Positions 1 to 64,000 of a stretch of DNA of 64,000 nucleotides are shown here, in pieces. The notes beneath the pieces are model-generated. The model worked only from the letters and a program-made list of their open reading frames with translations. It did not search any database and was not told where the DNA came from. The stretch spans positions 35,105-99,104 of the forward strand of contig JAMPCH010000002.1 in assembly GCA_023666265.1 (NCBI GenBank), written 5' to 3'. A program made the position numbers and the translations under genes. How positions within the stretch are numbered: the first letter of the stretch is position 1; each line of letters begins with the position of its first letter. This DNA is from Roseburia sp. (GTDB taxonomy: Bacteria; Bacillota; Clostridia; Oscillospirales; Ruminococcaceae).

Positions 1-244
1 CCTTATCGATGAGCCGCTTTAGATAGACCTCACAGGCGTGATACGGTACGCCGCACATCGGAACGCCCGCCCGCGCGGTCAGGGTCAGCTCGAGCACCTT
101 AGAGATATTGACCGCGTCCTCAAAAAACATTTCATAAAAATCGCCGAGCCTAAAAAATATGACATAGCCCTTATACTCCTCGCGTACCTTGAGGTACTGG
201 GCGAGCATCGGGGACATTTTTTCTTCCTTCGCCTTCGCCGCCAT
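1..244 (-). CDS. mutS: DNA mismatch repair protein MutS, N-terminal part only
   Basis: The first 81 codons of MutS; the rest lies beyond the left edge. MutS binds mispaired DNA and starts methyl-independent mismatch repair. Reading from ATG at 244, the protein begins [17 protein letters not shown] and contains the mismatch-recognition segment [11 protein letters not shown], where the Phe-X-Glu pair (F and E of GDFYE) inserts next to the mismatch, followed by the conserved [11 protein letters not shown] stretch. A strong AAAGGAGGGG ribosome binding site lies just upstream. It is the last visible gene of a miaB-ylbF-mutS cluster. Family assignment is firm; nothing can be said about the ATPase part. 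Confidence 0.93.
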
Positions 245-288
245 TTTTGCCCCTCCTTTCCCGGGAAATTCAATAGACCAATTCGGTA

Positions 289-705
289 TCAGCCACAGCC
301 GCCGCAGGTCGAACAGCTCCCGCTACACCCGCCGCTTTCGCGCGGGTCACAGGTCTCGGGGTCGTCCCCCTCACAACAAAGGGCGATGATCGTATTGACG
401 TCCTCTAAGAGCTGATCAAACGCGGTCTTAACGACGACGAAATTCGCCATATTCGCGTTTTTCATCACGTTCCCATAGCTGTCCTGCATTTCTTTATTGA
501 GCTTTTGGAGCTGTCCCGCGTCCTTCTCCGACTCCGGCTTTTGCATCTCGACCTGCATCAGTCCGCGCTTTCGGTTAAAGTCGTGGATGAGGACCTGTAA
601 CTGTTCGTCGCGGTCGTTCGCCTCCTTCGCCTCTAAATACGCCCGATAGCGCTCGTCCGCTTGGATCGCCTTTCCGAGTTCTCTTGCCGCTTCGATCGCG
701 TTCAT
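289..705 (-). CDS. YlbF/YmcA family protein with cysteine-rich tail
   Basis: Helical protein of 138 residues of the YlbF/YmcA (DUF964) family. In Bacillus, YlbF and YmcA act with YaaT in the Ric complex, which carries iron-sulfur clusters and affects mRNA processing and development. The N-terminal 110 residues are the usual amphipathic helices ([14 protein letters not shown] onward). The last 30 residues hold nine cysteines, ending in [15 protein letters not shown] at 705 is preferred over the upstream TTG at 711 because the AAAGG site sits 8 nt before the ATG but only 2 nt before the TTG. It lies between miaB and mutS. Cluster binding by the tail is inference. Confidence 0.8.
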
Positions 706-726
706 AATCAATACCTTTCCTTTCTT

Positions 727-770
727 TTTTTATGGAAGGACTGCCGCTCGGCACGCCTTCACAAAAATAA
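727..770. repeat. Dispersed palindromic repeat, copy between ylbF and miaB
   Basis: A T-run followed by ATGGAAGG, a short GC-rich stem, and CGCCTTCACAAAAA. The two ends are inverted copies (GGAAGG / CCTTC). This is one member of a family seen in many intergenic gaps of this window. Confidence 0.55.
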
Positions 771-791
771 TAAAAATTTTTACCTTTCCTC

Positions 792-2231
792 TTATATAAG
801 CTCGCCGACGAGCGCCCAGTTGAGCGCTTTTGTGATCCTTACGTCGACGAAGCGCCCGATCAGCTCGTCGCCGCCCGCGAAATCGACGATGATATTCTGG
901 CGCGACTTCCCCGTGAGGAGCGCGTCGTCCGTCCGCCCCCGCCCGCCGCAAAGGACGCGGAGCGTCCGCCCGACATAGGCACGGTACGCGTCCTCGCCCG
1001 CCTTCCCCTGAACGTCGAGCAGTTCGCGAAACCACTTCCCCTTCTCCTCCTCGGGGATCGGGTCGTCCATCTCCGCCGCCTTCGTCCCCTCGCGCCGACT
1101 GTAAATAAAGGTATAGGCGCTGTCGAAGCGGATCTCCCTCACGAGCACGAGCGTTTCGAGGAAGTCGTCGCGCATCTCGCCGGGGAAGCCGACGATCAGG
1201 TCGGTCGTGAGCTGGAGATCGGGGATCCTCTCCCGCGCATAGGCGACGAGCGACCGATACCGCGCCGTGTCATAGCGGCGGTTCATGAGCTTTAAGACGC
1301 GGTCGCTCCCGCTCTGGACGGGGAGGTGGAGGTGGTGAGAGATATGGCGGCTCTCGGCGATCGTATCGATCAGCTCGCGAGTACAGTCCTTAGGGTGAGA
1401 GGTCATAAAGCTGATCCAAAATTCGCCGTCGAGCGAATCAAGCGAGCGTAAAAGCGCGGAAAAATCCGCCGCTCCGCCCTTCCCATAGGAATTGACGTTC
1501 TGCCCCAAAAGGAGGATCTCTTTATACCCCGCGTCGATCAGCCCGCGAACCTCGGCAACGATCTCGTCCGCCCCGCGCGAGCGCTCTCGCCCGCGCACCA
1601 TCGGAACGACACAGTAGGAGCAGAAATTGTTACAGCCGTACATGATCGGGACGCTCGCCGTAACGCCCCCCGCCCGACGGACGGGAAGCCCCTCGGCGAT
1701 CACGCCGTCGCGTTCCTCGATCCGTAAGACCCGCTTTTTCTTCTCATAGACCGCGTACAGGAGCGCGGGGAACTCATGGAGCGCGTGCGTCCCGAAAATG
1801 AGATCGACAAAGGGAAATTTTTCCCTCATTCGCGCGGCGATATGCGCCTGTTGTACCATACAGCCGCAGACCGCGATCACGAGATCGGGCTTTTTTTCCT
1901 TTAAATGCTTTAACGCGCCGACGTTCCCGAAGACGCGGTTCTCCGCGTTCTCGCGCACCGCGCAGGTATTATAGAGGATCAGGTCGGCGCGCTCGGGCGA
2001 ATCGGTAAAGCCGAATCCCATCTCCGCGAGCATACCGTCGAGCCTCTCCCCGTCGGCGCTGTTCATCTGACAGCCGTAGCTATGAGTATAGGCGAGCGGC
2101 GGGTGGTCAAAGACATGGACGACCGCCCTCACGCGCCGCATAAAAAGCCGCTGTTCCTTTAATTCTTCCTCGCTTACCGTTTCGATCAAATCCGCGCTTC
2201 CTTTCTCCGATAGGCTGACCCTTCGGCTCAT
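792..2231 (-). CDS. miaB: tRNA-2-methylthio-N6-dimethylallyladenosine synthase MiaB
   Basis: Radical-SAM methylthiotransferase that converts i6A37 to ms2i6A37 in tRNAs reading UNN codons. The 479-residue protein has the UPF0004 N-terminal domain with the three conserved cysteines (C54 in SYGCQMNSAD, C90 in NTCAVRENAENR, and the Cys of CGCMVQQ near 124). The radical-SAM motif is C200-X3-C204-X2-C207 (YGCNNFCSYC), and a TRAM RNA-binding domain occupies the last 70 residues. The N-terminus has about 40 extra residues compared with shorter homologues. Own promoter at 2261-2289; a GGAG box lies 13 nt before the start. Confidence 0.96.
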   Translation of the reverse strand: MSRRVSLSEKGSADLIETVSEEELKEQRLFMRRVRAVVHVFDHPPLAYTHSYGCQMNSADGERLDGMLAEMGFGFTDSPERADLILYNTCAVRENAENRVFGNVGALKHLKEKKPDLVIAVCGCMVQQAHIAARMREKFPFVDLIFGTHALHEFPALLYAVYEKKKRVLRIEERDGVIAEGLPVRRAGGVTASVPIMYGCNNFCSYCVVPMVRGRERSRGADEIVAEVRGLIDAGYKEILLLGQNVNSYGKGGAADFSALLRSLDSLDGEFWISFMTSHPKDCTRELIDTIAESRHISHHLHLPVQSGSDRVLKLMNRRYDTARYRSLVAYARERIPDLQLTTDLIVGFPGEMRDDFLETLVLVREIRFDSAYTFIYSRREGTKAAEMDDPIPEEEKGKWFRELLDVQGKAGEDAYRAYVGRTLRVLCGGRGRTDDALLTGKSRQNIIVDFAGGDELIGRFVDVRITKALNWALVGELI

Positions 2232-2260
2232 AAAATATACCGATCTCCATACTCCTTAAC

Positions 2261-2289
2261 AGTATATCATACTTCGGGAAATTTTTCAA
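2261..2289 (-). promoter_or_regulatory. Promoter of miaB-ylbF-mutS
   Basis: On the minus strand TTGAAA (2284-2289), 17-bp spacer, TATACT (2261-2266), about 30 bp before the miaB start. Confidence 0.75.
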
Positions 2290-2302
2290 GTGCCGATCTT
2301 TC

Positions 2303-2339
2303 AAAAAAAATTTCTCCCCGAGCTTTATCGGGGAGAAAT
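2303..2339 (-). terminator. Rho-independent terminator of the small membrane protein gene
   Basis: Minus strand: ATTTCTCCCCG stem, 8-nt loop, CGGGGAGAAAT, then a run of T. Confidence 0.85.
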
Positions 2340-2357
2340 CATGATATGTCCGTCTCA

Positions 2358-2735
2358 TCACGGATAATTGGTAAAGCTGATGTCGAGACCGCCGTCGGGA
2401 TATTTTTGGTTCAGATACTCGCTCGCGGCTTTCCTTTGCGCCACGGAGACGCATAGGCGGTAATATTCGTCGGTGGTGACGATCTCCTCGTCGCCGCTGT
2501 ACGCCGTCGCGGACGCGGTACGTAAAGAGGTCAAATAGCCGTTTTCGTTCAGCTCGTTTTGGATCGAGACGAGCGCCGCGCGATCCAACCCGTCCGCGAC
2601 CTCGCTGTCCAGATCGAAAAAGAAGGAATAGGCGAGAAACGCCAAAACGAGCGCCGCGATCGCGGCAACGGCGATCCCGAGCTTAAGCGATACGCCTTTT
2701 TTTACTTTGAGGGTGATCACATCATTTTTCATCAT
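2358..2735 (-). CDS. Small single-pass membrane protein, unknown function
   Basis: A 125-residue protein not recognised as a named family. Residues 1-17 are polar and basic, about 18-40 form one hydrophobic helix (LGIAVAAIAALVLAFLAYSF), and the remaining 85 residues are polar and probably outside the cell. The start has an AAAGGGG site. It has its own promoter (2796-2824) and terminator (2303-2339), so it is a single-gene unit between miaB and pnp. Confidence 0.7.
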   Translation of the reverse strand: MMKNDVITLKVKKGVSLKLGIAVAAIAALVLAFLAYSFFFDLDSEVADGLDRAALVSIQNELNENGYLTSLRTASATAYSGDEEIVTTDEYYRLCVSVAQRKAASEYLNQKYPDGGLDISFTNYP

Positions 2736-2795
2736 AAGCCCCTTTCCCGCCGTTTCAAAACGAAACCGACGCTATATAACGGATTTTATAAATCC

Positions 2796-2824
2796 AGTAT
2801 ACACCAAAGGCTCGGCTTTGTCAA
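2796..2824 (-). promoter_or_regulatory. Promoter of the small membrane protein gene
   Basis: Minus strand TTGACA (2819-2824), 17-bp spacer, TATACT (2796-2801). Confidence 0.8.
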
Positions 2825-2924
2825 CCCTTCTCCTTGTCCTCGGGGAAAGCGCCGTCTCCTTTTTGGGCGATCCCCCAAAATTTATTATAAAATTTTGTAT
2901 ATCTTTCCCATACGCGATCCGATA

Positions 2925-2961
2925 GATAAAGCTCCCCCGACCTCGTGAGATCGGGGGAGCT
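2925..2961 (-). terminator. Terminator of pnp
   Basis: Minus strand stem AGCTCCCCCGA / TCGGGGGAGCT just after the pnp stop, followed by TTTAT. Confidence 0.8.
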
Positions 2962-2968
2962 ATGGCGT

Positions 2969-5092
2969 TTAACCGTTTCTCTGTGACTTTTTCTTTTCGA
3001 TGTCCGCGAGCGCTTCCTTCCGGGAAAGACCGATCTTCCCCTGACCGTCGATCTTGATGATCTTGACGATGATCTGATCGCCGACGTTGCAGACGTCCTC
3101 GACCTTATCCACGCGGCGGTTCTCAAGCTCGGAGATGTGAACCATACCCTCTTTCCCCGGGGCGAACTCGACGAACGCGCCGAATTCCTTCACGCGGACG
3201 ACCTTCCCCTTATAGATCGCGCCGATCTCGGGGTCGGTAATGATCGACTTGATCGTCTCGACACAGGCGTTCGACTTCTCAAGATCCGAGCCGCAGATAA
3301 AGACGTTCCCGTCCTCGTCGATGTCGATCTTCACCTCAAAGTCGACGCAAAGCTTTTGGATCACCTTACCGCCCGTACCGATGACCTCACGGATCTTCTC
3401 TACCGGTACCTTCATATTGATCATCTTGGGCGCGTACTCGTTGACGGTCGGTCTCGGGGCGGGGATCGCCTTTAACATAACCTCGTCGAGGATCTTAACG
3501 CGCGCCTTATGCGTCTTCTCAAAAGCGTCCTTAATGATCTCGGGGGTCAGCCCGTCGATCTTTAAATCCATCTGGATCGCGGTGATGCCCTTATGCGTAC
3601 CGCCGACCTTAAAGTCCATATCGCCGAAGAAATCCTCCAACCCCTGGATATCCACCATCGTCATCCAGCGATCGTCCTCGGTGATCAGTCCACAGGAGAT
3701 CCCCGCGACGGGCGACTTGATCGGTACGCCCGCGTCCATCAAGGAGAGGGTCGAGCCGCAGATCGAAGCCTGGGACGTAGAGCCGTTCGAGGAAAGCACC
3801 TCGGAGACTAAGCGGATCGCGTAAGGAAATTCCTCGATCGAGGGGAGAACCGGCTCGAGCGCTCTCTGAGCGAGCGCGCCGTGACCGATCTCGCGGCGAC
3901 CGGGTCCGCGGCTCGCCTTGGTCTCGCCGACGGAATAGGCGGGGAAGTTATAGTGGTGCATATACCGCTTGGTGTCCTCGTCGTCTAAGCCGTCGAGCCG
4001 CTGAGAGTCGCTCACGGGACCCAGCGTCGTGACGGTCAGCACCTGCGTTTGTCCTCTTGTGAAAAGCCCCGAGCCGTGAACGCGCGGGAGAAGCCCGACC
4101 TCGGCGGCGAGCGGACGCATATCGTCCATACCGCGACCGTCGACGCGCTTTTGTTCGTCGAGGAGCCAGCGGCGCACGATAAATTTTTGGAGCTTATAGA
4201 TACATTCGTCGATCATCGCGCCCTGTTCGGGGTACTGTTCGTCATATTTCTCGTGGATCTCGTCCTTGATCGGCTGTAAGCGCTCCTCGCGGATATTTTT
4301 ATCGTCGGTATCGAGCGCGAATTTTACCTTATCGGTATATTCGGCGCGGATCGCCTCAAAGAGATCGTGGTCGACCTCCATCGACGGGAAGGAGAATTTC
4401 GGCTTCCCGATCTCGGCGACGATATTCTTGATAAAGGGAATGATCGAGCGGTTGATCTCCTCGTGACCCGCCATGATTGCCTTTAACATCGTGTCGTCGT
4501 CCACCTCGTTCGCGCCCGCCTCGATCATAACGACCTTTTTTTCGCTCGAGGCGACGGTGAGCTGGAGGTCGGACTTGGCGCGTTGTTCGGCGTTCGGCAT
4601 CAGGACGATCTCACCGTCCACCAGACCGACGGAGATCCCGCCGATCGGTCCGTTCCACGGGATGTCGGAGATCGAGACCGCGATCGACGCGCCGATCATC
4701 GATAAGATCTCGGGCTGGGTATCGGGGTCGACGGCGAGGACGGTCATCACGATCGCGACGTCGTTACGCATATCTTTAGGGAAGAGCGGACGCATCGGAC
4801 GGTCGACGACGCGCGAGGTGAGGATCGCCTTTTCGCTCGGTCTCCCCTCTCTTTTAAGATAACCGCCGGGGATCTTACCTACGGCGTAAAGCTTTTCTTC
4901 ATAATCGACCGCGAGCGGGAAAAAGTCGATCCCGTCTCTCGGCTTGGGGCTGGCGGTCGCGTTGACCATCACGACGCTGTCGCCGTAGTGTACCCAACAA
5001 GAGCCGTTCGCGAGACCGCATACCTTCCCCGTTTCGACCATAAGCTCTCTACCCGCGAAGGTCGTTTTAAAGGTCCTGTAATTTTCGAACAT
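2969..5092 (-). CDS. pnp: Polyribonucleotide nucleotidyltransferase (PNPase)
   Basis: Phosphorolytic 3'-5' exoribonuclease of 707 residues, the normal length. Order: RNase PH domain 1 (about 1-230), helical linker, RNase PH domain 2 (about 310-545, with GPGRREIGHGALAQRAL and the SMDAGVPIKSPVAGI region), KH domain (about 555-615, VIGTGGKVIQKL), S1 domain (about 620-690, GAIYKGKVVRVKEFGAFVEF). The start follows GGAAAGG. No promoter is visible directly upstream, so expression probably comes from the rpsO promoter through the rpsO terminator, with a long stem-loop at 5139-5191 in between. Confidence 0.97.
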   Translation of the reverse strand: MFENYRTFKTTFAGRELMVETGKVCGLANGSCWVHYGDSVVMVNATASPKPRDGIDFFPLAVDYEEKLYAVGKIPGGYLKREGRPSEKAILTSRVVDRPMRPLFPKDMRNDVAIVMTVLAVDPDTQPEILSMIGASIAVSISDIPWNGPIGGISVGLVDGEIVLMPNAEQRAKSDLQLTVASSEKKVVMIEAGANEVDDDTMLKAIMAGHEEINRSIIPFIKNIVAEIGKPKFSFPSMEVDHDLFEAIRAEYTDKVKFALDTDDKNIREERLQPIKDEIHEKYDEQYPEQGAMIDECIYKLQKFIVRRWLLDEQKRVDGRGMDDMRPLAAEVGLLPRVHGSGLFTRGQTQVLTVTTLGPVSDSQRLDGLDDEDTKRYMHHYNFPAYSVGETKASRGPGRREIGHGALAQRALEPVLPSIEEFPYAIRLVSEVLSSNGSTSQASICGSTLSLMDAGVPIKSPVAGISCGLITEDDRWMTMVDIQGLEDFFGDMDFKVGGTHKGITAIQMDLKIDGLTPEIIKDAFEKTHKARVKILDEVMLKAIPAPRPTVNEYAPKMINMKVPVEKIREVIGTGGKVIQKLCVDFEVKIDIDEDGNVFICGSDLEKSNACVETIKSIITDPEIGAIYKGKVVRVKEFGAFVEFAPGKEGMVHISELENRRVDKVEDVCNVGDQIIVKIIKIDGQGKIGLSRKEALADIEKKKSQRNG

Positions 5093-5138
5093 TTTTCACT
5101 TTTCCTTTCCAATAAAATCTTTCTTCGGGAGGCACGGG

Positions 5139-5191
5139 CTTAGCAATAAATTCAGTCCAAAAGGCGCTTTCGGACTCAATTTATCGCTAAG
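5139..5191 (-). promoter_or_regulatory. Long stem-loop in the rpsO-pnp intergenic RNA
   Basis: Arms 5139-5158 and 5172-5191 pair over 18 of 20 positions around a 13-nt loop. A second hairpin (9-bp perfect stem, 5197-5219) adjoins it. It sits just upstream of pnp, where E. coli has an RNase III-cleaved stem used for pnp autoregulation; a similar role here is inference. Confidence 0.6.
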
Positions 5192-5224
5192 AGGCTTTGT
5201 GCGCTCCCATAGCGCACAATCGGT

Positions 5225-5256
5225 AAAAAGGGCAGACGCTTTCGCGTTCCGCCCTT
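5225..5256 (-). terminator. Terminator after rpsO
   Basis: Minus strand GGGCGGAACGC, GAAA loop, GCGTCTGCCC, then TTTTT. Read-through would feed pnp. Confidence 0.85.
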
Positions 5257-5269
5257 CCCGTCCGATCGT

Positions 5270-5536
5270 TTACTTACGGATCCCGAGCTTCGCGATGATC
5301 GCGCGGTAGCGTTCGATGTCCTTCTTTTGAAGGTACGCGAGGAGATTCCGACGACGACCTACCATCTTAAAGAGACCCCGTCTCGAATGGTGATCCTTTT
5401 TATGGGTCTTTAAATGTTCGGTGAGGTCGTTGATCCGCTTGGTGAGGATCGCGATCTGGACCTCGGGAGAACCCGTATCGTTCTCGGTCGTGCGGTTCGC
5501 CTCAATGATCGCCTGTTTTTCTTCTTTGAGCATCAT
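5270..5536 (-). CDS. rpsO: 30S ribosomal protein S15
   Basis: Primary 16S rRNA-binding protein of the small-subunit platform. 88 residues, the standard length, with the S15 signature ([40 protein letters not shown]). ATG at 5536 is chosen because AAAGGAG lies 11 nt upstream and a protein starting there matches the family length; a longer upstream reading is not conserved. Promoter at 5661-5689. Confidence 0.97.
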
Positions 5537-5660
5537 GGTTTGATACACTCCTTTAATAATATATTTTGCGTTTACATAGCGAGGGGCAGGCAGTGCGTCT
5601 CCTTTGACCCGGAGCATACGCCGCGACGCCAAGTAAGCGTAACCCGTAAAAGGCGTTATT

Positions 5661-5689
5661 ATTATACCACAAAGGCGCGGCTTTGTAAA
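5661..5689 (-). promoter_or_regulatory. Promoter of rpsO(-pnp)
   Basis: Minus strand TTTACA (5684-5689), 17-bp spacer, TATAAT (5661-5666). The transcript would have a leader of about 115 nt, as expected for autoregulated rpsO. Confidence 0.85.
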
Positions 5690-5748
5690 TACTTTTTTTG
5701 GATTTTAAAAAAATTTTTTCCGTATTTCGACGTATTTTTAAAAATCGG

Positions 5749-5777
5749 TTGCAAAACGCGGTAAAATGTGATATAAT
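5749..5777 (+). promoter_or_regulatory. Promoter of corA
   Basis: TTGCAA (5749-5754), 17-bp spacer, TATAAT (5772-5777). The RNA would start near 5784, giving a leader of about 180 nt. Confidence 0.85.
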
Positions 5778-5787
5778 GATAAATATG

Positions 5788-5830
5788 ATTTTTTTGGGAA
5801 GGCGGCGGTGTCCGCTCTTTCCCAAAAAGG
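5788..5830. repeat. Dispersed palindromic repeat in the corA leader
   Basis: TTTTTTTGGGAAGG opens and CTTTCCCAAAAAGG closes a palindrome with a GC-rich centre. Same family as the other intergenic copies; here it forms the 5' end of the corA mRNA. Confidence 0.6.
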
Positions 5831-5873
5831 ATGAAATAAATCGGCTTCCCCGATCACGAAAGGACGGTTTTTT

Positions 5874-6008
5874 ATGACAGCGGACCCCAGCGGGCGAAAA
5901 CGGACGCTATCACCGCGAAGCGCGGCTGTCGTAAGCCGCGTTTCCCAGAAAGGAAACTCATTATGCTTACATTTTATAAAACCGTCGGAAACGGTCTCGA
6001 GGAGCTAG
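5874..6008 (+). CDS. Possible leader peptide overlapping the corA start
   Basis: ATG at 5874 preceded by AAAGGA opens a 44-codon frame (MTADPSGRKRTLSPRSAAVV...) that overlaps the first 46 nt of corA in another frame and stops at TAG 6006-6008. Its 3' part crosses a hairpin (CGCGGCT / AGCCGCG) just before the corA ribosome binding site. Proteobacterial corA and mgtA have regulatory leader ORFs. Whether this one is translated is unproven. Confidence 0.3.
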   Translation: MTADPSGRKRTLSPRSAAVVSRVSQKGNSLCLHFIKPSETVSRS

Positions 6009-6898
6009 CGGAGCTCGAGGCGGGCTGTTGGATCTCGGCGGTCGCGCCGACCGAGGCGGAGATCTCGATGCTCGAGGACGACCTCGGGATCGACCGCGAC
6101 TTTTTACGCTCCGCCCTCGACGAGGAGGAGAGCTCGCGTATCGAGAGCGACGAGGGTCAGACCCTCATCGTACTCGACTATCCTGTCGCGGAAAAAAGCG
6201 ACGGCGACGAACAGACCTTCTCCTACTATACCCTCCCGATGGGGATCATCCTGACCGACAGCTATGTCATCACCGTCAGCCTCAAGGAGAACACGATCAT
6301 CGACGATTTCGCGAAGGGGGTCGTCAAAAGCGTCAAGACCCAGTTTAAGACCCGCTTTATCTTTTGTATCCTCCTTAGGATCGCGGCGAAATACCTCCTG
6401 TTTTTAAAACAGATCGATAAGATCTTTAACTATGTACAAAAACAGCTCCACCGCTCGATGAAGAATAAATCGCTGATCCAGCTCCTCGATCTCGAGAAGT
6501 CGCTCGTTTACTTCTCGACCTCTCTCAAGTCGACGGAGAGCGTCCTCGAGAAGCTCCTACGCGGGCGGATCATTAAGCTTTATGAGGACGACCAAGAGCT
6601 TCTCGAGGACGTCCTCGTCGAGGTAAAACAGGCGATCGAGATGAGTAATATCTACTCAAATATCCTCTCCAACACGATGGACGCCTACGCGAACGTTATC
6701 TCGAACAACCTAAATCAAGTCATGAAGGTCTTAACGGTCATCACGATCGTACTCGAGCTCCCGAACATCGTATTCAGCTTTTATGGGATGAATACGGGCG
6801 ACCTCCCGCTCCCGTATACGGGCTTCGCCGGGGCGCTCGGGATCGTCCTCGCGGTCGCGGCGGGCGTCGTGATCACAAAGAGTAAGTTTTATAAATAA
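5963..6898 (+). CDS. corA: CorA-family magnesium/divalent cation transporter
   Basis: Pentameric Mg2+ channel-transporter of 311 residues. The large acidic N-terminal cytoplasmic domain (1-245) is followed by a long helix and two C-terminal membrane helices (about 247-272 and 283-305). The family signature YGMN follows the first helix (FSFYGMNTGDLPLP) and the protein ends in a basic KSKFYK tail. ATG at 5963 has AGGAAA upstream. Transcribed alone from 5749-5777 and ended by the hairpin at 6910-6942. Confidence 0.94.
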   Translation: MLTFYKTVGNGLEELAELEAGCWISAVAPTEAEISMLEDDLGIDRDFLRSALDEEESSRIESDEGQTLIVLDYPVAEKSDGDEQTFSYYTLPMGIILTDSYVITVSLKENTIIDDFAKGVVKSVKTQFKTRFIFCILLRIAAKYLLFLKQIDKIFNYVQKQLHRSMKNKSLIQLLDLEKSLVYFSTSLKSTESVLEKLLRGRIIKLYEDDQELLEDVLVEVKQAIEMSNIYSNILSNTMDAYANVISNNLNQVMKVLTVITIVLELPNIVFSFYGMNTGDLPLPYTGFAGALGIVLAVAAGVVITKSKFYK

Positions 6899-6909
6899 CG
6901 TGACCAAAT

Positions 6910-6942
6910 AAAAAGCCGTTCCTTCTCGGGAGCGGCTTTTTT
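6910..6942. terminator. Bidirectional terminator between corA and the methyltransferase gene
   Basis: AAAAAGCCG stem with inner TTCC/GGGA pairing, then CGGCTTTTTT; T-runs on both strands serve two convergent genes. Confidence 0.85.
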
Positions 6943-6947
6943 ATGCT

Positions 6948-8066
6948 TCACCCTCTGTATGAGTACAGCCTGCATTGCAACATACCGTTATAGAGCTTGC
7001 GGTTTTTCGCCGCCTTTTCGCCGAAGAGCGCCTCAAACTCCCCGTCCGAGGTGATGACGTAAAGCTCGCTCTCCCCGAGGGGGAGGAGGCGTTCCCCCAT
7101 CGTCCGATAGATCGCGTGCGCCTCCTCGACCTCGCCCATACGCTCGGCGTAAGGGGGATTTGTGATGAGCTTGATTTTTGGGGAAGGCGCGGTAAATTCG
7201 CGGATCGAGCGCCTTTTTACGGCGATGAGCCCTTCGACCCCCGCCTTTCGCGCGTTCTCCTCCGTGAGGGCGACCGCCTCGGGGTCGAGGTCATAGCCAA
7301 AGGCGCGGAAGGAGCAATCCTCCCTCACCGCCGCGCGCGCCTCCTCAAATGCCGCCGCCCAGACCCCCGGGTCGCTCTTACTCCAAGTCTCGGCGACGAA
7401 ACGGCGGTTTAGCCCCGGCGCGATCCGCGCCGCCTTCATCGCCGCCTCGATCAGGATCGTCCCGCTCCCGCAGAAGGGGTCGACGACGGTATCATACTCC
7501 CGTACCCGCGCGAGGTCGACGATCCCCGCCGCGAGCGTCTCTTTGATCGGGGCGGCGTTTGAGCGGGCGCGGTAGCCGCGCTTATGAAGCCCGACCCCCG
7601 AGGTATCGAGCGTGACCGTGATTTGATCCTTCATCAAAAGAAATCGGATCGGGAGGGTCGCGCCCGTCTCGGGAAGGGTCGTGAGCCGATATTTTTCCTG
7701 CATTCTGAGGACGAACGCCTTCTTGAGCGTCCGCTGGATCGCGGGGATACTCGTCAGCGCCGAGTTCAGGGAATTTCCCTTCACGATATGAAGCTTTTCG
7801 TCCTTCGCGGCGTACTCCTCGATCGGGATCGCCCGCGCTCCCTCAAAAAGCTCGTCAAAGCTCCCCGCGCGGAAAGAGCCGAGGACGATCCCGATCCGCT
7901 CCGCGACGGAGGAGGTAATATTCGCCCGCGCGACGACCGCCTCGTCGCCGCTGAAATCCACGCGCCCGTCCCTTACCTCGATCCCTTCGCCGCCCGCCCG
8001 TTTCAGCTCAAAGGCGAGCGTTTTTTCCAGTCCGAAGTGACAGGGCGCGGTAAGCCGATCGATCAT
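6948..8066 (-). CDS. THUMP-domain class I SAM-dependent RNA methyltransferase (RlmL/YpsC family)
   Basis: 372 residues. An N-terminal ferredoxin-like and THUMP RNA-binding region (1-about 155) precedes a Rossmann methyltransferase domain with DPFCGSGTILIEAA (motif I, about 193-206) and the N6/N2-methyltransferase signature NPPYAERMG (about 306). This is the YpsC/RlmL-N type that methylates a guanine of 23S rRNA; the exact target is inference. Transcribed from 8208-8236 through a leader of about 130 nt. Confidence 0.88.
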   Translation of the reverse strand: MIDRLTAPCHFGLEKTLAFELKRAGGEGIEVRDGRVDFSGDEAVVARANITSSVAERIGIVLGSFRAGSFDELFEGARAIPIEEYAAKDEKLHIVKGNSLNSALTSIPAIQRTLKKAFVLRMQEKYRLTTLPETGATLPIRFLLMKDQITVTLDTSGVGLHKRGYRARSNAAPIKETLAAGIVDLARVREYDTVVDPFCGSGTILIEAAMKAARIAPGLNRRFVAETWSKSDPGVWAAAFEEARAAVREDCSFRAFGYDLDPEAVALTEENARKAGVEGLIAVKRRSIREFTAPSPKIKLITNPPYAERMGEVEEAHAIYRTMGERLLPLGESELYVITSDGEFEALFGEKAAKNRKLYNGMLQCRLYSYRG

Positions 8067-8084
8067 TTTCCCGTCCCTTCCCGC

Positions 8085-8205
8085 GATGTTGTCAATACTT
8101 AAAAGAAGGCTAATAAAGGAATAAGCTGCTTACCCTGTTCCAAAGCGTAGCAGCTTATACACAAAAAGTCGGGAGCGGTTACCCTTGCGACCACTCTTGA
8201 CTATT
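8085..8205 (-). promoter_or_regulatory. Folded leader of the RNA methyltransferase mRNA
   Basis: The leader contains a perfect 10-bp stem (ATAAGCTGCT / AGCAGCTTAT) around an 18-nt loop and a weaker 5' hairpin (GAGTGGT / ACCGCTC). It matches no riboswitch class I recognise. Confidence 0.35.
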
Positions 8206-8207
8206 TT

Positions 8208-8236
8208 ATAATACCATAAGCCGCGATTTTTGTCAA
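8208..8236 (-). promoter_or_regulatory. Promoter of the RNA methyltransferase gene
   Basis: Minus strand TTGACA (8231-8236), 17-bp spacer, TATTAT (8208-8213). Confidence 0.85.
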
Positions 8237-8278
8237 GCCAAAATGATTTGATCTCGCCGTTTTTTGCGCCTTCACTAA

Positions 8279-8439
8279 GAACATGTCTTCACAAGATATT
8301 GCACGCGTCTTTTCGGCAAATTTTGCCGACGACTTCGTCAGAAACCCTTGAAATACATCAAGTATTCCTGCGGATTTTCTCCTCGACCTCGACAAAATTT
8401 GTCCAAAAATCCACGTACAAATCTTATGAAGACAAGTTC
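8279..8439. mobile_element. MITE-like extended palindrome without coding capacity
   Basis: About 160 bp with outer inverted arms of 26 bp (GAACATGTCTTCACAAGAT... and ...ATCTTATGAAGACAAGTTC) matching at about 22 positions. Inner segments also pair imperfectly (GCAAATTTTG / CAAAATTTGT). It fills the gap between the methyltransferase promoter and the penicillin-binding protein gene. Small size, terminal inverted repeats and lack of genes fit a MITE; no target duplication was identified. Confidence 0.5.
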
Positions 8440-8485
8440 TAAAAATAAACGGCTTTAAAGTCGAGTTTTACTCGTATCTCTCCGC

Positions 8486-10939
8486 TTAGCGGAAGATCGG
8501 AAGCTCGGCCTCGTCATGCTCCGCCCAGTACGTCCCGTCGTGCTTGGAGTCACAGCTCGCGGGGATATTCGACGCGCGGTAATAGCCGATCGTCGTCTGA
8601 GGGCATTGCGACGTGGCGAGTAAGCCCGTCTCGTTACAATAGCTCAGCGTAAGGGTCGAGCTGTCGGGCGTAAAGCTTTGCTCGGTCTCGGTGTCGACCA
8701 TCTCGACCATAATGTCGTGCCACGCCATCGCGAGCGTCCGATAGCCGTCGGTCTTTTTGATCTCGTGGTTATCGTCATAGGCGAGCCGATAACAGGCGAC
8801 ATAGCGCGGCGTAAGCCCCGCAAAAAGGAGGTTTGACCAGTCGTTCGCCGTACCCGTCTTACCGACGACCTCAACGCTCCCGAGCTTGGCGTTTTTCCCC
8901 GTCCCATATTCGTCCTGGATGACCTTTAGCATCATACGATTGGTGATCCACGCGCTGTCCTCGGCGATCGCGCGTTTCCCCGTCGTGTCCTGTTCGAGGA
9001 CGGTCTTACCGTTACTGTCAACGACCTTTGAGTAAAAATAGGGCTTATAATACATCCCGCCGTTCCCCATGATCTGATACGCGGCGGTGAGCTCGACGAG
9101 CGTCGCCCCGTCCGTAAGTCCGCCCGTGGCGAGCGGCGAATACGCGACGTCATTCACACTGTCGAGGTGAGAAAAGCCAAGCTGGTGGACGAGCTGGTTA
9201 AACGAATTCGTCAGCCCGACCTTTTGCATGGTACGCGCGGCGATCGTATTCATCGACTGTTGGATCGCGTACCACGTCGGGTAATAATTCCCCGTACCAA
9301 AGCCCGCCTGTTCGTAGTTATGCGGCCAGCGGACGGTATCCGTCTCCTCGTCATAGCCCGCCGAAGCGTCATGACTCCCCTCGCCCGCGTAAGCGGCGGG
9401 GATCCGCCCGGAGGAATCCTTTTGCATGGTCGAATAGGTGATCAGATCCATATCGATCGCGAGCGAATAATTCCCGATCGGCTTAATGGTCGAGCCGATC
9501 GCGCTCACCGCTTGAGTCGCGCGGTTAAAGCAGTTATCGCCCGGCTTTTCGCCGAAGCCCCCCGCGACCGCGAGGACGTTCCCACGATAGTCCATGATGA
9601 CGAAAGCGCCCTGTAAAAGGTTCTTACTGTCGGCGGGGAGGGTCGCGTCATAAGCGGTCAGGAAGGTATAGGGGTCGCGCGCCTTCGCCTCGAGCTTATC
9701 CTGCATCTCCATATCCATATTTAAATAGGCGGTATAGCCCCCGCTACTGAATTTCTCACGCGCGGCGGAGTAGGAAATATCAAACAAATCGGCGAAGTCG
9801 TTAATGATCTGATTGAGCGCCGCGTCGACGTACCAGTTCTGAGAGACGGTATAGTCGCCGTTCCATTGATACGCGCTCGACGAAGCCTCGCCGAGGATCT
9901 CATCCCACGAAACGTTTTCGTAATAGAGATCCTCCTCGCTCTCGTCCTCATAGATCCCGTAATACTCGTTATAGCGCTCGTCGACATAGCCGTAATAATC
10001 GCCCTTTACGGGTCGGCGAAAGCGAACCTGTTCCTCATACGCCTCCTCATATTCGCGGGTCGAGATATAGCCGTTTTTATACATCTGATCGAGGGCGTAG
10101 GTCTGACGGATCCGCGACTGTCTTAAATTGGCGTAGGGGTTATAATTCGAGGGCGAGCGGACGAGCCCCGCTAAGATCGCCGCCTCGGCGATCGTGAGAT
10201 CCTTTACGTCCTTCCCAAAATATTGATACGCCGCCGAGCCGATCCCACAGGACGTACCGCCGAAGCTGATCCGATTTAAATAGCTCTCGAGGATGTCGTA
10301 TTTCGTATACTTATTCTCGAGCGAGAGAGCGCGAAAGATCTCGCGGAGCTTACGCCCGATCGTCGTCTCTTTATCCTGTGTAATATCGCGGACGAGCTGT
10401 TGGGTGATCGTCGAGCCGCCCTCCGTCCCGCTGTCAAAGACCGCCTTGACCGTGACGCTCAAGGTACGCTTCCAGTCTACGCCGTCATGCTCAAAAAAGC
10501 GCTCATCCTCGACCGAGATAAACGCGTCGAGTACGTGCTGGGGGATATCCTCGATGTCCGTCCAGACGCGATCCTCCTTGTCGCTGCTGACCTGCTTAAC
10601 GAGGACGTCCTCGCCGTCGGCATTCGTCGCGTAGAGGAAGCTCGAGTAGGAGAGCTCGACGTCTCTCAGGTCGACGTCAAAGCTGCTCTCCGCGAACTGC
10701 ATCACATAGACGGCGAGCGCCGTCACCACGATACAAAGCGTAATGATCAGGATCAAGATCATACAAAGGATCGCCGTCCCCGCCGCCGAAAGTACCGCGC
10801 CGATCCGCTGGAGCGGGGTCGGCTTATGGAGGAGCGAACCCTTATCGGCGGACTTCGCCCGCTTTTGGGTCGGCTCGTTATAATCCTCGTCCTTGATCCT
10901 TACGCGGCGGATCTTTTTTTCGTTCTTTTCCTTACTCAT
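8486..10939 (-). CDS. Class A penicillin-binding protein (transglycosylase/transpeptidase)
   Basis: Bifunctional peptidoglycan synthase of 817 residues. Order: basic cytoplasmic tail, one membrane helix (about 50-75), GT51 transglycosylase domain (VSVEDERFFEHDGVDWKR with catalytic Glu, then EGGSTITQQLVRDI), a tyrosine/acid-rich linker near 310-350, and a transpeptidase domain with SxxK (GSTIKPIG), SxN (QSMNTIA) and KTG (VVGKTGTAND). No PASTA domains are seen. It resembles PBP1A/PonA. Own promoter at 11006-11034. Confidence 0.95.
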   Translation of the reverse strand: MSKEKNEKKIRRVRIKDEDYNEPTQKRAKSADKGSLLHKPTPLQRIGAVLSAAGTAILCMILILIITLCIVVTALAVYVMQFAESSFDVDLRDVELSYSSFLYATNADGEDVLVKQVSSDKEDRVWTDIEDIPQHVLDAFISVEDERFFEHDGVDWKRTLSVTVKAVFDSGTEGGSTITQQLVRDITQDKETTIGRKLREIFRALSLENKYTKYDILESYLNRISFGGTSCGIGSAAYQYFGKDVKDLTIAEAAILAGLVRSPSNYNPYANLRQSRIRQTYALDQMYKNGYISTREYEEAYEEQVRFRRPVKGDYYGYVDERYNEYYGIYEDESEEDLYYENVSWDEILGEASSSAYQWNGDYTVSQNWYVDAALNQIINDFADLFDISYSAAREKFSSGGYTAYLNMDMEMQDKLEAKARDPYTFLTAYDATLPADSKNLLQGAFVIMDYRGNVLAVAGGFGEKPGDNCFNRATQAVSAIGSTIKPIGNYSLAIDMDLITYSTMQKDSSGRIPAAYAGEGSHDASAGYDEETDTVRWPHNYEQAGFGTGNYYPTWYAIQQSMNTIAARTMQKVGLTNSFNQLVHQLGFSHLDSVNDVAYSPLATGGLTDGATLVELTAAYQIMGNGGMYYKPYFYSKVVDSNGKTVLEQDTTGKRAIAEDSAWITNRMMLKVIQDEYGTGKNAKLGSVEVVGKTGTANDWSNLLFAGLTPRYVACYRLAYDDNHEIKKTDGYRTLAMAWHDIMVEMVDTETEQSFTPDSSTLTLSYCNETGLLATSQCPQTTIGYYRASNIPASCDSKHDGTYWAEHDEAELPIFR

Positions 10940-11005
10940 ATCAAAATCCCTCTTATCAAGCCCAAAACTGCCAAAACTCCGCTTGTCGGAGTGATATACG
11001 AATAT

Positions 11006-11034
11006 ATTATACCATATTTTTTTTTAAATGTTAA
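11006..11034 (-). promoter_or_regulatory. Promoter of the penicillin-binding protein gene
   Basis: Minus strand TTAACA (11029-11034), 17-bp A-rich spacer, TATAAT (11006-11011). Confidence 0.75.
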
Positions 11035-11075
11035 TACCTTCGCCGAAATTTTCACAAAGATTTTTTTGAAGGGTT

Positions 11076-11117
11076 AAAATCGCCGCTTACGGAGACCTTC
11101 CGTAAGCGGCGGTTTTG
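11076..11117. terminator. Terminator after the broken secreted-protein gene
   Basis: A 14-bp stem (CGCCGCTTACGGA / TCCGTAAGCGGCG) flanked by AAAA on one side and TTTT on the other. Confidence 0.85.
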
Positions 11118-11118
11118 T

Positions 11119-11173
11119 TTTTTTGTTTGGGGAAGGAGCGGGGGCGGCAGGTCGCCGCTCCTTCTCCGGGGAA
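11119..11173. repeat. Dispersed palindromic repeat downstream of the broken gene
   Basis: GTTTGGGGAAGGAGCGG opens and CCGCTCCTTCTCCGGGGAAAC closes a near-perfect palindrome of the recurrent family. Confidence 0.55.
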
Positions 11174-11177
11174 ACGG

Positions 11178-12326
11178 TCAATTCGCGGCTTTGGCTTTTT
11201 TGACCGTGACCTTGATCGAGCGCTTTTTCCCGGAAACAAGCTCTTTTATGACGATCGAGGTCTTTCCGACGGATTTGGGAGAGATCGTAAAGCAATAGAC
11301 GCTCTTGTAATTATCGTCCTTAATGCTTTTAAGCTCTTTTTGGAGCGCCGAAAGCTCCGACCGAAGCTTCTCTATCTCCGCGTTAAGCGCCGTTTTCGCG
11401 TCCTCGTCCGCTTCCTTCAGCTCGTTCTCCTTGTTTAGGATCGTTTCTTCCTTCGCGTCGATCGCGCGCTCTATTTCGCTCGATTTCAATTCGTAATAAC
11501 TCGATTTCATTGGCGCTAAAGCGCCGTATTCCCAGTTATACCAAATTTTATCATAATGTTCTACCTCATCAAGCTCAACAACAGCGCCGTCGTAAGAGCC
11601 TTCGATCATATACTGAAAGCAATCGGGGCTTATCTTAGGGTCAGCCAAACAGACGGTGACCGGGTCGTCCCCCACCGTAAACGTTAGACCCTTATCGCTT
11701 TTCGCTAAGGTCGGGAAAACATAGCCGCCGTCGAACGCACCCCAAGAAAGCTTGGAAACGTCGGTCGTATAGGTGATCCCGGAGGGCGCGATCCCTACAC
11801 TTACCTCCGCCATTACGGGGTCGATCCCGTATGTTTCTCCGAGACCGCCGTCCCCGCTCCAAACGAGCTTTTTATCGATGACCTCATAGACCTAGACGCT
11901 AACGCTTCCCGCCCTTTTCTTCGCGGTAACGGTGACCTTCCCGCTGTTGTCGATCCGCGCGGTCGCTATGTCCTTTACGCTCCGCGTGACGGACTGACTG
12001 ACCTTCCCGTCCGAAAAGAGCTTCGCGAAATCGTCGCAACCTTGAACCTCCTCGGGTAAGACCGCGACATACAGCTTAGAACCGAGCATTTTCCCGACGA
12101 ACTGAAAGATCGCCGATTTATAATAGCCCCGATAGCTCCCGTCCGAGAGCTTTGTATCTTTCCCGTTTACACAGGTCTCGCCCCTCGACAGCTGAACCAA
12201 CTCGGAACAGAAAGCCGTTGTTCCCCCTGTCCCGGTCTGTTCCTCCGCGTAAGCGGGGATCGTCCCGCTCAAAAGCATGACCGCCGCAAGCAGACCCGAC
12301 ATCAATTTTTTAATGACCGTTCTCAT
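11178..12326 (-). pseudogene. Secreted protein gene interrupted by an in-frame TAG
   Basis: One continuous frame of about 382 codons is cut by TAG at 11892-11894 (codon 145). The first part has a signal peptide (MRTVIKKLMSGLLAAVMLLS..., likely cleaved after AYA) and a beta-rich segment ending KVTVTAKKRAGSVSV. The reading frame resumes directly with VYEVIDKKLVWSGD and runs to 11178, with a coiled coil (about 275-330, KEETILNKENELKEAD...) and a final Ig-like segment (GKTSIVIKELVSGKKR). The fold looks like bacterial Ig-like (BIG2-type) surface modules. Other genes here end in TAG normally, so recoding is unlikely; mutation or sequencing error is the simple reading. Confidence 0.75.
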
Positions 12327-12385
12327 TTTCGTTCCTCCTTGAACTTGATTTTTCCGACTGTGAGCCGGATTTTTCTTTTTTTCCC

Positions 12386-12414
12386 ATTATATCACAATAT
12401 TTTTCTTATGTCAA
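12386..12414 (-). promoter_or_regulatory. Promoter of the interrupted secreted-protein gene
   Basis: Minus strand TTGACA (12409-12414), 17-bp spacer, TATAAT (12386-12391); an AAGGAGGAA site precedes the ATG. Confidence 0.85.
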
Positions 12415-12483
12415 GTAATATTTTCAACTTATAGCAGGTTTATTTTTCGGGACAATGTGATACCATAAGAGGGGGGTGGTCGT

Positions 12484-12825
12484 ATGTACGTGGATTATAA
12501 GGAGCTCGGCGCAAGGATCGCCGCGCGGCGGCGCGAGCTCGGGCTGAAGCAATATCAGGTCAGCGAGCGGGCGGGGCTTTCCGATAAATATATCTCCTGT
12601 ATCGAGACGGCGCGGTCGATCCCGAGTATCGACGTATTGATGCGGATCTGTGACGCGCTCGAAACCACGCCCGACCTGCTCCTCCTCGGGGCGGTCGGCG
12701 AAAAGGACGACGATACCCTCGAGCGGCAGACGCTTCGGAAGCTCGGAAGGCTCGACCCGCCCGCGCGGCGGCTCGCGCTCGAGAACCTCGAGCGGTTCAT
12801 TCAGTATGAGGCGGATCGGAAGTAG
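12484..12825 (+). CDS. XRE-family helix-turn-helix regulator
   Basis: 113-residue DNA-binding protein. Residues 5-65 form the Cro/C1-type HTH (LGARIAARRRELGLKQYQVS..., recognition helix region SDKYISCIETARSIPS). The C-terminal half is a short helical tail without an enzymatic domain. The start follows a G-rich site (GAGGGGGGTGG). It is divergent from the interrupted secreted-protein gene and lies just upstream of the bile salt hydrolase, whose promoter overlaps the end of this gene, so control of either neighbour is plausible. Confidence 0.88.
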   Translation: MYVDYKELGARIAARRRELGLKQYQVSERAGLSDKYISCIETARSIPSIDVLMRICDALETTPDLLLLGAVGEKDDDTLERQTLRKLGRLDPPARRLALENLERFIQYEADRK

Positions 12826-12828
12826 GGC

Positions 12829-12857
12829 TTGACAAAGCTTTACGGTTATGTTAGTAT
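12829..12857 (+). promoter_or_regulatory. Promoter of the bile salt hydrolase gene
   Basis: TTGACA (12829-12834), 17-bp spacer, TAGTAT (12852-12857). It begins 4 bp after the stop codon of the XRE gene. Confidence 0.8.
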
Positions 12858-12867
12858 GAAAGAAACA

Positions 12868-12922
12868 CAGGTGGGAAAGGCGCAGAAGCGCCGCTCCGGC
12901 GCACGCCTTCTCAAAAAAATAA
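12868..12922. repeat. Dispersed palindromic repeat in the bile salt hydrolase leader
   Basis: GGTGGGAAAGGCGCAGAAGC opens and GGCGCACGCCTTCTCAAAAA closes the element; A-rich DNA and the ribosome binding site follow. Confidence 0.55.
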
Positions 12923-12945
12923 AAACAAAAAAGGAGAGATCGAAT

Positions 12946-13920
12946 ATGTGTACGGCGGCAACGTATCGGACAAAGGACTTTTATTTCGGGAGGACGCTCG
13001 ATTACGAGTTTTCCTACGGCGACAGCGTCGTGGTCATGCCGCGGCGCTATCCGCTCGAATTTCGGAGCATGGGGCGGCTCGACAGCCATTTCGCGCTCGT
13101 CGGTATGGCGCACGTCGCGGACGGCTATCCGCTTTTTTACGACGCGATCAACGAAAAGGGGCTCGGTATGGCGGGCTTAAACTTCGTCGGGAACGCCGTC
13201 TACGCCGAAAAAACGCCCGGGCGGGACAACGTGTGTCAATTCGAGTTTATCGCGTGGATCTTGTCTCAATGCGGCTCGCTCGGCGAGGCGCGGGCGCTCC
13301 TCGAGCGGATCAACCTCGACCGCGAGCCTTTCAGCGACCGCCTCCCGACCTCTCAGCTCCATTGGATCATCGCGGACAAGAGCGGCGCGATCACGGTCGA
13401 GTCGGTTCGCGAGGGGTTTAAAATTTATGAGAACCCCGTCGGCGTATTGACGAACAATCCGCCGTTCGATATGCAGATGCAAAATCTAAACAATTATATG
13501 AGCCTATCGCCCAAAGACCCCGTTGATACCTTTGGGGAAGGCGTTTCGCTCACCCGCTACAGTCGAGGAATGGGGGCGCTCGGGCTTCCCGGCGACCTCT
13601 CGTCTCAATCGCGCTTCGTCCGCGTCGCTTTTGTGAAGGCGAATTCCCGTTCGGGCGATTCCGAGGAGGAGAGCGTGAGCCAGTTCTTTCATATCCTCGG
13701 CTCGGTCGATCAACAGCGCGGCTGCTGTGAGCTGGACGGCGGGAAATATGAGGTCACGCTCTATACGTCCTGTTGTAACGCCGATAAGGGGATCTATTAT
13801 TACACGACCTATGATAATCATCAGATCACCGCCGTGGATATGCACCGCGAAAACCTCGACGGCGAGGCGCTGATCCGCTATACGCCGATCAGCGGGGAAC
13901 AAATTTGTTATCAGAATTGA
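12946..13920 (+). CDS. bsh: Choloylglycine hydrolase / bile salt hydrolase
   Basis: N-terminal nucleophile hydrolase that removes glycine or taurine from conjugated bile salts. 324 residues, the usual size. ATG at 12946 is correct because the next codon is the catalytic Cys (MCTAATY), exposed after Met removal; AAAGGAGAG lies upstream, and an earlier in-frame ATG would bury the nucleophile. Other active-site residues are visible: FGRTLDYE (R16, D19), GLNF (N79), VLTNNPPFD (N170/N171) and QSRFVRVAF (R223/R226). Penicillin V acylase activity is the main alternative in this family. Own promoter and terminator. The gene fits life in an intestine. Confidence 0.93.
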   Translation: MCTAATYRTKDFYFGRTLDYEFSYGDSVVVMPRRYPLEFRSMGRLDSHFALVGMAHVADGYPLFYDAINEKGLGMAGLNFVGNAVYAEKTPGRDNVCQFEFIAWILSQCGSLGEARALLERINLDREPFSDRLPTSQLHWIIADKSGAITVESVREGFKIYENPVGVLTNNPPFDMQMQNLNNYMSLSPKDPVDTFGEGVSLTRYSRGMGALGLPGDLSSQSRFVRVAFVKANSRSGDSEEESVSQFFHILGSVDQQRGCCELDGGKYEVTLYTSCCNADKGIYYYTTYDNHQITAVDMHRENLDGEALIRYTPISGEQICYQN

Positions 13921-13982
13921 AAGACGGAGAGAAAAATATATTTATGCGGGGACGCTGTCCCGCGATCTTTATATTAAAACAC

Positions 13983-14015
13983 AAAAAGCGGCGGTCACAA
14001 AAACCGCCGCTTTTT
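13983..14015. terminator. Bidirectional terminator between bsh and glgD
   Basis: AAAAAGCGGCGG, 9-nt loop, CCGCCGCTTTTT. Confidence 0.9.
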
Positions 14016-14058
14016 CTTTCTTCGCCGAGGCGAAGTCCTGCCTTAAATAAACTTAAGC

Positions 14059-15186
14059 TCAAACCCCCGCGCCCTTATTGATAAAGACGGGGTAATCGAC
14101 CGTCCCGCCGAGGCTTCGATAATCGCCGACCTTTACATTTTTATCCGCGAGGACGTAATTTAACTCACACTTATCACCGACCTCGGTATCCTGCATTAAA
14201 ATACAGTTCTTTACGACCGAACCCTTCCCGACCTTTACGCCGCGAAACAGCACCGAGTTTTCGACCGTTCCCTCGACGATACAGCCGTCCGCGATCAGGG
14301 TATTTTTAACGGACGCGTCGATGCCGTATTTCGCGGGCGCGCTGTCGCGGATCTTTGTATAGATCGGGTCGTCGGAGTTAAACAGCTCCGCGCGGACGTC
14401 CTTCTCCATGATCTCCATATTCGCGCGGTAATAGGACTGGATACTGTCGATCTGGGCGCAATAGCCCTCGAAGAGGTAGCCGCTCACCTTAAACTCGTGG
14501 AGACGATGCTGTAAAACGTCGACCTCAAAGCTATAAAGATTACGGCTCTCGGACTCGTTGATGACCTTCAGGAGAAATTCCTTGGACATCACGAAAATAT
14601 TCATACTCGTGTCAAATTCGCCGTCGAACTCAGGGCGGATCAAAACGTCATAGACCTCGCCCTTATCGTTAAGCTTTAGGACGGTACGGGTCTTTAACTC
14701 GTCCGCCGTATAAGTATCCCGCTTATAGACGACGGTCAGATCCGCGCCCTGTTCCTCGTGAAAGTCGACGACCTTTTTATAGTCGATATTCGCGACGCAG
14801 TCACAGTCGGTCATCAGAACGTAATCCGCGAGCGAGGTCTGGATAAACCGCTTCGCGCCGGAGAGCGCCTCGAGCCGCCCGCGATACTGACCGCCGTTCC
14901 CGAAGTTACTGTACGGCGAGAGGAAGTGTAACCCGCCCGTCTTACGGGAGAGATCCCATTCGTCGCCCGAGGCGATATGGTCGAGGAGGGACTGATAATT
15001 CGCCTTCGTGACAACGCCGACGTTGGAGATCCCCGAGTTGACCATATTCGAGAGCGGGAAGTCGATCAGACGGTAGCGCGCCCCGAAGGGAACCGAAGCC
15101 ATCGCGCGGTTCTTTGTAAGATCGTTTACGGTCATGTCGTGCATATTCGCGAAGATCAGACCGAGTACGTTAGACATATTAGCCAT
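14059..15186 (-). CDS. glgD: Glucose-1-phosphate adenylyltransferase, GlgD subunit
   Basis: Second subunit of the ADP-glucose pyrophosphorylase of Firmicutes, which needs GlgC for full activity. 375 residues: nucleotidyltransferase domain (1-about 250) followed by a left-handed beta-helix with hexapeptide repeats (NTLIADGCIVEGTVENSV). The GGxGxRL nucleotide-binding loop of GlgC is absent (here IFANMHDMTVNDLTKNRAMA), as expected for the regulatory GlgD type. Last gene of the glgB-glgC-glgD operon, 24 bp after glgC. Confidence 0.94.
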   Translation of the reverse strand: MANMSNVLGLIFANMHDMTVNDLTKNRAMASVPFGARYRLIDFPLSNMVNSGISNVGVVTKANYQSLLDHIASGDEWDLSRKTGGLHFLSPYSNFGNGGQYRGRLEALSGAKRFIQTSLADYVLMTDCDCVANIDYKKVVDFHEEQGADLTVVYKRDTYTADELKTRTVLKLNDKGEVYDVLIRPEFDGEFDTSMNIFVMSKEFLLKVINESESRNLYSFEVDVLQHRLHEFKVSGYLFEGYCAQIDSIQSYYRANMEIMEKDVRAELFNSDDPIYTKIRDSAPAKYGIDASVKNTLIADGCIVEGTVENSVLFRGVKVGKGSVVKNCILMQDTEVGDKCELNYVLADKNVKVGDYRSLGGTVDYPVFINKGAGV

Positions 15187-15210
15187 TTTTATTCTGTTCC
15201 TTTCTTTTGA

Positions 15211-16416
15211 TTAAAGATCTGCGGAGATCATCGCCTTGGGCGCGATCTTTTGATGATCGGAGACGGTCACGCCGGGTCCTATGACCGCGACGCCCCATTC
15301 GTCCCTGTTCTCGACGTTTTCGGGTCTTTCGCCGAGGTGGACGTCCTCGCCGATCACACAGTCCTCGCCGACGATCGAAAATTCGATCACGGAGCCCTTT
15401 TTGATCACGGTATTCGGCATCACGATACTGTAACGGACGGTCGCGCCCTCCTCGATCGTAACGCCCGCGAAAAGAACGGAGAAGTCAACGTCGCCGTTGA
15501 TCTCACAGCCCTCGGCGACCATCGAATTCTCGATCTTACTGTCCGCGCCGACGTAGTGGGGGGGCATAACGGGGTTTCTCGAATAGATCTTCCACTTCGG
15601 GTCGTAAAGATCAAGCGGGACATTGGGGTCGAGACAGTCCATATTCGCCTCCCAAAGGGAGTCGATCGTCCCGACATCCTTCCAGTACGCATCGAAATGA
15701 TAGGCGACGAGCTTACTTCCCTCGCCGAGCATGGCGGGGATAATGTTCTTCCCGAAATCCTTGGTCGCGCCCTCGTCCTGTTCGTTGGCGATGAGATGAC
15801 GCTTTAAGGTCGACCATGTGAAGATATAAACGCCCATCGAGGCGAGGTTAGACTTCGGCTCCTTCGGCTTCTCGGCGAATTCGGTGATCGTCCCCTCCTC
15901 GTCCGCCGTCATGATCCCGAAGCGGGGCGCTTCCTCCCACGGTACCTCGAGAACGGCGATCGTCGCGTCGGCGTTCTTTTTCTTATGATAGTCGAGCATT
16001 TTTGAGTAATCCATCTTATAGATATGGTCGCCGGAGAGGACAGCCACATATTCGGGGTTATAGCGGTCGATAAAGCTGATATTCTGATAGATCGCGTTCG
16101 CCGTCCCGGTGTACCACGACTTCCCCGACGCGGTCTCATAGGGCGGGAGGACATGTACGCCGCCGTGAACGCGGTCGAGTCCCCAAGGGTGACCGTTCCC
16201 GATATACTCGTTTAAGACGAGCGGCTGATACTGGGTCAGGACACCGACGGTATCGATCCCCGAGTTGACGCAGTTAGAGAGCGGGAAATCGATGATCCGA
16301 TACTTACCGCCGTAAGGAACCGCCGGCTTCGCCATATTCTGGGTCAAGGCGTAAAGACGGCTTCCCTGCCCCCCCGCGAGGAGCATAGCCACGCATTCCT
16401 TTTTTACATGGTTCAT
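15211..16416 (-). CDS. glgC: Glucose-1-phosphate adenylyltransferase, catalytic subunit GlgC
   Basis: Makes ADP-glucose from ATP and glucose-1-phosphate, the first step of glycogen synthesis. 401 residues with [16 protein letters not shown] (nucleotide loop), [31 protein letters not shown] (catalytic Asp) and a C-terminal beta-helix ([20 protein letters not shown]). GGAGGT lies before ATG. Middle gene of the glg operon; glycogen synthase glgA is separate at 44.7 kb. Confidence 0.96.
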
Positions 16417-16483
16417 AATCTTTGACCTCCGTATTGATTAAATTTAGGGCTACACCGTCCGAACCCATGGGCGGCGCAGGCTC

Positions 16484-18883
16484 TTATTTTTTCCCGTTTT
16501 TCTTGACGGGCGGTCTTCCCGGCTTTTTCTTCGGCTGATCCGCCGCTTCCGTCTTTTTTGCCCTGCCGCGCGTTTTCTTCGGTTCTTCCGCTGTCGTCGG
16601 GGCTTCCGCGACCTTCTTCGCTCTGCCGCGCGTTTTCTTCGGTTCTTCCGCGACCGTCGGGGCTTCGGCGACCTTCTTCGCTCTGCCGCGCGTCTTCTTC
16701 GGCTCTTCCGCTGTCGTCGGGGCTTCGACCGCTTTTTTCGCTCTGCCGCGTGTCTTTTTCGTCTCTTCCGCTACCGCCTCGACCTCGACCGTCTTTTTCG
16801 CGGCTCTTGTCCGTTTCGGCGCGGCTTTTTTCGCGGCTTTTTCGGCGGCTTCGCGGGCGGCTCTTTCCGCCGCCTCCTTCGCCGCTCTCTCGGCGGCTTC
16901 CTTCTCCGCCTTCTTCTTCGCGGCGCGTTCCGCGCGCTCTCTCGCTTTACGTTCCTTCTCCTCCTTGGCGCGCTGCTCCGCGTCGTAGTCCTTGATATTT
17001 TTCGCGCGGAAGAACATCACCGACATCGGCTCGATATGGACCGAGATCGCGAAGCGTTCGCCGTGGAGATCCTCGCGGACGGACGAAAGATCGGGGTTAT
17101 GATAACCGCTCCCGCCGAAGGCTTTTTCCTCGGAGGTAAAGATCTCCTCGTAGTCCGCGTAATAGGGAACGCCGAAGCGGTACTCCTCGTGACGGTTCGG
17201 CTGGAAGTTGCAGACCGCGATGATCTCGTCGCCCTTTTTATTAAAGCGGCGGAAGGCGATCACGCTGTTTTTGTTGTCGTCGCTGACGATCCACTTAAAG
17301 CCCGACCAGTCGTTATCGACCTCCCAAAGCTCGCTCGTCTCAAGATAAAAGCGGTTGAGCGCCTTTTGATACTCCCAAAGCTGATGATGCTCGGGGAAGT
17401 CCTTAACGTCCCAGTCGAGACCCGTTTTATAATTCCACTCCTTAAATTGGGCAAATTCTTGACCCATAAAGAGGAGCTTTTTACCGGGGTGCGCCGTCAT
17501 ATAGCCGAGGAAGGTACGATAAGAGGCGAAGCGAAGCTCGCGCGGACCGCTCATCTTATCGAGCATGGAACACTTCCCGTGGACGACCTCGTCGTGAGAG
17601 ATCGGGAGGATATAATTCTCGGAGAAGGCGTAATAAAAGGAGAAGGTGAGCTGATTATGATGGTCGGGACGCCACTCGGGATTCATCGACATATACGAGA
17701 GCATATCGTTCATCCAGCCCATATTCCATTTATAGTTAAAGCCGAGACCGCCGATGTCCGCCGGCTTGGTCACCATCGGCCACGCCGTCGACTCCTCCGC
17801 GATCATCAGTATATTCGGGAATTGTCCGAATAATGCCGCGTTGAGCTTTTGTAAAAACGCGACGGCTTCGAGATTCTCGATCCCGCCGTAAACGTTCGGG
17901 CGATATTCCCGGCGGTCATAGTCGAGATAGAGCATCGAGGCGACCGCGTCCACGCGAAGCCCGTCGACATGATAGATGTCGAACCAGTACGCCGCATTGG
18001 AGATCAAGAAGCTCTGTACCTCGGGCTTACCCCAGTCAAAGACGCGCGTCCCCCAGTTACGGTGTTCGTTTTTGAGCGGGTCGCTGTATTCATAACAGCA
18101 TTCGCCGTCAAACTCATAAAGCCCCGCCGCGTCCTTTGGGAAATGGGCGGGAACCCAGTCGAGGATCACGCCGATCCCGTTCTGGTGACAATAGTCGACG
18201 AACTCCATAAAATCGTGGGGCGTACCAAAGCGGGAGGTCGGCGCGTAATAGCCGATCCCCTGATAGCCCCATGAGCCGTCGTAGGGATACTCCGCGACGG
18301 GCATCATCTCGATATGGGTATAGCCCATACTCTTAACATAAGGTACGAGCTCTCGAGCGCACTCCATATAGTTAAACAGCTCGTCCTCGGACTTTTTATG
18401 CTGCCACGAGTTTAAGTGAACCTCATAGATATTAATCGGGGCGCTGTATACGTCCTTCGTCAGGCGCTCCTTTTGCCACTTCCCGTCCTTCCAGTCATAG
18501 CCCGAGAGGTCATAGATCTTCGTCGCGGTATTGGGGCGGGTCTCCATATGAAAGCCGTAAGGATCGGCTTTTAAGCGGATCTGACCCTTTTGGCTCTCGA
18601 TACTGTATTTATAGGTATCATAGACCTTTAGGTCGGGGATAAAAAGCTCCCATATCCCGCCGTCGCTGATCTTTTTCATCGGGCTTCGCGCGCGATCCCA
18701 GTGGTTAAAGTCGCCGACGACGCTCACGCTCTTAGCCCTCGGCGCCCATACGCGAAAGACGACGCCGCGATTCCCGCCCCGATCGGTAAAGTGGGAACCG
18801 AAAAAGTCGTAACCCTTTATGATGTTCCCTTCGTGAAAAAGATGAAGCGGAACCTCATACTCCTTGGGTACTTGAATGCTCAT
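16484..18883 (-). CDS. glgB: 1,4-alpha-glucan branching enzyme GlgB with a histone-H1-like C-terminal tail
   Basis: GH13 branching enzyme that adds alpha-1,6 branches to glycogen. Residues 1-about 627 are a normal GlgB: CBM48 (VVFRVWAPRAKSVSVVGDFN), GH13 barrel with nucleophile in GLRVDAVASMLY, acid in MIAEESTAWP and HDEVVHGKCSM, and C-terminal beta domain ending VMFFRAKN. Residues 628-799 are extra. First comes a charged helix rich in Lys/Ala/Glu (about 637-690), then 20-residue repeats PKKTRGRAKKVAEAPTTAEE (about 708-777), then KKKPGRPPVKK, which looks like an AT-hook. The tail resembles bacterial histone-H1/HctB-like proteins. First gene of the operon; promoter 18964-18992. Confidence 0.95.
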   Translation of the reverse strand: MSIQVPKEYEVPLHLFHEGNIIKGYDFFGSHFTDRGGNRGVVFRVWAPRAKSVSVVGDFNHWDRARSPMKKISDGGIWELFIPDLKVYDTYKYSIESQKGQIRLKADPYGFHMETRPNTATKIYDLSGYDWKDGKWQKERLTKDVYSAPINIYEVHLNSWQHKKSEDELFNYMECARELVPYVKSMGYTHIEMMPVAEYPYDGSWGYQGIGYYAPTSRFGTPHDFMEFVDYCHQNGIGVILDWVPAHFPKDAAGLYEFDGECCYEYSDPLKNEHRNWGTRVFDWGKPEVQSFLISNAAYWFDIYHVDGLRVDAVASMLYLDYDRREYRPNVYGGIENLEAVAFLQKLNAALFGQFPNILMIAEESTAWPMVTKPADIGGLGFNYKWNMGWMNDMLSYMSMNPEWRPDHHNQLTFSFYYAFSENYILPISHDEVVHGKCSMLDKMSGPRELRFASYRTFLGYMTAHPGKKLLFMGQEFAQFKEWNYKTGLDWDVKDFPEHHQLWEYQKALNRFYLETSELWEVDNDWSGFKWIVSDDNKNSVIAFRRFNKKGDEIIAVCNFQPNRHEEYRFGVPYYADYEEIFTSEEKAFGGSGYHNPDLSSVREDLHGERFAISVHIEPMSVMFFRAKNIKDYDAEQRAKEEKERKARERAERAAKKKAEKEAAERAAKEAAERAAREAAEKAAKKAAPKRTRAAKKTVEVEAVAEETKKTRGRAKKAVEAPTTAEEPKKTRGRAKKVAEAPTVAEEPKKTRGRAKKVAEAPTTAEEPKKTRGRAKKTEAADQPKKKPGRPPVKKNGKK
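16561..16800 (-). repeat. Four 60-bp tandem repeats inside glgB
   Basis: Four successive 60-bp units (starting at 16561, 16621, 16681 and 16741) share the core CTCTGCCGCGCGTTTTCTTC with increasing divergence toward 16800. Each encodes one 20-residue basic repeat of the GlgB tail. In-frame period, so copy number can vary without breaking the gene. Confidence 0.92.
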
Positions 18884-18963
18884 ACCGTTTCTCCTTTCAT
18901 CGCCGGACGGAAGACCGAGGCGGCGGTGGTAATATTGTACAAATATTCCTTTTGTTGGAAATC

Positions 18964-18992
18964 ATTATACCACATTATTCATAATAAAGCAA
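18964..18992 (-). promoter_or_regulatory. Promoter of glgB-glgC-glgD
   Basis: Minus strand TTGCTT (18987-18992), 17-bp spacer, TATAAT (18964-18969); AAAGGAG before the glgB ATG. Confidence 0.8.
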
Positions 18993-19094
18993 GGGGTTTT
19001 TGAAAAAAACACTATTTTTTACGTATTTCAACACCATATTTTGTGCATTTCAACAATACTTATTCAAAAATTTTTTCGGAATGGGACGAAAGAC

Positions 19095-19123
19095 TTGACA
19101 TTCGGGCGAAAATATGGTATCTT
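19095..19123 (+). promoter_or_regulatory. Promoter of the TM1266-like/ABC transporter operon
   Basis: TTGACA (19095-19100), 17-bp spacer, TATCTT (19118-19123). It leaves a leader of about 210 nt before the first start codon. Confidence 0.75.
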
Positions 19124-19130
19124 TAAGATG

Positions 19131-19235
19131 ATCCGAGCCGAAGGAGCTTCCCAACGGCGAGGACAGAAGATCATAAGGTTCAATCGAACTGACGCCGAAC
19201 CCCGCTCCTTCCCAAAAAAGGGAACGAACGGTCGA
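19131..19235 (+). promoter_or_regulatory. Structured leader RNA, possible riboswitch of unknown class
   Basis: Three nested stems are visible: GAAGGAGC (19140-19147) with GCTCCTTC (19204-19211), CGGCG (19155-19159) with CGCCG (19193-19197), and GGTTC (19177-19181) with GAACT (19186-19190). ATGATC near the 5' end can also pair with GATCAT at 19169-19174. It lacks TPP, SAM, FMN, cobalamin and ykkC consensus strings that I know. Placement between promoter and a transporter operon suggests control by a ligand; this is inference. Confidence 0.45.
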
Positions 19236-19339
19236 CCGAGCAAGGCGGAAGGGCAACGAAAACACACTCGATTTCTATGCCCTCGACGGATCATATCCAA
19301 AGAGGGCTTTAATTTTGAGCGGAAAGGAACATCACCGAT

Positions 19340-19606
19340 ATGGAGAAGGAAACGCGCGTCGCGGTCATCGCGATGGTGATCGAGAACGAGGAAGCCGCCG
19401 AGGCGATCAACGGGCTTCTCCATAGCTACGCCGCCTTTGTGATCGGGCGAATGGGCGTTCCCTACCGCGAAAAGGGGATCAATGTCATTACCGTCGTCCT
19501 CGACGCGCCCGCCGACGCGGTCTCCGCCCTCTCGGGGAAGCTCGGGCGGCTTCGCGGCGTCACCTCGAAGGTACTTTACGCGAAAAACACAAAAGCCGCC
19601 GACTAA
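19340..19606 (+). CDS. TM1266-like (iron-only hydrogenase system) regulator family protein
   Basis: 88-residue ACT/NikR-C-like ferredoxin-fold protein of the TM1266 family, usually annotated as an iron-only hydrogenase system regulator. Conserved pattern seen: ETRVAVIAMVIEN at the N-terminus, IGRMGVPYREKGINVITVV in the middle and LGRLRGVTSKVLYAK at the end. No separate DNA-binding domain is present, so it probably binds a small ligand or a partner. First gene of an operon with an NMT1-type ABC transporter; no hydrogenase maturation genes are nearby. Confidence 0.8.
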   Translation: MEKETRVAVIAMVIENEEAAEAINGLLHSYAAFVIGRMGVPYREKGINVITVVLDAPADAVSALSGKLGRLRGVTSKVLYAKNTKAAD

Positions 19607-19645
19607 GAAGACGATCGGCGGGAAAAAGAAAGGACTTGATCTATC

Positions 19646-20755
19646 TTGAAGAAAAAAAGAACGCTCGCGGCGCTGATGTCCGCCGCTATGTGCCTGCTTT
19701 TCGCGGGCTGTAACGGAGGGGCGGCGGAAACGACGACCCCCGCCGAAACGACCGCCCCCGCCCCCGCCGAAACGACGGAGACGACCGAGGCGACGCAGAC
19801 CGACGAAAGCGAAGCTCCTTCCCAAAACGAGGAAACGGACGCTCCGCAGTCGGAGGACACGCTCGACGCGCCCGAGCGCGTAAAGGTCGCCGCGCTAAAA
19901 GGACCGACGGCGATGGGTCTCACCTATTTTATGGATCACGCGGAGGAGACGGGCGTCAACTATGACTTTACGATCGCGGCGGCGGTCGACGAGATCTCGC
20001 CTATGCTCATCCAGGGGACGACCGATCTCGCCTGTGTCCCCGCCAATCTCGCCTCCGTCCTCTACAATAAGACCGAGGGCGCGGTCGAGGTACTCGCCGT
20101 GAATACGCTCGGCGTCCTCTATATCGCCGAGAACGGCGACGAGGTCGCCTCGATCGCCGACCTAAAGGGTAAGACAATCTATAGCAGCGGGAAGGGCGCG
20201 ACCCCCGAATTCTCCCTCAACTATCTATTAAGCGAAAACGGGATCGATCCGACGGCGGACGTCACGATCGAATGGAAGAGCGAGCATAGCGAATGCCTCG
20301 CCGATCTCGTCGCGAACCCCGGGAGCGTCGCCATGCTCCCCCAGCCGTTTATTACCACCGCGCTCACCAAAAACGAGGATATCCGCGTCGCGGTCGACCT
20401 CAACGAGGAATGGGACAAGCTCGATAACGGGAGCGCTCTCCTCACGGGCGTGATCGTCGGGCGGAAGGAATTTATCGAGAGCTATCCCGACGTGATCGAC
20501 GGCTTTCTCGACGGCTACGCCGAGTCGGTCGATTATGTGAACACGAACGTCCCCGAGGCGGCTCAGCTTATCGAGAAATATGACATCGTCCCCGCCGCCG
20601 TCGCGGAGAAGGCGCTACCCGCCTGTAACATCGTTTGTATCACGGGCGCGGAGATGAAGGAAAAGCTCTCGGGCTATCTCGGGGTACTTTTTGACCAGCT
20701 CCCCTCCTCGGTCGGCGGAGCGCTCCCGAGCGACGACTTTTATTATGTGAAATAA
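19646..20755 (+). CDS. ABC transporter substrate-binding lipoprotein (NMT1/SsuA/ThiY-like)
   Basis: 369-residue lipoprotein that captures a small substrate outside the membrane for the permease and ATPase that follow. TTG start at 19646 with AAAGGA upstream. Lipobox LFAGC (Cys about 21), then an approximately 50-residue Thr/Pro/Glu linker (AETTTPAETTAPAPAET...), then a type II binding fold: TAMGLTYFMDHAEE, GTTDLACVPANLASVL, LKGKTIYSSGKGATPEF. These match proteins for thiamine precursors, sulfonates or nitrate; the true ligand is unknown. Confidence 0.85.
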   Translation: MKKKRTLAALMSAAMCLLFAGCNGGAAETTTPAETTAPAPAETTETTEATQTDESEAPSQNEETDAPQSEDTLDAPERVKVAALKGPTAMGLTYFMDHAEETGVNYDFTIAAAVDEISPMLIQGTTDLACVPANLASVLYNKTEGAVEVLAVNTLGVLYIAENGDEVASIADLKGKTIYSSGKGATPEFSLNYLLSENGIDPTADVTIEWKSEHSECLADLVANPGSVAMLPQPFITTALTKNEDIRVAVDLNEEWDKLDNGSALLTGVIVGRKEFIESYPDVIDGFLDGYAESVDYVNTNVPEAAQLIEKYDIVPAAVAEKALPACNIVCITGAEMKEKLSGYLGVLFDQLPSSVGGALPSDDFYYVK

Positions 20756-20770
20756 CAAATAATATCTTTC

Positions 20771-20818
20771 GGAGACGGGGTATTTGCTCCGTCTCCCATT
20801 TTCTTATTTTTATTTTTT
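20771..20818 (+). terminator. Hairpin with T-rich tail between binding protein and permease genes
   Basis: GGAGACGG / CCGTCTCC stem followed by a T-rich stretch. It may partly terminate so that the binding protein is made in excess; a dispersed-repeat half copy (TTTTTTGGGAAGG) follows. Confidence 0.6.
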
Positions 20819-20835
20819 GGGAAGGATGCGAGGAC

Positions 20836-21582
20836 GTGAAAAAAAAGCTGATCACGGCGGGGGCGGTCGCTTTTTGGCTGATCGTATGGGAGGTCGCGGC
20901 GCGGCTCGTCGATAAGAGCGTCTTACTCGCCTCGCCGATCGAGGTCGCGGCGCGGCTCGTCGAGCTGATCCCGGAGGAAGCCTTTTTAAAAAGCGTATTT
21001 TTTACGGCGGGGCGCGTCCTCCTCGGCTTTTTCCTCGGGACGGCGGTCGGGATCGCCTTCGCCGCCCTCGCGGGGAAATTCGCGGCGGTCGAGCGCCTCC
21101 TCGCCCCGCTCCTCGCTTGTATCAAGTCGATCCCGGTCGCGTCGTTTACGATCCTCGCGCTGATCTGGATCTCGTCAAAAAATCTCTCGGTATTGATCGC
21201 CTTTTTGATCGCCGTCCCGGTCGTTTATTCCAACCTTTTGGAGGGGATCGGGGCGCTCGACCCCGAGCTAAGGGAAATGGCGGCGATCTTTAAGATCCCA
21301 CCGCTTCGCCGCCTCGTCGGGATCTATTTATCTCAGCTCCTCCCCTACTTTCGCTCCGCCGCGCGGCTCGCGATCGGGCTATGCTGGAAATCGGGGGTCG
21401 CGGCGGAGGTCATCGGCGTACCGAGGGGTTCGATCGGGGAACGGCTCTACAGCTCGAAGATCTATCTCGAAACGGCGGATCTTTTCGCGTGGACGATCGT
21501 GGTGATCTTAGTGAGCTTATTTTGTGAAAAGCTGTTTTTACTTCTGATCGACCTGTTATCAAAGCGGATCGAAAAAATGTAG
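20836..21582 (+). CDS. ABC transporter permease (SsuC/ThiX-like)
   Basis: 248-residue inner-membrane permease with about six hydrophobic helices. GTG start at 20836 (MKKKLITAGAVAFWLIVWE) with AAGGA upstream. The EAA-type loop that contacts the ATPase is seen as GIGALDPELREMAAIFKIP (about 138-156), then a conserved SQLLPYFRSAARLAIGLCWK segment. Between the binding protein and ATPase genes; 13 bp separate it from the ATPase. Confidence 0.88.
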   Translation: MKKKLITAGAVAFWLIVWEVAARLVDKSVLLASPIEVAARLVELIPEEAFLKSVFFTAGRVLLGFFLGTAVGIAFAALAGKFAAVERLLAPLLACIKSIPVASFTILALIWISSKNLSVLIAFLIAVPVVYSNLLEGIGALDPELREMAAIFKIPPLRRLVGIYLSQLLPYFRSAARLAIGLCWKSGVAAEVIGVPRGSIGERLYSSKIYLETADLFAWTIVVILVSLFCEKLFLLLIDLLSKRIEKM

Positions 21583-21595
21583 GGAGGTCAAAGCG

Positions 21596-22168
21596 ATGAC
21601 CCTTTCGGCGAATAAGATCGGAAAATCCTTCGGCGAAAAGCCTGTCCTCGCCGACTTTAGCCATACCTTCGCCGACGGCTCGTTTACGTCGGTCATGGGC
21701 GCGTCGGGCTCTGGGAAAACGACGCTTTTAATGATCTTAATGGGGCTGATCGCCCCCGACGAGGGGCGGGTCGAGCCCGCGCCCTCGGGATTTAAAAAGA
21801 GCGCGGTCTTTCAGGAGAACCGCCTTTGTGAAAATCTCACCGTCTTGGCGAACCTCCGCCTCCTCCCCGAGCGCCCGTCGAACGAGACCGTCCGCGCGGC
21901 GCTCGCGCGGCTCGGGCTATCGGACGCCGAATACGCGGCGGTAAAGACGCTCAGCGGCGGAATGAAGCGGCGCGTGGCGCTTTTACGCGCCCTCCTCGCC
22001 GAGTATGAGGTCTTATTCCTCGACGAGCCGTTTAAGGGTCTCGACGAGGAAACGAAGCGCCGCGCGATGGACTATACGAGGGAAACGACCGTCGGGAAGA
22101 CCGTGATCCTCGTCACGCACGACCCGGGAGAGGCGGAATTTTTCGGCGGCGGGATCATACGGCTATGA
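21596..22168 (+). CDS. ABC transporter ATP-binding protein, short form
   Basis: 190 residues, shorter than the usual 230-260 of this family because the C-terminal part is missing. All motor motifs are present: Walker A GASGSGKTT (about 36-44), Q-loop FQENRLCENL, signature LSGGMKRR (about 123), Walker B VLFLDEP and the H-loop VTHDP. Likely energises the permease just upstream. Ends 2 bp before a strong terminator. Confidence 0.9.
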   Translation: MTLSANKIGKSFGEKPVLADFSHTFADGSFTSVMGASGSGKTTLLMILMGLIAPDEGRVEPAPSGFKKSAVFQENRLCENLTVLANLRLLPERPSNETVRAALARLGLSDAEYAAVKTLSGGMKRRVALLRALLAEYEVLFLDEPFKGLDEETKRRAMDYTRETTVGKTVILVTHDPGEAEFFGGGIIRL

Positions 22169-22170
22169 TC

Positions 22171-22218
22171 AAAAAGACCCGAGGACTTCTCAAAAGTGAG
22201 AAGTCCTCGGGTCTTTTT
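22171..22218. terminator. Strong bidirectional terminator
   Basis: AAAAAGACCCGAGGACTTCT stem of about 20 bp, AAAG loop and perfect complement ending TTTTT. Separates two convergent operons. Confidence 0.95.
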
Positions 22219-22233
22219 ATTTCTTTCGATCGT

Positions 22234-24468
22234 CTATTCTTCGCTTTCGTCCGAGGGAATGTACCCCGCCTCGAACCATTCATCGAGGACGTCGTAAAAT
22301 TCCTCGCTGATGAGGATCGTCTTCCCGCCGTCATAGTCGCGGGTACGCTCTAAGCCGACCGTTCGGTGCGCCGCGTTCGGCGCGCCGGCGATGATCGCGT
22401 AGACATAGCTTCGATCCGTGTTCCCGAGAATGTACGTTGCCGAGTGAGAAAGCGCCTCAATGAACTGTTCCCCCGTGATGAGGGCTTCGCTTGATCTCCC
22501 ATAGACCCCGTAGCGGCTGAAGGAAATGACGTCCTGACCCTTCTCAACGACGGGGAAACGGGCGAGGGTAAAGTATTCATAGCGGTCGAGGATATTCGCG
22601 ACCGTCTCCTCCTCGGTCGGGGGCGTGGCGGAGCGGTATAAAAACGAGAGCGTATTTGTATAATCCGCGTAGATCGAGTAGTAGAGGGTGAAAAAACCCC
22701 CGTAGAACGCTCGCTCCGTCCGATCTCTCTGTTCGTCGGGTTCCTCGACCTCGCCGACCTCGAGCTTCCCGATCGGGAGATCGGTTCGCCGCCCGAAGGC
22801 GGGATCGTTTTTAAGATCCTCCATAAGTGCCGCGCGAAGCTCGCCGTAGTCGATATTCTCAAAGGTGATACAGCCCGACCCCGCGTTGGTCATATTGGAA
22901 TAGGAGAGGGCGGGGTTCGTGAGCCGAACCGCGACCGGCTCGATCTCCTCGAGCGGCGCGTAATTCTGCGTCCAAGTCACGTCGCTGTACCAGTGATCAT
23001 AGCCGAGTGTGATGTCGGACTGAACAAGGTCGGAATAGCGGTATTCCTCGCTCTCGACGACCGCAGTACGAAATCCCTCGGGAATATCGGTCGGGTATTC
23101 GCGGGTAATGATCTGACCGTTTTTGAGGTAATACTGAAACTCGATACACCGTCCGTTTACGTAATCCTCGGTCTTATCGGCGTTATAATATTTCTCGCCC
23201 TCTTCCCGATCGCGGGTCAGCTCGCGGTGAACCGAGCGGAAGTATTCCGCGAGCTCCCCGTCGCCTTTGGCGGCGACGCTCATATAGCTTTGGGCGCTGT
23301 CGTTCGACGGCGACCAGTCGACCGTCAGTACGGTCACATAGACCGTCTCGTCGGCGGTCGGGACATAGGCGCTCTCGCCGAAGCCCCCGCTCTCATAAAG
23401 CGCGAACGAGACGAGCGTCCCCGCCGCGAGGACACCGACATATTTGACGAGGAGCTTAGGGAGGCTTTTGACCTTCTTATGATCGATCGCCTCCATTAAG
23501 AGAAGAAGGAGGAACAGCCCGACCGCGAGGACGGGGAGCGCCGTAGGGATCAGGTCGAAAAAACCCTTCCCCAAATTATTTTTTAAGAAATTCTCCGCCG
23601 CCCAGAAGAAGCACACGACCAGCGAGAAAGCGACAAAGACGGACGTAGCCGTATACGCCGACTTATAGACGAAGGAGCGCCCGATCCGCTCGGCGCGGCG
23701 GCGCGAATAGGTCAAAAGCCCGAGCGGGATCATGATCGCGATAAAGAGGAGCGACATCACCACCGTGATCACCGCCTCGTCGCCAAACGCCATCGTCGCG
23801 TAAATATTCCCGAACGGGGATAAAAACGAGAGGATCACAACGCCCGCCCAGTAAAGGCGCATCGTCGAATAGGTCATATAGCTCGAAAAAAGATAGCCGC
23901 CGCACCCGTAAATATTCATCAGCCCGAGGTGCATCCCGAACCAGATCACGAGCGGGATCAGGATATTCAGCGCGATCGGGTAAAGGATCGCCTCGGTGAG
24001 CCGCCCGCAAAGCGTCATCAAAAAGATATGAAACACGCTGAACGACACGATATAGAGAAGCCCGTGGAGCGCGAGCGAAACATAGGTCGGCTGGACGATC
24101 GCGGTAAACGGGAACGAGATCACCGCGAACGGTACGGCGAGACAGAGCGTCACCGCGCCCAGCTCGGAGAAATAGCGCTGAGCCGCCGTCAGCGGGAGCG
24201 AGAGGATCGCGTCCGCCTCGGTCTTTTTATAGAGATGCTTCATCGCGACGAGCGGCGTCACGAACGTCACCACGATCAGCCCGATCACCGAGATGATCGA
24301 GAGCGAGCGAAAGATCGTGTCCGCCGCGCGATCCATCTCGTGGTAGGATAGACAGAACGGCGGGAGAAAGAAGACCGAAAAAAGCACCGAGAATATAAAA
24401 CAGCCCTTGAGCTTCCCAAAAACAAAGCGAAAGTATCGCCCGGTATAATTACAGCTTGTTTGCGTCAT
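22234..24468 (-). CDS. Multi-pass membrane protein, permease partner of a YtrB-like ATPase
   Basis: 744 residues. The N-terminal half carries about eight hydrophobic helices (CFIFSVLFSVFFLPPFCL, ISVIGLIVVTFVTPLVAM, and more to about residue 365). The C-terminal half is a large hydrophilic region, probably extracytoplasmic, with many acidic and aromatic residues. ATG at 24468 is chosen because GGAGG lies 9 nt before it; the gene then overlaps the ATPase gene by 20 bp, implying coupled translation. It fits the permease of GntR-regulated YtrBC-type ABC exporters. Function in envelope stress or export is inference. Confidence 0.78.
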   Translation of the reverse strand: MTQTSCNYTGRYFRFVFGKLKGCFIFSVLFSVFFLPPFCLSYHEMDRAADTIFRSLSIISVIGLIVVTFVTPLVAMKHLYKKTEADAILSLPLTAAQRYFSELGAVTLCLAVPFAVISFPFTAIVQPTYVSLALHGLLYIVSFSVFHIFLMTLCGRLTEAILYPIALNILIPLVIWFGMHLGLMNIYGCGGYLFSSYMTYSTMRLYWAGVVILSFLSPFGNIYATMAFGDEAVITVVMSLLFIAIMIPLGLLTYSRRRAERIGRSFVYKSAYTATSVFVAFSLVVCFFWAAENFLKNNLGKGFFDLIPTALPVLAVGLFLLLLLMEAIDHKKVKSLPKLLVKYVGVLAAGTLVSFALYESGGFGESAYVPTADETVYVTVLTVDWSPSNDSAQSYMSVAAKGDGELAEYFRSVHRELTRDREEGEKYYNADKTEDYVNGRCIEFQYYLKNGQIITREYPTDIPEGFRTAVVESEEYRYSDLVQSDITLGYDHWYSDVTWTQNYAPLEEIEPVAVRLTNPALSYSNMTNAGSGCITFENIDYGELRAALMEDLKNDPAFGRRTDLPIGKLEVGEVEEPDEQRDRTERAFYGGFFTLYYSIYADYTNTLSFLYRSATPPTEEETVANILDRYEYFTLARFPVVEKGQDVISFSRYGVYGRSSEALITGEQFIEALSHSATYILGNTDRSYVYAIIAGAPNAAHRTVGLERTRDYDGGKTILISEEFYDVLDEWFEAGYIPSDESEE

Positions 24469-25342
24469 AGCCGTATTCCTCCATTTCATAGATAAAGATC
24501 TCATCGAGCGAGAGCGGGACGAGATCGAGCATTTTAGGATTGCGCTTCTCGAGCGCGGCGCGGATCTCGTCCTCCGTCCCCCGGACGATCAGGTGGACGA
24601 CGCTCGCCGCCGTCTCAAAATGTAAAATATCGAGCTCGGGGAAATCCTCTTTTGTACAGGGCGCGCCAAACGCGGTCTGGACCTTACGGACGTCGCCCGT
24701 CACGCTGTCGAGCTCGCGACAAAAGACGATCTTACCCCGATGAAGGAGGGCGGCGGTGTCGCAAAATTCCTGAACCTCGCTCAAATTGTGGGAGGAGAGG
24801 ATCAGCGTCGCGCCCCGATCGATCATCGCGTCGATCATCATATTTTTGACCACGATCCTCATCGTCGGATCGAGCCCGTCAAACGCCTCGTCGAGAAAGA
24901 CGTATTTCGTCCCACTCGCCAAGGCACAAATCACGACCGCCTGACGCTTCATCCCCTTGGAAAAAGTCGAGAGCCTTTGATCGAGCGGGAGGTCAAGGAC
25001 GGAATGGAGCTTATCAAACCGCTCGTCCGAGAAGGATCGATAAAAGCGCTTATAATAATTTTTGAGCGCGGCTAACGTATAGTCGGAGAATTGGATCGTC
25101 TCGTCGCTCACGAAGCAAAGACGCTCTTTGACCTCGACGTTATCATAGACCGCGCTCCCGTCGATCTTAACGCTCCCGCCGTGGGGGCGATAGATCCCCG
25201 AGAGGACGCGTAAGAGCGTCGACTTCCCCGCCCCGTTTGAGCCGAGGAGACCAAACGCCCGCCCGTCCGGGATCGTGAGGCTTACCCCGTCGAGCGCGGG
25301 CGACCCATTAAATCTCATCGTGAGATCGTTTAGTTCTATCAT
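24449..25342 (-). CDS. ABC transporter ATP-binding protein (YtrB-like)
   Basis: 297 residues. Walker A GSNGAGKSTLL (about 34-44), a TFSKGMKRQ signature in place of LSGGQ (about 128), Walker B YVFLDEAFDGLDP and a SSHNLSEV H-loop. The C-terminal 80 residues form the extra domain common in YtrB/BcrA-type exporter ATPases. Preceded by the GntR regulator gene and overlapping its permease. Confidence 0.9.
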   Translation of the reverse strand: MIELNDLTMRFNGSPALDGVSLTIPDGRAFGLLGSNGAGKSTLLRVLSGIYRPHGGSVKIDGSAVYDNVEVKERLCFVSDETIQFSDYTLAALKNYYKRFYRSFSDERFDKLHSVLDLPLDQRLSTFSKGMKRQAVVICALASGTKYVFLDEAFDGLDPTMRIVVKNMMIDAMIDRGATLILSSHNLSEVQEFCDTAALLHRGKIVFCRELDSVTGDVRKVQTAFGAPCTKEDFPELDILHFETAASVVHLIVRGTEDEIRAALEKRNPKMLDLVPLSLDEIFIYEMEEYGYDANKL

Positions 25343-25364
25343 AGAAACAACTTCCTTTCGTTTT

Positions 25365-25730
25365 TTATTTGAAGGCGGCTAAGCGCTCGACCATAGCGAC
25401 GATCTCCTCCTTCGCGATCCCGGCGCTCAGTGCTTCGTCGATCCGCGCGCTCAGGTCGGAAAAGATCTTTTCGCGAATGATCGCGGCGGTCGTCTCCGAC
25501 TTGGCGACATAGCTCCCCTTGGCGGGGATCGAATAGATCAGCCCACGCCCCTCGAGGGCGGCGTAAGCCTTTTGGACGGTATTGGGATTGATCCCGAGCG
25601 ACTTGGCGACCTCGCGAACGGCGGGGAGCTTTTCGCCCTCGGAGAGCGTCCCGTTCGCGATCAGCTCGGTGATCCGCGTACAGAGCTGTTCATAGATCGG
25701 CGCTCCGCCCTCCATTTTCATAACAAACAA
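25365..25730 (-). CDS. GntR-family regulator, YtrA subfamily
   Basis: 121 residues: winged-helix DNA-binding domain (PIYEQLCTRITELIANGTLSEGEKLPAVREVAKSLGINPNTVQKAYAALE..., 12-75) plus a short dimerisation tail, as in YtrA. A TTG start at 25730 is preferred over ATG 25721: GGAGG lies 7 nt before TTG, and the resulting MF.....PIYEQ N-terminus matches the family. First gene of the operon with the ABC exporter. Two inverted repeats in its promoter region look like its own operators. Confidence 0.9.
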   Translation of the reverse strand: MFVMKMEGGAPIYEQLCTRITELIANGTLSEGEKLPAVREVAKSLGINPNTVQKAYAALEGRGLIYSIPAKGSYVAKSETTAAIIREKIFSDLSARIDEALSAGIAKEEIVAMVERLAAFK

Positions 25731-25755
25731 GATGATCCCTCCCTTCTTGTCATAG

Positions 25756-25778
25756 CTGTGTTGATATATTTAATACAG
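25756..25778. promoter_or_regulatory. Second GntR-type operator-like palindrome
   Basis: Imperfect inverted repeat with CTGT/ACAG ends around an A+T-rich centre (CTGTGTTGATATATTTAATACAG spans 23 bp; half-site TTTAATACAG is shared with the operator at 25840-25868). It lies in the leader, just upstream of the regulator gene. Confidence 0.5.
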
Positions 25779-25839
25779 GCGCGGTAGACCGCGACCTCCC
25801 GCTCCTGTTCCGGGAGCGCGGAACGAGGTCGGCTTGTCG

Positions 25840-25868
25840 CAACTGTATTAAATCGTTTAGTACAGTTG
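25840..25868. promoter_or_regulatory. GntR operator at the transcription start
   Basis: 29-bp near-perfect palindrome: CAACTGTA-T-TAAA, centre, TTTA-G-TACAGTTG. It begins 2 bp downstream of the -10 box, so bound repressor would block initiation. Confidence 0.75.
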
Positions 25869-25869
25869 T

Positions 25870-25898
25870 AGTATAACATATTTTGGGAACGTTGTCAA
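25870..25898 (-). promoter_or_regulatory. Promoter of the GntR-ABC operon
   Basis: Minus strand TTGACA (25893-25898), 17-bp spacer, TATACT (25870-25875). Confidence 0.85.
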
Positions 25899-26005
25899 GG
25901 GGTGGGAGGAAATTTTTTGGGGGAGTGGGATGACGAGCGACCATGCGCGATATTACCTTAAATGTGCGCTTCTTTTTTGGGGAAGGCGCGGAGATACGAT
26001 GGTTT

Positions 26006-26361
26006 TCATTCCACACCTTCTATGTTAAAAAATTGCAATCGTTTTACCGTGACCGTGTTTATGATCAGTCCCGCCGCGATCGCCGCCGCGAAATAGGCGT
26101 AAGAACACCAGATCGGGAAGATCTCGCTGCTCAAAATCTCCTCATAATGTAACCAAACGATCGTATTCGCCATCGGAAACGCCCACATGGAGGGTGATCT
26201 GAGCGAACAGGTCATCACGCCCGCCGCAACGACGAACACCGCCGCAAACAGCCCGAACGACGAAATGTGGTTCAGCTTGAAAAAATAAATAATGAGCGAG
26301 AGTGTAAACAGGTACATTGCCATCAGCGCGAGCATTTGCAGAATCGCGGAAATAAACTGAT
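26006..26361 (-). pseudogene. Membrane protein remnant truncated at an IS boundary
   Basis: The frame reads ...NQFISAILQMLALMAMYLFTLSLIIYFFK and continues with about three more hydrophobic helices to 26006. It has no start of its own with a ribosome binding site; the frame closes at TGA just inside the left end of the IS remnant. It is most likely the 3' part of an AT-richer membrane gene cut off by the insertion. Family not recognised. Confidence 0.55.
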
Positions 26362-26363
26362 TT

Positions 26364-27172
26364 TGTCAATATAGTTTGACACAATTTTCTCAAAGAGTTC
26401 GAGATTTTTGTGGAATCGCGCAATATTCACAGAGCGAAGCTAAGTGGCTATTGTGCAGTGCCGGACACACTACCGTCAAGTCACGCGGTGGATCTTAATG
26501 CTGCGTAGTAGCGGCGACGCTTTTCGGCGGGCGGTATCCCGCCAATCGCCGAGCAAATTCGCCGATCGTTCCAGTAACTCATGAAGCAGCGCCGGACAAG
26601 GTTTTTCAGCTCATCGACCGTAAAATTTTCAGATTTGCGTCCGCGCAAATAGAACAGCTCTTCCTTTATCCGCGCCCACATGCTTTCGCAACGGGCGTTA
26701 TCATGGCATTTCCCACCGGCGCTGTTCATGCTTTGGCCTATTCCGAAACCCGCGATCGAACGGCGATATTTTTCGCTTATGTACTGACTTCCGCGATCCG
26801 AGTGGAGAATCGCACCGCGTATTTTCCCAAAGCTTTGGCACGCACTTTCTACGGTTTGGACGCATAGCTCGGCTCGCATATGATCCGCCGGCGAGATCCC
26901 TTCCACAAATAAATCGTAACAGTCAAAAATCGTCGAAACGTACAATTTTCCGTTCTTCGCGGGCGCCTCTGTGAAGTCCGTGACGCATTTTTCGCAGAGC
27001 CTTTCTGCCGTGAAATCACGCTTTAACAGATCGTCCGATTTTTGCGATTCTCGGTCGGATTTTGTTATTCCGTGAGCCTTATATTGTTTTACTGTTCCTG
27101 TTTTTGATCAAATCCTTTCCGATTTTATTATTGCTTGTTTGTGGCGGTTGTGTCAAGTTTTATTGTACGACA
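26364..27172 (-). mobile_element. IS3-family insertion sequence remnant
   Basis: About 0.8 kb bounded by imperfect terminal inverted repeats: the left end begins TGTCAATATAGTTTGACACA, and the right end read inward begins TGTCGTACAATAAAACTTG. The ends are TG...CA, as in IS3 elements. Only the orfB integrase region remains; full IS3 elements are 1.2-1.5 kb, so orfA and the start of orfB are deleted. No clear target duplication is visible. Confidence 0.7.
26481..27107 (-). pseudogene. IS3-type transposase (OrfB) fragment
   Basis: About 208 open codons with no proper start. The frame shows LLKRDFTAERLCEKCVTDFT followed by the rve integrase core with second and third acidic positions in HSDRGSQYISEKYRR and HDNARCESMWARIKEEL, and ends near PPAEKRRRYYAALRS. 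The first acidic residue lies in the VTDFT segment. The N-terminal HTH_21 region is missing and a TGA precedes the fragment, so it cannot be made intact. Confidence 0.8.
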
Positions 27173-27223
27173 TCACATAGAAAAAACCTCCTTTGGGTTG
27201 TCATAGAGCTTGGAAATTTGCTA

Positions 27224-27251
27224 TTGACTTTGCTCGAAAATATGGTATAAT
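27224..27251 (+). promoter_or_regulatory. Promoter of the AT-rich kinase-like gene
   Basis: TTGACT (27224-27229), 16-bp spacer, TATAAT (27246-27251). Confidence 0.7.
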
Positions 27252-27302
27252 TAAAATATCAACAAAGGGATAAATCGGTATTAAGAGAGGTGGCTTATAG
27301 GA

Positions 27303-27863
27303 ATGAACAAACTCATTTTGATTGCAGGCGCATCGGCAACAGGAAAATCAAGATATGCCAAACATCTCGTTAATTCTTTGAAACTTCCTGTCATAAGCAA
27401 GGATTCAATAAAAGAAGTTATGCATGACGGATTACATTTCAATGCTGATACAGTTGAGCAAACACAATATTATGGTGCATGTGCATATAAGCTATTATTT
27501 CATTTTGCGGAATGCCTGATGAAAAGTGGAGTGGACTTTTGTTTGGAGAGCAACTTTACAAATCAGGGAAAAGATATAATACTTTCACTCTCAGAGAAAT
27601 ATAATTATGAATCTATGACTATATTTTTGAATGCCCCGTTGGAACTTCTGCATCAAAGATTTATTAATAGGGAAAAGACGGAAGAACGTCATATAGGGCT
27701 AAGTCATGGCGTTTACAATGATCTTGAAACATATAGGAAAGTTGCCATACATCAGACAGAATTTGATTTGGGCGATAAACGGCTCGAAATTGATGTATCT
27801 GATTGGAATAAAGTGGATTATGGAAATATTGATTCAAAAATAAAAGAGTTTATAAAGCAATAG
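27303..27863 (+). CDS. P-loop kinase-like protein (zeta-toxin/AAA_33 type)
   Basis: 186 residues. Walker A GASATGKS (8-15) opens a small-molecule kinase fold; a DS pair follows in ISKDSIKEVM, and ESNFTNQGKD (near 81) and RFINREKTEERH (lid region with arginines) fit the AAA_33/zeta-toxin-like group. Substrate unknown. The gene is strikingly AT-rich with AAA/TTA/ATA codons, unlike its GC-rich neighbours, and stands next to an IS remnant, so recent transfer is likely. Own promoter and terminator. Confidence 0.75.
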   Translation: MNKLILIAGASATGKSRYAKHLVNSLKLPVISKDSIKEVMHDGLHFNADTVEQTQYYGACAYKLLFHFAECLMKSGVDFCLESNFTNQGKDIILSLSEKYNYESMTIFLNAPLELLHQRFINREKTEERHIGLSHGVYNDLETYRKVAIHQTEFDLGDKRLEIDVSDWNKVDYGNIDSKIKEFIKQ

Positions 27864-27936
27864 AGCATTTGTGCTGAAACATGATATCATGAGCCAAGCA
27901 AATTCTATTTTATCGCGCAACTAATATAACACAAGT

Positions 27937-27973
27937 ATCCCTTGCAAAGCCTAAAGCCTTGCAAGGGATTTTG
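27937..27973 (+). terminator. Terminator of the kinase-like gene
   Basis: ATCCCTTGCAA stem, 11-nt loop, TTGCAAGGGAT, TTTT. Confidence 0.8.
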
Positions 27974-27975
27974 TA

Positions 27976-28104
27976 TTACCGCCGTTTGTGTTTCGGCGGA
28001 GCGGGTTTGTCGCGGTCATCGGGCTTGAATACACGTTCGGCAAGCCGACCGTAAATAAAATATCCGCCAAAAAGAATTGCAAGAGCGCAAAGAAGGGTTA
28101 TCAT
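27976..28104 (-). CDS. 42-residue microprotein resembling the N-terminus of CstA
   Basis: One hydrophobic helix (MITLLCALAILFGGYFIYGR) followed by LAERVFKPDDRDKPAPPKHK and a basic end. The sequence from the start to VFKPDDR closely follows the first helix of carbon-starvation protein CstA, but the frame stops where CstA would continue with many more helices. Its ATG overlaps the TAA of the upstream lipoprotein gene (TAATG type overlap), so it should be translationally coupled. Either a relic or a stand-alone membrane microprotein. Confidence 0.55.
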   Translation of the reverse strand: MITLLCALAILFGGYFIYGRLAERVFKPDDRDKPAPPKHKRR

Positions 28105-28805
28105 TAATTCGTGATCCTGCTCAAAAACTCGCTCGTAGTCTCGGTGAATTCCACCGTTACCTCCGCGCCGCTTTCCACGATAAATTCCGTAAGCCCGTAT
28201 TCCGTGCCGTTGTCCGCCCAATCGTAGGTGTAGCCGAGCCTTGTCCACGGAAACTCGCCGTAATAATACGACCAAAGAATATTCTCGTCGAACCACGCCT
28301 TAAATTCCTCGTCGACATTCTCACCGAGAGCGGTCGTCATATTTCCCACCGTCGGGTCGTTTTGATAGGCGGGGCGTTTTACGTTCTCGGGACTTACCCA
28401 AAAGCCCGTTACGGTGGAATGTTCGGAATCGGGCGCAAACGCGATAAGCTGTTTCAGCCGCATTTCGGGGTCGTCGGCTTTGCTCAGCTCGTCGCCGTAA
28501 GACGCGATCTCTTTATCGGTGAATGTCCATACGGGTCCCCACGTAACGGTGACGTTCTCTCCCTCGGGATAACTGTCGGGGTAGTTATGCCACGTTAGCA
28601 GTAGCACCTTTCCGTCCCGCCACGTTGTCATTTCATCTCTTTCGACGAGCGATACCAGCGGCAGTATCTCGTCCTCGTCGGCGAACGCCGCGTCTCTTAC
28701 CGCCGATTCATAGAGAGCGTTTACATCCCGCGTCTCATTTCGACAGCCCGATAACGCCGTCAAGATCACACAAATCCCCAAAAAAGTTTTTATGATTTTT
28801 TTCAT
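28104..28805 (-). CDS. Lipoprotein of unknown function
   Basis: 233 residues. Signal peptide MKKIIKTFLGICVILTALS with lipobox LSGC (Cys 21). The mature part is soluble, acidic and rich in Trp/Tyr (VTWGPVWTF, NILWSYYYGEFPWTRLG). No family recognised. GGAGG precedes ATG. Third gene of a surface operon: large wall-anchored protein, 45-residue protein, this lipoprotein, CstA-like microprotein. Confidence 0.75.
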   Translation of the reverse strand: MKKIIKTFLGICVILTALSGCRNETRDVNALYESAVRDAAFADEDEILPLVSLVERDEMTTWRDGKVLLLTWHNYPDSYPEGENVTVTWGPVWTFTDKEIASYGDELSKADDPEMRLKQLIAFAPDSEHSTVTGFWVSPENVKRPAYQNDPTVGNMTTALGENVDEEFKAWFDENILWSYYYGEFPWTRLGYTYDWADNGTEYGLTEFIVESGAEVTVEFTETTSEFLSRITN

Positions 28806-28808
28806 GCT

Positions 28809-28946
28809 TTACCTCCGTATCGTCAGGACAAGAGTATTCTTGTTCTTGTCATATTTGTGAATGATCGTGCTTATAGCGCCTTTGATCGTGATCGCGGTCA
28901 AGTCGTTTGGATCCGCAAGAGAATCGATGCGGATGATTTGCTTCAT
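28809..28946 (-). CDS. 45-residue protein between surface protein and lipoprotein genes
   Basis: ATG at 28946 overlaps the stop codon of the large surface protein gene (ATGA overlap), and the frame ends 3 nt before the lipoprotein ATG, with the lipoprotein ribosome binding site inside its last codons. It reads MKQIIRIDSLADPNDLTAIT... and ends VLTIRR. Alternating hydrophobic and polar residues suggest beta strands; no signal peptide. Perfect packing in the operon supports a real gene; function unknown. Confidence 0.6.
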   Translation of the reverse strand: MKQIIRIDSLADPNDLTAITIKGAISTIIHKYDKNKNTLVLTIRR

Positions 28947-31900
28947 TTCTTTTTACGCCCGGTCGCGAACACGACAGTGATCAGCAGCAATACCAGAGAC
29001 GGACACGCTCCCGCGACGCCCGTCGCGGGGTTATCGTCGCGAATGCTTACCGCGTTCGCCGCGCTCTCGTTCGTTGTGGTGACGCTTTCGTCGCTTTTGT
29101 CCTCGGTCGTCGTGCCGCTTTCGGAGCGGTCTGTTTCCGACGTGTCGCCGTCGACCGCCGAGGCTTTATCCTTTTCATCGCTTTGATCGGTCTCGTCCTT
29201 GGTGGAAGGAGCATCGCTTTCGGGCGTTTCGGGGCGGTCGGCTCCGCTTGCTTCAGGGCGATCGGGTTCAGTCGGCTCGTCCGTTTCCGAAAGGTCGGGT
29301 TCGCTCGGTTCGGCTTGATCCGGTCGATCCGTTACGCTTGAAGGTCTGCTTGGGACGTTCGGCGTGATCGGCGCGGAGGGTCTGGCGAGCGCGGGAATGT
29401 CCTCCGTTTTAAGGAGATACCCACAGATCGTACAGCGATATTCCTTCGCGCCGCCCGCCTCGTAAGTCGGGTAGAGCGTTATCGTCCCGTTATCGGAGGT
29501 ATGCGGCGCAAATTCGTGAATTTCTCCACAGCCGCAGCCCGCGATCCAATGCCCGCTCTCGTCCTTCTCCCACTCGCAGTCAACGGTGATCCCCTTATGA
29601 CTTAACGGCGGCTGTTTTACGGTAGAAAGGAGGTATCCGCAAATTTCACAAGAATAAACCGTCTCGCCCCAATCCGTATATGTCCGCTCGGTTATGACGA
29701 CGCCCCCGTCGGAAACGTGTTCGCCGAAATCGTGGATCTCTCCGCATTCGCAGTTATGCCAATGCGCGGAAAGGTCGTTTTGCCATTCGGCTTCGACCTT
29801 GTGACCGAGCGGCGCGACCGATCCTTCTCCCATAAGGCGGGCGCAGACCGTACAGCGGTACTCAATCCGCCCCTCGGTCGTATAGGTCGGCTCGACCGTG
29901 ATTGTCCCGTGATCGGGCGTATGCTTCGCGGTCTCCATACGCTCGCCGCAGGAGCAAAGCTTAAAGTGATCGATCGTGTCGCTTTCCCAGCCGCCCTCGG
30001 CGGAATGGGGGATCACCGCCAAGGTCTCTCTTTTTGTAACGTATCCGCACACGGTACAAGTATAAGTTTTTGTGCCGGTCGAATTATGAGTAGGCTCGTG
30101 AGTGACGACACCGCTGTCGGGAGTGTGAACCGCCTTTTCGATTTTTTCTTCACAGATAGCACATATTTTCCAATGCGTCACCTCGTCCTTTTCAAACGTC
30201 TCGCCGGGCTTATGTCCATCTGCGGAAACGGTTTCGTCATAGGTTTTGCCGCACTTGTAGCAAAAGTGGCGAACAACGCTGTCGGTCACACAATTCCCGT
30301 TTTTGATTATGGTATCGTCTGTCTCGGAGAAGTCGTGTTCCTCATGATAATGAGCCACAAGCTTAATATAAATATCCTGTTTAATATTGGGTATGGTTAT
30401 GGTAACGGGCTCGTCAAAGCTATCCTTCTCCATAGTATAATCGACCCCATGCTCTCCCGTCTCGACATCGTACCAATAAACATGAGCCATTTTGAATCCT
30501 AACGACCACCGGGGAGTTCCGACGTAGTAATTTTCGTTTTCAAGCTCCAGGGATACCGTATAGTCTGAACCCGCTTTAATACGCGCTTCTTCGGGATAGC
30601 TTTTAAAGCCCTCGCACTCGTCCGTGAGCCATTTCACAATAACAACGCTCGTATCGCGGACTGCTTTAAACGCCGCGTAGTATGTCACATTCTCCGATAC
30701 CGGCACATCGCTCATGTCGTATCCGAAATCGCGGTTCGGCTCATCCTTCGCCCAATTATCAAAACGGAAGGTGTACAGGTCGTCGTCGGACGTTTTGGTC
30801 GGAATCTCCCCCTTATATGCGCCGACCTTTTCGCCGTATTTCCTTTCGGCGGTATAAAGCGTTTGAGACCCGTCCTGACTTTTATAAGTGATCGTGTATG
30901 TGTTACGCTTAAAGTAAAGCTTCAGCTCGAGGGAGCTGTCCGCCGCGATCACGCCGGAAAGAACGTTTTGGGCGTTCTCGCTGTCGTAGGTAAAGCCGTC
31001 CTTCCCATAAAGATCGGGCGTTATCAAAGCCGTCTCGTTTGTTTGTCCCGCGAAGAGATATTCCGTCTTGTCATAGCCGCCACTTAAATTTTCGTAATAA
31101 CAGGTCGCCTTATAACGGGTATCCGTGTTGGCGATATACTTCGCCTTAAAGCGCTTATCGCCGAGGGTCGACGGCGGGAGGTAGTAATATTCGCTCCCCG
31201 AGCCTAAAAGCTTTTCGTCGGGGTCGTCCGCGTCTACCCAACCCGTAAAGGTATAGCCCGTCTTATACGCCAAAGCGAGCGAGGGACAATCGCCTCGCGA
31301 ATAGGTATGGTTTACGCGGTCGGGATAGTAAAACGCGCCGCCGTCCAAGTCATAAGTGATATTGTAAACGATTTTCTTCCAATGCGCGGTAACGGTCACG
31401 TCTTGCTGCACGTTGGAGGAAAATGTGAAATTCTTTGTCGGATCGGTAACGTCAAGCCCCGTCCAGCCGAGGAATTCATAGCCGGGTAGGGTCGGGTCGG
31501 CGAGCGTTACGTCCCCGGGGTTCGCCGCCGCGTATTCATAGGTGGTCGGATTTTGACTGTTGTCAAAATCCCAATAGTTGTCGCAGTTCAAGCCCTCGTA
31601 TTTTAAGATATAGCGAACGACCTTACTTTCAAACTCGGTGGCGGTAAAGACCTGACCGTCCCCCTTACCGTTTAGCTTTGATTCGATAAAAGAGCGAAAT
31701 ATCTCGTTATCGTCGGGGACAACGACCGTCCCGTTATTGACAAAGCCGTCCGAGTTAAAGCTCGCGATGTCCTCTAAATAAAGCGTACCGTTGTTGATAA
31801 AGCTTTCGTTCTCTTGAGCGCCGAAGTTATAGACGCCCGTTATTTGGACGATCCCGTCATTTATGAAGGACGAGCTCGTGCCGACGAAGAAATCGGAGCT

Positions 31901-32185
31901 GCTCTTACTTCCCGAGAAGATCAGCGTTCCGTTATTTTGAAAGGCGAAATTATACATACTAAACATCTCTTTGATGTTCACCATACCGTTATTGGTGAAT
32001 GTCGGCGAATCGCCGATCCCGTAAAATTCCAGTCCGTCGTTATAGTTTCGCTCGGCGCTCTCGGGGTTCGTGGTGGTATAATAGAGCCAAGTCGACGCAA
32101 AAGCCGTTACGCCCCATACCCGCGCCGCGATCAGCGCCGCCGAAAGCGCCAAAATAAACGAGATCGCCCTTTTAAAAATTACCAT
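28943..32185 (-). CDS. Large cell-wall-anchored surface protein with InlB-like and CxxC repeats
   Basis: 1080 residues. Signal peptide at 1-30 (ending VTAFAS); Asn/Phe-rich repeats (about 35-180, NNGTLYLEDIASFNSDGFVNN); Listeria-Bacteroides/InlB B-type repeats (about 215-500, ITYDLDGGAFYYPD, KTGYTFTGWVDADD); then at least four units of about 65 residues, each with CxxC pairs (YTCTVCGYV, YRCTVCARL, YSCEICGYL, YRCTICGYL) plus conserved His, likely metal-binding or disulfide modules. A Pro/Ser/Glu/Asp-rich stalk follows, then NPATG sorting signal, hydrophobic helix and RKKK tail. Adhesin role is inference. Promoter 32228-32256 with adjacent LytTR-type repeats. Confidence 0.88.
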   Translation of the reverse strand: MVIFKRAISFILALSAALIAARVWGVTAFASTWLYYTTTNPESAERNYNDGLEFYGIGDSPTFTNNGMVNIKEMFSMYNFAFQNNGTLIFSGSKSSSDFFVGTSSSFINDGIVQITGVYNFGAQENESFINNGTLYLEDIASFNSDGFVNNGTVVVPDDNEIFRSFIESKLNGKGDGQVFTATEFESKVVRYILKYEGLNCDNYWDFDNSQNPTTYEYAAANPGDVTLADPTLPGYEFLGWTGLDVTDPTKNFTFSSNVQQDVTVTAHWKKIVYNITYDLDGGAFYYPDRVNHTYSRGDCPSLALAYKTGYTFTGWVDADDPDEKLLGSGSEYYYLPPSTLGDKRFKAKYIANTDTRYKATCYYENLSGGYDKTEYLFAGQTNETALITPDLYGKDGFTYDSENAQNVLSGVIAADSSLELKLYFKRNTYTITYKSQDGSQTLYTAERKYGEKVGAYKGEIPTKTSDDDLYTFRFDNWAKDEPNRDFGYDMSDVPVSENVTYYAAFKAVRDTSVVIVKWLTDECEGFKSYPEEARIKAGSDYTVSLELENENYYVGTPRWSLGFKMAHVYWYDVETGEHGVDYTMEKDSFDEPVTITIPNIKQDIYIKLVAHYHEEHDFSETDDTIIKNGNCVTDSVVRHFCYKCGKTYDETVSADGHKPGETFEKDEVTHWKICAICEEKIEKAVHTPDSGVVTHEPTHNSTGTKTYTCTVCGYVTKRETLAVIPHSAEGGWESDTIDHFKLCSCGERMETAKHTPDHGTITVEPTYTTEGRIEYRCTVCARLMGEGSVAPLGHKVEAEWQNDLSAHWHNCECGEIHDFGEHVSDGGVVITERTYTDWGETVYSCEICGYLLSTVKQPPLSHKGITVDCEWEKDESGHWIAGCGCGEIHEFAPHTSDNGTITLYPTYEAGGAKEYRCTICGYLLKTEDIPALARPSAPITPNVPSRPSSVTDRPDQAEPSEPDLSETDEPTEPDRPEASGADRPETPESDAPSTKDETDQSDEKDKASAVDGDTSETDRSESGTTTEDKSDESVTTTNESAANAVSIRDDNPATGVAGACPSLVLLLITVVFATGRKKK

Positions 32186-32227
32186 ATAGATCGCACTCCT
32201 GCCATAAAAATAATAAATTATTTATCA

Positions 32228-32256
32228 ATTATATCGTGTGAAGTCGCTCAAATCAA
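32228..32256 (-). promoter_or_regulatory. Promoter of the surface protein operon
   Basis: Minus strand TTGATT (32251-32256), 17-bp spacer, TATAAT (32228-32233). Confidence 0.8.
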
Positions 32257-32260
32257 GGCG

Positions 32261-32300
32261 TTTGGCACGAACGTCAAATTTTTGGCAGGAACGTCAATTT
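32261..32300. promoter_or_regulatory. Two 20-bp tandem direct repeats, probable LytTR binding sites
   Basis: TTTGGCACGAACGTCAAATT (32261-32280) and TTTGGCAGGAACGTCAATTT (32281-32300) differ at 2 of 20 positions. They start 4 bp upstream of the -35 box of the surface operon and lie 28 bp upstream of the -35 box of the LytTR regulator operon. LytTR-domain activators bind paired direct repeats about two helical turns apart, which fits the spacing. Confidence 0.65.
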
Positions 32301-32327
32301 AAAACGCCGTTTTTTTAAAAAAACGAT

Positions 32328-32356
32328 TTGAAAACGACAATAAAATATGCTATAAT
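32328..32356 (+). promoter_or_regulatory. Promoter of the LytTR two-component operon
   Basis: TTGAAA (32328-32333), 17-bp spacer, TATAAT (32351-32356). Confidence 0.85.
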
Positions 32357-32387
32357 AGAATAAGAGGTAGGAAAGCGGGGTGAGGAT

Positions 32388-33158
32388 ATGCGGATAGCCG
32401 TGGTAGACGACGAAAAAAGCTATATCGACAGCATTTCCGAAATATGCCGTAAATTCGGCGCGGATAACGTGCTGGAGCTTACGGTTTCCGGATTTTCGGA
32501 CGGGGAGAGCTTTTTGCGCTCGCTCGACGGCGGCGATCATTCCGTCGTGTTTATGGACGTTTATATGGGCGGAATGAGCGGGACGGACGCGGCGCGTAGG
32601 CTTCGCGAGCGCGATCAAAGCTGCATCCTGATCTTCCTCACCTCGAGCGGCGAGCATATGCCCGAGGCGTTCTCATGCCACGCCTTTGAATATATCCAAA
32701 AGCCGTTTACCGAGCGGCGCGTCGCCGACGTCCTCGCGGACGCGCTGAAAATATTGCCTTCTCAAAATAAATATATCGACGTTTACAGCGATCGGCGGAC
32801 GGTAAGATTACCGCTCGACGAGATCGTCTGCGCGATCACCGACGCGCATTACCTGAATATCGAGACGACGGACGGGCGGACGCTTCGCTGTCGTATGACC
32901 GCTTCGCAATTCGCGGAACAAACAAACGATCCGCGCTTTATTTCGGTGAACAAGGGGATCACCGTAAACGCGGATCATATCGTGGATTTTGACAACAATT
33001 GTTGTATCGCCGACAACGGCGCGCGGATACCGATCAAGGTACGCGACCGCGTTAAAATAGAGCAGTCGCTGAGAGATTATCATTTCGATAAAATACGAAG
33101 CTGTCAGCCCGGCTCGGGCGATGGTCGCCTACCGGGTCGCCGGCACGGCGGGAAATAG
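32388..33158 (+). CDS. LytTR-family response regulator (AgrA-like)
   Basis: 256 residues. Receiver domain 1-120 with acidic pocket AVVDDE, phosphoacceptor Asp57 in VVFMDVYMGG and Lys of EYIQKPF. LytTR DNA-binding domain about 132-240 (IVCAITDAHYLNIETTDG, FISVNKGITVNADHIVDF). A short Gly/Arg-rich tail follows. Transcribed with the sensor kinase 9 bp downstream and divergent from the surface operon. Tandem repeats between the two promoters are the likely target. Confidence 0.93.
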   Translation: MRIAVVDDEKSYIDSISEICRKFGADNVLELTVSGFSDGESFLRSLDGGDHSVVFMDVYMGGMSGTDAARRLRERDQSCILIFLTSSGEHMPEAFSCHAFEYIQKPFTERRVADVLADALKILPSQNKYIDVYSDRRTVRLPLDEIVCAITDAHYLNIETTDGRTLRCRMTASQFAEQTNDPRFISVNKGITVNADHIVDFDNNCCIADNGARIPIKVRDRVKIEQSLRDYHFDKIRSCQPGSGDGRLPGRRHGGK

Positions 33159-33166
33159 GAGGCGTT

Positions 33167-34474
33167 ATGTTCACAAACGAATGGATCGGGCTTTTTATAC
33201 AGTCCCTTGTGTTGATACCATCGGCGATCTCCTGTTATCTCCCCGCGAAAAACCAAATGAAATCCACGACGCAAAAAACGCTGGCGCTTATCTGCGCGGT
33301 GATCCTTCCTCTCGCGTTCGCGGCGGCGAGCGTATCGACGATATTTCGGATCAATATCAATCTTGTGATACTGCCCGCGATGATCGCGATGTTTTTTCTG
33401 TACAGGCTTACCGTAAAATTCGACCTGTCGAGGTCGCTCGCGGTCTATGTCGGCGTTTGCGCGATCCAGACCTTCCCGTCGCATTTCGCCACGATTTTCG
33501 ATATGTATGTGAGTAATGAGGCCGAGACCCTCACCGTCGGCGCGTCCCTGGTTAATTTGGGATTATCCTGCGCCCTGACGGCGGCGTTCGTCTATCCCGC
33601 GCGTAATCTTTTTTCGAAGGCGGTGGACGAACCGGGGCTGTCAAAGATATGGTTTATGACCGTTCCTATTTCGTTTGTCTTCCTTATTTTTAATATTTTC
33701 GCGATGCCGGCTTCCTATGATGTCGTGCGCGAAAGTCGCCTGATATTTCTTTATCCCGCGTTTGAGGTTTTTGGGCTGATCGTTTTGATCTCGATCTACG
33801 TTCTTTTTTATCGCGGCGCGATCATTCTGATCGAACGCGCTCGTTTGGAAAAGCGCTCGATCCTTATGGAGATGCAGGCGCGGCAGTTCCGCGAATTACA
33901 GGAATATGTAAAACAGACGGGGCGGCTTCGGCACGATTTCAGACAGTCGGTGCGGCTGCTCGCGGGGCTCGCCGAGAAGGGGGATACCGAGAGTATCCGC
34001 GCTTATTTATCGGAATATGAACAGCGCTTCTCCGAAAGCTCGGCGGTGAATTACAGTGCCAACGCCGCCCTGAACGCGCTGTTCGCCTATTATCACAGCA
34101 TCGCGGAGAGCGAGGAGATAAAGGTGGACTGGCATATCGAGCTTCCCGAACCGCTCACGGTATCCGAGTTGGATATGGCGGCGCTTTTCGGGAACTTAAT
34201 GGAAAACGCGATCGACGCATGTTCCGCGATCTCGAAAGAGCGGCGGTACTTCAACCTCACCACCGAAATTCGGGCGAACGAGCTGTATATTGTCTCCACC
34301 AACAGCTTTGACGGGAAAACGCTCAAAAGCGGGAGCGAATACCGCTCGACCAAGCGCGGCGGCACGGGAACGGGGCTGATGTCCATTGCCGCCGTCGCGG
34401 AAAAACACGGCGGAACGATGCGGGCTTATAACAGCGAGGGGGAGTTTTTTGTGGACGTGGTGATGAAAATATAA
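33167..34474 (+). CDS. GHKL sensor histidine kinase (AgrC-like)
   Basis: 435 residues. About six hydrophobic helices in residues 1-220 make the sensor part; a coiled-coil linker (IERARLEKRSILMEMQARQF) leads to the H-box LRHDFRQ (His256). The ATPase domain has the N-box FGNLMENAIDAC (about 342-353) and the G-box GTGTGLMSI. Similar kinases sense peptides in quorum sensing, but no obvious agrB/agrD gene is adjacent, so the signal is unknown. Partner of the LytTR regulator upstream. Confidence 0.9.
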   Translation: MFTNEWIGLFIQSLVLIPSAISCYLPAKNQMKSTTQKTLALICAVILPLAFAAASVSTIFRININLVILPAMIAMFFLYRLTVKFDLSRSLAVYVGVCAIQTFPSHFATIFDMYVSNEAETLTVGASLVNLGLSCALTAAFVYPARNLFSKAVDEPGLSKIWFMTVPISFVFLIFNIFAMPASYDVVRESRLIFLYPAFEVFGLIVLISIYVLFYRGAIILIERARLEKRSILMEMQARQFRELQEYVKQTGRLRHDFRQSVRLLAGLAEKGDTESIRAYLSEYEQRFSESSAVNYSANAALNALFAYYHSIAESEEIKVDWHIELPEPLTVSELDMAALFGNLMENAIDACSAISKERRYFNLTTEIRANELYIVSTNSFDGKTLKSGSEYRSTKRGGTGTGLMSIAAVAEKHGGTMRAYNSEGEFFVDVVMKI

Positions 34475-34841
34475 TACTGCCTTAACACAACTAAATAAAT
34501 TGTATCCTTTCGATGGGGTGGTTCACAATGCGGAAGGCATTTTTCGTGTTGTTTGGGAACAGTTCTGTAATCGGCTGTGTCATATTCGTTGCTGTCCTGC
34601 AATCGGCACCTCCATTGTGAAAGCGATGTCGGCGATCGACACGAAGCTCAATTCCTTAACCGAGGGCAAGGCGATCGTATCGCTCGATAACGACGACGGA
34701 CTTATGGCGAACAGCACCTATGCCGCAGGGACAAGGGCAGAATCGTTCATTCGGAGTAGCGGAACGCCGCCTTGGACGGCGAGAAGTAAAACGCTCGCTA
34801 TCGGATCGATCAGACGCTGTCGAGCTTTCGATATGAAAAGA
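34475..34841. other. Intergenic stretch without a convincing gene
   Basis: About 370 bp follow the sensor kinase. An open plus-strand frame (34500-34913) has no ribosome binding site and ordinary composition, and a 30-codon frame from ATG 34528 with a weak GGGGTGG site encodes a short hydrophobic peptide. Neither is persuasive. No clear terminator for the kinase gene was seen. Confidence 0.4.
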
Positions 34842-34871
34842 TTGACAAATAAAGCGGAACTATGGTACAAT
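34842..34871 (+). promoter_or_regulatory. Promoter of the ligase-acyltransferase operon
   Basis: TTGACA (34842-34847), 18-bp spacer, TACAAT (34866-34871). Confidence 0.75.
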
Positions 34872-34979
34872 AGGAGTAACGATTTTGTCGGTTCTTGTTT
34901 CTGTGCCCGATAAGCCGAAGCGACAAAACGAAATTGCACAAAAGCGCATTCGATCACCAACAGAAAAGGAACAGACAAT

Positions 34980-37577
34980 ATGGAGACTTTTTACGACGCA
35001 TACAAGCAAAAGGTGGACACGCTCGCCGAAAAATACGGCGTAAAAACGTCCGCCACCTATATGAGAGCCGACGGCTCGGAGGATCGGGTCACATTTCGGG
35101 AGGTCGGAGATTTCGCGAAGAATGTGTCCGACGCTCTCCCCAAAATCGGTCTGAGGCGGGGAGATCGGGCGGCGATCCTCTCCGCTCAGTCGCCGTGGAC
35201 GGTCTGTACGGGGATCGCGCTGATGTACTCGGGGATCACCGTTGTACCGATCGACGTCTCCCTCCCGTCGGAGGAAGTAGAAAAACTGCTCGATTTTTCG
35301 GATATTCGCGCGTTGTTCGCCTCCGAAAAGGAATACGCCCGGCTAAACCGCGCGTTCACGCAAAAGCTCCCCTGTTTTTCTCTCGATAAAGGGCTTACCT
35401 TGACCGCCTTCCCGAACGAAGGCGCGGCTTCTTTCACGCGGGAAGCTACCCCCGACCCCGAATTTGACGTGGCGGCGATCATTTATTCCTCGGGGACGAC
35501 GGGCGGAATGAAGGGCGTAAAGATCCCTTACGGGTCGGTTTTAAAGGCAAGAACGGTCGTTGAGCGCCTTGCGGGACTTCACGATCAGATGAAGTACCTG
35601 TTGGTGCTCCCCTTCAATCATATCGCAGGATTTACGAGCGCGCTCACGTTTTATCTGACAGGCAGTGAGATCGGCTTTATCGAGAACGTGGACTCCACCA
35701 AATTACAATCCGGGCTTCAAAAATTCGAGCCGCATTGCTTTGTAATGGTACCGAAGGTGTACGAGGTAATGGAGCAAAAAATACGCGCGGCGATCCGCGC
35801 GAAGGGCGCAGTCGTTTACGCCGTCCTCACCTTTCTTTTTAAAGTCTCGGGATTTTTCAGAAGGCGATTCGGTATCAATTTCGGAAGGAAATTGTTTCAC
35901 GGGATCATCAAGGAAGTGTTCGGCTCAAACATCTTCGGGCTTGGGACGGGCGCTTCTCCCTGTAAGCCCGAAACGGCGGAGTTTTTTCTGGATCTCGGTC
36001 TGGTATGGGATAACTTCTACGCCGCGACCGAGACGAATGTACCGATCGCGGCGTCGGGTATTTTTGACCGATACCCCGCCGACATCGTAGGGAAGGTCGA
36101 TCGACACCCCGAGATCGAAATTCGGATCAAAGACCCCGACGAAAGCGGGACGGGGGAGATCATCGTCCGCTCCGAGCTGATGATGAAGGGATATTTCCGA
36201 CAAGACGATCTTACCGAGGCGGCTTTTGAGAACGGCTTTTTCAAAACGGGCGATTACGGGTATATCGACAAAAAGGGCGGACTTCACGTCACGGGAAGAA
36301 TAAAGGAAAGCATCGTTTTATCCAACGGGAAGAAGGTCTCTCCCGCCGACGTGGACGACTATTACATATCCAAGATCCCCGATCACGATATCGCGTCCAG
36401 AGGAATGCTCTGCGAGGGCGAGCTTTACGATGAGATCCATTTATTTATCGCCGATCAAAATTACACCGACGCGGAGAAGGAAAAGACGGTCTCTCTTTTT
36501 GAGGAGGAATCCCGCCGTTCGCCCGCCATATATAAGCTTTCCGGCATTCATTTCATACCGCAGATCCCTCGTACCTCTGTCGGGAAGGTAAAGCGGTTTT
36601 GTCTTGAAATTTCCGATACCGACACGATCTCGCCTTCCGAAAAGAGATCCGAGCCGAACAAAATCGGATCAAGCGCGGCGGACGCCGTATATGATCTGGT
36701 CAAAAGCTTGCGGGAGACGGACGATGATTTCCCGTTAAACGATAAGCTTCGGCTGAAGGAGGACATCGGCATGGATTCGCTGAGTATCTTCGAGCTTTGC
36801 GCTTCTTTGGATGAGCGATTCGGCGGGTCGGTCGAGTCCGAGCTCCACGAGAATATCACGATCGGAGAAATGATCTCGATCGTCGAAAAAAGAAATCAAA
36901 CTACCGTTGAGACCGACGCTTCTCATTATCCGATCCGTCAAACGGAAAAAGATCGTCGGAACTTCCGCCGCTTCATAAAATTCTCCGACCGAATGTGGAA
37001 ATTTGAGGTTGTCGGACGTGAAAATATCGACCCGAGCCAAAATTATATCTTCTGTCCCAATCATGAAAGCCACTTCGACGGTATGTGGATCATCGGTCAT
37101 CTCGACGATACGATACAACAGCGCATATGCAGTATCGCGGCGGATTATTTATTTGAGAAGAAGATCTATCGGCAGGGCGTGATCTTTATGGGCGGGATCC
37201 CCGTCCATAGGAGCGGAAATTCCGCTCCCGCGATGAAGCGGGCGCTCGAATGTATTTCACAGGAAGGATACAGCCTGATCGTTCACCCCGAGGGGACTCG
37301 GTCGCGGAACGGAAGGCTCGGGGAATTGAAGCTGGGCGCGGCGACGCTTTCCATTGATTCGGGCGTTAAAATTATCCCCGTATGTATCGACGGCGCACGC
37401 GAGGTCTTCCCGCCGAACCGATCGATCCCGCGCGTCTTCGATTGGAAGCGCTTCCGAAAATATTCGATCCGTATCACCTTCGGAGCACCGATCTCACCCG
37501 AAGGTCAAACGGCGGAGGAGATCACCGAGAAAATAAAACAGCATATTCTTACGGCAAAGACGGAGGGAAAGAAATGA
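34980..37577 (+). CDS. Three-domain acyl-AMP ligase / acyl carrier / 1-acylglycerol-phosphate acyltransferase
   Basis: 865 residues. Residues 1-about 535: ANL adenylating enzyme with P-loop YSSGTTGGMKG (169-179), YAATETN, FKTGDYG and GRIKESIVLSNGKKVSP. Residues about 560-640: acyl carrier domain with phosphopantetheine site GMDSL (Ser600). Residues about 660-865: PlsC-type acyltransferase with HX4D (NHESHFD, His695/Asp700) and EGTR (771-774). It could activate a fatty acid, hold it on its own carrier and pass it to a lysolipid, like E. coli Aas but in reversed order and with a built-in ACP. Membrane association is likely. Overlaps the next gene by 4 nt. Confidence 0.9.
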   Translation: METFYDAYKQKVDTLAEKYGVKTSATYMRADGSEDRVTFREVGDFAKNVSDALPKIGLRRGDRAAILSAQSPWTVCTGIALMYSGITVVPIDVSLPSEEVEKLLDFSDIRALFASEKEYARLNRAFTQKLPCFSLDKGLTLTAFPNEGAASFTREATPDPEFDVAAIIYSSGTTGGMKGVKIPYGSVLKARTVVERLAGLHDQMKYLLVLPFNHIAGFTSALTFYLTGSEIGFIENVDSTKLQSGLQKFEPHCFVMVPKVYEVMEQKIRAAIRAKGAVVYAVLTFLFKVSGFFRRRFGINFGRKLFHGIIKEVFGSNIFGLGTGASPCKPETAEFFLDLGLVWDNFYAATETNVPIAASGIFDRYPADIVGKVDRHPEIEIRIKDPDESGTGEIIVRSELMMKGYFRQDDLTEAAFENGFFKTGDYGYIDKKGGLHVTGRIKESIVLSNGKKVSPADVDDYYISKIPDHDIASRGMLCEGELYDEIHLFIADQNYTDAEKEKTVSLFEEESRRSPAIYKLSGIHFIPQIPRTSVGKVKRFCLEISDTDTISPSEKRSEPNKIGSSAADAVYDLVKSLRETDDDFPLNDKLRLKEDIGMDSLSIFELCASLDERFGGSVESELHENITIGEMISIVEKRNQTTVETDASHYPIRQTEKDRRNFRRFIKFSDRMWKFEVVGRENIDPSQNYIFCPNHESHFDGMWIIGHLDDTIQQRICSIAADYLFEKKIYRQGVIFMGGIPVHRSGNSAPAMKRALECISQEGYSLIVHPEGTRSRNGRLGELKLGAATLSIDSGVKIIPVCIDGAREVFPPNRSIPRVFDWKRFRKYSIRITFGAPISPEGQTAEEITEKIKQHILTAKTEGKK

Positions 37578-38173
37578 TCATAGGCGTAGATTGCGACGGC
37601 GTACTGACCGATATGACCGCTTATATCTGTCGGTACGGGGAGAAGTGGTTTAAAAGAAAGCCCGTTGATCCGTGCGGCGAAAGCGTCTCCGAAATATTCG
37701 GGGTCAGCGAAAAGGAGGAGTTTCGTTTCGGTCTGCGCTACTTCTTCACGTACTGTCGAAAATGGCCGCCGAGAGAAAACGCCGCCGAGGTCGTCGAAAA
37801 GCTCGGGCAATGCGGACATATCCCGTACCAGATCACGGCGAGAAAATTTGTAACCTCACATGATCCGCTCGGCGCGTACAGCAGATACCTCTATCGGCAA
37901 TGGCTGAGAAAAAACGGATTTCACTTTCGCGGCATCTTCTTCTGCTCGGAAAAGAACGCGCTTGAAGATAAGCTGGCCGGCTGCCGCAAGCTATCGGTCG
38001 ATGTGATGATCGACGACCGATCCGATATTGCGCTTCACCTCGCGAAAAACGGCATTCGCGTCCTCCTGTTTAACACGCCGTATAATCAAGGGACAGAGGG
38101 TGAAAATATCATTCGTGTGTATGACTGGAACGATGTTTTTGAGAAAATAGCGGCTCTGTCCGGCGAGGGGTAA
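37574..38173 (+). CDS. HAD-superfamily phosphatase, 5'(3')-deoxyribonucleotidase type
   Basis: 199 residues. HAD motif I is DCDGVLTDM (Asp6 and Asp8 of the DxD pair), motif II lies in YQITARK, and motif III/IV acidic residues are in VMIDDRSD. Similar to the NT5C-type nucleotidases seen beside lipid and sugar genes. ATG at 37574 overlaps the TGA of the fusion gene (ATGA), indicating coupled translation; longer upstream readings would lie wholly inside that gene. Substrate unknown. Confidence 0.8.
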   Translation: MIIGVDCDGVLTDMTAYICRYGEKWFKRKPVDPCGESVSEIFGVSEKEEFRFGLRYFFTYCRKWPPRENAAEVVEKLGQCGHIPYQITARKFVTSHDPLGAYSRYLYRQWLRKNGFHFRGIFFCSEKNALEDKLAGCRKLSVDVMIDDRSDIALHLAKNGIRVLLFNTPYNQGTEGENIIRVYDWNDVFEKIAALSGEG

Positions 38174-38239
38174 GCTGTGAGGGCAGAGTTCGGGAAGCAG
38201 AAAAGATGTGCCGGAGCGAGGCATACCATATATATAGAT

Positions 38240-38295
38240 CAGCCTGTCGCAAAACCCCGGATTCACTCACGAATCCGGGGTTTTTCGACAGGCTG
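38240..38295. terminator. Strong bidirectional terminator
   Basis: AGCCTGTCG...CGACAGGCT outer arms and a perfect AAAACCCCGGATTC / GAATCCGGGGTTTTT inner stem. Ends both convergent operons. Confidence 0.92.
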
Positions 38296-38343
38296 ACGCG
38301 GGAAGCTTACGCCTCCCGCGTTTTTAACTTTATATCGGTATCC

Positions 38344-39765
38344 TCATTCGCCCGACAGCGCACGATCGATCGCCGCCGCCGCCGTTTTTCCCGCGCCCAT
38401 AGCGAGAATGACCGTCGCCGCGCCGGTGACCGCGTCGCCGCCCGCGTAAACGCGGTCGCGCGAGGTCTTACCCGTTTCCTCCTCGACGATGATCCCGCCG
38501 CGTCGGTTGACCGAGAGACCCTCGGTCGTCGACTTGATGAGCGGGTTCGGGCTCGTCCCGATCGACATGATCACACAGTCGACGTCGAGCGTAAACTCCG
38601 ACCCCGGGATCTCGACGGGGCTTCGCCGACCCGACTCGTCCGGCTCGCCGAGTTCCATACGGATACATTCGATCCCCGAGACCGTCCCGTTCATCGGGTC
38701 GCGGCGATCCTCGTTCTCGCGCCCGAGGATCTTTGTCGGGTTACAAAGGAGCTTAAACTCGATCCCCTCCTCCTCGGCGTGTTCGACCTCCTCCTTACGG
38801 GCGGGAAGCTCCTCCATACTCCGGCGATAGACGATATAGACGTTCTCCGCCCCGAGCCTTAGCGCCGTCCGCGCCGCGTCCATCGCGACGTTCCCGCCGC
38901 CGACGACGGCGACGTTTTTCGCCTTTAAGATCGGCGTGGCGCTGTCATCGCGATACGCCTTCATAAGATTGCTCCGCGTTAAAAACTCGTTCGCGGAATA
39001 AACGCCCTTGAGCGACTCGCCGGGGATCCCCATAAATCGGGGAAGTCCCGCGCCGCTCCCGATAAAGACCGCCTCATACCCTTCCTCAAAAAGCTCGTCG
39101 ACGGTGATCGTCCGCCCGACGACGGCGTTCGTCATGATCTTAACGCCGAGCGCCTTTAAGCCGTCGACCTCCTTTTTTACGATCGCCTTTGGGAGACGAA
39201 ACTCGGGGATCCCGTAGACGAGAACGCCGCCCGCCGTATGGAGCGCCTCAAAAACCGCGACCTCATACCCCTTCTTGGCGAGATCGCCCGCACAGGTCAG
39301 CCCCGAGGGACCCGACCCGACGACCGCGACCTTGTGTCCGTTCGGCGCGGGCTTTACGAGGTTCTCCGCCGCGTGGGCATTATGCCAATCGGCGACGAAG
39401 CGCTCGAGCCGCCCGATCCCGACCGGCTCGCCCTTGATCCCGCGAACGCATTTCGATTCACACTGTGACTCCTGAGGACATACCCGACCGCAGACGGCGG
39501 GGAGGCTCGAGGACTCGGCGATGATCCGATACGCCGCCTCAAAATCGCCCTCCTTGATCTTCTCGATAAAGGCGGGGATATGTATTTTTACGGGACAGCC
39601 CGCGACGCAGGGCATATTCTTACAATTCAAACAGCGCGTCGCCTCGTCGATCGCCGTTTCCTCGGCGTAGCCGAGCGTCACCTCGTCGAAGTTACGCGCG
39701 CGTACCTTCGGCTCTTGGGCGGGCATCGGGTTCTTTTTTAACGCCATATTCGGTTTATTCGCCAT
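38344..39765 (-). CDS. nfnB: NADPH-dependent glutamate synthase-like subunit / NfnB (FeS-FAD-NADP subunit)
   Basis: 473 residues of the GltA/NfnB family. N-terminal double [4Fe-4S] region (CLNCKNMPCVAGCP at 41-54 and CGRVCPQESQCESKCV at 92-107), FAD-binding GSGPSGLTCAGDLA (about 151-164), NAD(P)H-binding GGGNVAMDAARTALRLG (about 287) and a C-terminal FAD segment GDAVTGAATVILAMGAG. Directly follows NfnA (2-bp gap), so the pair is the electron-bifurcating NADH-dependent reduced ferredoxin:NADP+ oxidoreductase rather than a true glutamate synthase. Confidence 0.9.
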   Translation of the reverse strand: MANKPNMALKKNPMPAQEPKVRARNFDEVTLGYAEETAIDEATRCLNCKNMPCVAGCPVKIHIPAFIEKIKEGDFEAAYRIIAESSSLPAVCGRVCPQESQCESKCVRGIKGEPVGIGRLERFVADWHNAHAAENLVKPAPNGHKVAVVGSGPSGLTCAGDLAKKGYEVAVFEALHTAGGVLVYGIPEFRLPKAIVKKEVDGLKALGVKIMTNAVVGRTITVDELFEEGYEAVFIGSGAGLPRFMGIPGESLKGVYSANEFLTRSNLMKAYRDDSATPILKAKNVAVVGGGNVAMDAARTALRLGAENVYIVYRRSMEELPARKEEVEHAEEEGIEFKLLCNPTKILGRENEDRRDPMNGTVSGIECIRMELGEPDESGRRSPVEIPGSEFTLDVDCVIMSIGTSPNPLIKSTTEGLSVNRRGGIIVEEETGKTSRDRVYAGGDAVTGAATVILAMGAGKTAAAAIDRALSGE

Positions 39766-39767
39766 TG

Positions 39768-40607
39768 TTACTCTACCCCCTTGAATAAATTGCAGGTCTT
39801 TTCATACGCGTGACGCTCAAAGTCGGCGTACATATTCCCGCGCGACATCGCCTCGTCAAAATCGACCGCGAAGCCGTCAAAATCGGGTCCGTCGACACAG
39901 GCGAACTTCATCTCGCCCCCGACGGTGAGGCGACAGCCGCCGCACATCCCCGTCCCGTCGATCATGATCGGGTTCATCGAGACGGTCGTCTTAACGCCGA
40001 AGGGCTTCGTCGTCGCGACGACGAACTTCATCATAATAAGCGGACCGATTGTGATGACCTCGTCATATTTTTCGCCGCCCTCGAGCGCCGCTTTTAACGG
40101 CTCGGTCACGACGCCCTTATTCCCGTAAGAGCCATCGTCCGTCATAACGGTGAGCTTCGCCGACGCGGCGTTAAACTCCTCCTCGAGGATCACGAGATCC
40201 TTATTCCTAAAGCCGATGATCGAGTGAACCTCACAGCCCGCCTCGTGGAGATAACGGGCGATTGGGAGCGCGATCGCGCAGCCGACCCCGCCGCCGACGA
40301 TACAGACCTTTTTGAGCCCGTCGAGCTCCGAGGGCTTACCGAGCGGACCGACGAAATCCTCGATCGCCTCGCCCTCCTTCTTATGATTTAACGCCTCGGT
40401 CGTCGCGCCCACGATCTGAAAGATGATCCGTACCGTCCCCGCGTCCCGATCCGTCCCGGCGACGGTGAGCGGGATACGCTCGCCGTCCTCGTCGACGCGG
40501 AGGATAATAAACTGACCCGGCTTCGCCTTTTTGGCGACCGTCGGCGCGTCAATATCCATCAGCGTGACCGTCGGGTTGAGGACTTCCTTTTTTACGATCT
40601 TATACAT
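39768..40607 (-). CDS. nfnA: NfnA / ferredoxin-NADP+ reductase subunit alpha
   Basis: 279-residue FAD/NAD-binding protein of the NfnA/SudB family. FAD-binding RIPLTVAG, NAD-binding GGGVGCAIALPIARYL (about 105-120) and a [2Fe-2S] cysteine set near the C-terminus (DGTGMCGGCRLTVGGEMKFAC). ATG at 40607 has AAAGGAATG upstream; longer readings run into repeat DNA and are not family-like. Works with NfnB. Probably co-transcribed from the SDR gene promoter, with a dispersed repeat in the intergenic space. Confidence 0.9.
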   Translation of the reverse strand: MYKIVKKEVLNPTVTLMDIDAPTVAKKAKPGQFIILRVDEDGERIPLTVAGTDRDAGTVRIIFQIVGATTEALNHKKEGEAIEDFVGPLGKPSELDGLKKVCIVGGGVGCAIALPIARYLHEAGCEVHSIIGFRNKDLVILEEEFNAASAKLTVMTDDGSYGNKGVVTEPLKAALEGGEKYDEVITIGPLIMMKFVVATTKPFGVKTTVSMNPIMIDGTGMCGGCRLTVGGEMKFACVDGPDFDGFAVDFDEAMSRGNMYADFERHAYEKTCNLFKGVE

Positions 40608-40622
40608 ATACTCATTCCTTTT

Positions 40623-40738
40623 TTGTGTTATTTTTTGGGGAAGGAGCGGATACCCGCCGTCTTTTTTTGAGCGACAAGTCCGCCGCTCTCCGCTTGGGCG
40701 GCGAAGCCGCACGCCTTCCCCAAAATATTAAAAATAAA
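40623..40738. repeat. Dispersed palindromic repeat, long complete copy
   Basis: About 115 bp. Ends ATTTTTTGGGGAAGGAGCGG and CCGCACGCCTTCCCCAAAAT are inverted copies; the interior holds CGGCGG / CCGCCG-type pairing. This is the clearest full-length member of the family. Confidence 0.7.
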
Positions 40739-40744
40739 AAGCTT

Positions 40745-41545
40745 TTACGGGCGGAGACCCATACCGCCCTCAAGCGTGATCGTCTCGCCGGTCATATACT
40801 TAAAATCGGGGTTCGCGAGCTGGACGCAGACGCGCCCGATCTCGAGCTCGGAATTCCCGTAATGCCCCATCGGCGGCATATGGACGTTCGCCTTAAACGC
40901 GTCGGGGTAGTTGTCTTGGAACTGCTCGAGCTGAGCCGTCCACGCGAGCGGGCAGACGATGTTGACGTTGATCCCGTCCTTCCCCCATTCGGTCGCGGCG
41001 ACGCGGGTCAGTCCGCGTATCCCCTCCTTCGCGGCGGCGTAGGAGCATTGACCGAAGTTCCCAAAAAGTCCCGCGCCCGAGGCGAAGTTGATGACCGACC
41101 CCTTTGTTTCCTTTAAATAGGGGTAACACGCCTTCATATAATAGAAGGTCGCGTACAGCCCCGAGTACAGCGCGAGCTCGAATTGCTCCGTCGTATGCTC
41201 AGCGAGCGGTACGCCCGACGCCGACGCCTGAGCGTTGTTGATGAGGACGTCGATCCGCCCGAAGGCTTCGATCGTCTTATCGATCACGTTTTTGACGGTC
41301 GCCTCGTTGTCGCTCCCCGCGCTTACGTCCGCTTGGACGGTCAGCACCTTGATCCCGTAGAGCCGCTCGAGCTCCTCCTTCGCGTCGTCGAGCTTTTTAA
41401 CGTTACGCCCCGTGATGACGAGGTTCGCGCCCTCCTTGGCGTAAGCCGTCGCGATCCCGTAGCCGATCGAGCCGCAGCTCCCGTCCTTTAGGACGGCGCG
41501 ACCCGCGCCGGTAATGATCGCCGTTTTTCCCGTAAGATGTCCCAT
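40745..41545 (-). CDS. Short-chain dehydrogenase/reductase
   Basis: 266 residues. Rossmann cofactor loop TGAGRAVLKDGSCGSIGYGIA (longer than the usual TGxxxGxG by several residues), NNA motif (VLINNAQAS), catalytic Ser in INFASGAG and YxxxK in SYAAAKEG. ATG at 41545 is preferred: GGAAAGG lies 9 nt upstream, whereas ATG 41554 is too close. Likely reduces or oxidises a hydroxyacyl or similar substrate with NAD(P). Heads a unit with nfnAB, which would supply NADPH; that link is inference. Confidence 0.85.
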   Translation of the reverse strand: MGHLTGKTAIITGAGRAVLKDGSCGSIGYGIATAYAKEGANLVITGRNVKKLDDAKEELERLYGIKVLTVQADVSAGSDNEATVKNVIDKTIEAFGRIDVLINNAQASASGVPLAEHTTEQFELALYSGLYATFYYMKACYPYLKETKGSVINFASGAGLFGNFGQCSYAAAKEGIRGLTRVAATEWGKDGINVNIVCPLAWTAQLEQFQDNYPDAFKANVHMPPMGHYGNSELEIGRVCVQLANPDFKYMTGETITLEGGMGLRP

Positions 41546-41650
41546 AAAAACCATTCCTTTCCGTTTTTGTTTTATTTTAACGAGACCGTCGGTCCCGTTA
41601 TGTCCGACATATTTTATCCCGGATCGGAAGCTCTCCGCCGGTACAAGATT

Positions 41651-41679
41651 ATTTTATCACAACCCGCCGAAAATGTCAA
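41651..41679 (-). promoter_or_regulatory. Promoter of the SDR-nfnAB unit
   Basis: Minus strand TTGACA (41674-41679), 17-bp spacer, TAAAAT (41651-41656). Confidence 0.8.
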
Positions 41680-41745
41680 TCGTATAGTTATCGGTAAATG
41701 AGGAAAAAGCGGGTTCGGTCGGAATTTTTCGCCGTTTCACGACCC

Positions 41746-41774
41746 TTGACGAAAAAGGCGAAATGTGCTATATT
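41746..41774 (+). promoter_or_regulatory. Promoter of the Gx transporter-dtd unit
   Basis: TTGACG (41746-41751), 17-bp spacer, TATATT (41769-41774). Confidence 0.7.
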
Positions 41775-41834
41775 TATTATGGTGACCGGCGGGAAATTTA
41801 TCCCCGTTTGAACCGTAACAGGCGCGGAAAGGGC

Positions 41835-42395
41835 GTGATCCCGATCAAAACCGAAAAGCTGACCCGTCTCGCGCTCTTAGCCGCCGTAGCGCTGATCCTC
41901 TTCGTCGTCGAGCTGGCGATCCCGCTCCCCCTCCCGATCGCGGGGCTAAAGCTCGGGCTGGCGAATATCGTGACCCTGATCGCGGTCTATCGCTTCTCCG
42001 TCGGCGAAGCCGCCGCGATCCTCGCGGCGCGGGTGATCCTCGGCTCTCTGATCGCGGGAAACCCGACCGCCCTTTTTTACAGCTTCGCGGGCGCGGCGTT
42101 TTGTATGGTCGCGATGCTCCTTTTAAAGCGGGCGATCCCCGAGCGGGCGATCTGGCTCAACAGTATCGTCGGCGCGGCGTTTCACCACCTCGGTCAGCTT
42201 TGCGCCGCCGCGCTCCTCCTCGGGTCGCCGTCGGTATTCGCCTATTACCCGATCCTGCTCCTCTTGGGCGGGGTCACGGGGAGCTTTACGGGCGTTTGCG
42301 CCATGCTGTTGTTAAAGCGTTTCCCGCCGCGTAAAAAAGCGGGCGAAAGCGGCACGCCTTCACAAAAAGAAAAAGACGAAAACGAAAGGTTTTGA
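41835..42395 (+). CDS. Gx transporter family membrane protein (Hpre_diP_synt_I type)
   Basis: About 186 residues with five to six hydrophobic helices: [76 protein letters not shown] and [20 protein letters not shown]. The LGLAN and RVILGSL patterns fit the family once called heptaprenyl diphosphate synthase component I. GTG at 41835 is a best guess: the upstream ATG at 41763 lies before the expected RNA start, and TTG 41808 is another option. The C-terminal 20 residues are encoded by a dispersed-repeat half copy. Role probably transport of a cofactor or prenyl precursor. Confidence 0.75.
42344..42372. repeat. Half copy of the dispersed repeat inside a coding region
   Basis: AGCGGCACGCCTTCACAAAA followed by A-rich DNA matches the right end of the repeat family and encodes the last residues of the Gx transporter protein. 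Confidence 0.5.
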
Positions 42396-42399
42396 TACA

Positions 42400-42849
42400 A
42401 TGCGATTTTTGATCCAGCGCGTAAAGGAAGCGAGCTGTACCGTCGACGGGAGCGTCACCGGGGCGATCGGGACGGGCTATCTCGTCCTCATCGGGATCGC
42501 CGACCGCGACGACGAGGCGGTCGCGGCGAAAATGGTGAAAAAGCTCGTCGGACTCAGGATCTTTGAGGACGAGGACGGTAAGACGAACCGCTCGCTCGGC
42601 GACGTGGGCGGGGGGTTGCTCCTGATCTCCCAGTTCACGCTCTACGCGGACTGTAAAAGGGGAAATCGCCCGTCCTTTACGGGCGCGGGAAAGCCCGACC
42701 ACGCCAAGCGGCTTTATGAGCGGATCGTCGCCGCTTGCCGCGCGGAAGTCCCCGTCGTCGAAACGGGTATCTTCGGCGCGGATATGAAGGTCGCGCTTTT
42801 GAACGACGGTCCGTTTACCGTCCTCCTCGACTCGGAGGAGATTTTTTAG
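42400..42849 (+). CDS. dtd: D-aminoacyl-tRNA deacylase
   Basis: 149 residues, full length. Hydrolyses D-aminoacyl-tRNAs to keep D-amino acids out of proteins. Family signatures are [17 protein letters not shown] (about 78-94), the cross-subunit Gly-cisPro motif region and NDGPFT near the C-terminus. Starts 5 nt after the membrane protein gene, in the same transcript. Confidence 0.95.
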
Positions 42850-42919
42850 GGGGTACGAAGAGAGAATGAAAGAGAACGAAGAGAAAAAAGATTTTGGGGA
42901 CTTAGAGAGACTTTGAGAG

Positions 42920-42985
42920 ACTTTGAGAGCGGGGGCGTTGCCCCCACACCCCCACAAGCCTTTGAAAAGGCTTGACCTAAACTTT
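42920..42985. repeat. GC-rich double hairpin downstream of dtd
   Basis: GGGGGCG/CCCCC hairpin, then ACACCCCCAC and an AAGCCTTT / AAGGCTT hairpin. Preceded by degenerate GAGAGACTTT repeats (42904-42930). Looks like an intergenic REP-type sequence and may end dtd transcription. Apart from this, 42850-43096 holds no gene I can support. Confidence 0.45.
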
Positions 42986-43096
42986 AATATGGCTTTAGAC
43001 AAGCTATAGGTAAATCGTTTTCTCTGCGCCGTTCAACAATTATGTAAAATGAATGTTTTACCGAGAAATCGCCGGAATATTAAGGAAAACCAAACG

Positions 43097-43129
43097 CAAA
43101 AATCCCTTTCGTCTCATACGAAAGGGATC
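43097..43129 (-). terminator. Terminator of rpmB
   Basis: Minus strand ATCCCTTTCGT, 5-nt loop, ACGAAAGGGAT, TTTTT. Confidence 0.9.
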
Positions 43130-43148
43130 TCGTTTATTCGGTTCAAGC

Positions 43149-43337
43149 TTAATTCGCGCGCTGTACCTTACCGGAACGAAGGCATCTGGTGCAAACGTTT
43201 ACCCGACAGGGAGTCCCGTTTACGATCGCGCGTACCTTTTGAACGTTCGGCTTAAAGGTCCTGTTCGTGCGTCTGTGAGAGTGAGAAACGGCAATCCCGA
43301 ACGCAACACCCTTACCGCAGATTTCGCATTTTGCCAT
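43149..43337 (-). CDS. rpmB: 50S ribosomal protein L28
   Basis: 62 residues, standard. Zinc-ribbon (C+) form with CEIC at 4-7 and CTRC at about 51-54; typical [18 protein letters not shown]. Own promoter 43437-43465 and terminator. Confidence 0.97.
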
Positions 43338-43436
43338 GGGTCGGCACCTCCTTAACTATCGCTGATCCTCTGAGAGCCGCCGCTTTTCCCCGATATGACG
43401 GTAACGGTTTGATCCGGCGCGTCTCGATACCATATT

Positions 43437-43465
43437 ATTTTATCAAATTCCGCCGCGCTTGTCAA
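43437..43465 (-). promoter_or_regulatory. Promoter of rpmB
   Basis: Minus strand TTGACA (43460-43465), 17-bp spacer, TAAAAT (43437-43442), located just after the gpsA stop. Confidence 0.85.
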
Positions 43466-43505
43466 TAGCTTTTTTAAAAATTTTTCGGGATTTTTGCGGA
43501 TCGGC

Positions 43506-44504
43506 TTAGGTATTCCAGTATTGCTCCTTCTCGTGGCGCTGGGGGCGACCCATAAGAGCGCGGGCGGCGTCCGCCGGAGGAAGCCCGCCGTAGCAAATTT
43601 GATAGAGCTGTTCGATGATCGGGACGCGGACGCCGAGGCGCTCGGCGATCCCATAGGCGATCTTTGTACAACCATAGCCCTCGACCGTCCCGACGCGGCG
43701 GATCGCCTCCTCGGCGGGTACGCCCTCGCCGATCAGGATACCCGCGCGGTGATTACGGGAATGGTTGGAGGTACAGGTCACGATGAGGTCGCCGACCCCC
43801 GCCAGCCCCGTGAAGGTCTCCCACCGCGCGCCCATCGCCGTCCCGAGCCTTGTGATCTCGGCGAGACCGCGCGTCATGAGCGCCGCCGTCGTGTTGTCGC
43901 CGAGCTTCATCCCCTCGATGATCCCACAGCAGAGCGCGATCGGGTTTTTGAGCGCCGCCGCCGTTTCACAGCCCGCGATGTCGTCGTTGATATAGATACG
44001 AAAGCTCTCGGTCTGGAGCTTTTCCTGCGCGTATTCGGCGCACCCCTCGTTTTCGCTCGCGAAAACGACGCTCGTCGGGATACCGCGCCCGACCTCCTCG
44101 GCGTGACAGGGTCCCGCCATCACGACAATCGGGCTTTCGCTCAGCTCCTCGCGAAGCACCTCGGAGAGCCGCTTATTCGTCCCCTCCTCAAAGCCCTTCC
44201 CGACGTTTAAGACGATCGTCTCGGGCTCGATCGCGGACTTCACCTTTTGGGCGACCTCGCGGACGAAACGCGACGGGATCGCGAAGACCACGACGTCCGC
44301 GCCCTTAACACAGGAAATATCGGTCGTAAAGCGGATCCGCTCGGGGACGGCGACCCCGGGTAAGAGCCGCTTATGCTCGCCGTTTTTACGGATCTCCTCG
44401 ATCTCCTCCGCATATTTTGTCCAAGCCGTAACCTCGTGACCGCATTGATCCCAAAGGACGGACAGCGCCGTCCCGAACCCACAGCCGAGTATGGTGATCT
44501 TCAA
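43506..44504 (-). CDS. gpsA: Glycerol-3-phosphate dehydrogenase [NAD(P)+]
   Basis: 332 residues. Supplies sn-glycerol-3-phosphate for phospholipids. NAD-binding ILGCGFGTALSVL (the Trp of the common GAGxWGTA is missing), catalytic Lys in LNVGKGFEEGTNKRLS, substrate loop MAGPCHAEEVGRGIPTSVV and DDIAGCETAAALKNPIAL. TTG start at 44504 with GGGGAG upstream; no ATG is available. The downstream glycerolipid link to the acyltransferase fusion is only thematic. Confidence 0.94.
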   Translation of the reverse strand: MKITILGCGFGTALSVLWDQCGHEVTAWTKYAEEIEEIRKNGEHKRLLPGVAVPERIRFTTDISCVKGADVVVFAIPSRFVREVAQKVKSAIEPETIVLNVGKGFEEGTNKRLSEVLREELSESPIVVMAGPCHAEEVGRGIPTSVVFASENEGCAEYAQEKLQTESFRIYINDDIAGCETAAALKNPIALCCGIIEGMKLGDNTTAALMTRGLAEITRLGTAMGARWETFTGLAGVGDLIVTCTSNHSRNHRAGILIGEGVPAEEAIRRVGTVEGYGCTKIAYGIAERLGVRVPIIEQLYQICYGGLPPADAARALMGRPQRHEKEQYWNT

Positions 44505-44529
44505 CTTCCTCTCCCCTTTCGCTTGATTT

Positions 44530-44738
44530 TTTTGCTTGACCTTTTATGGAAGGTGTGCGCCCCGGCGGGCGCTCAAAAAGCGACGACCTTCTCCGTCTGC
44601 CGCTAGGCGAACCCTTCCGTAAAGTCCGAAAGTGATGACCCGACAGATCACGCGAGCCTTCCTCTCGGCGCTTTTCTCGCCTACAAGCCGCGCCTGCCCA
44701 AAACAGGACAGGCGCGAGATTTTCTTTTATCAAGATGT
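44530..44738. repeat. Dispersed repeat and hairpins between gpsA and glgA
   Basis: ACCTTTTATGGAAGGTGTGCGCC and GGCGAACCCTTCCGTAAAG are the two ends of a diverged copy of the palindromic family. A separate 8-bp hairpin (CGCGCCTG / CAGGCGCG, 44692-44723) lies next to the glgA stop and may help termination. No gene seen. Confidence 0.45.
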
Positions 44739-46175
44739 TTACTGCTCCCAGCCGCAAAGCTCCTCGTAAAGCCCGATGTAAAGCTTCGCCGACTGCTTCC
44801 AGCTAAAGTCGCGCTTCATACCGCGCTCGACGAGCTTTTTCCAAGCCGCCTGATCCGCGAAGACCTCCTTCGCGCGGTTGATCGCGCCGAGCATATCGAG
44901 CGCGTTATAGGACTGGAAGGTAAAGCCGATCCCTTCGCCGCTCTCCTCGCCGTAATCGGGGATCGAGTCCTTTAAGCCGCCCGTCGCGCGGACGATCGGG
45001 ACGGTCCCATAGCGGAGCGCAATCATTTGCGCCAAGCCGCAAGGCTCGCTCTTACTCGGCATCAGGAACATATCCGCGCCCGCGTAGATCATCTTAGCGT
45101 AGGACGGGATATAGCCGCACTTAAAGCTCACCGCCTCGGGGTACTTATTCTGCATGAAATAGAAGAAATCCTCATACTGCTTCTCGCCCGAGCCGAGAAC
45201 GACGACCTTGATCCCCGAGCAGACGATCTCGTCCAGCACGCACTTGATCAGATCAAATCCCTTATGTTCAACGAGACGCGAGATGATCCCCATAACGGGA
45301 ACGTCGCATTGCGGCAGCCCCGCCTCTTTTAATAGCGCCTCGCGGCATTTTTGCTTCCCCGCCATCTTCCCGGGCTTAAAGGTCGCCGCGATCTCTTTAT
45401 CGGTCGCCGCGTTATACATATCGGTATCGAGCCCGTTTAAAAAGCCGCAGGTCTTATACTGCTTGGAATTAAGGGTACGGTCGAGCCCGTGAGAGAACCA
45501 CGGATTGAGAATTTCCTTGGCGTAGGTCGGCGAAACGGTCGTCACCTTATCCGCCATCTCGATCGCGCCCTTCATGAGGTTCGCGTCGCCGTCATACTCG
45601 ATGATCGAGCTTAAATGACGCGGGATCGAGAAGATCTCCTCGGTCAGCTCTAAGCCGTATTGACCCTGATAGCCGATATTATGGATCGTAAAGACGTTCC
45701 TGATCCCCCACATATTATGGTGATACTTATAATAGATATTATAGTATACGGGGACGAGCGCGGTCTGCCAGTCGTTGGAATTGATGATGTCGGGCTTGAT
45801 CTCGAGATGCTCGAGCATCTCGAGGATCGCGCGTGAAAAGAACGCGTAGCGTTCCGCGTCGTCATAATAGCCGTAAAGCCCGTAATCGCGCTTAAAATAA
45901 TACTCGTTATCGATAAAATAGTATACAACGCCGTTTAACGTCGTCGTAAAGACCCCGCAATACTGGGAACGCCAGCCGACCGGAACATAAAAATTCGTCA
46001 CATACTCAAACGTTTCGCGTACCTCGGGCTTGATCGTATTCACGTAATACGGCATAACGACCATACATTCGTGACCCGCCTCGACGAGCGCCTTCGGGAG
46101 CGAGCCCGCTACGTCCGCCAGTCCGCCGGACGCCGCGAACGGCTGAGCCTCGCTGGCTGCATACAAAATTTTCAT
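44739..46175 (-). CDS. glgA: Glycogen synthase (ADP-glucose starch synthase type)
   Basis: 478-residue GT5 glycosyltransferase that extends alpha-1,4-glucan from ADP-glucose. N-terminal SGGLADVAGSLPKAL (ADP-glucose binding; the usual KTGGLADV has lost its Lys here, reading ASGGLADV), HNIGYQGQYG, catalytic E region in MPSKSEPCGLAQMIALRYGTVPIV. ATG at 46175 chosen with GGAAAGG 9 nt upstream. Completes the pathway with glgB/C/D, but is 26 kb away with its own promoter. Confidence 0.95.
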   Translation of the reverse strand: MKILYAASEAQPFAASGGLADVAGSLPKALVEAGHECMVVMPYYVNTIKPEVRETFEYVTNFYVPVGWRSQYCGVFTTTLNGVVYYFIDNEYYFKRDYGLYGYYDDAERYAFFSRAILEMLEHLEIKPDIINSNDWQTALVPVYYNIYYKYHHNMWGIRNVFTIHNIGYQGQYGLELTEEIFSIPRHLSSIIEYDGDANLMKGAIEMADKVTTVSPTYAKEILNPWFSHGLDRTLNSKQYKTCGFLNGLDTDMYNAATDKEIAATFKPGKMAGKQKCREALLKEAGLPQCDVPVMGIISRLVEHKGFDLIKCVLDEIVCSGIKVVVLGSGEKQYEDFFYFMQNKYPEAVSFKCGYIPSYAKMIYAGADMFLMPSKSEPCGLAQMIALRYGTVPIVRATGGLKDSIPDYGEESGEGIGFTFQSYNALDMLGAINRAKEVFADQAAWKKLVERGMKRDFSWKQSAKLYIGLYEELCGWEQ

Positions 46176-46266
46176 AATAACCATTCCTTTCCGACCGCGA
46201 GATGAGCGGCTTACTTTTTTCGGAAGGTCGACGCGCCCATCGGGACGGCAAACTCGACCTACTTTT

Positions 46267-46294
46267 ATTTTACCATATTTTCACGGAAATGCAA
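46267..46294 (-). promoter_or_regulatory. Promoter of glgA
   Basis: Minus strand TTGCAT (46289-46294), 16-bp spacer, TAAAAT (46267-46272). A diverged dispersed repeat lies between it and the start codon (46205-46260). Confidence 0.65.
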
Positions 46295-46428
46295 TACTTT
46301 TTATAATATTTCCCTGCCAAAATCGAAAAAATTGTTAAAATTATACAAAAAAAGAGGAAATATGTTGGAGGCGACAACGAAGGCGGGAAAGCCGAATAAA
46401 ACAAAAATCGACTTTTACTCAAAAAGGG

Positions 46429-46458
46429 TTGACAAACCACACCTTCCTATTATATAAT
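46429..46458 (+). promoter_or_regulatory. Promoter of the DUF4234 gene
   Basis: TTGACA (46429-46434), 18-bp spacer, TATAAT (46453-46458). The stretch 46295-46428 shows no supported gene. Confidence 0.8.
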
Positions 46459-46528
46459 GAGAAGGAAAGGTGTCGTCGGGTTTCGCGCGGAAAGAACGGC
46501 GCACAAAATTTAAAGGGGGATTTTATCC

Positions 46529-46870
46529 ATGCTCGAAAACAAAAACGTCGTTACCGTGATCTTACTCAGTATCGTGACCTGTGGGATCTATTCGCTCGTC
46601 TGGTACTGGAAGACGATGAACGCGCTCCACAACGAGGGACATAAGAGCCTCGTCGACCCGATCATCCAGTTTATTCTCCTCTTCTTCTACGTTGGGAACA
46701 TCATCTTCGCCCTCTGCGCGGACTCAAACCTCAACGCCATTCGCGCTCAGAGAGGACTACCCGAAAAGGACAATAAGGTTCTTTACATCATTCTCGGGCT
46801 GATCCTCCCAATCGCCCTCGTCGCGATCGTTCAAAACGACATCAACGAGCTGGCTCAGCCGTCGATGTAA
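46529..46870 (+). CDS. DUF4234-like small membrane protein
   Basis: 113 residues with three hydrophobic helices. The N-terminal VTVILLSIVTCGIYSLVWYW matches the DUF4234 pattern (LLxxxTxGIYxxxW). The end is a polar ELAQPSM tail. Start follows AAAGGGGG. Ended by a hairpin at 46885-46920. Function of the family unknown. Confidence 0.8.
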   Translation: MLENKNVVTVILLSIVTCGIYSLVWYWKTMNALHNEGHKSLVDPIIQFILLFFYVGNIIFALCADSNLNAIRAQRGLPEKDNKVLYIILGLILPIALVAIVQNDINELAQPSM

Positions 46871-46884
46871 CAATCCGCTCCGTA

Positions 46885-46920
46885 AATCGGGACTGCTCCG
46901 CGCGGGCAGTCCGATTTTAT
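46885..46920 (+). terminator. Terminator of the DUF4234 gene
   Basis: ATCGGGACTGC, loop, GCAGTCCGAT, TTTTATA. Confidence 0.8.
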
Positions 46921-46948
46921 ACACCGGGAAGAAAGGGGTCGTATCAAA

Positions 46949-47287
46949 ATGCTCTTTCGGAAAAAGCTTTTTAAGTCGGAGGCGCAAAAAGCGGCGGAGG
47001 CGCTCCCCAAAAAGAAAAAAGTCCAGTATACGCCGCAAAAGCTCGAGGAGCTGATCCCGCTCTTAAACGAAAGCCCCGAGGCGCTCCTCGCGCTCGAGCC
47101 GGTCAACTATTACGCCTCAAAAAACGAATTTTTGCAATGCACGTTTTATTACAGCGACGACTATTCGTCGGTCTATTTTATCGTCGAGTTTTATCGCTTT
47201 GACAGCGTCGCCGCCTCCACGCCGTTTTATCGGGCGGACTATGAGCTTATGCGGCGCGCGCTCCGAAAATTCGGACAGCAGATATAA
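46949..47287 (+). CDS. Small soluble protein of unknown function
   Basis: 112 residues, not recognised. Basic N-terminus (MLFRKKLFKSEAQKAAEAL), then an acidic region rich in Tyr/Phe (FYYSDDYSSVYFIVEFYRFD). GGAAAGG... lies about 15 nt upstream. It follows the DUF4234 terminator, so expression probably depends on read-through. Confidence 0.6.
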   Translation: MLFRKKLFKSEAQKAAEALPKKKKVQYTPQKLEELIPLLNESPEALLALEPVNYYASKNEFLQCTFYYSDDYSSVYFIVEFYRFDSVAASTPFYRADYELMRRALRKFGQQI

Positions 47288-47302
47288 TTTTCTTTAAGGG
47301 TA

Positions 47303-47331
47303 TTGACAAAACGGAGAAAATGGGGTATAAT
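47303..47331 (+). promoter_or_regulatory. Promoter of short RNA unit 1
   Basis: TTGACA (47303-47308), 17-bp spacer, TATAAT (47326-47331). Confidence 0.8.
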
Positions 47332-47337
47332 AACATT

Positions 47338-47436
47338 AGCAAAACGAAAGCGAGCAAATTTCGTGCATGCTATCTCACCGAGGAAAAAAGAACACCCGCA
47401 GTTTCCTTTCGAAAATCAACTGCGGGTGTTTTTTTA
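47338..47436 (+). ncRNA. Short promoter-terminator unit 1, possible small RNA
   Basis: About 100 nt between a consensus promoter and a strong terminator (12-bp stem ACACCCGCAGTT / AACTGCGGGTGT at 47392-47429, then seven T). No start codon with a ribosome binding site is inside. The segment CGTGCATGCTATCTCACC resembles part of unit 2, suggesting a degenerate duplicate of an antisense RNA gene. Confidence 0.5.
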
Positions 47437-47489
47437 TACTTATTTCCGACGGTTGATCTCTCGGCGTTTAGAAAATTCCCAAATGAGTA

Positions 47490-47518
47490 TTGACAATCCG
47501 GGGAAAATAAGCTATAAT
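47490..47518 (+). promoter_or_regulatory. Promoter of short RNA unit 2
   Basis: TTGACA (47490-47495), 17-bp spacer, TATAAT (47513-47518). Confidence 0.82.
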
Positions 47519-47524
47519 GTAAAT

Positions 47525-47745
47525 AGGAAAGAGTTAGAAAACTCAACGCTTCTACAAGGGGGTCAAAAAAGACCCCGCTCCAAATTCGCGAGGGTCTTTG
47601 CCGACTTAGCGCCGCCGGAATTTGTCGCTTATGTAATCGGAGATCACACCCGCGAGCAGGGACAGCAAAAATGATGTAGAGGTCGTCCATGCTCTCACGC
47701 AAGGACACGACAACCGCCGCGACTCCAACGCGGCGGTCTTTTTTT
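47525..47745 (+). ncRNA. Short promoter-terminator unit 2, antisense to a peptide ORF
   Basis: About 220 nt ending in a strong terminator (ACCGCCGCG / CGCGGCGGT, 47713-47737, then T-run). It contains an internal GGGGTC/GACCCC hairpin near 47560. It covers the whole of a 30-codon hydrophobic peptide frame on the opposite strand (47606-47698), the layout of a type I antitoxin RNA. Confidence 0.5.
47606..47698 (-). CDS. Possible type I toxin-like hydrophobic peptide
   Basis: GTG start at 47698; 30 residues MRAWTTSTSFLLSLLAGVIS plus DYISDKFRRR. One hydrophobic helix followed by a charged, basic tail is typical of small membrane toxins. No good ribosome binding site or promoter is visible on this strand, and an alternative frame begins MDDLYI just upstream with a one-nucleotide offset, so the gene may be frameshifted or inactive. 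Confidence 0.35.
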   Translation of the reverse strand: MRAWTTSTSFLLSLLAGVISDYISDKFRRR

Positions 47746-47755
47746 ACAAAAAACA

Positions 47756-47784
47756 TTGACAAATCGGGAAAGTAAAGCTATAAT
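47756..47784 (+). promoter_or_regulatory. Promoter of the JAMM-like gene
   Basis: TTGACA (47756-47761), 17-bp spacer, TATAAT (47779-47784). Spacer sequence resembles those of the two upstream RNA units. Confidence 0.85.
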
Positions 47785-47803
47785 AAAAGCGGAGAGTGAT
47801 ATA

Positions 47804-48265
47804 ATGACGATCTCGTCAATCGAATTTCCGATCGAGCAAAAACATACGGGAAAGGGCAACCCCAACGCGATCATTATGTTTGACGTATCGCTGAATAATC
47901 GCCAAAACAGGCTTTTGGAGAAGCTTCCCGAGTACGACAGCCGCGTGATCGTTCCGAGGAGATCGGTAAATATGGCGGATCTATCCGCGCTCACCGCAAA
48001 AACGGGCGATGAATTCGCGATGTTTACCAAAGGAAAGAAGCGGCTCATCATTCGCGGAAATGTCTTTAAAGTGAATATCGATACCGACGAGGCGGAGCGC
48101 CTTTCAAAGGAAGGATATAAATGGAGCGGGCATACCCACCCCGGCGTAACAATGCTTTGTTTACTCCCCTCGGACGGCGACAAGCGAATATTAAAGCATT
48201 TTTCGCAAGAAGTAAGCGCTATATATAATTCAAAAGGTAAATCATCAACCTTCGGAAAGGAGTAA
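47804..48265 (+). CDS. JAB/JAMM-like metallopeptidase-fold protein
   Basis: 153 residues. C-terminal half carries GHTHPGVTMLCLLPSDGDK: H-x-H, then S-x-x-D, the zinc-binding JAMM pattern, with a possible upstream Glu in TGDEFAMF. The ending SQEVSAIYNSKG resembles the C-terminal domains of some phage head proteins and polymorphic toxins that use this motif. ATG at 47804 has GGAG 9 nt upstream; an earlier ATG overlaps the promoter. Coupled to a small partner gene. Activity and target unknown. Confidence 0.65.
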   Translation: MTISSIEFPIEQKHTGKGNPNAIIMFDVSLNNRQNRLLEKLPEYDSRVIVPRRSVNMADLSALTAKTGDEFAMFTKGKKRLIIRGNVFKVNIDTDEAERLSKEGYKWSGHTHPGVTMLCLLPSDGDKRILKHFSQEVSAIYNSKGKSSTFGKE

Positions 48266-48269
48266 CCCC

Positions 48270-48524
48270 ATGTGTAAATTATTCGACGACTGGTCAGATG
48301 AGATCCAAAAATATTGTAAAAGTAAGCATTTCAGCTTTGAAAAAGCGCAACGGCTTTCTCAATGCTGGGGTCGAGATTTCCTCGCCCTCCAACACCACGA
48401 CCCCGAAAAAGGCAAAATGGGCTTACTCGACGAAACGCCCATGCCGCTCGTCTTATTGATCACCGAGACGCCGAACGGGCTCGTTTTTGAGGAGACCGAG
48501 TACACCCGCCAATACCTCACCTAA
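48270..48524 (+). CDS. Small protein paired with the JAMM-like gene
   Basis: 84 residues, Trp- and acidic-rich (MCKLFDDWSDEIQKYCKS, LLDETPMPLVLLITETPNG). Its ribosome binding site (GGAAAGGAG) is the end of the preceding gene, 4 bp between them, so the two are translated together. Could be an immunity or regulatory partner; no family recognised. Confidence 0.65.
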   Translation: MCKLFDDWSDEIQKYCKSKHFSFEKAQRLSQCWGRDFLALQHHDPEKGKMGLLDETPMPLVLLITETPNGLVFEETEYTRQYLT

Positions 48525-48530
48525 CCCCCA

Positions 48531-48566
48531 AAAATATCCCCCTCTCTCGCGAGAGGGGGATATTTT
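48531..48566. terminator. Bidirectional terminator
   Basis: AAAATATCCCCCTCTC, TCGC loop, GAGAGGGGGATATTTT. Confidence 0.9.
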
Positions 48567-48653
48567 ATACCCGTTACGTTATGTACGTCTTGTCTTACCG
48601 CGCGGAGAGCCGCCCTCGGTAAAACGGGTCGTATCGATGACCGATACGCGTCA

Positions 48654-49400
48654 TTAAGAAACAGACATCGTGAGCTTGGGAGAAGTGCCTACGATCAAAC
48701 CTGCCCACTTACCATTAACACTATCGTCTCCGGCTACACCCGCGTTGCTACCGTCCCACTTGTTGGTGGTCGTGGTGATCGCGGTAAGATCGGTCAACTT
48801 TTTAGCCGCTGCCGTTTTATAATCGGCATAAAGATCGCCGAGCTGTGAGGCACTTCCATCGCCTACCGTAGAAGAATCCGCCGTGTAAGCAAGCGCTACG
48901 CAGTGACCCGCCGAAACAAACGCCTCGATATAGCCGGTTTGGATATCCGGGAAGAGCTTCGCGAGGCTGATCGTGATCAGATCGATCCCATTGCCCTTCG
49001 CGTCGGACTTGCTGTTGGTAGACTTGTACTTAGCCGCCGTTTTGACCTCCGTCCACTTTACATCGGAGCCGGAACCGCTGAAGCTATCGCCCATCTTAGC
49101 GCCCGCCTCAATAAGATAGCCGGTCCATTCGCCCTTATCGATCGAGAAGATAAAGGTCGCCGCCGCGCTCGCTCTCTTCATACCGTACTTATTGGTGTCC
49201 GCCTCGGTGAAGAAGTTATCGACCTCCTTCGCGAGGGACGACGCGGTCGAGTCCGCCGAAGTAACGCGCGAGTTCGTTACATAGCCTAACATCGTAGGGA
49301 TAAGGATCGCCGCGAGTACGCCGATGATCGCGATTACAACGATCAGTTCGACGAGGGTAAAGCCTTTTTTGGCTTTAAGCTTTTGGAAAAAACGAATCAT
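48654..49400 (-). CDS. Type IV pilin / pseudopilin-like protein
   Basis: 248 residues. Class III leader MIRFFQKLKAKKG cleaved before Phe (G|FTLVELIVVIAIIGVLAAIL), with Glu5 of the mature protein, then a Ser/Thr/Lys-rich globular domain rich in Gly and Asp. The usual size for a major or minor pilin. AAGGAGG precedes ATG. No prepilin peptidase or assembly ATPase is in the window. A weak promoter-like TTGACC-17-TAATAA overlaps the mini-pilin; otherwise the gene appears to depend on the invertible promoter to its right. Confidence 0.9.
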   Translation of the reverse strand: MIRFFQKLKAKKGFTLVELIVVIAIIGVLAAILIPTMLGYVTNSRVTSADSTASSLAKEVDNFFTEADTNKYGMKRASAAATFIFSIDKGEWTGYLIEAGAKMGDSFSGSGSDVKWTEVKTAAKYKSTNSKSDAKGNGIDLITISLAKLFPDIQTGYIEAFVSAGHCVALAYTADSSTVGDGSASQLGDLYADYKTAAAKKLTDLTAITTTTNKWDGSNAGVAGDDSVNGKWAGLIVGTSPKLTMSVS

Positions 49401-49493
49401 TGTTTTTTTCCTCCTTGTAATAAAAATTTTTTTGTCCCGCGAGCTTAACGCTCCGCTTTTAGGGACGATTTATAAAACCCTTGGCGGGCTTTA

Positions 49494-49625
49494 TTACGAG
49501 AATAATAATAAGAGGTCAAAGGCGATCGCGGCGACGACGCTGATAAACGCGATCACGACGATCAGCTCGACGATCGTAAAGCCGTTTTTGATTTTACGAA
49601 ACCGTATCTTTATTCGCTTTAATAT
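49494..49625 (-). CDS. Mini-pilin ORF with only the leader and N-terminal helix
   Basis: 43 codons reading LKRIKIRFRKIKNG|FTIVELIVVIAFISVVAAIA and ending FDLLLLFS, then TAA. It is the prepilin leader plus hydrophobic helix without any globular domain. A GAGGGGG site lies 8 nt before codon 1, but that codon is ATA, not ATG, so it may be a recently damaged gene or start inefficiently. It is the first frame met by a transcript arriving from the switch region. Confidence 0.45.
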   Translation of the reverse strand: MLKRIKIRFRKIKNGFTIVELIVVIAFISVVAAIAFDLLLLFS

Positions 49626-49631
49626 CGTTAA

Positions 49632-49677
49632 GACCCCCTCTTACAACATAATGTCGTTTATGTTGTAAGAGGGGGTC
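49632..49677. promoter_or_regulatory. Left recombination site of the invertible segment, within a 46-bp palindrome
   Basis: Core 49642-49667: TACAACATAA, spacer TGTCGT, TTATGTTGTA. It is the exact reverse complement of the site at 50008-50033. Inverted arms around a 6-bp spacer are typical of tyrosine recombinase core sites. Here the palindrome extends outward (GACCCCCTCT / AGAGGGGGTC) to 20-bp perfect arms. Confidence 0.85.
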
Positions 49678-49687
49678 GGTTAGGTCG

Positions 49688-49880
49688 CTTTTATTTTTGG
49701 GGAAGGCGGTACAGATCCGCCCAAGATCAGCGCCGAGACGGGCTATTCTTTGGTCTAAAGCCTTATTTTTGACCGCGAACGTTCAAAGCCAATAAAACAA
49801 GCCGCGAAAAACGCGGAAAACGCTTCTTTCGCGGTTAAGGGGCGGACGAGGGGGCGCACACCTTCCCAAAAGGGAAAAAT
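49688..49880. repeat. Dispersed palindromic repeat inside the invertible segment
   Basis: Ends TTTTATTTTTGGGGAAGGCG and GGGGCGCACACCTTCCCAAA match the family; about 190 bp including internal GC-rich hairpins (AAAAACGCGG-type). Confidence 0.55.
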
Positions 49881-49945
49881 TTAAAAAAATCCACAACTTT
49901 TTTTAAGAAGAAGGAATTTTTTTGTAATTTTTTTGAAAAAAGGTG

Positions 49946-49974
49946 TTGACAAAATCGGGAAGCTGTGATATAAT
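49946..49974 (+). promoter_or_regulatory. Promoter inside the invertible segment
   Basis: TTGACA (49946-49951), 17-bp spacer, TATAAT (49969-49974). The RNA would start near 49981 and run through the right recombination site into the antisense strand of the recombinase gene. Confidence 0.88.
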
Positions 49975-50007
49975 ACACCATAGAAAGAGTCGGCGAAGTC
50001 GATCAAA

Positions 50008-50033
50008 TACAACATAAACGACATTATGTTGTA
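50008..50033. promoter_or_regulatory. Right recombination site of the invertible segment
   Basis: TACAACATAA, spacer ACGACA, TTATGTTGTA; exact inverse of 49642-49667. The stop codon of the recombinase gene lies inside the right arm, so inversion leaves the protein unchanged. Confidence 0.85.
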
Positions 50034-50860
50034 TCAAGGATCAGACCGAGCCGATTGATCTGTTTTTCGTGGACCTTCCCGCTCTCGAGCGTATAGATCC
50101 GCGTCGTATTCACGGTCGAATGACCGAGGAGATCGGCGAGGCGGAGGAGGTCTTTTTCGTTTGTGTAAAACGTCCGCGCGAAAAGGTGGCGAAGGTTATG
50201 GGGGAAGACCTTCCCCTCCGCTACCCCCGCCGCCTTACAAAGGCGCTTCATGTCCCGCCAAAGGTTCGAGCGGTCGAGCGGGTTGCCCCGGCTCGTGACG
50301 AATACGCTCCCCGCCGCGATCCCGCGCCTTTTGAGATATTCGCCGAGTAGGCGGCGGAGCTTTAGCGGGATAAAGATCAAGCGGCTTTTACCCTTACAGC
50401 TCACGACCGCCCGCCCGCTTTTCACCGCCTCGACCGTGATAAACCTCAGCTCCGAGACGCGTATCCCGGTCGAACAGATCGTCTGGAGGACGAGCGCGAG
50501 GCGGTCGCCGCTTTTACGCGCGGCGGCGACGAGGCGCTTATATTCCCCGACGCTAAGCTCTCTCTCCTCGGGAAGGAAGACGCGGCGCTGGATCTTAAGC
50601 TGTCTCAGCTTTAGCTCGCCGAGCCCGATAAAATCGAGGAAGCCGTTGACCGCCGCGAGGATCGAATTAACGCTCGCGGGCGAATAGCGCTCGGCGATCG
50701 CCTCTTTAAAGCGGAGTAAGAGCGCCTTATCGAGCGGTCGGTCGCCCGCGTAGTCCGCGAGCTTTTTTATATCACGTGTATATTTTTGGACGGTGCGGCT
50801 CGCGCATTCCCGCTCGGCGAGCGCCGCCGCGTACCGCATCGTTAAGCTGTAAAGTGACAT
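50024..50860 (-). CDS. Tyrosine recombinase (XerC/XerD-like), probable DNA invertase of the adjacent segment
   Basis: 278 residues. N-terminal SAM-like core-binding domain (1-about 88), catalytic domain with all active residues: R134 (TGIRVSEL), K158 (CKGKSR), H221 and R224 (PHNLRHLF), H247 (LLGHSTV), Y256 (TRIYT). ATG at 50860 is preferred (AAAGGA 12 nt upstream; ATG 50872 is too close). The last codons run into the right recombination site. No phage genes are nearby, so it looks dedicated to local inversion rather than phage integration. Its promoter is unclear; it may rely on read-through or a weak site near 50880. Confidence 0.9.
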   Translation of the reverse strand: MSLYSLTMRYAAALAERECASRTVQKYTRDIKKLADYAGDRPLDKALLLRFKEAIAERYSPASVNSILAAVNGFLDFIGLGELKLRQLKIQRRVFLPEERELSVGEYKRLVAAARKSGDRLALVLQTICSTGIRVSELRFITVEAVKSGRAVVSCKGKSRLIFIPLKLRRLLGEYLKRRGIAAGSVFVTSRGNPLDRSNLWRDMKRLCKAAGVAEGKVFPHNLRHLFARTFYTNEKDLLRLADLLGHSTVNTTRIYTLESGKVHEKQINRLGLILDTT

Positions 50861-50885
50861 TTTTATGACCATTCCTTTCCTTATA

Positions 50886-50925
50886 ACAAAAGTCGGCTAT
50901 GGATTTTCCATAGCCGATTTTTATG
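50886..50925. terminator. Terminator of the amino-acid ABC operon
   Basis: AATCGGCTATGG / CCATAGCCGA stem with T-rich sequence on both sides. Confidence 0.8.
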
Positions 50926-50961
50926 TTGTTTTTTGGGAAGTCGTGCGCCGTTACGCGCCGC

Positions 50962-51753
50962 CTATAAGCTCCTAAGCTCCATCGAGTTGGCGAGGAAGGC
51001 TTTGAGCTTGGGGCTTTTTGGGTCGTCGAATATCTCCTCGGGCGAGCCGATCTCCTCGATGATCCCGTCCGCCATAAACATGACGACGTCCGAGACGTTT
51101 TTCGCGAAGGTCATCTCATGCGTCACGACGATCATCGTACTGTCCGACGACTTTAAGCCCTTAATGACCTTTAATACCTCGCCCGTGAGCTCGGGGTCGA
51201 GGGCGCTCGTCGGTTCGTCAAAGCAGAGGATATCCGGGCTCAACATAAGCGCCCGCGCGATCGCGACGCGCTGTTGTTGACCGCCGGACAGCTCACAGGG
51301 ATACGCCCCCGCGCGGTCGGCGAGACCGACCCGCTCTAAAAGCGCGAATGCCTTTTCCTCCAAGTTCTTTTTGAGCGTGGGGAGCGCGTCCTTCTCCGCC
51401 CGCTTTTTCTCCAAAAGCTCGGCGGCGAGGGTCAAGTTCCTTAACACGGTATATTGAGGAAAGAGATTAAACGACTGAAACACCAGCCCAAAGTGGAGGC
51501 GGTTTCGCCGAAGGGCTTTTTCGTCGTGCCGTCGGCGGCTCTCGTCGTCCGAGATCGTCTCGCCGCCGACGACGATCGTCCCGCGATCGGGCGTTTCGAG
51601 GAAGTTAAGACAGCGTAAAAGCGTGGTCTTACCGCTCCCCGACGAGCCGATGATCGAGAGGACAGCGCCCTTATCGAGCCGAAAGTCGATCCCCCTCAAC
51701 ACCTCGTTTTTCCCGAAAAATTTATGTAGGTCACAGACCTCTAAGATCGCCAT
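50962..51753 (-). CDS. Polar amino-acid ABC transporter ATP-binding protein
   Basis: 263 residues, GlnQ/ArtP type. Walker A GSSGSGKTTLLRCLN (about 36-50), Q-loop VFQSFNLFPQYTVLRN, signature LSGGQQQRVAIARAL, Walker B ILCFDEPTSALDPELTGEV and H-loop VVTHEM. Last gene of a four-gene operon; 12 bp from the permease gene. Confidence 0.95.
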   Translation of the reverse strand: MAILEVCDLHKFFGKNEVLRGIDFRLDKGAVLSIIGSSGSGKTTLLRCLNFLETPDRGTIVVGGETISDDESRRRHDEKALRRNRLHFGLVFQSFNLFPQYTVLRNLTLAAELLEKKRAEKDALPTLKKNLEEKAFALLERVGLADRAGAYPCELSGGQQQRVAIARALMLSPDILCFDEPTSALDPELTGEVLKVIKGLKSSDSTMIVVTHEMTFAKNVSDVVMFMADGIIEEIGSPEEIFDDPKSPKLKAFLANSMELRSL

Positions 51754-51765
51754 TGCCGCTCCCCC

Positions 51766-52413
51766 TTATCCCTTGTAGTAATCGAGCTTTTTCTCGACCC
51801 AGCCAAACAAGAGCGTCAATATCCCACAGAAGAGGAGGTAAAACACCCCGACGTAAAAGATCGGCCAGATGATCGATTTCAGCCCGACGATGTCCTGCGC
51901 CGCTTTTACCAGTTCGGTCACGGCGATAACGCGGGCGAGCGAGGTGTCTTTTACGAGCGTGATGATCTCGTTCCCGATCGGGGGAATGATCCGCTTGATG
52001 ACCTGAAACAACACCACGCGAAAGAATACCTGCGTTTTCGTCATACCGAGGACTTGCCCCGCCTCATACTGACCCTTTGGGATACTCTCGATCCCGCCGC
52101 GATAAATTTCGGAGAAATAACAGGCGTAGTTGATGACGAAGGCGATAATGACGGCGGGCGTGCGGTCGAGCGGCTTCATATGAAGCAACAGCCCCGGACC
52201 GTAAAAAACGAGGATGATCTGGAGCATGAGCGGCGTTCCGCGTATGATCCAAACAAAGGTCTTCGCCACCCAGCGGAGCGGCTTAAACTTTGACATCGTA
52301 CAAAACGCCACGCATAGTCCCAGCGGGATCGCGAAAAGAAGCGTGATCCCAAAGATCAGGAGCGTGTTTGAAAAGCCGTCGAGCAGCTGTGCGGTAACTT
52401 CGCTAAAACTCAT
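51766..52413 (-). CDS. Polar amino-acid ABC transporter permease
   Basis: 215-residue His/Glu/Gln/Arg/opine (HEQRo) family permease with about five helices (LLIFGITLLFAIPLGLCVAF first). The EAA loop is AGQVLGMTKTQVFFRVVLFQ (about 135-155). A single permease gene implies a homodimer. Between the small lipoprotein and ATPase genes. Confidence 0.93.
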   Translation of the reverse strand: MSFSEVTAQLLDGFSNTLLIFGITLLFAIPLGLCVAFCTMSKFKPLRWVAKTFVWIIRGTPLMLQIILVFYGPGLLLHMKPLDRTPAVIIAFVINYACYFSEIYRGGIESIPKGQYEAGQVLGMTKTQVFFRVVLFQVIKRIIPPIGNEIITLVKDTSLARVIAVTELVKAAQDIVGLKSIIWPIFYVGVFYLLFCGILTLLFGWVEKKLDYYKG

Positions 52414-52422
52414 AGTGTCCTC

Positions 52423-52779
52423 TTATTTCTTTTTATATTCCAGTACCTTCGATCCCGTGTCCCAGTACATCGTCGAGCCGTCGAGCTCGACGGTATAGGT
52501 CGTCTCCGTCCCAAAGTCCTCGTGGGTCAAGACGATCTCGCTCCCGTCATAGGTGAAAGTCCCCGCGCTGTCCATCGCGACCGCGATCCCGGCGGTCGTC
52601 TCGGTGTGCTGCTCAAACGTCCCGTCCGCGTTCAGCGTATAGGTGATCGTCATATCCGTCTCTGTCCTTACCCACGTCCCCGCGAGCGCGCCGGGGTCGT
52701 TCGTTTCCCCGGCGGAACAAGCGGCGAGACTAACACAAAGCGCGAGGGGGAGAAGTCCTTCCTTAAAAAAATCACGCAT
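52423..52779 (-). CDS. Small lipoprotein embedded in the amino-acid ABC operon
   Basis: 118 residues. Lipobox LAAC (Cys 21) after a hydrophobic leader; the mature part is a short beta-rich domain (GTWVRTETDMTITYTLNADG, GTFTYDGSEIVLTHED) like the lipocalin/DUF5640-type small lipoproteins. It lies between the binding-protein and permease genes with 9-11 bp gaps, so it is co-expressed. Role in transport is unknown. Confidence 0.75.
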   Translation of the reverse strand: MRDFFKEGLLPLALCVSLAACSAGETNDPGALAGTWVRTETDMTITYTLNADGTFEQHTETTAGIAVAMDSAGTFTYDGSEIVLTHEDFGTETTYTVELDGSTMYWDTGSKVLEYKKK

Positions 52780-52790
52780 AAGATCGCTCC

Positions 52791-53594
52791 TTAATAGGCG
52801 AGTACATCGAGAAGCCCGTATTTCTCGGCGAGCGCTTGGAGCGTCCCCTCGTCGGCGAGCGCCTTGATCGTTTCGTTAAACTTGGCGACCGTCGCGGTGT
52901 CCTCTAAGCGAAGCCCGATCGCGTACTGCTCGGGCGCGAGCTGAACGCCCTCGACGACCATCAGGTCGGCGTAGTCGCTGTCCTCGCGGATCGACCCCGT
53001 CGCCATAACATAGTCGATGACACAGACGTCCGCCGTCCCCGCCTTGACCTCGAGGAGCGCGTCCTTTTGCGCCGCACAGCCGATAAACTCGCCCGTGGAG
53101 AGCGCCGCGCTTTCCGCGATCGCGGTCTCGCCCGCCGAGCCGCTCTCCGCCGCCGCCTTTACGCCCGCGAGGTCGGATTCCGCGACGTACTTGTCGGCGT
53201 TCTCCTTCCGAATAACGAGAACCTGACGGTTATCGACATAGGGGTCGGTGAAAGCCATATTCTCCTTACGATCCTCCGTGACGGTCAGCCCGTTCCAAAT
53301 ACAGTCGATCGCCTTGGATTTAAGCTCGGTCTCCTTTTGGTTCCAGTCGATCTCCTGAAACTTCGGCGTTACGCCGAGCTTGGCGCAAAGCGCCTCGGCG
53401 AACTCGGTCTCAAAGCCGGTCAGCTCGCCGTTTTCGTCGTAGTAATTCATCGGCTCAAAGAGCGTGATCCCGATCACGAGCTCGCCCTTATCCGCGATAT
53501 ATTCCCAGTCGGTCTTGTCCGAGGCGGCGCAACCCGCCGAGGCGATCAGCCCGAGCGCGGCGAACGCCGCCGCGATCTTCTTAAACATTTTCAT
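52791..53594 (-). CDS. Amino-acid ABC transporter substrate-binding lipoprotein
   Basis: 267 residues. Lipobox ASAGC (Cys 22), then a type II periplasmic-binding fold typical of polar amino acids: GELVIGITLFEPMNYYDENG, GFETEFAEALCAKLGV, IDCIWNGLTVTEDRKE, FTDPYV. First gene of the operon, promoter 53694-53722, AAAGGAAAC upstream of ATG. Substrate within the polar amino-acid class not determinable. Confidence 0.93.
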   Translation of the reverse strand: MKMFKKIAAAFAALGLIASAGCAASDKTDWEYIADKGELVIGITLFEPMNYYDENGELTGFETEFAEALCAKLGVTPKFQEIDWNQKETELKSKAIDCIWNGLTVTEDRKENMAFTDPYVDNRQVLVIRKENADKYVAESDLAGVKAAAESGSAGETAIAESAALSTGEFIGCAAQKDALLEVKAGTADVCVIDYVMATGSIREDSDYADLMVVEGVQLAPEQYAIGLRLEDTATVAKFNETIKALADEGTLQALAEKYGLLDVLAY

Positions 53595-53693
53595 AGTCTT
53601 GTTTCCTTTCTTTTTTCCCTTTATTTTTTGGGAATTTTGTTCCTGCGGCGGGCGGGTAAGCGCCTCGCCGCGAGTACGGTCAAGTACGGTAGT

Positions 53694-53722
53694 ATTATAC
53701 TATAAAAAAGCGGGTTCGTCAA
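53694..53722 (-). promoter_or_regulatory. Promoter of the amino-acid ABC operon
   Basis: Minus strand TTGACG (53717-53722), 17-bp spacer, TATAAT (53694-53699). A direct repeat AGTACGGT (53673-53690, two copies) lies just after the start site. Confidence 0.8.
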
Positions 53723-53791
53723 GTATGAGAAAGGCGGTTTGCCGTTTTGCCGAAAAAAGGGGCGGGTCGGGACGAATTTTTGGGAATAACA

Positions 53792-53820
53792 TTGACGGCG
53801 CGATCAAAGTATGGTACAAT
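53792..53820 (+). promoter_or_regulatory. Promoter of the PhzF-family gene
   Basis: TTGACG (53792-53797), 17-bp spacer, TACAAT (53815-53820). Confidence 0.75.
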
Positions 53821-53847
53821 ACTATTATAAAGAAAGGAGGGATTAGT

Positions 53848-53997
53848 TTGAAAAATCGAAGATTTATCAAACCCGTTGTTTGTGCCTCGGCAAATAGGCA
53901 AGGAAGCCGTAAGAAGCAAGCCCATACGCCGCAAGGACGCGGCGGTCAAAGCTTGCTTCGGCTCTCGGCACAAACTGCCTCCGAAGGAAAGGAATGA
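53848..53997 (+). CDS. 49-codon leader ORF of the PhzF-family gene
   Basis: TTG at 53848 follows a perfect AAAGGAGGG site. The frame encodes a very basic peptide (MKNRRFIKPVVCASANRQGS...) and stops at TGA 53995-53997, overlapping the next ATG (ATGA). The same RNA folds into nested stems, so translation of this frame would unfold it. A regulatory leader peptide is the best guess; a genuine small protein is possible. Confidence 0.4.
   Translation: MKNRRFIKPVVCASANRQGSRKKQAHTPQGRGGQSLLRLSAQTASEGKE
53879..53974 (+). promoter_or_regulatory. Nested stem structure in the PhzF mRNA leader
   Basis: Perfect nested pairs: TTTGTGCC/GGCACAAA (53879-53886, 53967-53974), AGCCG/CGGCT (53905-53909, 53959-53963), AAGCAAGC/GCTTGCTT (53914-53921, 53951-53958), CGCCGC/GCGGCG (53927-53932, 53939-53944). 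No known riboswitch class recognised. Confidence 0.5.
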
Positions 53998-54836
53998 TCA
54001 TAGAAATGGAGATCTATCGGGCGAGCGCCTTTAGTAAAAACGGCGCGGGCGGGAACAAGGCGGGCGTGGTCTTAGACGGCGCGGCGCTTACCCGCGGGGA
54101 AAAACAAGCGATCGCGAAGGAGGTCGGCTATTCCGAGACGGTGTTTTTTTCGGAGTCGGGCGCGGCGGACTTTCGCCTCGAATATTTTACGCCGGAGGGG
54201 GAGGTCCCCCTTTGCGGTCACGCGACGGTCGCGGCGTTCGTCGTACTCGGGGCGTTAAAGCGCCTTCAAAAAAGCGAATACACGATCGAGACGGGCGCGG
54301 GGGTTTTACGGGTGAGCGCCTCGGCGGACGGGGCGGTCATGATGGAACAAAACAGCCCGACCTTCGCGGAGACCTTTACCCCGTCGGAGCTGGCGGAATG
54401 CTTCGACGCGGGGGCGTTCGCCGACGGGCTACCGATCCGGGTCGTTTCGACGGGGCTTCGCGATATTCTCCTCCCGATCCGCTCCGAGGCGGCGCTCGCG
54501 GGCTTAGCGCCCGATCTCGCGGCGTTGAGGCGGCTCAGCGCGGAGAAGGAGGTCGTCGGCGTTCACGCCTTCGCCCTCGCGGAGCGGGACGGGGTCGACG
54601 CGGTCTGTCGGAATTTCGCACCCCTCTACGGGATCGACGAGGAGTCGGCGACGGGGACGTCAAACGGGGCGCTCGCGTGTTACCTTCACCGCTACGCGGC
54701 GAAAAAGAGCGCCTTCCTTTTTGAACAGGGTGCGGCGCTCGGCGCGCCCTCGGAGATCGCGGTCAGGCTCGCGGCGCGGGACGACGAGATCGCGGAGGTC
54801 TTCGTCGGCGGGAGAGGGTATGTTTTGGGGGAGTAG
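53994..54836 (+). CDS. PhzF-family isomerase/epimerase
   Basis: 280 residues of the diaminopimelate-epimerase-like PhzF family. Conserved N-terminal MEIYRASAFSKNGAGGNKAGVVL with catalytic Glu in GYSETVF, the FTPEGEVPLCGHATVAAF segment and a C-terminal EESATGTSNGALACYL (second Gly-rich loop). ATG 53994 overlaps the leader ORF stop; ATG 54006 is an alternative start. Members isomerise diverse carboxylates; the substrate is unknown and no phenazine genes are present. Confidence 0.88.
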   Translation: MIIEMEIYRASAFSKNGAGGNKAGVVLDGAALTRGEKQAIAKEVGYSETVFFSESGAADFRLEYFTPEGEVPLCGHATVAAFVVLGALKRLQKSEYTIETGAGVLRVSASADGAVMMEQNSPTFAETFTPSELAECFDAGAFADGLPIRVVSTGLRDILLPIRSEAALAGLAPDLAALRRLSAEKEVVGVHAFALAERDGVDAVCRNFAPLYGIDEESATGTSNGALACYLHRYAAKKSAFLFEQGAALGAPSEIAVRLAARDDEIAEVFVGGRGYVLGE

Positions 54837-54926
54837 GCAGAACGGCGGGACGATCCGCTTGTCGGCGGGATACGGTAAGGCGATAAAACGCCGATCACGC
54901 ATACGAGAAAGAAGGAAAGAAATATT

Positions 54927-55334
54927 ATGAACGATTTTTCCGAGGCGCTTCGTAATTCTTTAAAATACGGGTCCTATGATGACGGCGAGATCAACGATTT
55001 GATCTCCGCTTTTGAAAAACAGCTTCATGTTGTTTTAAAAGATGACGAACCGGCGTGGGTACAGCTATGCGATCGGAACGACGGTCGGTTGGTCGTGTTG
55101 ATGCATAGGGTATACAAAATAGCCTTTGTGAGATCAAACCAATCGCCGAAGCTTCATCAAATTTATATCCAAAACGTTGAAAGCTTTGACGATGAAAATT
55201 GGTATATTGATGATTTTGAACGCTTTGTCGAGCAATTCCCGTATTTGCATTGGGATGAGCCTTGGGAGGAACCCAAATGCTATGAGGAGCGGAAAACGTT
55301 TAGCTTGTTGGATATGCGTTTTGATACGGAGTGA
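54927..55334 (+). CDS. Small acidic protein, immunity-like
   Basis: 135 residues, acidic and rich in Trp/Asp/Glu (ENWYIDDFERFVEQFPYLHWDEPWEE). No signal peptide or membrane helix. Codon use is more AT-rich than the flanking PhzF and kinase genes. Such compact acidic proteins are common as immunity proteins of contact toxins, but no family is recognised. AAAGAAAT-type weak site (GAAAGAAGG) before ATG. Confidence 0.6.
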   Translation: MNDFSEALRNSLKYGSYDDGEINDLISAFEKQLHVVLKDDEPAWVQLCDRNDGRLVVLMHRVYKIAFVRSNQSPKLHQIYIQNVESFDDENWYIDDFERFVEQFPYLHWDEPWEEPKCYEERKTFSLLDMRFDTE

Positions 55335-55440
55335 GAATTGAGGAAGCCGGCACTGACAGAATTTTGTTTTCCCTTTTATGATGAAGTGAAAAGTATGGAA
55401 TATTTTAGCCGCGTTTAAACTGTGTTTGGGGAGATGTTTT

Positions 55441-55806
55441 ATGTCGGAAGATTATCTAACATATGCAGAAAGATACAAATGTTTGGAAATTTCGTTGGCA
55501 AAATTAAAGACGCTGATTCCGCCTGATTTTTTTAATTCATGTATGAAAACGTGTACGGTTTATAAAGAAGATGTGGAAAAGCTTCTTATCAGCTATCGAA
55601 AAAAAATCATAACGAAGGACGAAGTGATTGATTGGGTTAATACAATTCGTTTTTCGGAATTATTCGATATAGACGATTTATACTGCGACAGCATTGCCGG
55701 CGTTATGGACGAATTAGAGGAAGCCGATGAAAGAGATAATGTATTGACACAATACAACATTGATAGGTATTTGAATGCATTAGAGAAAAACGTTGAACCG
55801 GAATAA
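55441..55806 (+). CDS. Small acidic helical protein, immunity-like
   Basis: 121 residues, mainly helical and acidic (MSEDYLTYAERYKCLEISLA, IAGVMDELEEADERDNVL). AT-rich codon use. ATG at 55441 follows GGGGAG at 8 nt; an earlier in-frame ATG at 55426 lacks a site. Together with the preceding gene it forms a small transferred-looking island. Function unknown. Confidence 0.6.
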   Translation: MSEDYLTYAERYKCLEISLAKLKTLIPPDFFNSCMKTCTVYKEDVEKLLISYRKKIITKDEVIDWVNTIRFSELFDIDDLYCDSIAGVMDELEEADERDNVLTQYNIDRYLNALEKNVEPE

Positions 55807-55929
55807 TTTTTAATTTGCGAATATCCGTTAAGATTCGCGAACTCAGCATAAACTCAAATCTTTATAATCCAATCCGATGTTTTCCCATCCCTTGTCACTT
55901 ATGGTACAAGGGAAATTTTTTATCCCGGG

Positions 55930-55992
55930 AAGGACGGAAAACGCGCAAAAGGAAAGCGCGCCCGCCGCCGGACGCGCCTTCCCAAAAAAATC
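55930..55992. repeat. Dispersed palindromic repeat
   Basis: Ends TCCCGGGAAGGACGG and CCGGACGCGCCTTCCCAAAA, with an internal GCGCGC-rich hairpin. Confidence 0.55.
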
Positions 55993-56031
55993 AAAACAGA
56001 CCTCCTCGGGAACTTCCGAAGAGGTCTGTTA
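55984..56031 (-). terminator. Terminator of the SBP-histidine kinase operon
   Basis: Minus strand AACAGACCTC...GAGGTCTGTT stem with inner pairing, then TTGATTTTTTT. Confidence 0.88.
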
Positions 56032-56034
56032 TCT

Positions 56035-58710
56035 TTACGCGCTGATCTCCCTCGCCTGTTCGCCGAGTACCCTTTTGACCGTCTGTTCGAGGATCGCCAT
56101 ATCCAGCGGCTTGGCGACGTGGGCGTTCATACCCGCGTCGATCGCGTCGCGGACGTCCTCGGCGAAGGCGTTCGCCGTCATCGCGATGATCGGGATCGTT
56201 TTTGCGTAGGGGTGCTTGAGCTCCCGGATCGCCCGCGTCGCGTCGTAGCCGTTCATCACGGGCATCTGTACGTCCATTAAGATCATTCGGTACTGCCCGG
56301 GCGCGGAGCGCTCAAATTCCTCGACGGCGAGCTTCCCGTTCTCGCGGATCTCACAGGTCGCGCCCACCATCTCGAGAAGCTCGCTTAAGATCTCGGCGTT
56401 GATCTCGTTGTCCTCGGCGACGAGGATATTCATACCGTTTAAGACGCTCTCCTCGTCGTCCGCGCTCTCGCCGCCCTCGTTTTTACCGTTGTAATTCATC
56501 GCCATCTCGACCTTTTTACGGAAGGCGGTGAGGAAAAACGGCTTCGTGAGGAAGGCGTCGACCTCGGTCACCGTCTCGCTCTCCTCGAGCTCGAGCTGGT
56601 CATAAGCGGTCAAGATGACGATCATGATCGGGGTCGTCAGCTCACGGCGGATACGGCGGGCAGTCTGAGCCCCGTCCATATCCGGCATCTGCCAGTCGAG
56701 GATGACCACGTCATAGGGCGCGTTATCGCGCTCGGACTTTTTAAGCATATCGAGCGCCGCCCGCCCGCTCGGGGCATAATCGACCTCGACGCCGGTCTCC
56801 TCCATCGACATCTGGATATTCCGATAGACGACCTCCTCGTCGTCGACCGCCAAGATCCGCGCGATCCCGCGATCGCGCCAAAAGCCCCGGTCGATCTCCC
56901 GATCGCTGATCGGTAGGCTCAGCTCGATGGTGAATTTTGAGCCTTTACCCTTTTCGCTCTCGACGCTGATCGTCCCGCCCATAAGGTCGATGAGGTTCTT
57001 GGTGATCGCCATACCGAGACCCGTCCCCTGGATCTTATTCGTGACGCTATCCTCCTCGCGGGTAAACGCGTGGAAGATCGTTTTTTGATATTCGGGGGTC
57101 ATCCCATAGCCGTTATCCTCGACGATAAAGCGAAAATCGGCGAGCTGTCTTTTTGTTTGGGGAAGCTCGCGGATCGTCAGCGTTATGCGCCCGCCGTCGG
57201 GGGTATATTTCACCGCGTTGGAGAGAAGGTTTAAAAGGATCTGATTTAAGCGGAGCTTATCCATCGTGACGTTCTCGTGGCGAACCTCCTCGCTAATCAC
57301 CTCAAAGGTATGTCCCTTCGCCTTCATCTGAGGGCGAATGATCCCGTCGATCCCGTCGATGAGGTCGACGATGTTCTCGTCCGAGACGTTGAGCGTCGTT
57401 TTCCCCGCCTCGATCTTACTGATGTCGAGGACGTCGTTGATCAGACCGAGGAGGTGTTGACCCGAGGAGGTGATCTTACGGGTATATTCGCGTACCTTCT
57501 CGGGCTTCTCCGCCTCGCGCATGAGGAGCGCGGAGAAGCCGATGATCGCGTTCATCGGCGTCCGTATATCGTGGCTCATATTCGATAAAAACGTACTCTT
57601 GGCGCGGTTCGCCTCCTCCGCGATCCTAAACGCCTGCTCCGCCGACTCCTTCGCGTTCGCGAGAAGCCCGTTAGACTCCTCGAGCCGCGCGTTGAGCTCC
57701 TCCTGTCGTCTAAGGTTCTCCTGCTCCTTTTTGAGCATGGTCTCGTTACTCCGCTGGCGTGTCACGGCGACGGCGGATACCGCGATCAATAAAAGGAGGA
57801 TCAGCGCCAAGAGGAGGAGGGTACGGATAATGGTATTGACCATATCGACCGTCCCCGAGGCGACGTATTGAGAGGGGATCAAAAACAGTAGGAGCGTATC
57901 ATACTCCGCGAGCGACGCCACACAGTAGCAGTATTCCTCACCCTCGCTGATAAAGCTCGAGCTGATCGTATCCGTCTCGGCGAGCGCGCTCTTGATGTCG
58001 GTATATTTTTGACCCTCCATCTCCTCGAGTACCTTAATGACGTTATACGAGTGAATAGTCTTTTCCCCCTCGACGTCGTCGTACATACGCGTCCCGTTGC
58101 TTTTTAAGATATAGGTCTCGTTACGGTTGTCATAAGCGCCGCTGTCATAATATTCCGAGAGGACGCTTACGTCCTTTAAGAGGATTAGGTGAGTAAAGCT
58201 CGCCTCGTCGTTTTGGGCGTCGATCGGGCGGTCGAGCTTTTGGACGAACGTCCAAAAGCTACCGTCATAGATCGGGCTGTCGGCGATGAAGGTATAGCGG
58301 CTGTCGCCGCCCGAGATCGCGTCGAGCTCCGACCATACGCCGTGCGCCCCCCTCGCGTCGTAACAATTCCCCCGGCTGTCGAGGAGCATGAGCATAGAGC
58401 TGAAGCGATCCGTCGCTAAGAGCCGCTCGATCTCGGCGATCCTGACCGACGCGTCCTCGACCGAGGCGATCTCGCGGCGGTCGAGGTCGTTGACGGCGGC
58501 GGTGATGTAATTCCAGTGGGTATCGAGCGCGTTGCCGAGATTTGCCCTTACCTGTGACGTGAGCTCCTTGAGCTGTGTGGTCCGCTCCTCAAAGATCCGG
58601 GAATCGAGATAATTTTTAAAAAAGATCCCGCCCGACAAAAAGCTTAAAAGTAAGCAGACGATCAAGACCGTCGGGAGAATAAGGGGTCTTAATTTATTTT
58701 TCGCTTTCAT
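56035..58710 (-). CDS. Hybrid sensor histidine kinase with two receiver domains
   Basis: 891 residues. Membrane helix about 10-32, extracytoplasmic sensor region about 33-285 (CACHE-like), second helix about 290-312, coiled coil, HisKA with His380 (NMSHDIRTPMNAII), HATPase (about 430-600: NAVKYTPDGG, DNGYGMTPE, GTGLGMAI), receiver 1 (Asp672 in ILDWQMPDMDG) and receiver 2 (Asp813 in LMDVQMPVMNG). No output domain is attached, so phosphate probably passes to another protein. Last gene after two solute-binding proteins, which are the likely signal-presenting partners. Confidence 0.93.
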   Translation of the reverse strand: MKAKNKLRPLILPTVLIVCLLLSFLSGGIFFKNYLDSRIFEERTTQLKELTSQVRANLGNALDTHWNYITAAVNDLDRREIASVEDASVRIAEIERLLATDRFSSMLMLLDSRGNCYDARGAHGVWSELDAISGGDSRYTFIADSPIYDGSFWTFVQKLDRPIDAQNDEASFTHLILLKDVSVLSEYYDSGAYDNRNETYILKSNGTRMYDDVEGEKTIHSYNVIKVLEEMEGQKYTDIKSALAETDTISSSFISEGEEYCYCVASLAEYDTLLLFLIPSQYVASGTVDMVNTIIRTLLLLALILLLLIAVSAVAVTRQRSNETMLKKEQENLRRQEELNARLEESNGLLANAKESAEQAFRIAEEANRAKSTFLSNMSHDIRTPMNAIIGFSALLMREAEKPEKVREYTRKITSSGQHLLGLINDVLDISKIEAGKTTLNVSDENIVDLIDGIDGIIRPQMKAKGHTFEVISEEVRHENVTMDKLRLNQILLNLLSNAVKYTPDGGRITLTIRELPQTKRQLADFRFIVEDNGYGMTPEYQKTIFHAFTREEDSVTNKIQGTGLGMAITKNLIDLMGGTISVESEKGKGSKFTIELSLPISDREIDRGFWRDRGIARILAVDDEEVVYRNIQMSMEETGVEVDYAPSGRAALDMLKKSERDNAPYDVVILDWQMPDMDGAQTARRIRRELTTPIMIVILTAYDQLELEESETVTEVDAFLTKPFFLTAFRKKVEMAMNYNGKNEGGESADDEESVLNGMNILVAEDNEINAEILSELLEMVGATCEIRENGKLAVEEFERSAPGQYRMILMDVQMPVMNGYDATRAIRELKHPYAKTIPIIAMTANAFAEDVRDAIDAGMNAHVAKPLDMAILEQTVKRVLGEQAREISA

Positions 58711-58740
58711 ATGATTTTCCGTTTTCGCCTCCGACCGTCT

Positions 58741-60570
58741 TTAACCGTTAAGCGTGATATAATCCGTCGGCTCGGCGAGCTGTTTCCCCGAGGCGAGGCG
58801 GCTCGCGACGATCTCTTTATAGTCCCGCCCCGTGTCAGCGTAATCCGTTACGCCCGCCGCCGCGAGCGCGTCGCCGAGCATAAGCGTAAAATTACCGATC
58901 ACCGTAACGGTATAGACCCGATCGGGGTCGAGCGCTCCCCCGTCCGAGGTGATCTCGACCGGCTCATAGCCGTCCCCGTTTTTGGCGACTATCGTTTTAA
59001 AGCCGCTCGTGACGTAAAGCGTCGATTCGTTTACGACCGAGCCGCGCCTTCCCTTAACGGATAAAACATAGCTTATATATCTTTTTACTTGATCGCCCGT
59101 CATCCGACAGGTCAGGGTGGATACCCCCTCGCCCATCGTTAAAAAGCCGAGCTCGTCCGCGCTGTAATCGCCCGAGGCGATATTCCCCGCGACATAGGCG
59201 GCGGGCGCGATCAAAAGCTCCGTCCCCGTCTCCTCGCGGACGGTATTCATGACCGCCGACGCCGCCTCGCTCCCGCCTTTTTTTTGGAAGGCGTACAAGT
59301 ACTCACGCTCGATATGCGCGGCGGGCGGGGGCATCTCCTCCTCGGTCTCGATCGCCGCGTTAAACGCGTCAAAGGCGGCTCGCGCGTCGGGGTATTCCCC
59401 GCCGATCATCCCCCCGACGACCGCCCGCGAGACCGAGAACATATCCGCCGAAGCGAGGCGGATATAGAGCCGATTATCGTCGGCGTAAGCCCTTACGCCC
59501 TCGAGCGACGGCGAGAGGTCGATCTGAGCGTCGCTGTAAGAGACCATATTCTGGCTCGCGGCGATCTTACGAAGTCCTTCGCCGCTTAACATCGTCTCCA
59601 TGATCTCGAGAATGAGCTTTTTTCGCGCGAGATCCTCCTCGGCGGACTTGGCGGCGGCGACCTGAAAGGCGGGATAGGTCAGATAGCGGTTATCGCCCTC
59701 CGTCTCGCCGAAAAAGGGGAGCATGACCATTTCCGCGCCCTCGGAGCGACAGCGCTCAAGCTCGTCGCCCGTCCCGCGCATCATGGCAAACTCGCCGCTC
59801 GAGAAGGCGGCGAAGACCTCGTCCTGAGAATACGCGAGATCCGATGTCGAGATCCCCGCGCGGTCGATAAACTCCGCCATACGCTCGAATACGGGAAGCC
59901 ATACCTCCCCGTCGAGCGCACTCGTCTGACCCGATTCATACCGCTGTCGCCATTCGCGCCCCTCTTGGGAAGAGAGCGCCGAGGCGGATAACCCTTGCAG
60001 CATCTCCATACAGGTATAATCGGCGGAGAAGTTTGAGCCGAAGGGTCGTATCCCCTTTTCGCGAAGGAGATCGCACGCCGTGATAAATCCCTCATAATCC
60101 TCGGGGATCGGTACGCCGTTCTCCTCAAAGAGCGTTTTGTTGAGAATGATACTGTCTACCTCGGCGCAGGTCGGAAGCCAGTTGATCGTCCCGTCCCGAT
60201 AGGTATAGCTCCTGAGATAAGAGGGGTGAAAGGTACTCGCGAGCTCGCTGTCGCTCAGGTCGATGAGAGAATCCTTCCAGTCCGCCACGTCGCGGAGCGA
60301 AAAGCGCCGAAGCGTCAGAATATCGGGCAGGTCGCCATGCTCCAGCTTAAATCGATAAAAATCGGCGGAATTGGTCGCGACGTAAAACGTAAAGTCAACG
60401 TCGGGGAAGCGCTCGCACAAAAATTGACCGTACTGCTCCGTGAGCTGATCGCTCCAAAGAGCGATCGTGACCTCCTGTCTCGTCTCCTCGACCGCGTGAC
60501 AGCCCGACAGCGACCCGAGCGCCGCCGCCGTCATCGCCGCCGCTAAGCCGAGACTAATGATTTTTTTCAT
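58741..60570 (-). CDS. Solute-binding lipoprotein with 5'-nucleotidase-C-like tail (second paralogue)
   Basis: 609 residues. Lipobox LSGC (Cys 24). Residues about 35-420 follow the family 1 extracellular sugar-binding fold (EVTIALWSDQLTEQYGQF, WLPTCAEVDSIILNKTLFEENG). Residues about 430-609 resemble the C-terminal domain of 5'-nucleotidases (TGTELLIAPAAYVAGNIASG, MTGDQVKRYISYVL, DPDRVYTVTVIGNF) without the catalytic metal domain. No permease or ATPase genes accompany it. Probably a sensory binding protein for the downstream kinase. Confidence 0.8.
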   Translation of the reverse strand: MKKIISLGLAAAMTAAALGSLSGCHAVEETRQEVTIALWSDQLTEQYGQFLCERFPDVDFTFYVATNSADFYRFKLEHGDLPDILTLRRFSLRDVADWKDSLIDLSDSELASTFHPSYLRSYTYRDGTINWLPTCAEVDSIILNKTLFEENGVPIPEDYEGFITACDLLREKGIRPFGSNFSADYTCMEMLQGLSASALSSQEGREWRQRYESGQTSALDGEVWLPVFERMAEFIDRAGISTSDLAYSQDEVFAAFSSGEFAMMRGTGDELERCRSEGAEMVMLPFFGETEGDNRYLTYPAFQVAAAKSAEEDLARKKLILEIMETMLSGEGLRKIAASQNMVSYSDAQIDLSPSLEGVRAYADDNRLYIRLASADMFSVSRAVVGGMIGGEYPDARAAFDAFNAAIETEEEMPPPAAHIEREYLYAFQKKGGSEAASAVMNTVREETGTELLIAPAAYVAGNIASGDYSADELGFLTMGEGVSTLTCRMTGDQVKRYISYVLSVKGRRGSVVNESTLYVTSGFKTIVAKNGDGYEPVEITSDGGALDPDRVYTVTVIGNFTLMLGDALAAAGVTDYADTGRDYKEIVASRLASGKQLAEPTDYITLNG

Positions 60571-60591
60571 CGGTGATCCCTCCCCGATCGA

Positions 60592-62385
60592 TCATTCCCA
60601 CGGGTTTCCGTCCGGGGAGACCGTCCCTTGATCCGTGAGCCAATTCCTTACGATTTCTTTAAGAGAGCCGACCTCGTTGACCGCGCCGTAGGTCGTTTTT
60701 ACCTCCTCGGTATAGCCGTTGTTTACGAAGGCGACCTTGTAGGTCGTCCCGTCCTCGAGCTCTGTGCCGCCCTTTGTCTCAAGGACATAGGGTAGGTTAT
60801 CACCGTCCTCGAACCGATCAAAGCCCGCGTTCGCGACCGCCTTCGCCTCGGCGCCCGTCATCGTCATGACGGTATATTCGCCGTCTCCGCCGGGGACGAT
60901 ACTATAAGCGGTCTCCGCGTTTACTCCGCCCGCATAAAGCCTTCCCGTAACGCCCGCTCTCAGCTTTTTCCCGTCTCGATAATCCGTCCCATAGGCGACG
61001 ATCGCCGCGTCCGCGTCGACCGCCGAGCCGAGCGCGCGCGCCACGAGCCGCGCCGTTTCCTCCAACGTAAAGTCCGCCGTACTTTCACAGAAGTACATCG
61101 ACTCCCGACTTTTGAGATAAGTACTCTGAAGCTCGTCCATATGCGCGAGACCCTTTTCGCCGTCCATATCGTTTTCGCCTCTGAACCATTCCTTAAAGCC
61201 CTGACCCACGTCGGAGAGGATATTTTCCCAGCCCGCGTATGTCATCCGAAAAGCCCGCCCATCGCGCATCGCCTGTTGAGCGTCGTAGATGATGGAATCC
61301 TCGGGAAGGTCGGTCGAGGTGAGAACGTCCATGACACAGGGCTTATCGTCGCCGATAAAAGCCCTCTGACCCGCGTCCGAGAACATCAGCGACAACACCC
61401 TCACAGCCTTTTCCAGCTTTTCCTCGTTCCCCGGCTCGGCGAGCTTTTTACTGATCCCTATATAGCTCGTGGGGCTGTACATATAGATATTCTTACTCCC
61501 GTCCTCGCCGATATAGGGCATCATACCCCACTCGTCGCCGTTCTCCATCGGGCTGTCCAAAAGGGCGCTCATTGTAAAGAAAACGGCTTTACGCTCCGAC
61601 ATATAGTCGACCATGATCGCTGAGTTGGACAGGTCGTTGGGTACTGTTTGAAACATCCCTATATCAATATATTTCTTAGTATACTCTATGGTTTTTTTCC
61701 AGTTATCGTTATCCTTCGCCGTCGCGTCCCCCGAGAGAAAGTCGCGCTCCCACGCCATACCCTCCGGCGTGGTGAGCCAGTCGGTCTTGGCGAGGTTAAA
61801 TACCGCCGCGAAGCTCGCGCCCGTCAGCTGTGTCCCGAGTATCCCGGGCATATATCCCGCCTCCTCGATCTCGCCGCAAAGCTCCTCGAGCTCGTCGAAA
61901 TTCGTGGGGACCTCCCAGCCGTTCTCCTCCATGAGGGTCTTATTATAGAGTATCCCGTACATACCGTTATTGACGGGGAGCATATAGATCCCGCCGTCTA
62001 TGGACATCTGGTCGAGGATCGACGTGGAGATGTCCCCCATAAAGTCATAGCTCGACAGGTCTATGAGCCGCTCCTTGGCGAGATCCTTATCCAACAGCTG
62101 AGAGGTGCTGAAAAGATCCGTGATGTCGTCCGCCCGCATCTGCGCCCAGCTATAGCCCAGATAATTCGAGCCGTCATAACCCACATACTCGATCTCGATA
62201 TCGGGATAGGTCTCGCCGAGGAGCGCCCAAAAATCGTCATAACCGCCCCAAGTGACCCAAGAGAGAGCGCCGCTCTCCGCGCTGTGATCCGCCTCGGCGG
62301 GGGTCTCCTCCGCGTTACATCCCGTTAAGAGAAGGGACGCGCCGAGCGCGACCGCCGACAGGCGTTCCCTAAATTTTTTACGCAT
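60592..62385 (-). CDS. Solute-binding lipoprotein with 5'-nucleotidase-C-like tail (first paralogue)
   Basis: 597 residues; lipobox LLLTGC (Cys about 23). Sugar-binding fold (SWVTWGGYDDFWALLGETYP, MYGILYNKTLMEENGWEVPTNFDEL) to about residue 425, then a tail like that of the next gene (ALGSAVDADAAIVAYGTDYRDG, MTGAEAKAVANAGF, LEDGTTYKVAFVNN). ATG at 62385 has AAAGGAG 7 nt upstream and gives a proper signal peptide; a longer frame adds an AT-rich extension in the leader. First gene of the operon, preceded by a possible attenuator. Confidence 0.82.
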   Translation of the reverse strand: MRKKFRERLSAVALGASLLLTGCNAEETPAEADHSAESGALSWVTWGGYDDFWALLGETYPDIEIEYVGYDGSNYLGYSWAQMRADDITDLFSTSQLLDKDLAKERLIDLSSYDFMGDISTSILDQMSIDGGIYMLPVNNGMYGILYNKTLMEENGWEVPTNFDELEELCGEIEEAGYMPGILGTQLTGASFAAVFNLAKTDWLTTPEGMAWERDFLSGDATAKDNDNWKKTIEYTKKYIDIGMFQTVPNDLSNSAIMVDYMSERKAVFFTMSALLDSPMENGDEWGMMPYIGEDGSKNIYMYSPTSYIGISKKLAEPGNEEKLEKAVRVLSLMFSDAGQRAFIGDDKPCVMDVLTSTDLPEDSIIYDAQQAMRDGRAFRMTYAGWENILSDVGQGFKEWFRGENDMDGEKGLAHMDELQSTYLKSRESMYFCESTADFTLEETARLVARALGSAVDADAAIVAYGTDYRDGKKLRAGVTGRLYAGGVNAETAYSIVPGGDGEYTVMTMTGAEAKAVANAGFDRFEDGDNLPYVLETKGGTELEDGTTYKVAFVNNGYTEEVKTTYGAVNEVGSLKEIVRNWLTDQGTVSPDGNPWE

Positions 62386-62421
62386 AAAATTGCTCCTTTC
62401 TGTCTTATTTATTTTTACGTA

Positions 62422-62471
62422 CAAAAAAATCCAAGCTCCCGGGTCGGCTTCTCAGACCGGGGAGCTTGGAG
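62422..62471 (-). terminator. Terminator-like hairpin in the leader of the SBP operon
   Basis: Minus strand CCAAGCTCCC / GGGAGCTTGG stem with inner CGGTC/GACC pairing, followed by ATTTTTTT. It lies between the promoter (62608-62636) and the first gene, so it would act as an attenuator. Confidence 0.7.
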
Positions 62472-62601
62472 CTCGTCCTCCTCGGGGCGCGTCGCTCCGC
62501 GAGGATAAGTTCGTATAAAATTATGCCTTGACTCCGATGATCCGTTCGCCCGTGGATTTTCCCGCGTTTTTAGCGCTTTGCGCCTTTATAACCGCGATTT
62601 C
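62472..62601 (-). promoter_or_regulatory. Leader RNA upstream of the attenuator
   Basis: About 130 nt from the expected start near 62601. Hairpins seen include CGCGAAATCGCG at the 5' end, GCGCAAAGCGC and TCCTCG/CGAGGA. The segment just before the terminator (GAGGAGGACGAGCTCC) could compete with the terminator stem. No known riboswitch recognised. Confidence 0.4.
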
Positions 62602-62607
62602 GCGTAT

Positions 62608-62636
62608 ATTATAGCACACTTTTTTGTAAAATTCAA
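62608..62636 (-). promoter_or_regulatory. Promoter of the SBP-histidine kinase operon
   Basis: Minus strand TTGAAT (62631-62636), 17-bp spacer, TATAAT (62608-62613). Confidence 0.8.
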
Positions 62637-62644
62637 GATTTTTT

Positions 62645-62735
62645 TAAAAATTTTTTGGGAAGGATCAAAAGCGGGGGGATAGCGAGGATACGCGGGGCGC
62701 GATCTATCCGTCAAAAGGCGCTCGGCGAGCCTTAG
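62645..62735. repeat. Diverged half copy of the dispersed repeat
   Basis: AATTTTTTGGGAAGGATCAA with GC-rich DNA following; the right end is not clearly preserved. Confidence 0.35.
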
Positions 62736-62740
62736 AGCGG

Positions 62741-63859
62741 TCATTTCAGCCGCATCGCCGCCGCCTCGAACCTCCCGTAGAGCTTTAACAGTACCGCCAA
62801 AAGCTTATCCGCGAGCTTATGGACGAGCGGCTGTAAGAGCTTATTATAGAGGATCGCGAGGAGGAGGGAGGCTATGAACATCAGTACCGCGTAAAGCAGA
62901 ACCCAAACAAGTAAGTGATCATAGGTGAAGTGGGCATAGATATAATCATAGTAGATCGGTCTAATATGCTCCCGAAAAAGATGATTCCCATGAATAATAT
63001 AGATCAGTAAGCTTAACGACGAAAAAGCGTTGATCGTTTTATTTTGAAGCGATGAGATCCGGAATAAATTGAATGCCGCAAAGACCATGATCAGAAACAA
63101 CGGATTTATAAACGTATTCAAATGCCCTTCCTTATTGTGAAAGAACGCGATCCGGCGTCCCAAAAGATTTATCAGTAGCACGAGCCCGATCCAGCCGATA
63201 AAACCCGCCGCGAATAACAGTCGGTTCGCTTTTTTGGACGAAAAAAGATCAATCATATACTTTTTACAATACGCGACGATAAAATAGACCCCCACGAAAC
63301 CGATCAGACTGTTACTGAAAAACGTCAGCTTTATAAAGCTTATCACAAAATAAAGAACAAAGAAAACGATACTATACGCGAAATGGGTCTTACGGTCGAT
63401 CCGATCGATCAGAAGGTTTAATAGCGGGTGGATCGCGTATAAAAGCAGGTAGCAGGTAATATACCAATGCACGCCCAAGGTAGTCGGAAAGAGCGATCGA
63501 ATAATATCCGAGGCGGTCAGCGCACCTCCTCCGATCGCGTAACAGATCAGCCAAACAGCGGATACGGTAAATGTGTCGGCGACAAAACGCGCGATCTTAT
63601 TGAAATTCACCTTTTTACTGTCCGCCAAGAACCACGCGGACGGGATCAAAAACATTAAATTCCCGATCTGTCCCATTTGCCGAAAAAAGATCAGGCATAA
63701 TCGTTGTAAGTCGTATGTCGATTCGGGAAGTCCCTCATAACCGACCGAGGCGTTTCCGAAGCTTTGCGCCGCGTGGCTCAAAACGATCATCAGGATCGCG
63801 ATCACCTTCATCAGCTCGATCCCCGATTGCCGCTCGGTCTTGACTTGTACGTTTGACAT
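62741..63859 (-). CDS. Acyltransferase 3 family membrane protein (OafA-like)
   Basis: 372 residues with about ten membrane helices. The N-terminal GIELMKVIAILMIVLSHAAQ carries the conserved His after helix 1, typical of enzymes that O-acetylate cell-surface sugars or peptidoglycan-linked glycans; later helices include GVHWYITCYLLLYAIHPLLN. ATG at 63859 with GGAAAGGAAA upstream is preferred over a longer frame that starts in hairpin DNA. Acceptor unknown. Promoter 63887-63915. Confidence 0.85.
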   Translation of the reverse strand: MSNVQVKTERQSGIELMKVIAILMIVLSHAAQSFGNASVGYEGLPESTYDLQRLCLIFFRQMGQIGNLMFLIPSAWFLADSKKVNFNKIARFVADTFTVSAVWLICYAIGGGALTASDIIRSLFPTTLGVHWYITCYLLLYAIHPLLNLLIDRIDRKTHFAYSIVFFVLYFVISFIKLTFFSNSLIGFVGVYFIVAYCKKYMIDLFSSKKANRLLFAAGFIGWIGLVLLINLLGRRIAFFHNKEGHLNTFINPLFLIMVFAAFNLFRISSLQNKTINAFSSLSLLIYIIHGNHLFREHIRPIYYDYIYAHFTYDHLLVWVLLYAVLMFIASLLLAILYNKLLQPLVHKLADKLLAVLLKLYGRFEAAAMRLK

Positions 63860-63886
63860 TATTTTATTTCCTTTCCGAATCGTCTT

Positions 63887-63915
63887 ATAATATATGAGTT
63901 GGAGCAAAGCTCCAA
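63887..63915 (-). promoter_or_regulatory. Promoter of the acyltransferase gene
   Basis: Minus strand TTGGAG (63910-63915), 17-bp spacer, TATTAT (63887-63892). A GTTGGAGC/GCTCCAAC hairpin overlaps the -35 box, and a GGCGGCGC-type hairpin lies upstream (63918-63940). Confidence 0.6.
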
Positions 63916-64000
63916 CAAGGCGGCGCAAGCCGCCGCGCCGCGCCAAGCGGCGATCATATATTTCAAGGTTCGCTCAGCCGTCCGAATCTTTGATTCGGCT

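What the first reader, a model, noticed from the sequence alone, without database searches (positions are those of the whole stretch)
48654..50860. Phase-variable switch: recombinase-flanked invertible promoter next to type IV pilin genes
Two identical 26-bp sites (49642-49667 and 50008-50033) lie in inverted orientation, each made of 10-bp inverted arms around a 6-bp spacer (TGTCGT versus ACGACA), the form of a tyrosine recombinase core site. They bound 340 bp that contains a consensus promoter (49946-49974). A complete tyrosine recombinase (R134, K158, H221, R224, H247, Y256) ends inside the right site, and a mini-pilin and a full pilin gene face the left site. Inversion would move the promoter to read into the pilins with a short leader (start near 49694). 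I know of invertible promoters in gut bacteria; this recombinase-pilin arrangement I do not recognise as described.
Basis: partly seen in the sequence, partly recalled or inferred. Interest (0 to 1): 0.93.

Follow-up and report, generated by a model that had tools for sequence, protein, structure and literature searches.

The report
Flip-switch for a spare pilus gene
A bacterium carries a second, diverged copy of its main pilus-fibre gene beside a small DNA segment whose promoter points away from the gene, and a neighbouring recombinase would likely flip that segment to turn the gene on; one related genome holds fifteen copies of this recombinase, eleven of them followed by different pilin-type genes, which would make it a library of separately switchable pili.

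Summary
Two perfect 26-bp inverted copies of a palindromic site bound 340 bp carrying a 12/12 consensus promoter that points away from the pilin, back into the 3' end of an intact Xer-like recombinase gene: an OFF arrangement. The "mini-pilin" is a remnant without a standard start codon. The same layout follows the recombinase in 89 of 100 testable homologous loci, against 2 of 100 in an upstream control. Orientation is OFF in 45, ON in 7, unclear in 37; one pair of related loci carries the segment in opposite orientations, and several contigs break at the site edge, as expected if both orientations coexist. The switched pilin is an 81% identical paralogue of the genome's house pilin, under purifying selection, with change concentrated in residues 87-140. 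In other families the switch drives pilins again: one genome has 15 recombinase copies, and all 11 with enough flank precede a pilin with a conserved N-terminus and a hypervariable body. Recombinase-adjacent invertible promoters in Clostridia are known; my searches listed no pilin repertoire switched this way. No inversion in this genome has been observed.

The parts
50024..50872 (-). Tyrosine recombinase, 282 aa, intact
   Evidence: PF00589 88.4 bits, PF02899 23.1 bits; catalytic residues conserved; NCBIfam best XerA 130.8 bits, below its cut-off of 220
50008..50033 (-). Right recombination site (predicted), 26 bp palindromic, overlaps the recombinase stop codon
49642..49667 (+). Left recombination site (predicted), perfect inverted copy of the right site
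49668..50007 (.). Segment predicted to invert (340 bp)
   Evidence: same layout in 89 of 100 testable homologous loci
49946..49974 (+). Consensus promoter TTGACA-17-TATAAT, points away from the pilin and into the recombinase 3' end (OFF)
   Evidence: 12 of 12
49802..49816 (-). Terminator-like hairpin inside the segment, reading toward the pilin in the present orientation
   Evidence: region total 3 found, shuffles mean 3.5, so weak alone; an overlapping element is found
49632..49677 (.). Extended perfect hairpin (20-bp arms) around the left site; one side of the extension lies in the segment, so it would be lost on inversion
49494..49640 (-). Pilin N-terminal remnant ('mini-pilin'), no standard start codon
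48654..49400 (-). Type IV pilin, 248 aa; RBS AAGGAGG at 49410-49416; paralogue of the house pilin at G000:C23:26114-26851
   Evidence: PF07963 33.9 bits; 81% identity
50920..50929 (+). Half-site-like TTTATGTTGT upstream of the recombinase
   Evidence: I16; not general in homologues, 4 of 88

Best explanation
A 340-bp promoter-bearing segment between two perfect inverted copies of a palindromic site is predicted to be flipped by the recombinase encoded next to it, which would switch on a diverged second copy of the genome's major type IV pilin. Shown: the anatomy; the OFF direction of the promoter in the assembly; the paralogy and purifying selection of the pilin; the recurrence of the layout. 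Inferred: the recombinase binds its 10-bp arms, exchanges strands in the 6-bp spacer and inverts the segment. In OFF the promoter would transcribe antisense into the recombinase, and a terminator-like hairpin plus a long hairpin at the pilin-side site would insulate the pilin. In ON the promoter would read through a leader of about 294 nt into the pilin, so that some cells assemble or mix in a variant pilin. In relatives the same unit stands before many other, mostly surface or secreted-type genes (by inspection), and in some genomes it is multiplied into a set of pilins that would be switched separately.
For: Inverted site pair (score 15 or more) past the recombinase in 89 of 100 testable loci, against 2 of 100 in the equal stretch upstream and 0 of 100 shuffles. 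The 6-bp spacer is identical in both sites in 82 of 89, while 78 loci hold 58 distinct spacers. Promoter score 10 or more in 54 of 89 segments, null 7.8%; 12 or more in 14 of 89, null 0 of 1780 shuffles; OFF 45, ON 7, unclear 37. L046 and L047, two loci of one genome with recombinases 89.6% identical, carry the segment at 90.9% identity in opposite orientation. Contig ends within 200 bp of the gene: 13 on the 3' side, 1 on the 5' side, of 122; of 11 contigs ending within 130 bp, 6 end within 1 nt of a site edge and one within 4 nt. Terminator-like element toward the target in 25 of 45 OFF segments against 6 of 225 shuffles. Arms covary with recombinase distance (Mantel r 0.29, p 0.0005), spacers much less (r 0.09, p 0.012). 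Pilin versus house pilin: dN/dS 0.19; DNA homology covers RBS plus ORF only; no promoter-like match on the pilin strand in 48600-51000. PF00482 and PF00437 genes of a pilus machine elsewhere in the genome. Pilin switches again in G041, G163 and G106.
Against: No reads or further strains of this species were available, so no inverted molecule is shown here. The scan finds no promoter for the recombinase either, so absence of a pilin promoter is weak evidence; the region's 2 promoter-like sites compare with 1.6 in shuffles. 11 of 100 loci have no site pair at the threshold (three of them score 13-14) and 37 of 89 have no clear promoter call. Of six related but non-duplicate pairs whose segments align over 150 bp or more, five are in the same orientation and one is opposite; the opposite pair belongs to a sub-group whose repeats are not palindromic. 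Within the genus, among the 9 of 71 genomes with the recombinase, only this species shows the pilin version. Some contig breaks (G041, G106) may reflect repeats rather than mixed orientation. The recombinase falls below the cut-off of every NCBIfam model it matches.
Confidence: 0.86

Rival explanations
1. The switch is a fossil: the recombinase or sites no longer work in this strain and the pilin copy is permanently silent.
For: Only the OFF orientation is seen; a pilin remnant lies in the leader.
Against: Both sites are perfect copies, catalytic residues are intact, and the pilin is under purifying selection, dN/dS 0.02 in residues 1-86 at dS 0.52, not expected for a silent gene.
Confidence: 0.08
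2. The main product is antisense control: the promoter makes RNA against the recombinase in one orientation and the pilin effect is secondary.
For: In the 45 loci called OFF, as in the window, the promoter points back toward the recombinase 3' end (OFF is defined by this).
Against: The layout also follows from any promoter flip next to a co-directional recombinase; the ON loci read into a target ORF. 19 of 45 OFF segments carry a terminator-like element toward the recombinase, though its place relative to the promoter was not tabulated.
Confidence: 0.05
3. The gene is an integrase or Xer-type resolvase of a mobile element, and the sites are attachment or resolution sites.
For: Xer-like family; arms resemble the XerD half of dif (recalled).
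Against: Sites are a local inverted pair in 89 of 100 loci, which inverts rather than excises; no tRNA in the window; spacers match within loci but are diverse between them.
Confidence: 0.03
4. The switch acts mainly by a flip-dependent terminator, as in cwpV, with transcription entering from the recombinase side.
For: Extended target-side hairpin (arm 13 or more) in 9 of 45 OFF loci, 1 of 45 if flipped, 0 of 7 ON.
Against: It is a minority feature (and among 37 unclear loci 0 now, 2 if flipped), in the window the hairpin has no T-tract, and the segments carry strong promoters. It may add to promoter flipping.
Confidence: 0.06

Closest known systems
Invertons of gut Clostridia: inverton group 139 with tyrosine recombinase group 35 (PMC11892184; section 8 and passages read)
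   Same: Invertons called from reads, 32 of 33 from Clostridia, nearly all with a nearby group 35 tyrosine-type recombinase; probably this family
   Different: Identity of the family could not be checked (motif in a supplement); 'pilin' has 0 occurrences in the main text
C. difficile cwpV switch with RecV (PMC2784873, passages read)
   Same: XerC/D-type recombinase, short invertible segment, genomic DNA mostly OFF, OFF-specific hairpin at the site junction
   Different: The cwpV promoter lies outside the segment; here the promoter is inside and the recombinase gene adjoins a site
C. difficile Cdi7 with neighbouring recombinase CDR20291_3416 (PMC5903667, passages read)
   Same: Invertible site with its own neighbouring recombinase
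   Different: Recombinase, target and site sequence not compared here
E. coli fim switch, FimB/FimE (passages of PMC11868660 and PMC2784873; details recalled)
   Same: Tyrosine recombinases beside an invertible promoter for a pilus subunit
   Different: Chaperone-usher pilus, not type IV; two recombinases of about 200 aa (recalled)
Moraxella bovis pilin inversion (timeline and reference in PMC11868660, passages read; Piv recalled)
   Same: DNA inversion changes which type IV pilin is expressed
   Different: Inverts the pilin genes themselves with a recombinase of another kind (recalled)
Neisseria pilE/silent-copy antigenic variation (search listing and recall)
   Same: Repertoire of pilins with constant N-terminus and variable body
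   Different: Silent copies moved by gene conversion; here each copy seems to have its own promoter switch

Membership tests
Invertible promoter (inverton) | Inverted repeats bounding a short segment | tested here: met
   89 of 100 homologous loci
Invertible promoter (inverton) | Promoter inside the segment, in one of two orientations | tested here: met
   12/12 promoter; OFF 45, ON 7, unclear 37 of 89
Invertible promoter (inverton) | Both orientations occur in one population | tested here: inconclusive
   Not testable for this species; indirect in relatives: L046/L047, contig ends at site edges
Invertible promoter (inverton) | Expression follows orientation | not testable with these tools
   no RNA data
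Tyrosine recombinase | Conserved catalytic residues R-K-H-R-H-Y | tested here: met
   PF00589 88.4 bits
XerC/XerD/XerA housekeeping recombinase | Score over NCBIfam equivalog cut-off | tested here: not met
   XerA 130.8 of 220, XerD 113 of 329.6, XerC 106 of 335.15 bits
Type IV pilin | N-terminal cleavage/methylation motif | tested here: met
   PF07963 33.9 bits, cut-off 21.2
Type IV pilin | Pilus machinery in the genome | tested here: met
   PF00482 on C44, PF00437 on C44 twice
cwpV-type terminator switch | OFF-specific hairpin with poly-U at the site junction | tested here: inconclusive
   Long OFF-specific hairpin present, no T-tract in the window
Inverton group 139 / invertase group 35 | Same site motif and recombinase group | not testable with these tools
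   motif not given in the main-text passages seen

The most novel reading that the evidence does not exclude
Some Clostridia hold a dispersed library of type IV pilins in which every pilin has its own recombinase and its own invertible promoter. The switches are kept nearly identical, the pilin bodies are hypervariable, and most are OFF, so that cells of one clone wear different pili. The window is the one-switch form of this system.
Probability: 0.55. Interest if true: 0.85.

Novelty: new variant of a known kind. Interest (0 to 1): 0.68.

Why it matters
It would give type IV pili, an adhesion and host-contact structure, a heritable on/off variation in Clostridia by a mechanism unlike the gonococcal or Moraxella ones, and a dispersed pilin repertoire of which single members can be switched. 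It also supplies a large, compact recombinase-site family (matched arms, free 6-bp spacer) in which recombinase-site specificity can be tested directly, and a sequence signature (site pair past the recombinase stop) for predicting phase-variable surface genes from assemblies alone.

Tried and rejected
Mini-pilin as a gene: rejected, in-frame stop and no standard start. Recombinase autoregulation through upstream half-sites: present at 50920 here, but in only 4 of 88 loci against 1 of 88 in a far control and 0 of 88 inside the gene, not general. The third genome match of the site (C1:50704) has no inverted partner in the 3.5 kb fetched and sits in a longer palindrome; terminator-like. Comparing L038/L039 (= L010/L011) for opposite orientation: same orientation. 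11 of 100 testable homologues do not reach the site-pair score of 15: L048, L100 and L014 score 13-14, the other eight 11 or less. Literature on type IV pilins behind invertible promoters: searches returned 0 papers, four, forty of which 15 were listed, (Moraxella) 107 of which 10 were listed; apart from the Moraxella pilin-gene inversion, no listed title or abstract describes it.

Full report
Observation. The site pattern at up to 3 mismatches occurs twice in the window and in none of 100 shuffles; in the assembly only one more match exists, unpaired. The recombinase stop codon lies in the right site. The promoter is a 12/12 match and reads on the + strand, into the 3' end of the recombinase gene on the - strand. 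The pilin is on the - strand beyond the left site. The assembled orientation is therefore OFF for the pilin. The 'mini-pilin' is a 48-codon open stretch with a pilin motif but no standard start codon, just after an in-frame stop in the site.

The family. Homologues with E of 1e-40 or less are in 9 of 71 genomes of the genus, 112 of 394 of the order and, searched with the alignment, 12 of 398 of the phylum; each count includes the own genome. The window's own species has no name in any call. I analysed 128 copies, dropped 6 as duplicates of others (five with identical recombinase DNA, one 99.6% identical), and had 122; 22 lacked flank, and 100 had enough on both sides.

Anatomy across the family. 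In 89 of 100 an inverted pair (score 15 or more) lies between -60 and +520 of the recombinase stop; the matched stretch upstream gives 2 of 100 and one shuffle of each gives 0 of 100. 11 of the 89 were left out of the site statistics, because the spacers differ or the site is unclear or of another type (L045, L083 and L144 look like chance repeats); 78 remained. In those 78 the inner arm is usually ACATAA (C in 312 of 312 arms, the least constant position T in 263 of 312), and the 6-bp spacer usually begins with T (76 of 78) and ends with A (62 of 78). The spacer is the same in both sites in 82 of the 89, yet the 78 loci hold 58 distinct spacers. Arms follow recombinase relatedness (Mantel r 0.29, p 0.0005) more than spacers do (r 0.09, p 0.012), as expected if arms are bound and the spacer only has to match its partner.

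Promoters and terminators. A promoter score of 10 or more is found in 54 of 89 segments, null 7.8%; of 12 or more in 14 of 89, null 0 of 1780 shuffled segments. Called by score 10 and a margin of 1: OFF 45, ON 7, unclear 37. Terminator-like elements toward the target are in 25 of 45 OFF segments against 6 of 225 shuffles; toward the recombinase in 19 of 45 against 5 of 225. The target-side site is embedded in a longer perfect hairpin (arm 13 or more) in 9 of 45 OFF loci; with the inner flanks exchanged as inversion would do, 1 of 45 (arm length, Wilcoxon p 0.0035; energy, p 0.033); ON 0 of 7 both ways; unclear 0 of 37 now and 2 of 37 flipped. The window has the longest, 20 bp, in a stretch whose fold is 7.9 sd below shuffles. 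This resembles the cwpV OFF hairpin (PMC2784873, passages), but here it lacks a T-tract.

Signs of real inversion in relatives. L046 and L047 lie in one genome; their recombinases are 89.6% identical and their segments align over 154 bp at 90.9% in opposite orientation. These two belong to a sub-group with another, less palindromic repeat and a second recombinase-like gene as target. Five other related pairs with 150 bp or more aligned (L010/L011, L061/L064, L065/L134, L138/L152, L151/L154) are in the same orientation. Contigs end within 200 bp on the 3' side of the gene in 13 of 122 and on the 5' side in 1 of 122. Of the 11 that end within 130 bp, 6 stop within 1 nt of the edge of a site and one within 4 nt. 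By my reading an inverted repeat of 26 bp alone should not stop an assembler, while a mixture of orientations would; 3 of the 11 are paralogues in G041 where repeats may be the cause.

The pilin. The genome has PF00482 (PilC-type) and PF00437 (PilB/PilT-type) genes on contig C44 and three pilins on C23. The switched pilin is 81% identical over its length to the pilin at C23:26114-26851, and the main DNA similarity runs from the RBS to the stop codon. Similar pilins occur in 46 of 71 genomes of the genus at E of 1e-15 or less. Between the two copies dN/dS is 0.19; it is 0.02 in residues 1-86, and 40 of 67 nonsynonymous differences lie in 87-140 (dN 0.41). So the switched copy is kept functional while its middle part has diverged. 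That region is likely surface-exposed (recalled from pilin structures; not modelled here).

Recurrence with pilins. In the first set a motif filter, which can miss some, finds a pilin behind the switch in 2 of 89 loci: the window and L044 in G041; the others are mainly large secreted-type proteins, polysaccharide-type operons and other ORFs (names by inspection of sequence, not by profile). Following L044, pilins are the targets in 3 of 3 copies of G163 and in the two copies of G041 (of at least 8, full or partial) that reach a target before the contig ends; at one of them, C6, only the last part of the recombinase is on the contig. The single copy in G100, of the same family, is not next to a pilin. 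In G106, of another family, one search lists 15 copies; the other 11 matching genomes of that family have 1 or 2 each at that threshold. Of the 15, 11 have enough 3' flank, and all 11 precede a pilin ORF of 408-544 aa (one, L245, was missed by the stricter motif and found in the others). The remaining four are cut by contig ends before any target. 8 of these 11 pilins and 2 of G163 were scanned: all 10 have PF07963 over its cut-off and no other family over its cut-off. Of 12 G106 segments that can be read, 2 are ON and 10 OFF. Five of these loci have 100% identical switch-plus-leader DNA over 390 bp in the six pairs compared; in these pairs the pilin DNA is 89-98% identical in the first 120 nt, and after nt 180 no similarity is found except a 34-bp stretch in one pair. 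Over the 55 G106 pairs the pilin bodies average 20% identity and the N-terminal 26 residues 86% (table printed before that script stopped). This is a constant-switch, variable-product repertoire.

Known or new. PMC11892184 (section 8 and passages) reports read-supported invertons in Clostridia (group 139) tied to a tyrosine recombinase group; this is probably the same family, which I could not verify. PMC5903667 (passages) notes one C. difficile inverton with a neighbouring recombinase. PMC11868660 (passages) lists the Moraxella pilin inversion. My ten searches (some lists capped) listed no paper on type IV pilins behind invertible promoters; the library holds open-licence PMC papers only, so this is not proof of novelty. 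I rate it a new variant of a known kind: the switch is known in kind, the pilin use and the multiplied pilin repertoire are the new part.

Limits. No reads, no expression data, no second strain of this species. Promoter and terminator calls are consensus matches. Homologues were chosen by similarity to the window's recombinase. Orientation counts come from assemblies, which probably show the major form only.

Noticed in passing
L003, L046, L047 (G001, G092): The first gene behind the flipping promoter is itself a recombinase-like ORF (575 aa in L030), followed in L030 by glycosyltransferase-like genes (by inspection): possibly one switch controlling another.
   Followed up: partly
L014 1363-1392 and 2421-2450 (G022): 30-bp inverted repeats flank the recombinase gene itself, so the invertible segment there would contain the recombinase.
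   Followed up: no
L059 (segment after the recombinase): The inverted repeat is long (score 68) and includes the promoter, so an outward promoter exists at both ends and either orientation would read into the target.
   Followed up: no
L005, L066, L069, L071: Two direct copies of the left site within about 150 bp; direct copies could also allow deletion.
   Followed up: no
L033, L035, L032, L034, L140: The same switch stands before operons that look like SipW/TasA-type fibre genes and before DEAD-helicase plus polysaccharide-type operons (by inspection).
   Followed up: partly
G106, sites of L262, L265-L267, L269-L272: Many switches in one genome share the same arms and spacer, so recombination between loci or action in trans is possible.
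   Followed up: no
G000:C1:50704-50729 (L161): Third match to the site pattern, 2 mismatches, unpaired, inside a longer palindrome; terminator-like.
   Followed up: yes
window 48531-48566: Perfect 16-bp-arm hairpin with A/T flanks between the pilin and the convergent ORF at 48270-48524, a likely shared terminator.
   Followed up: no
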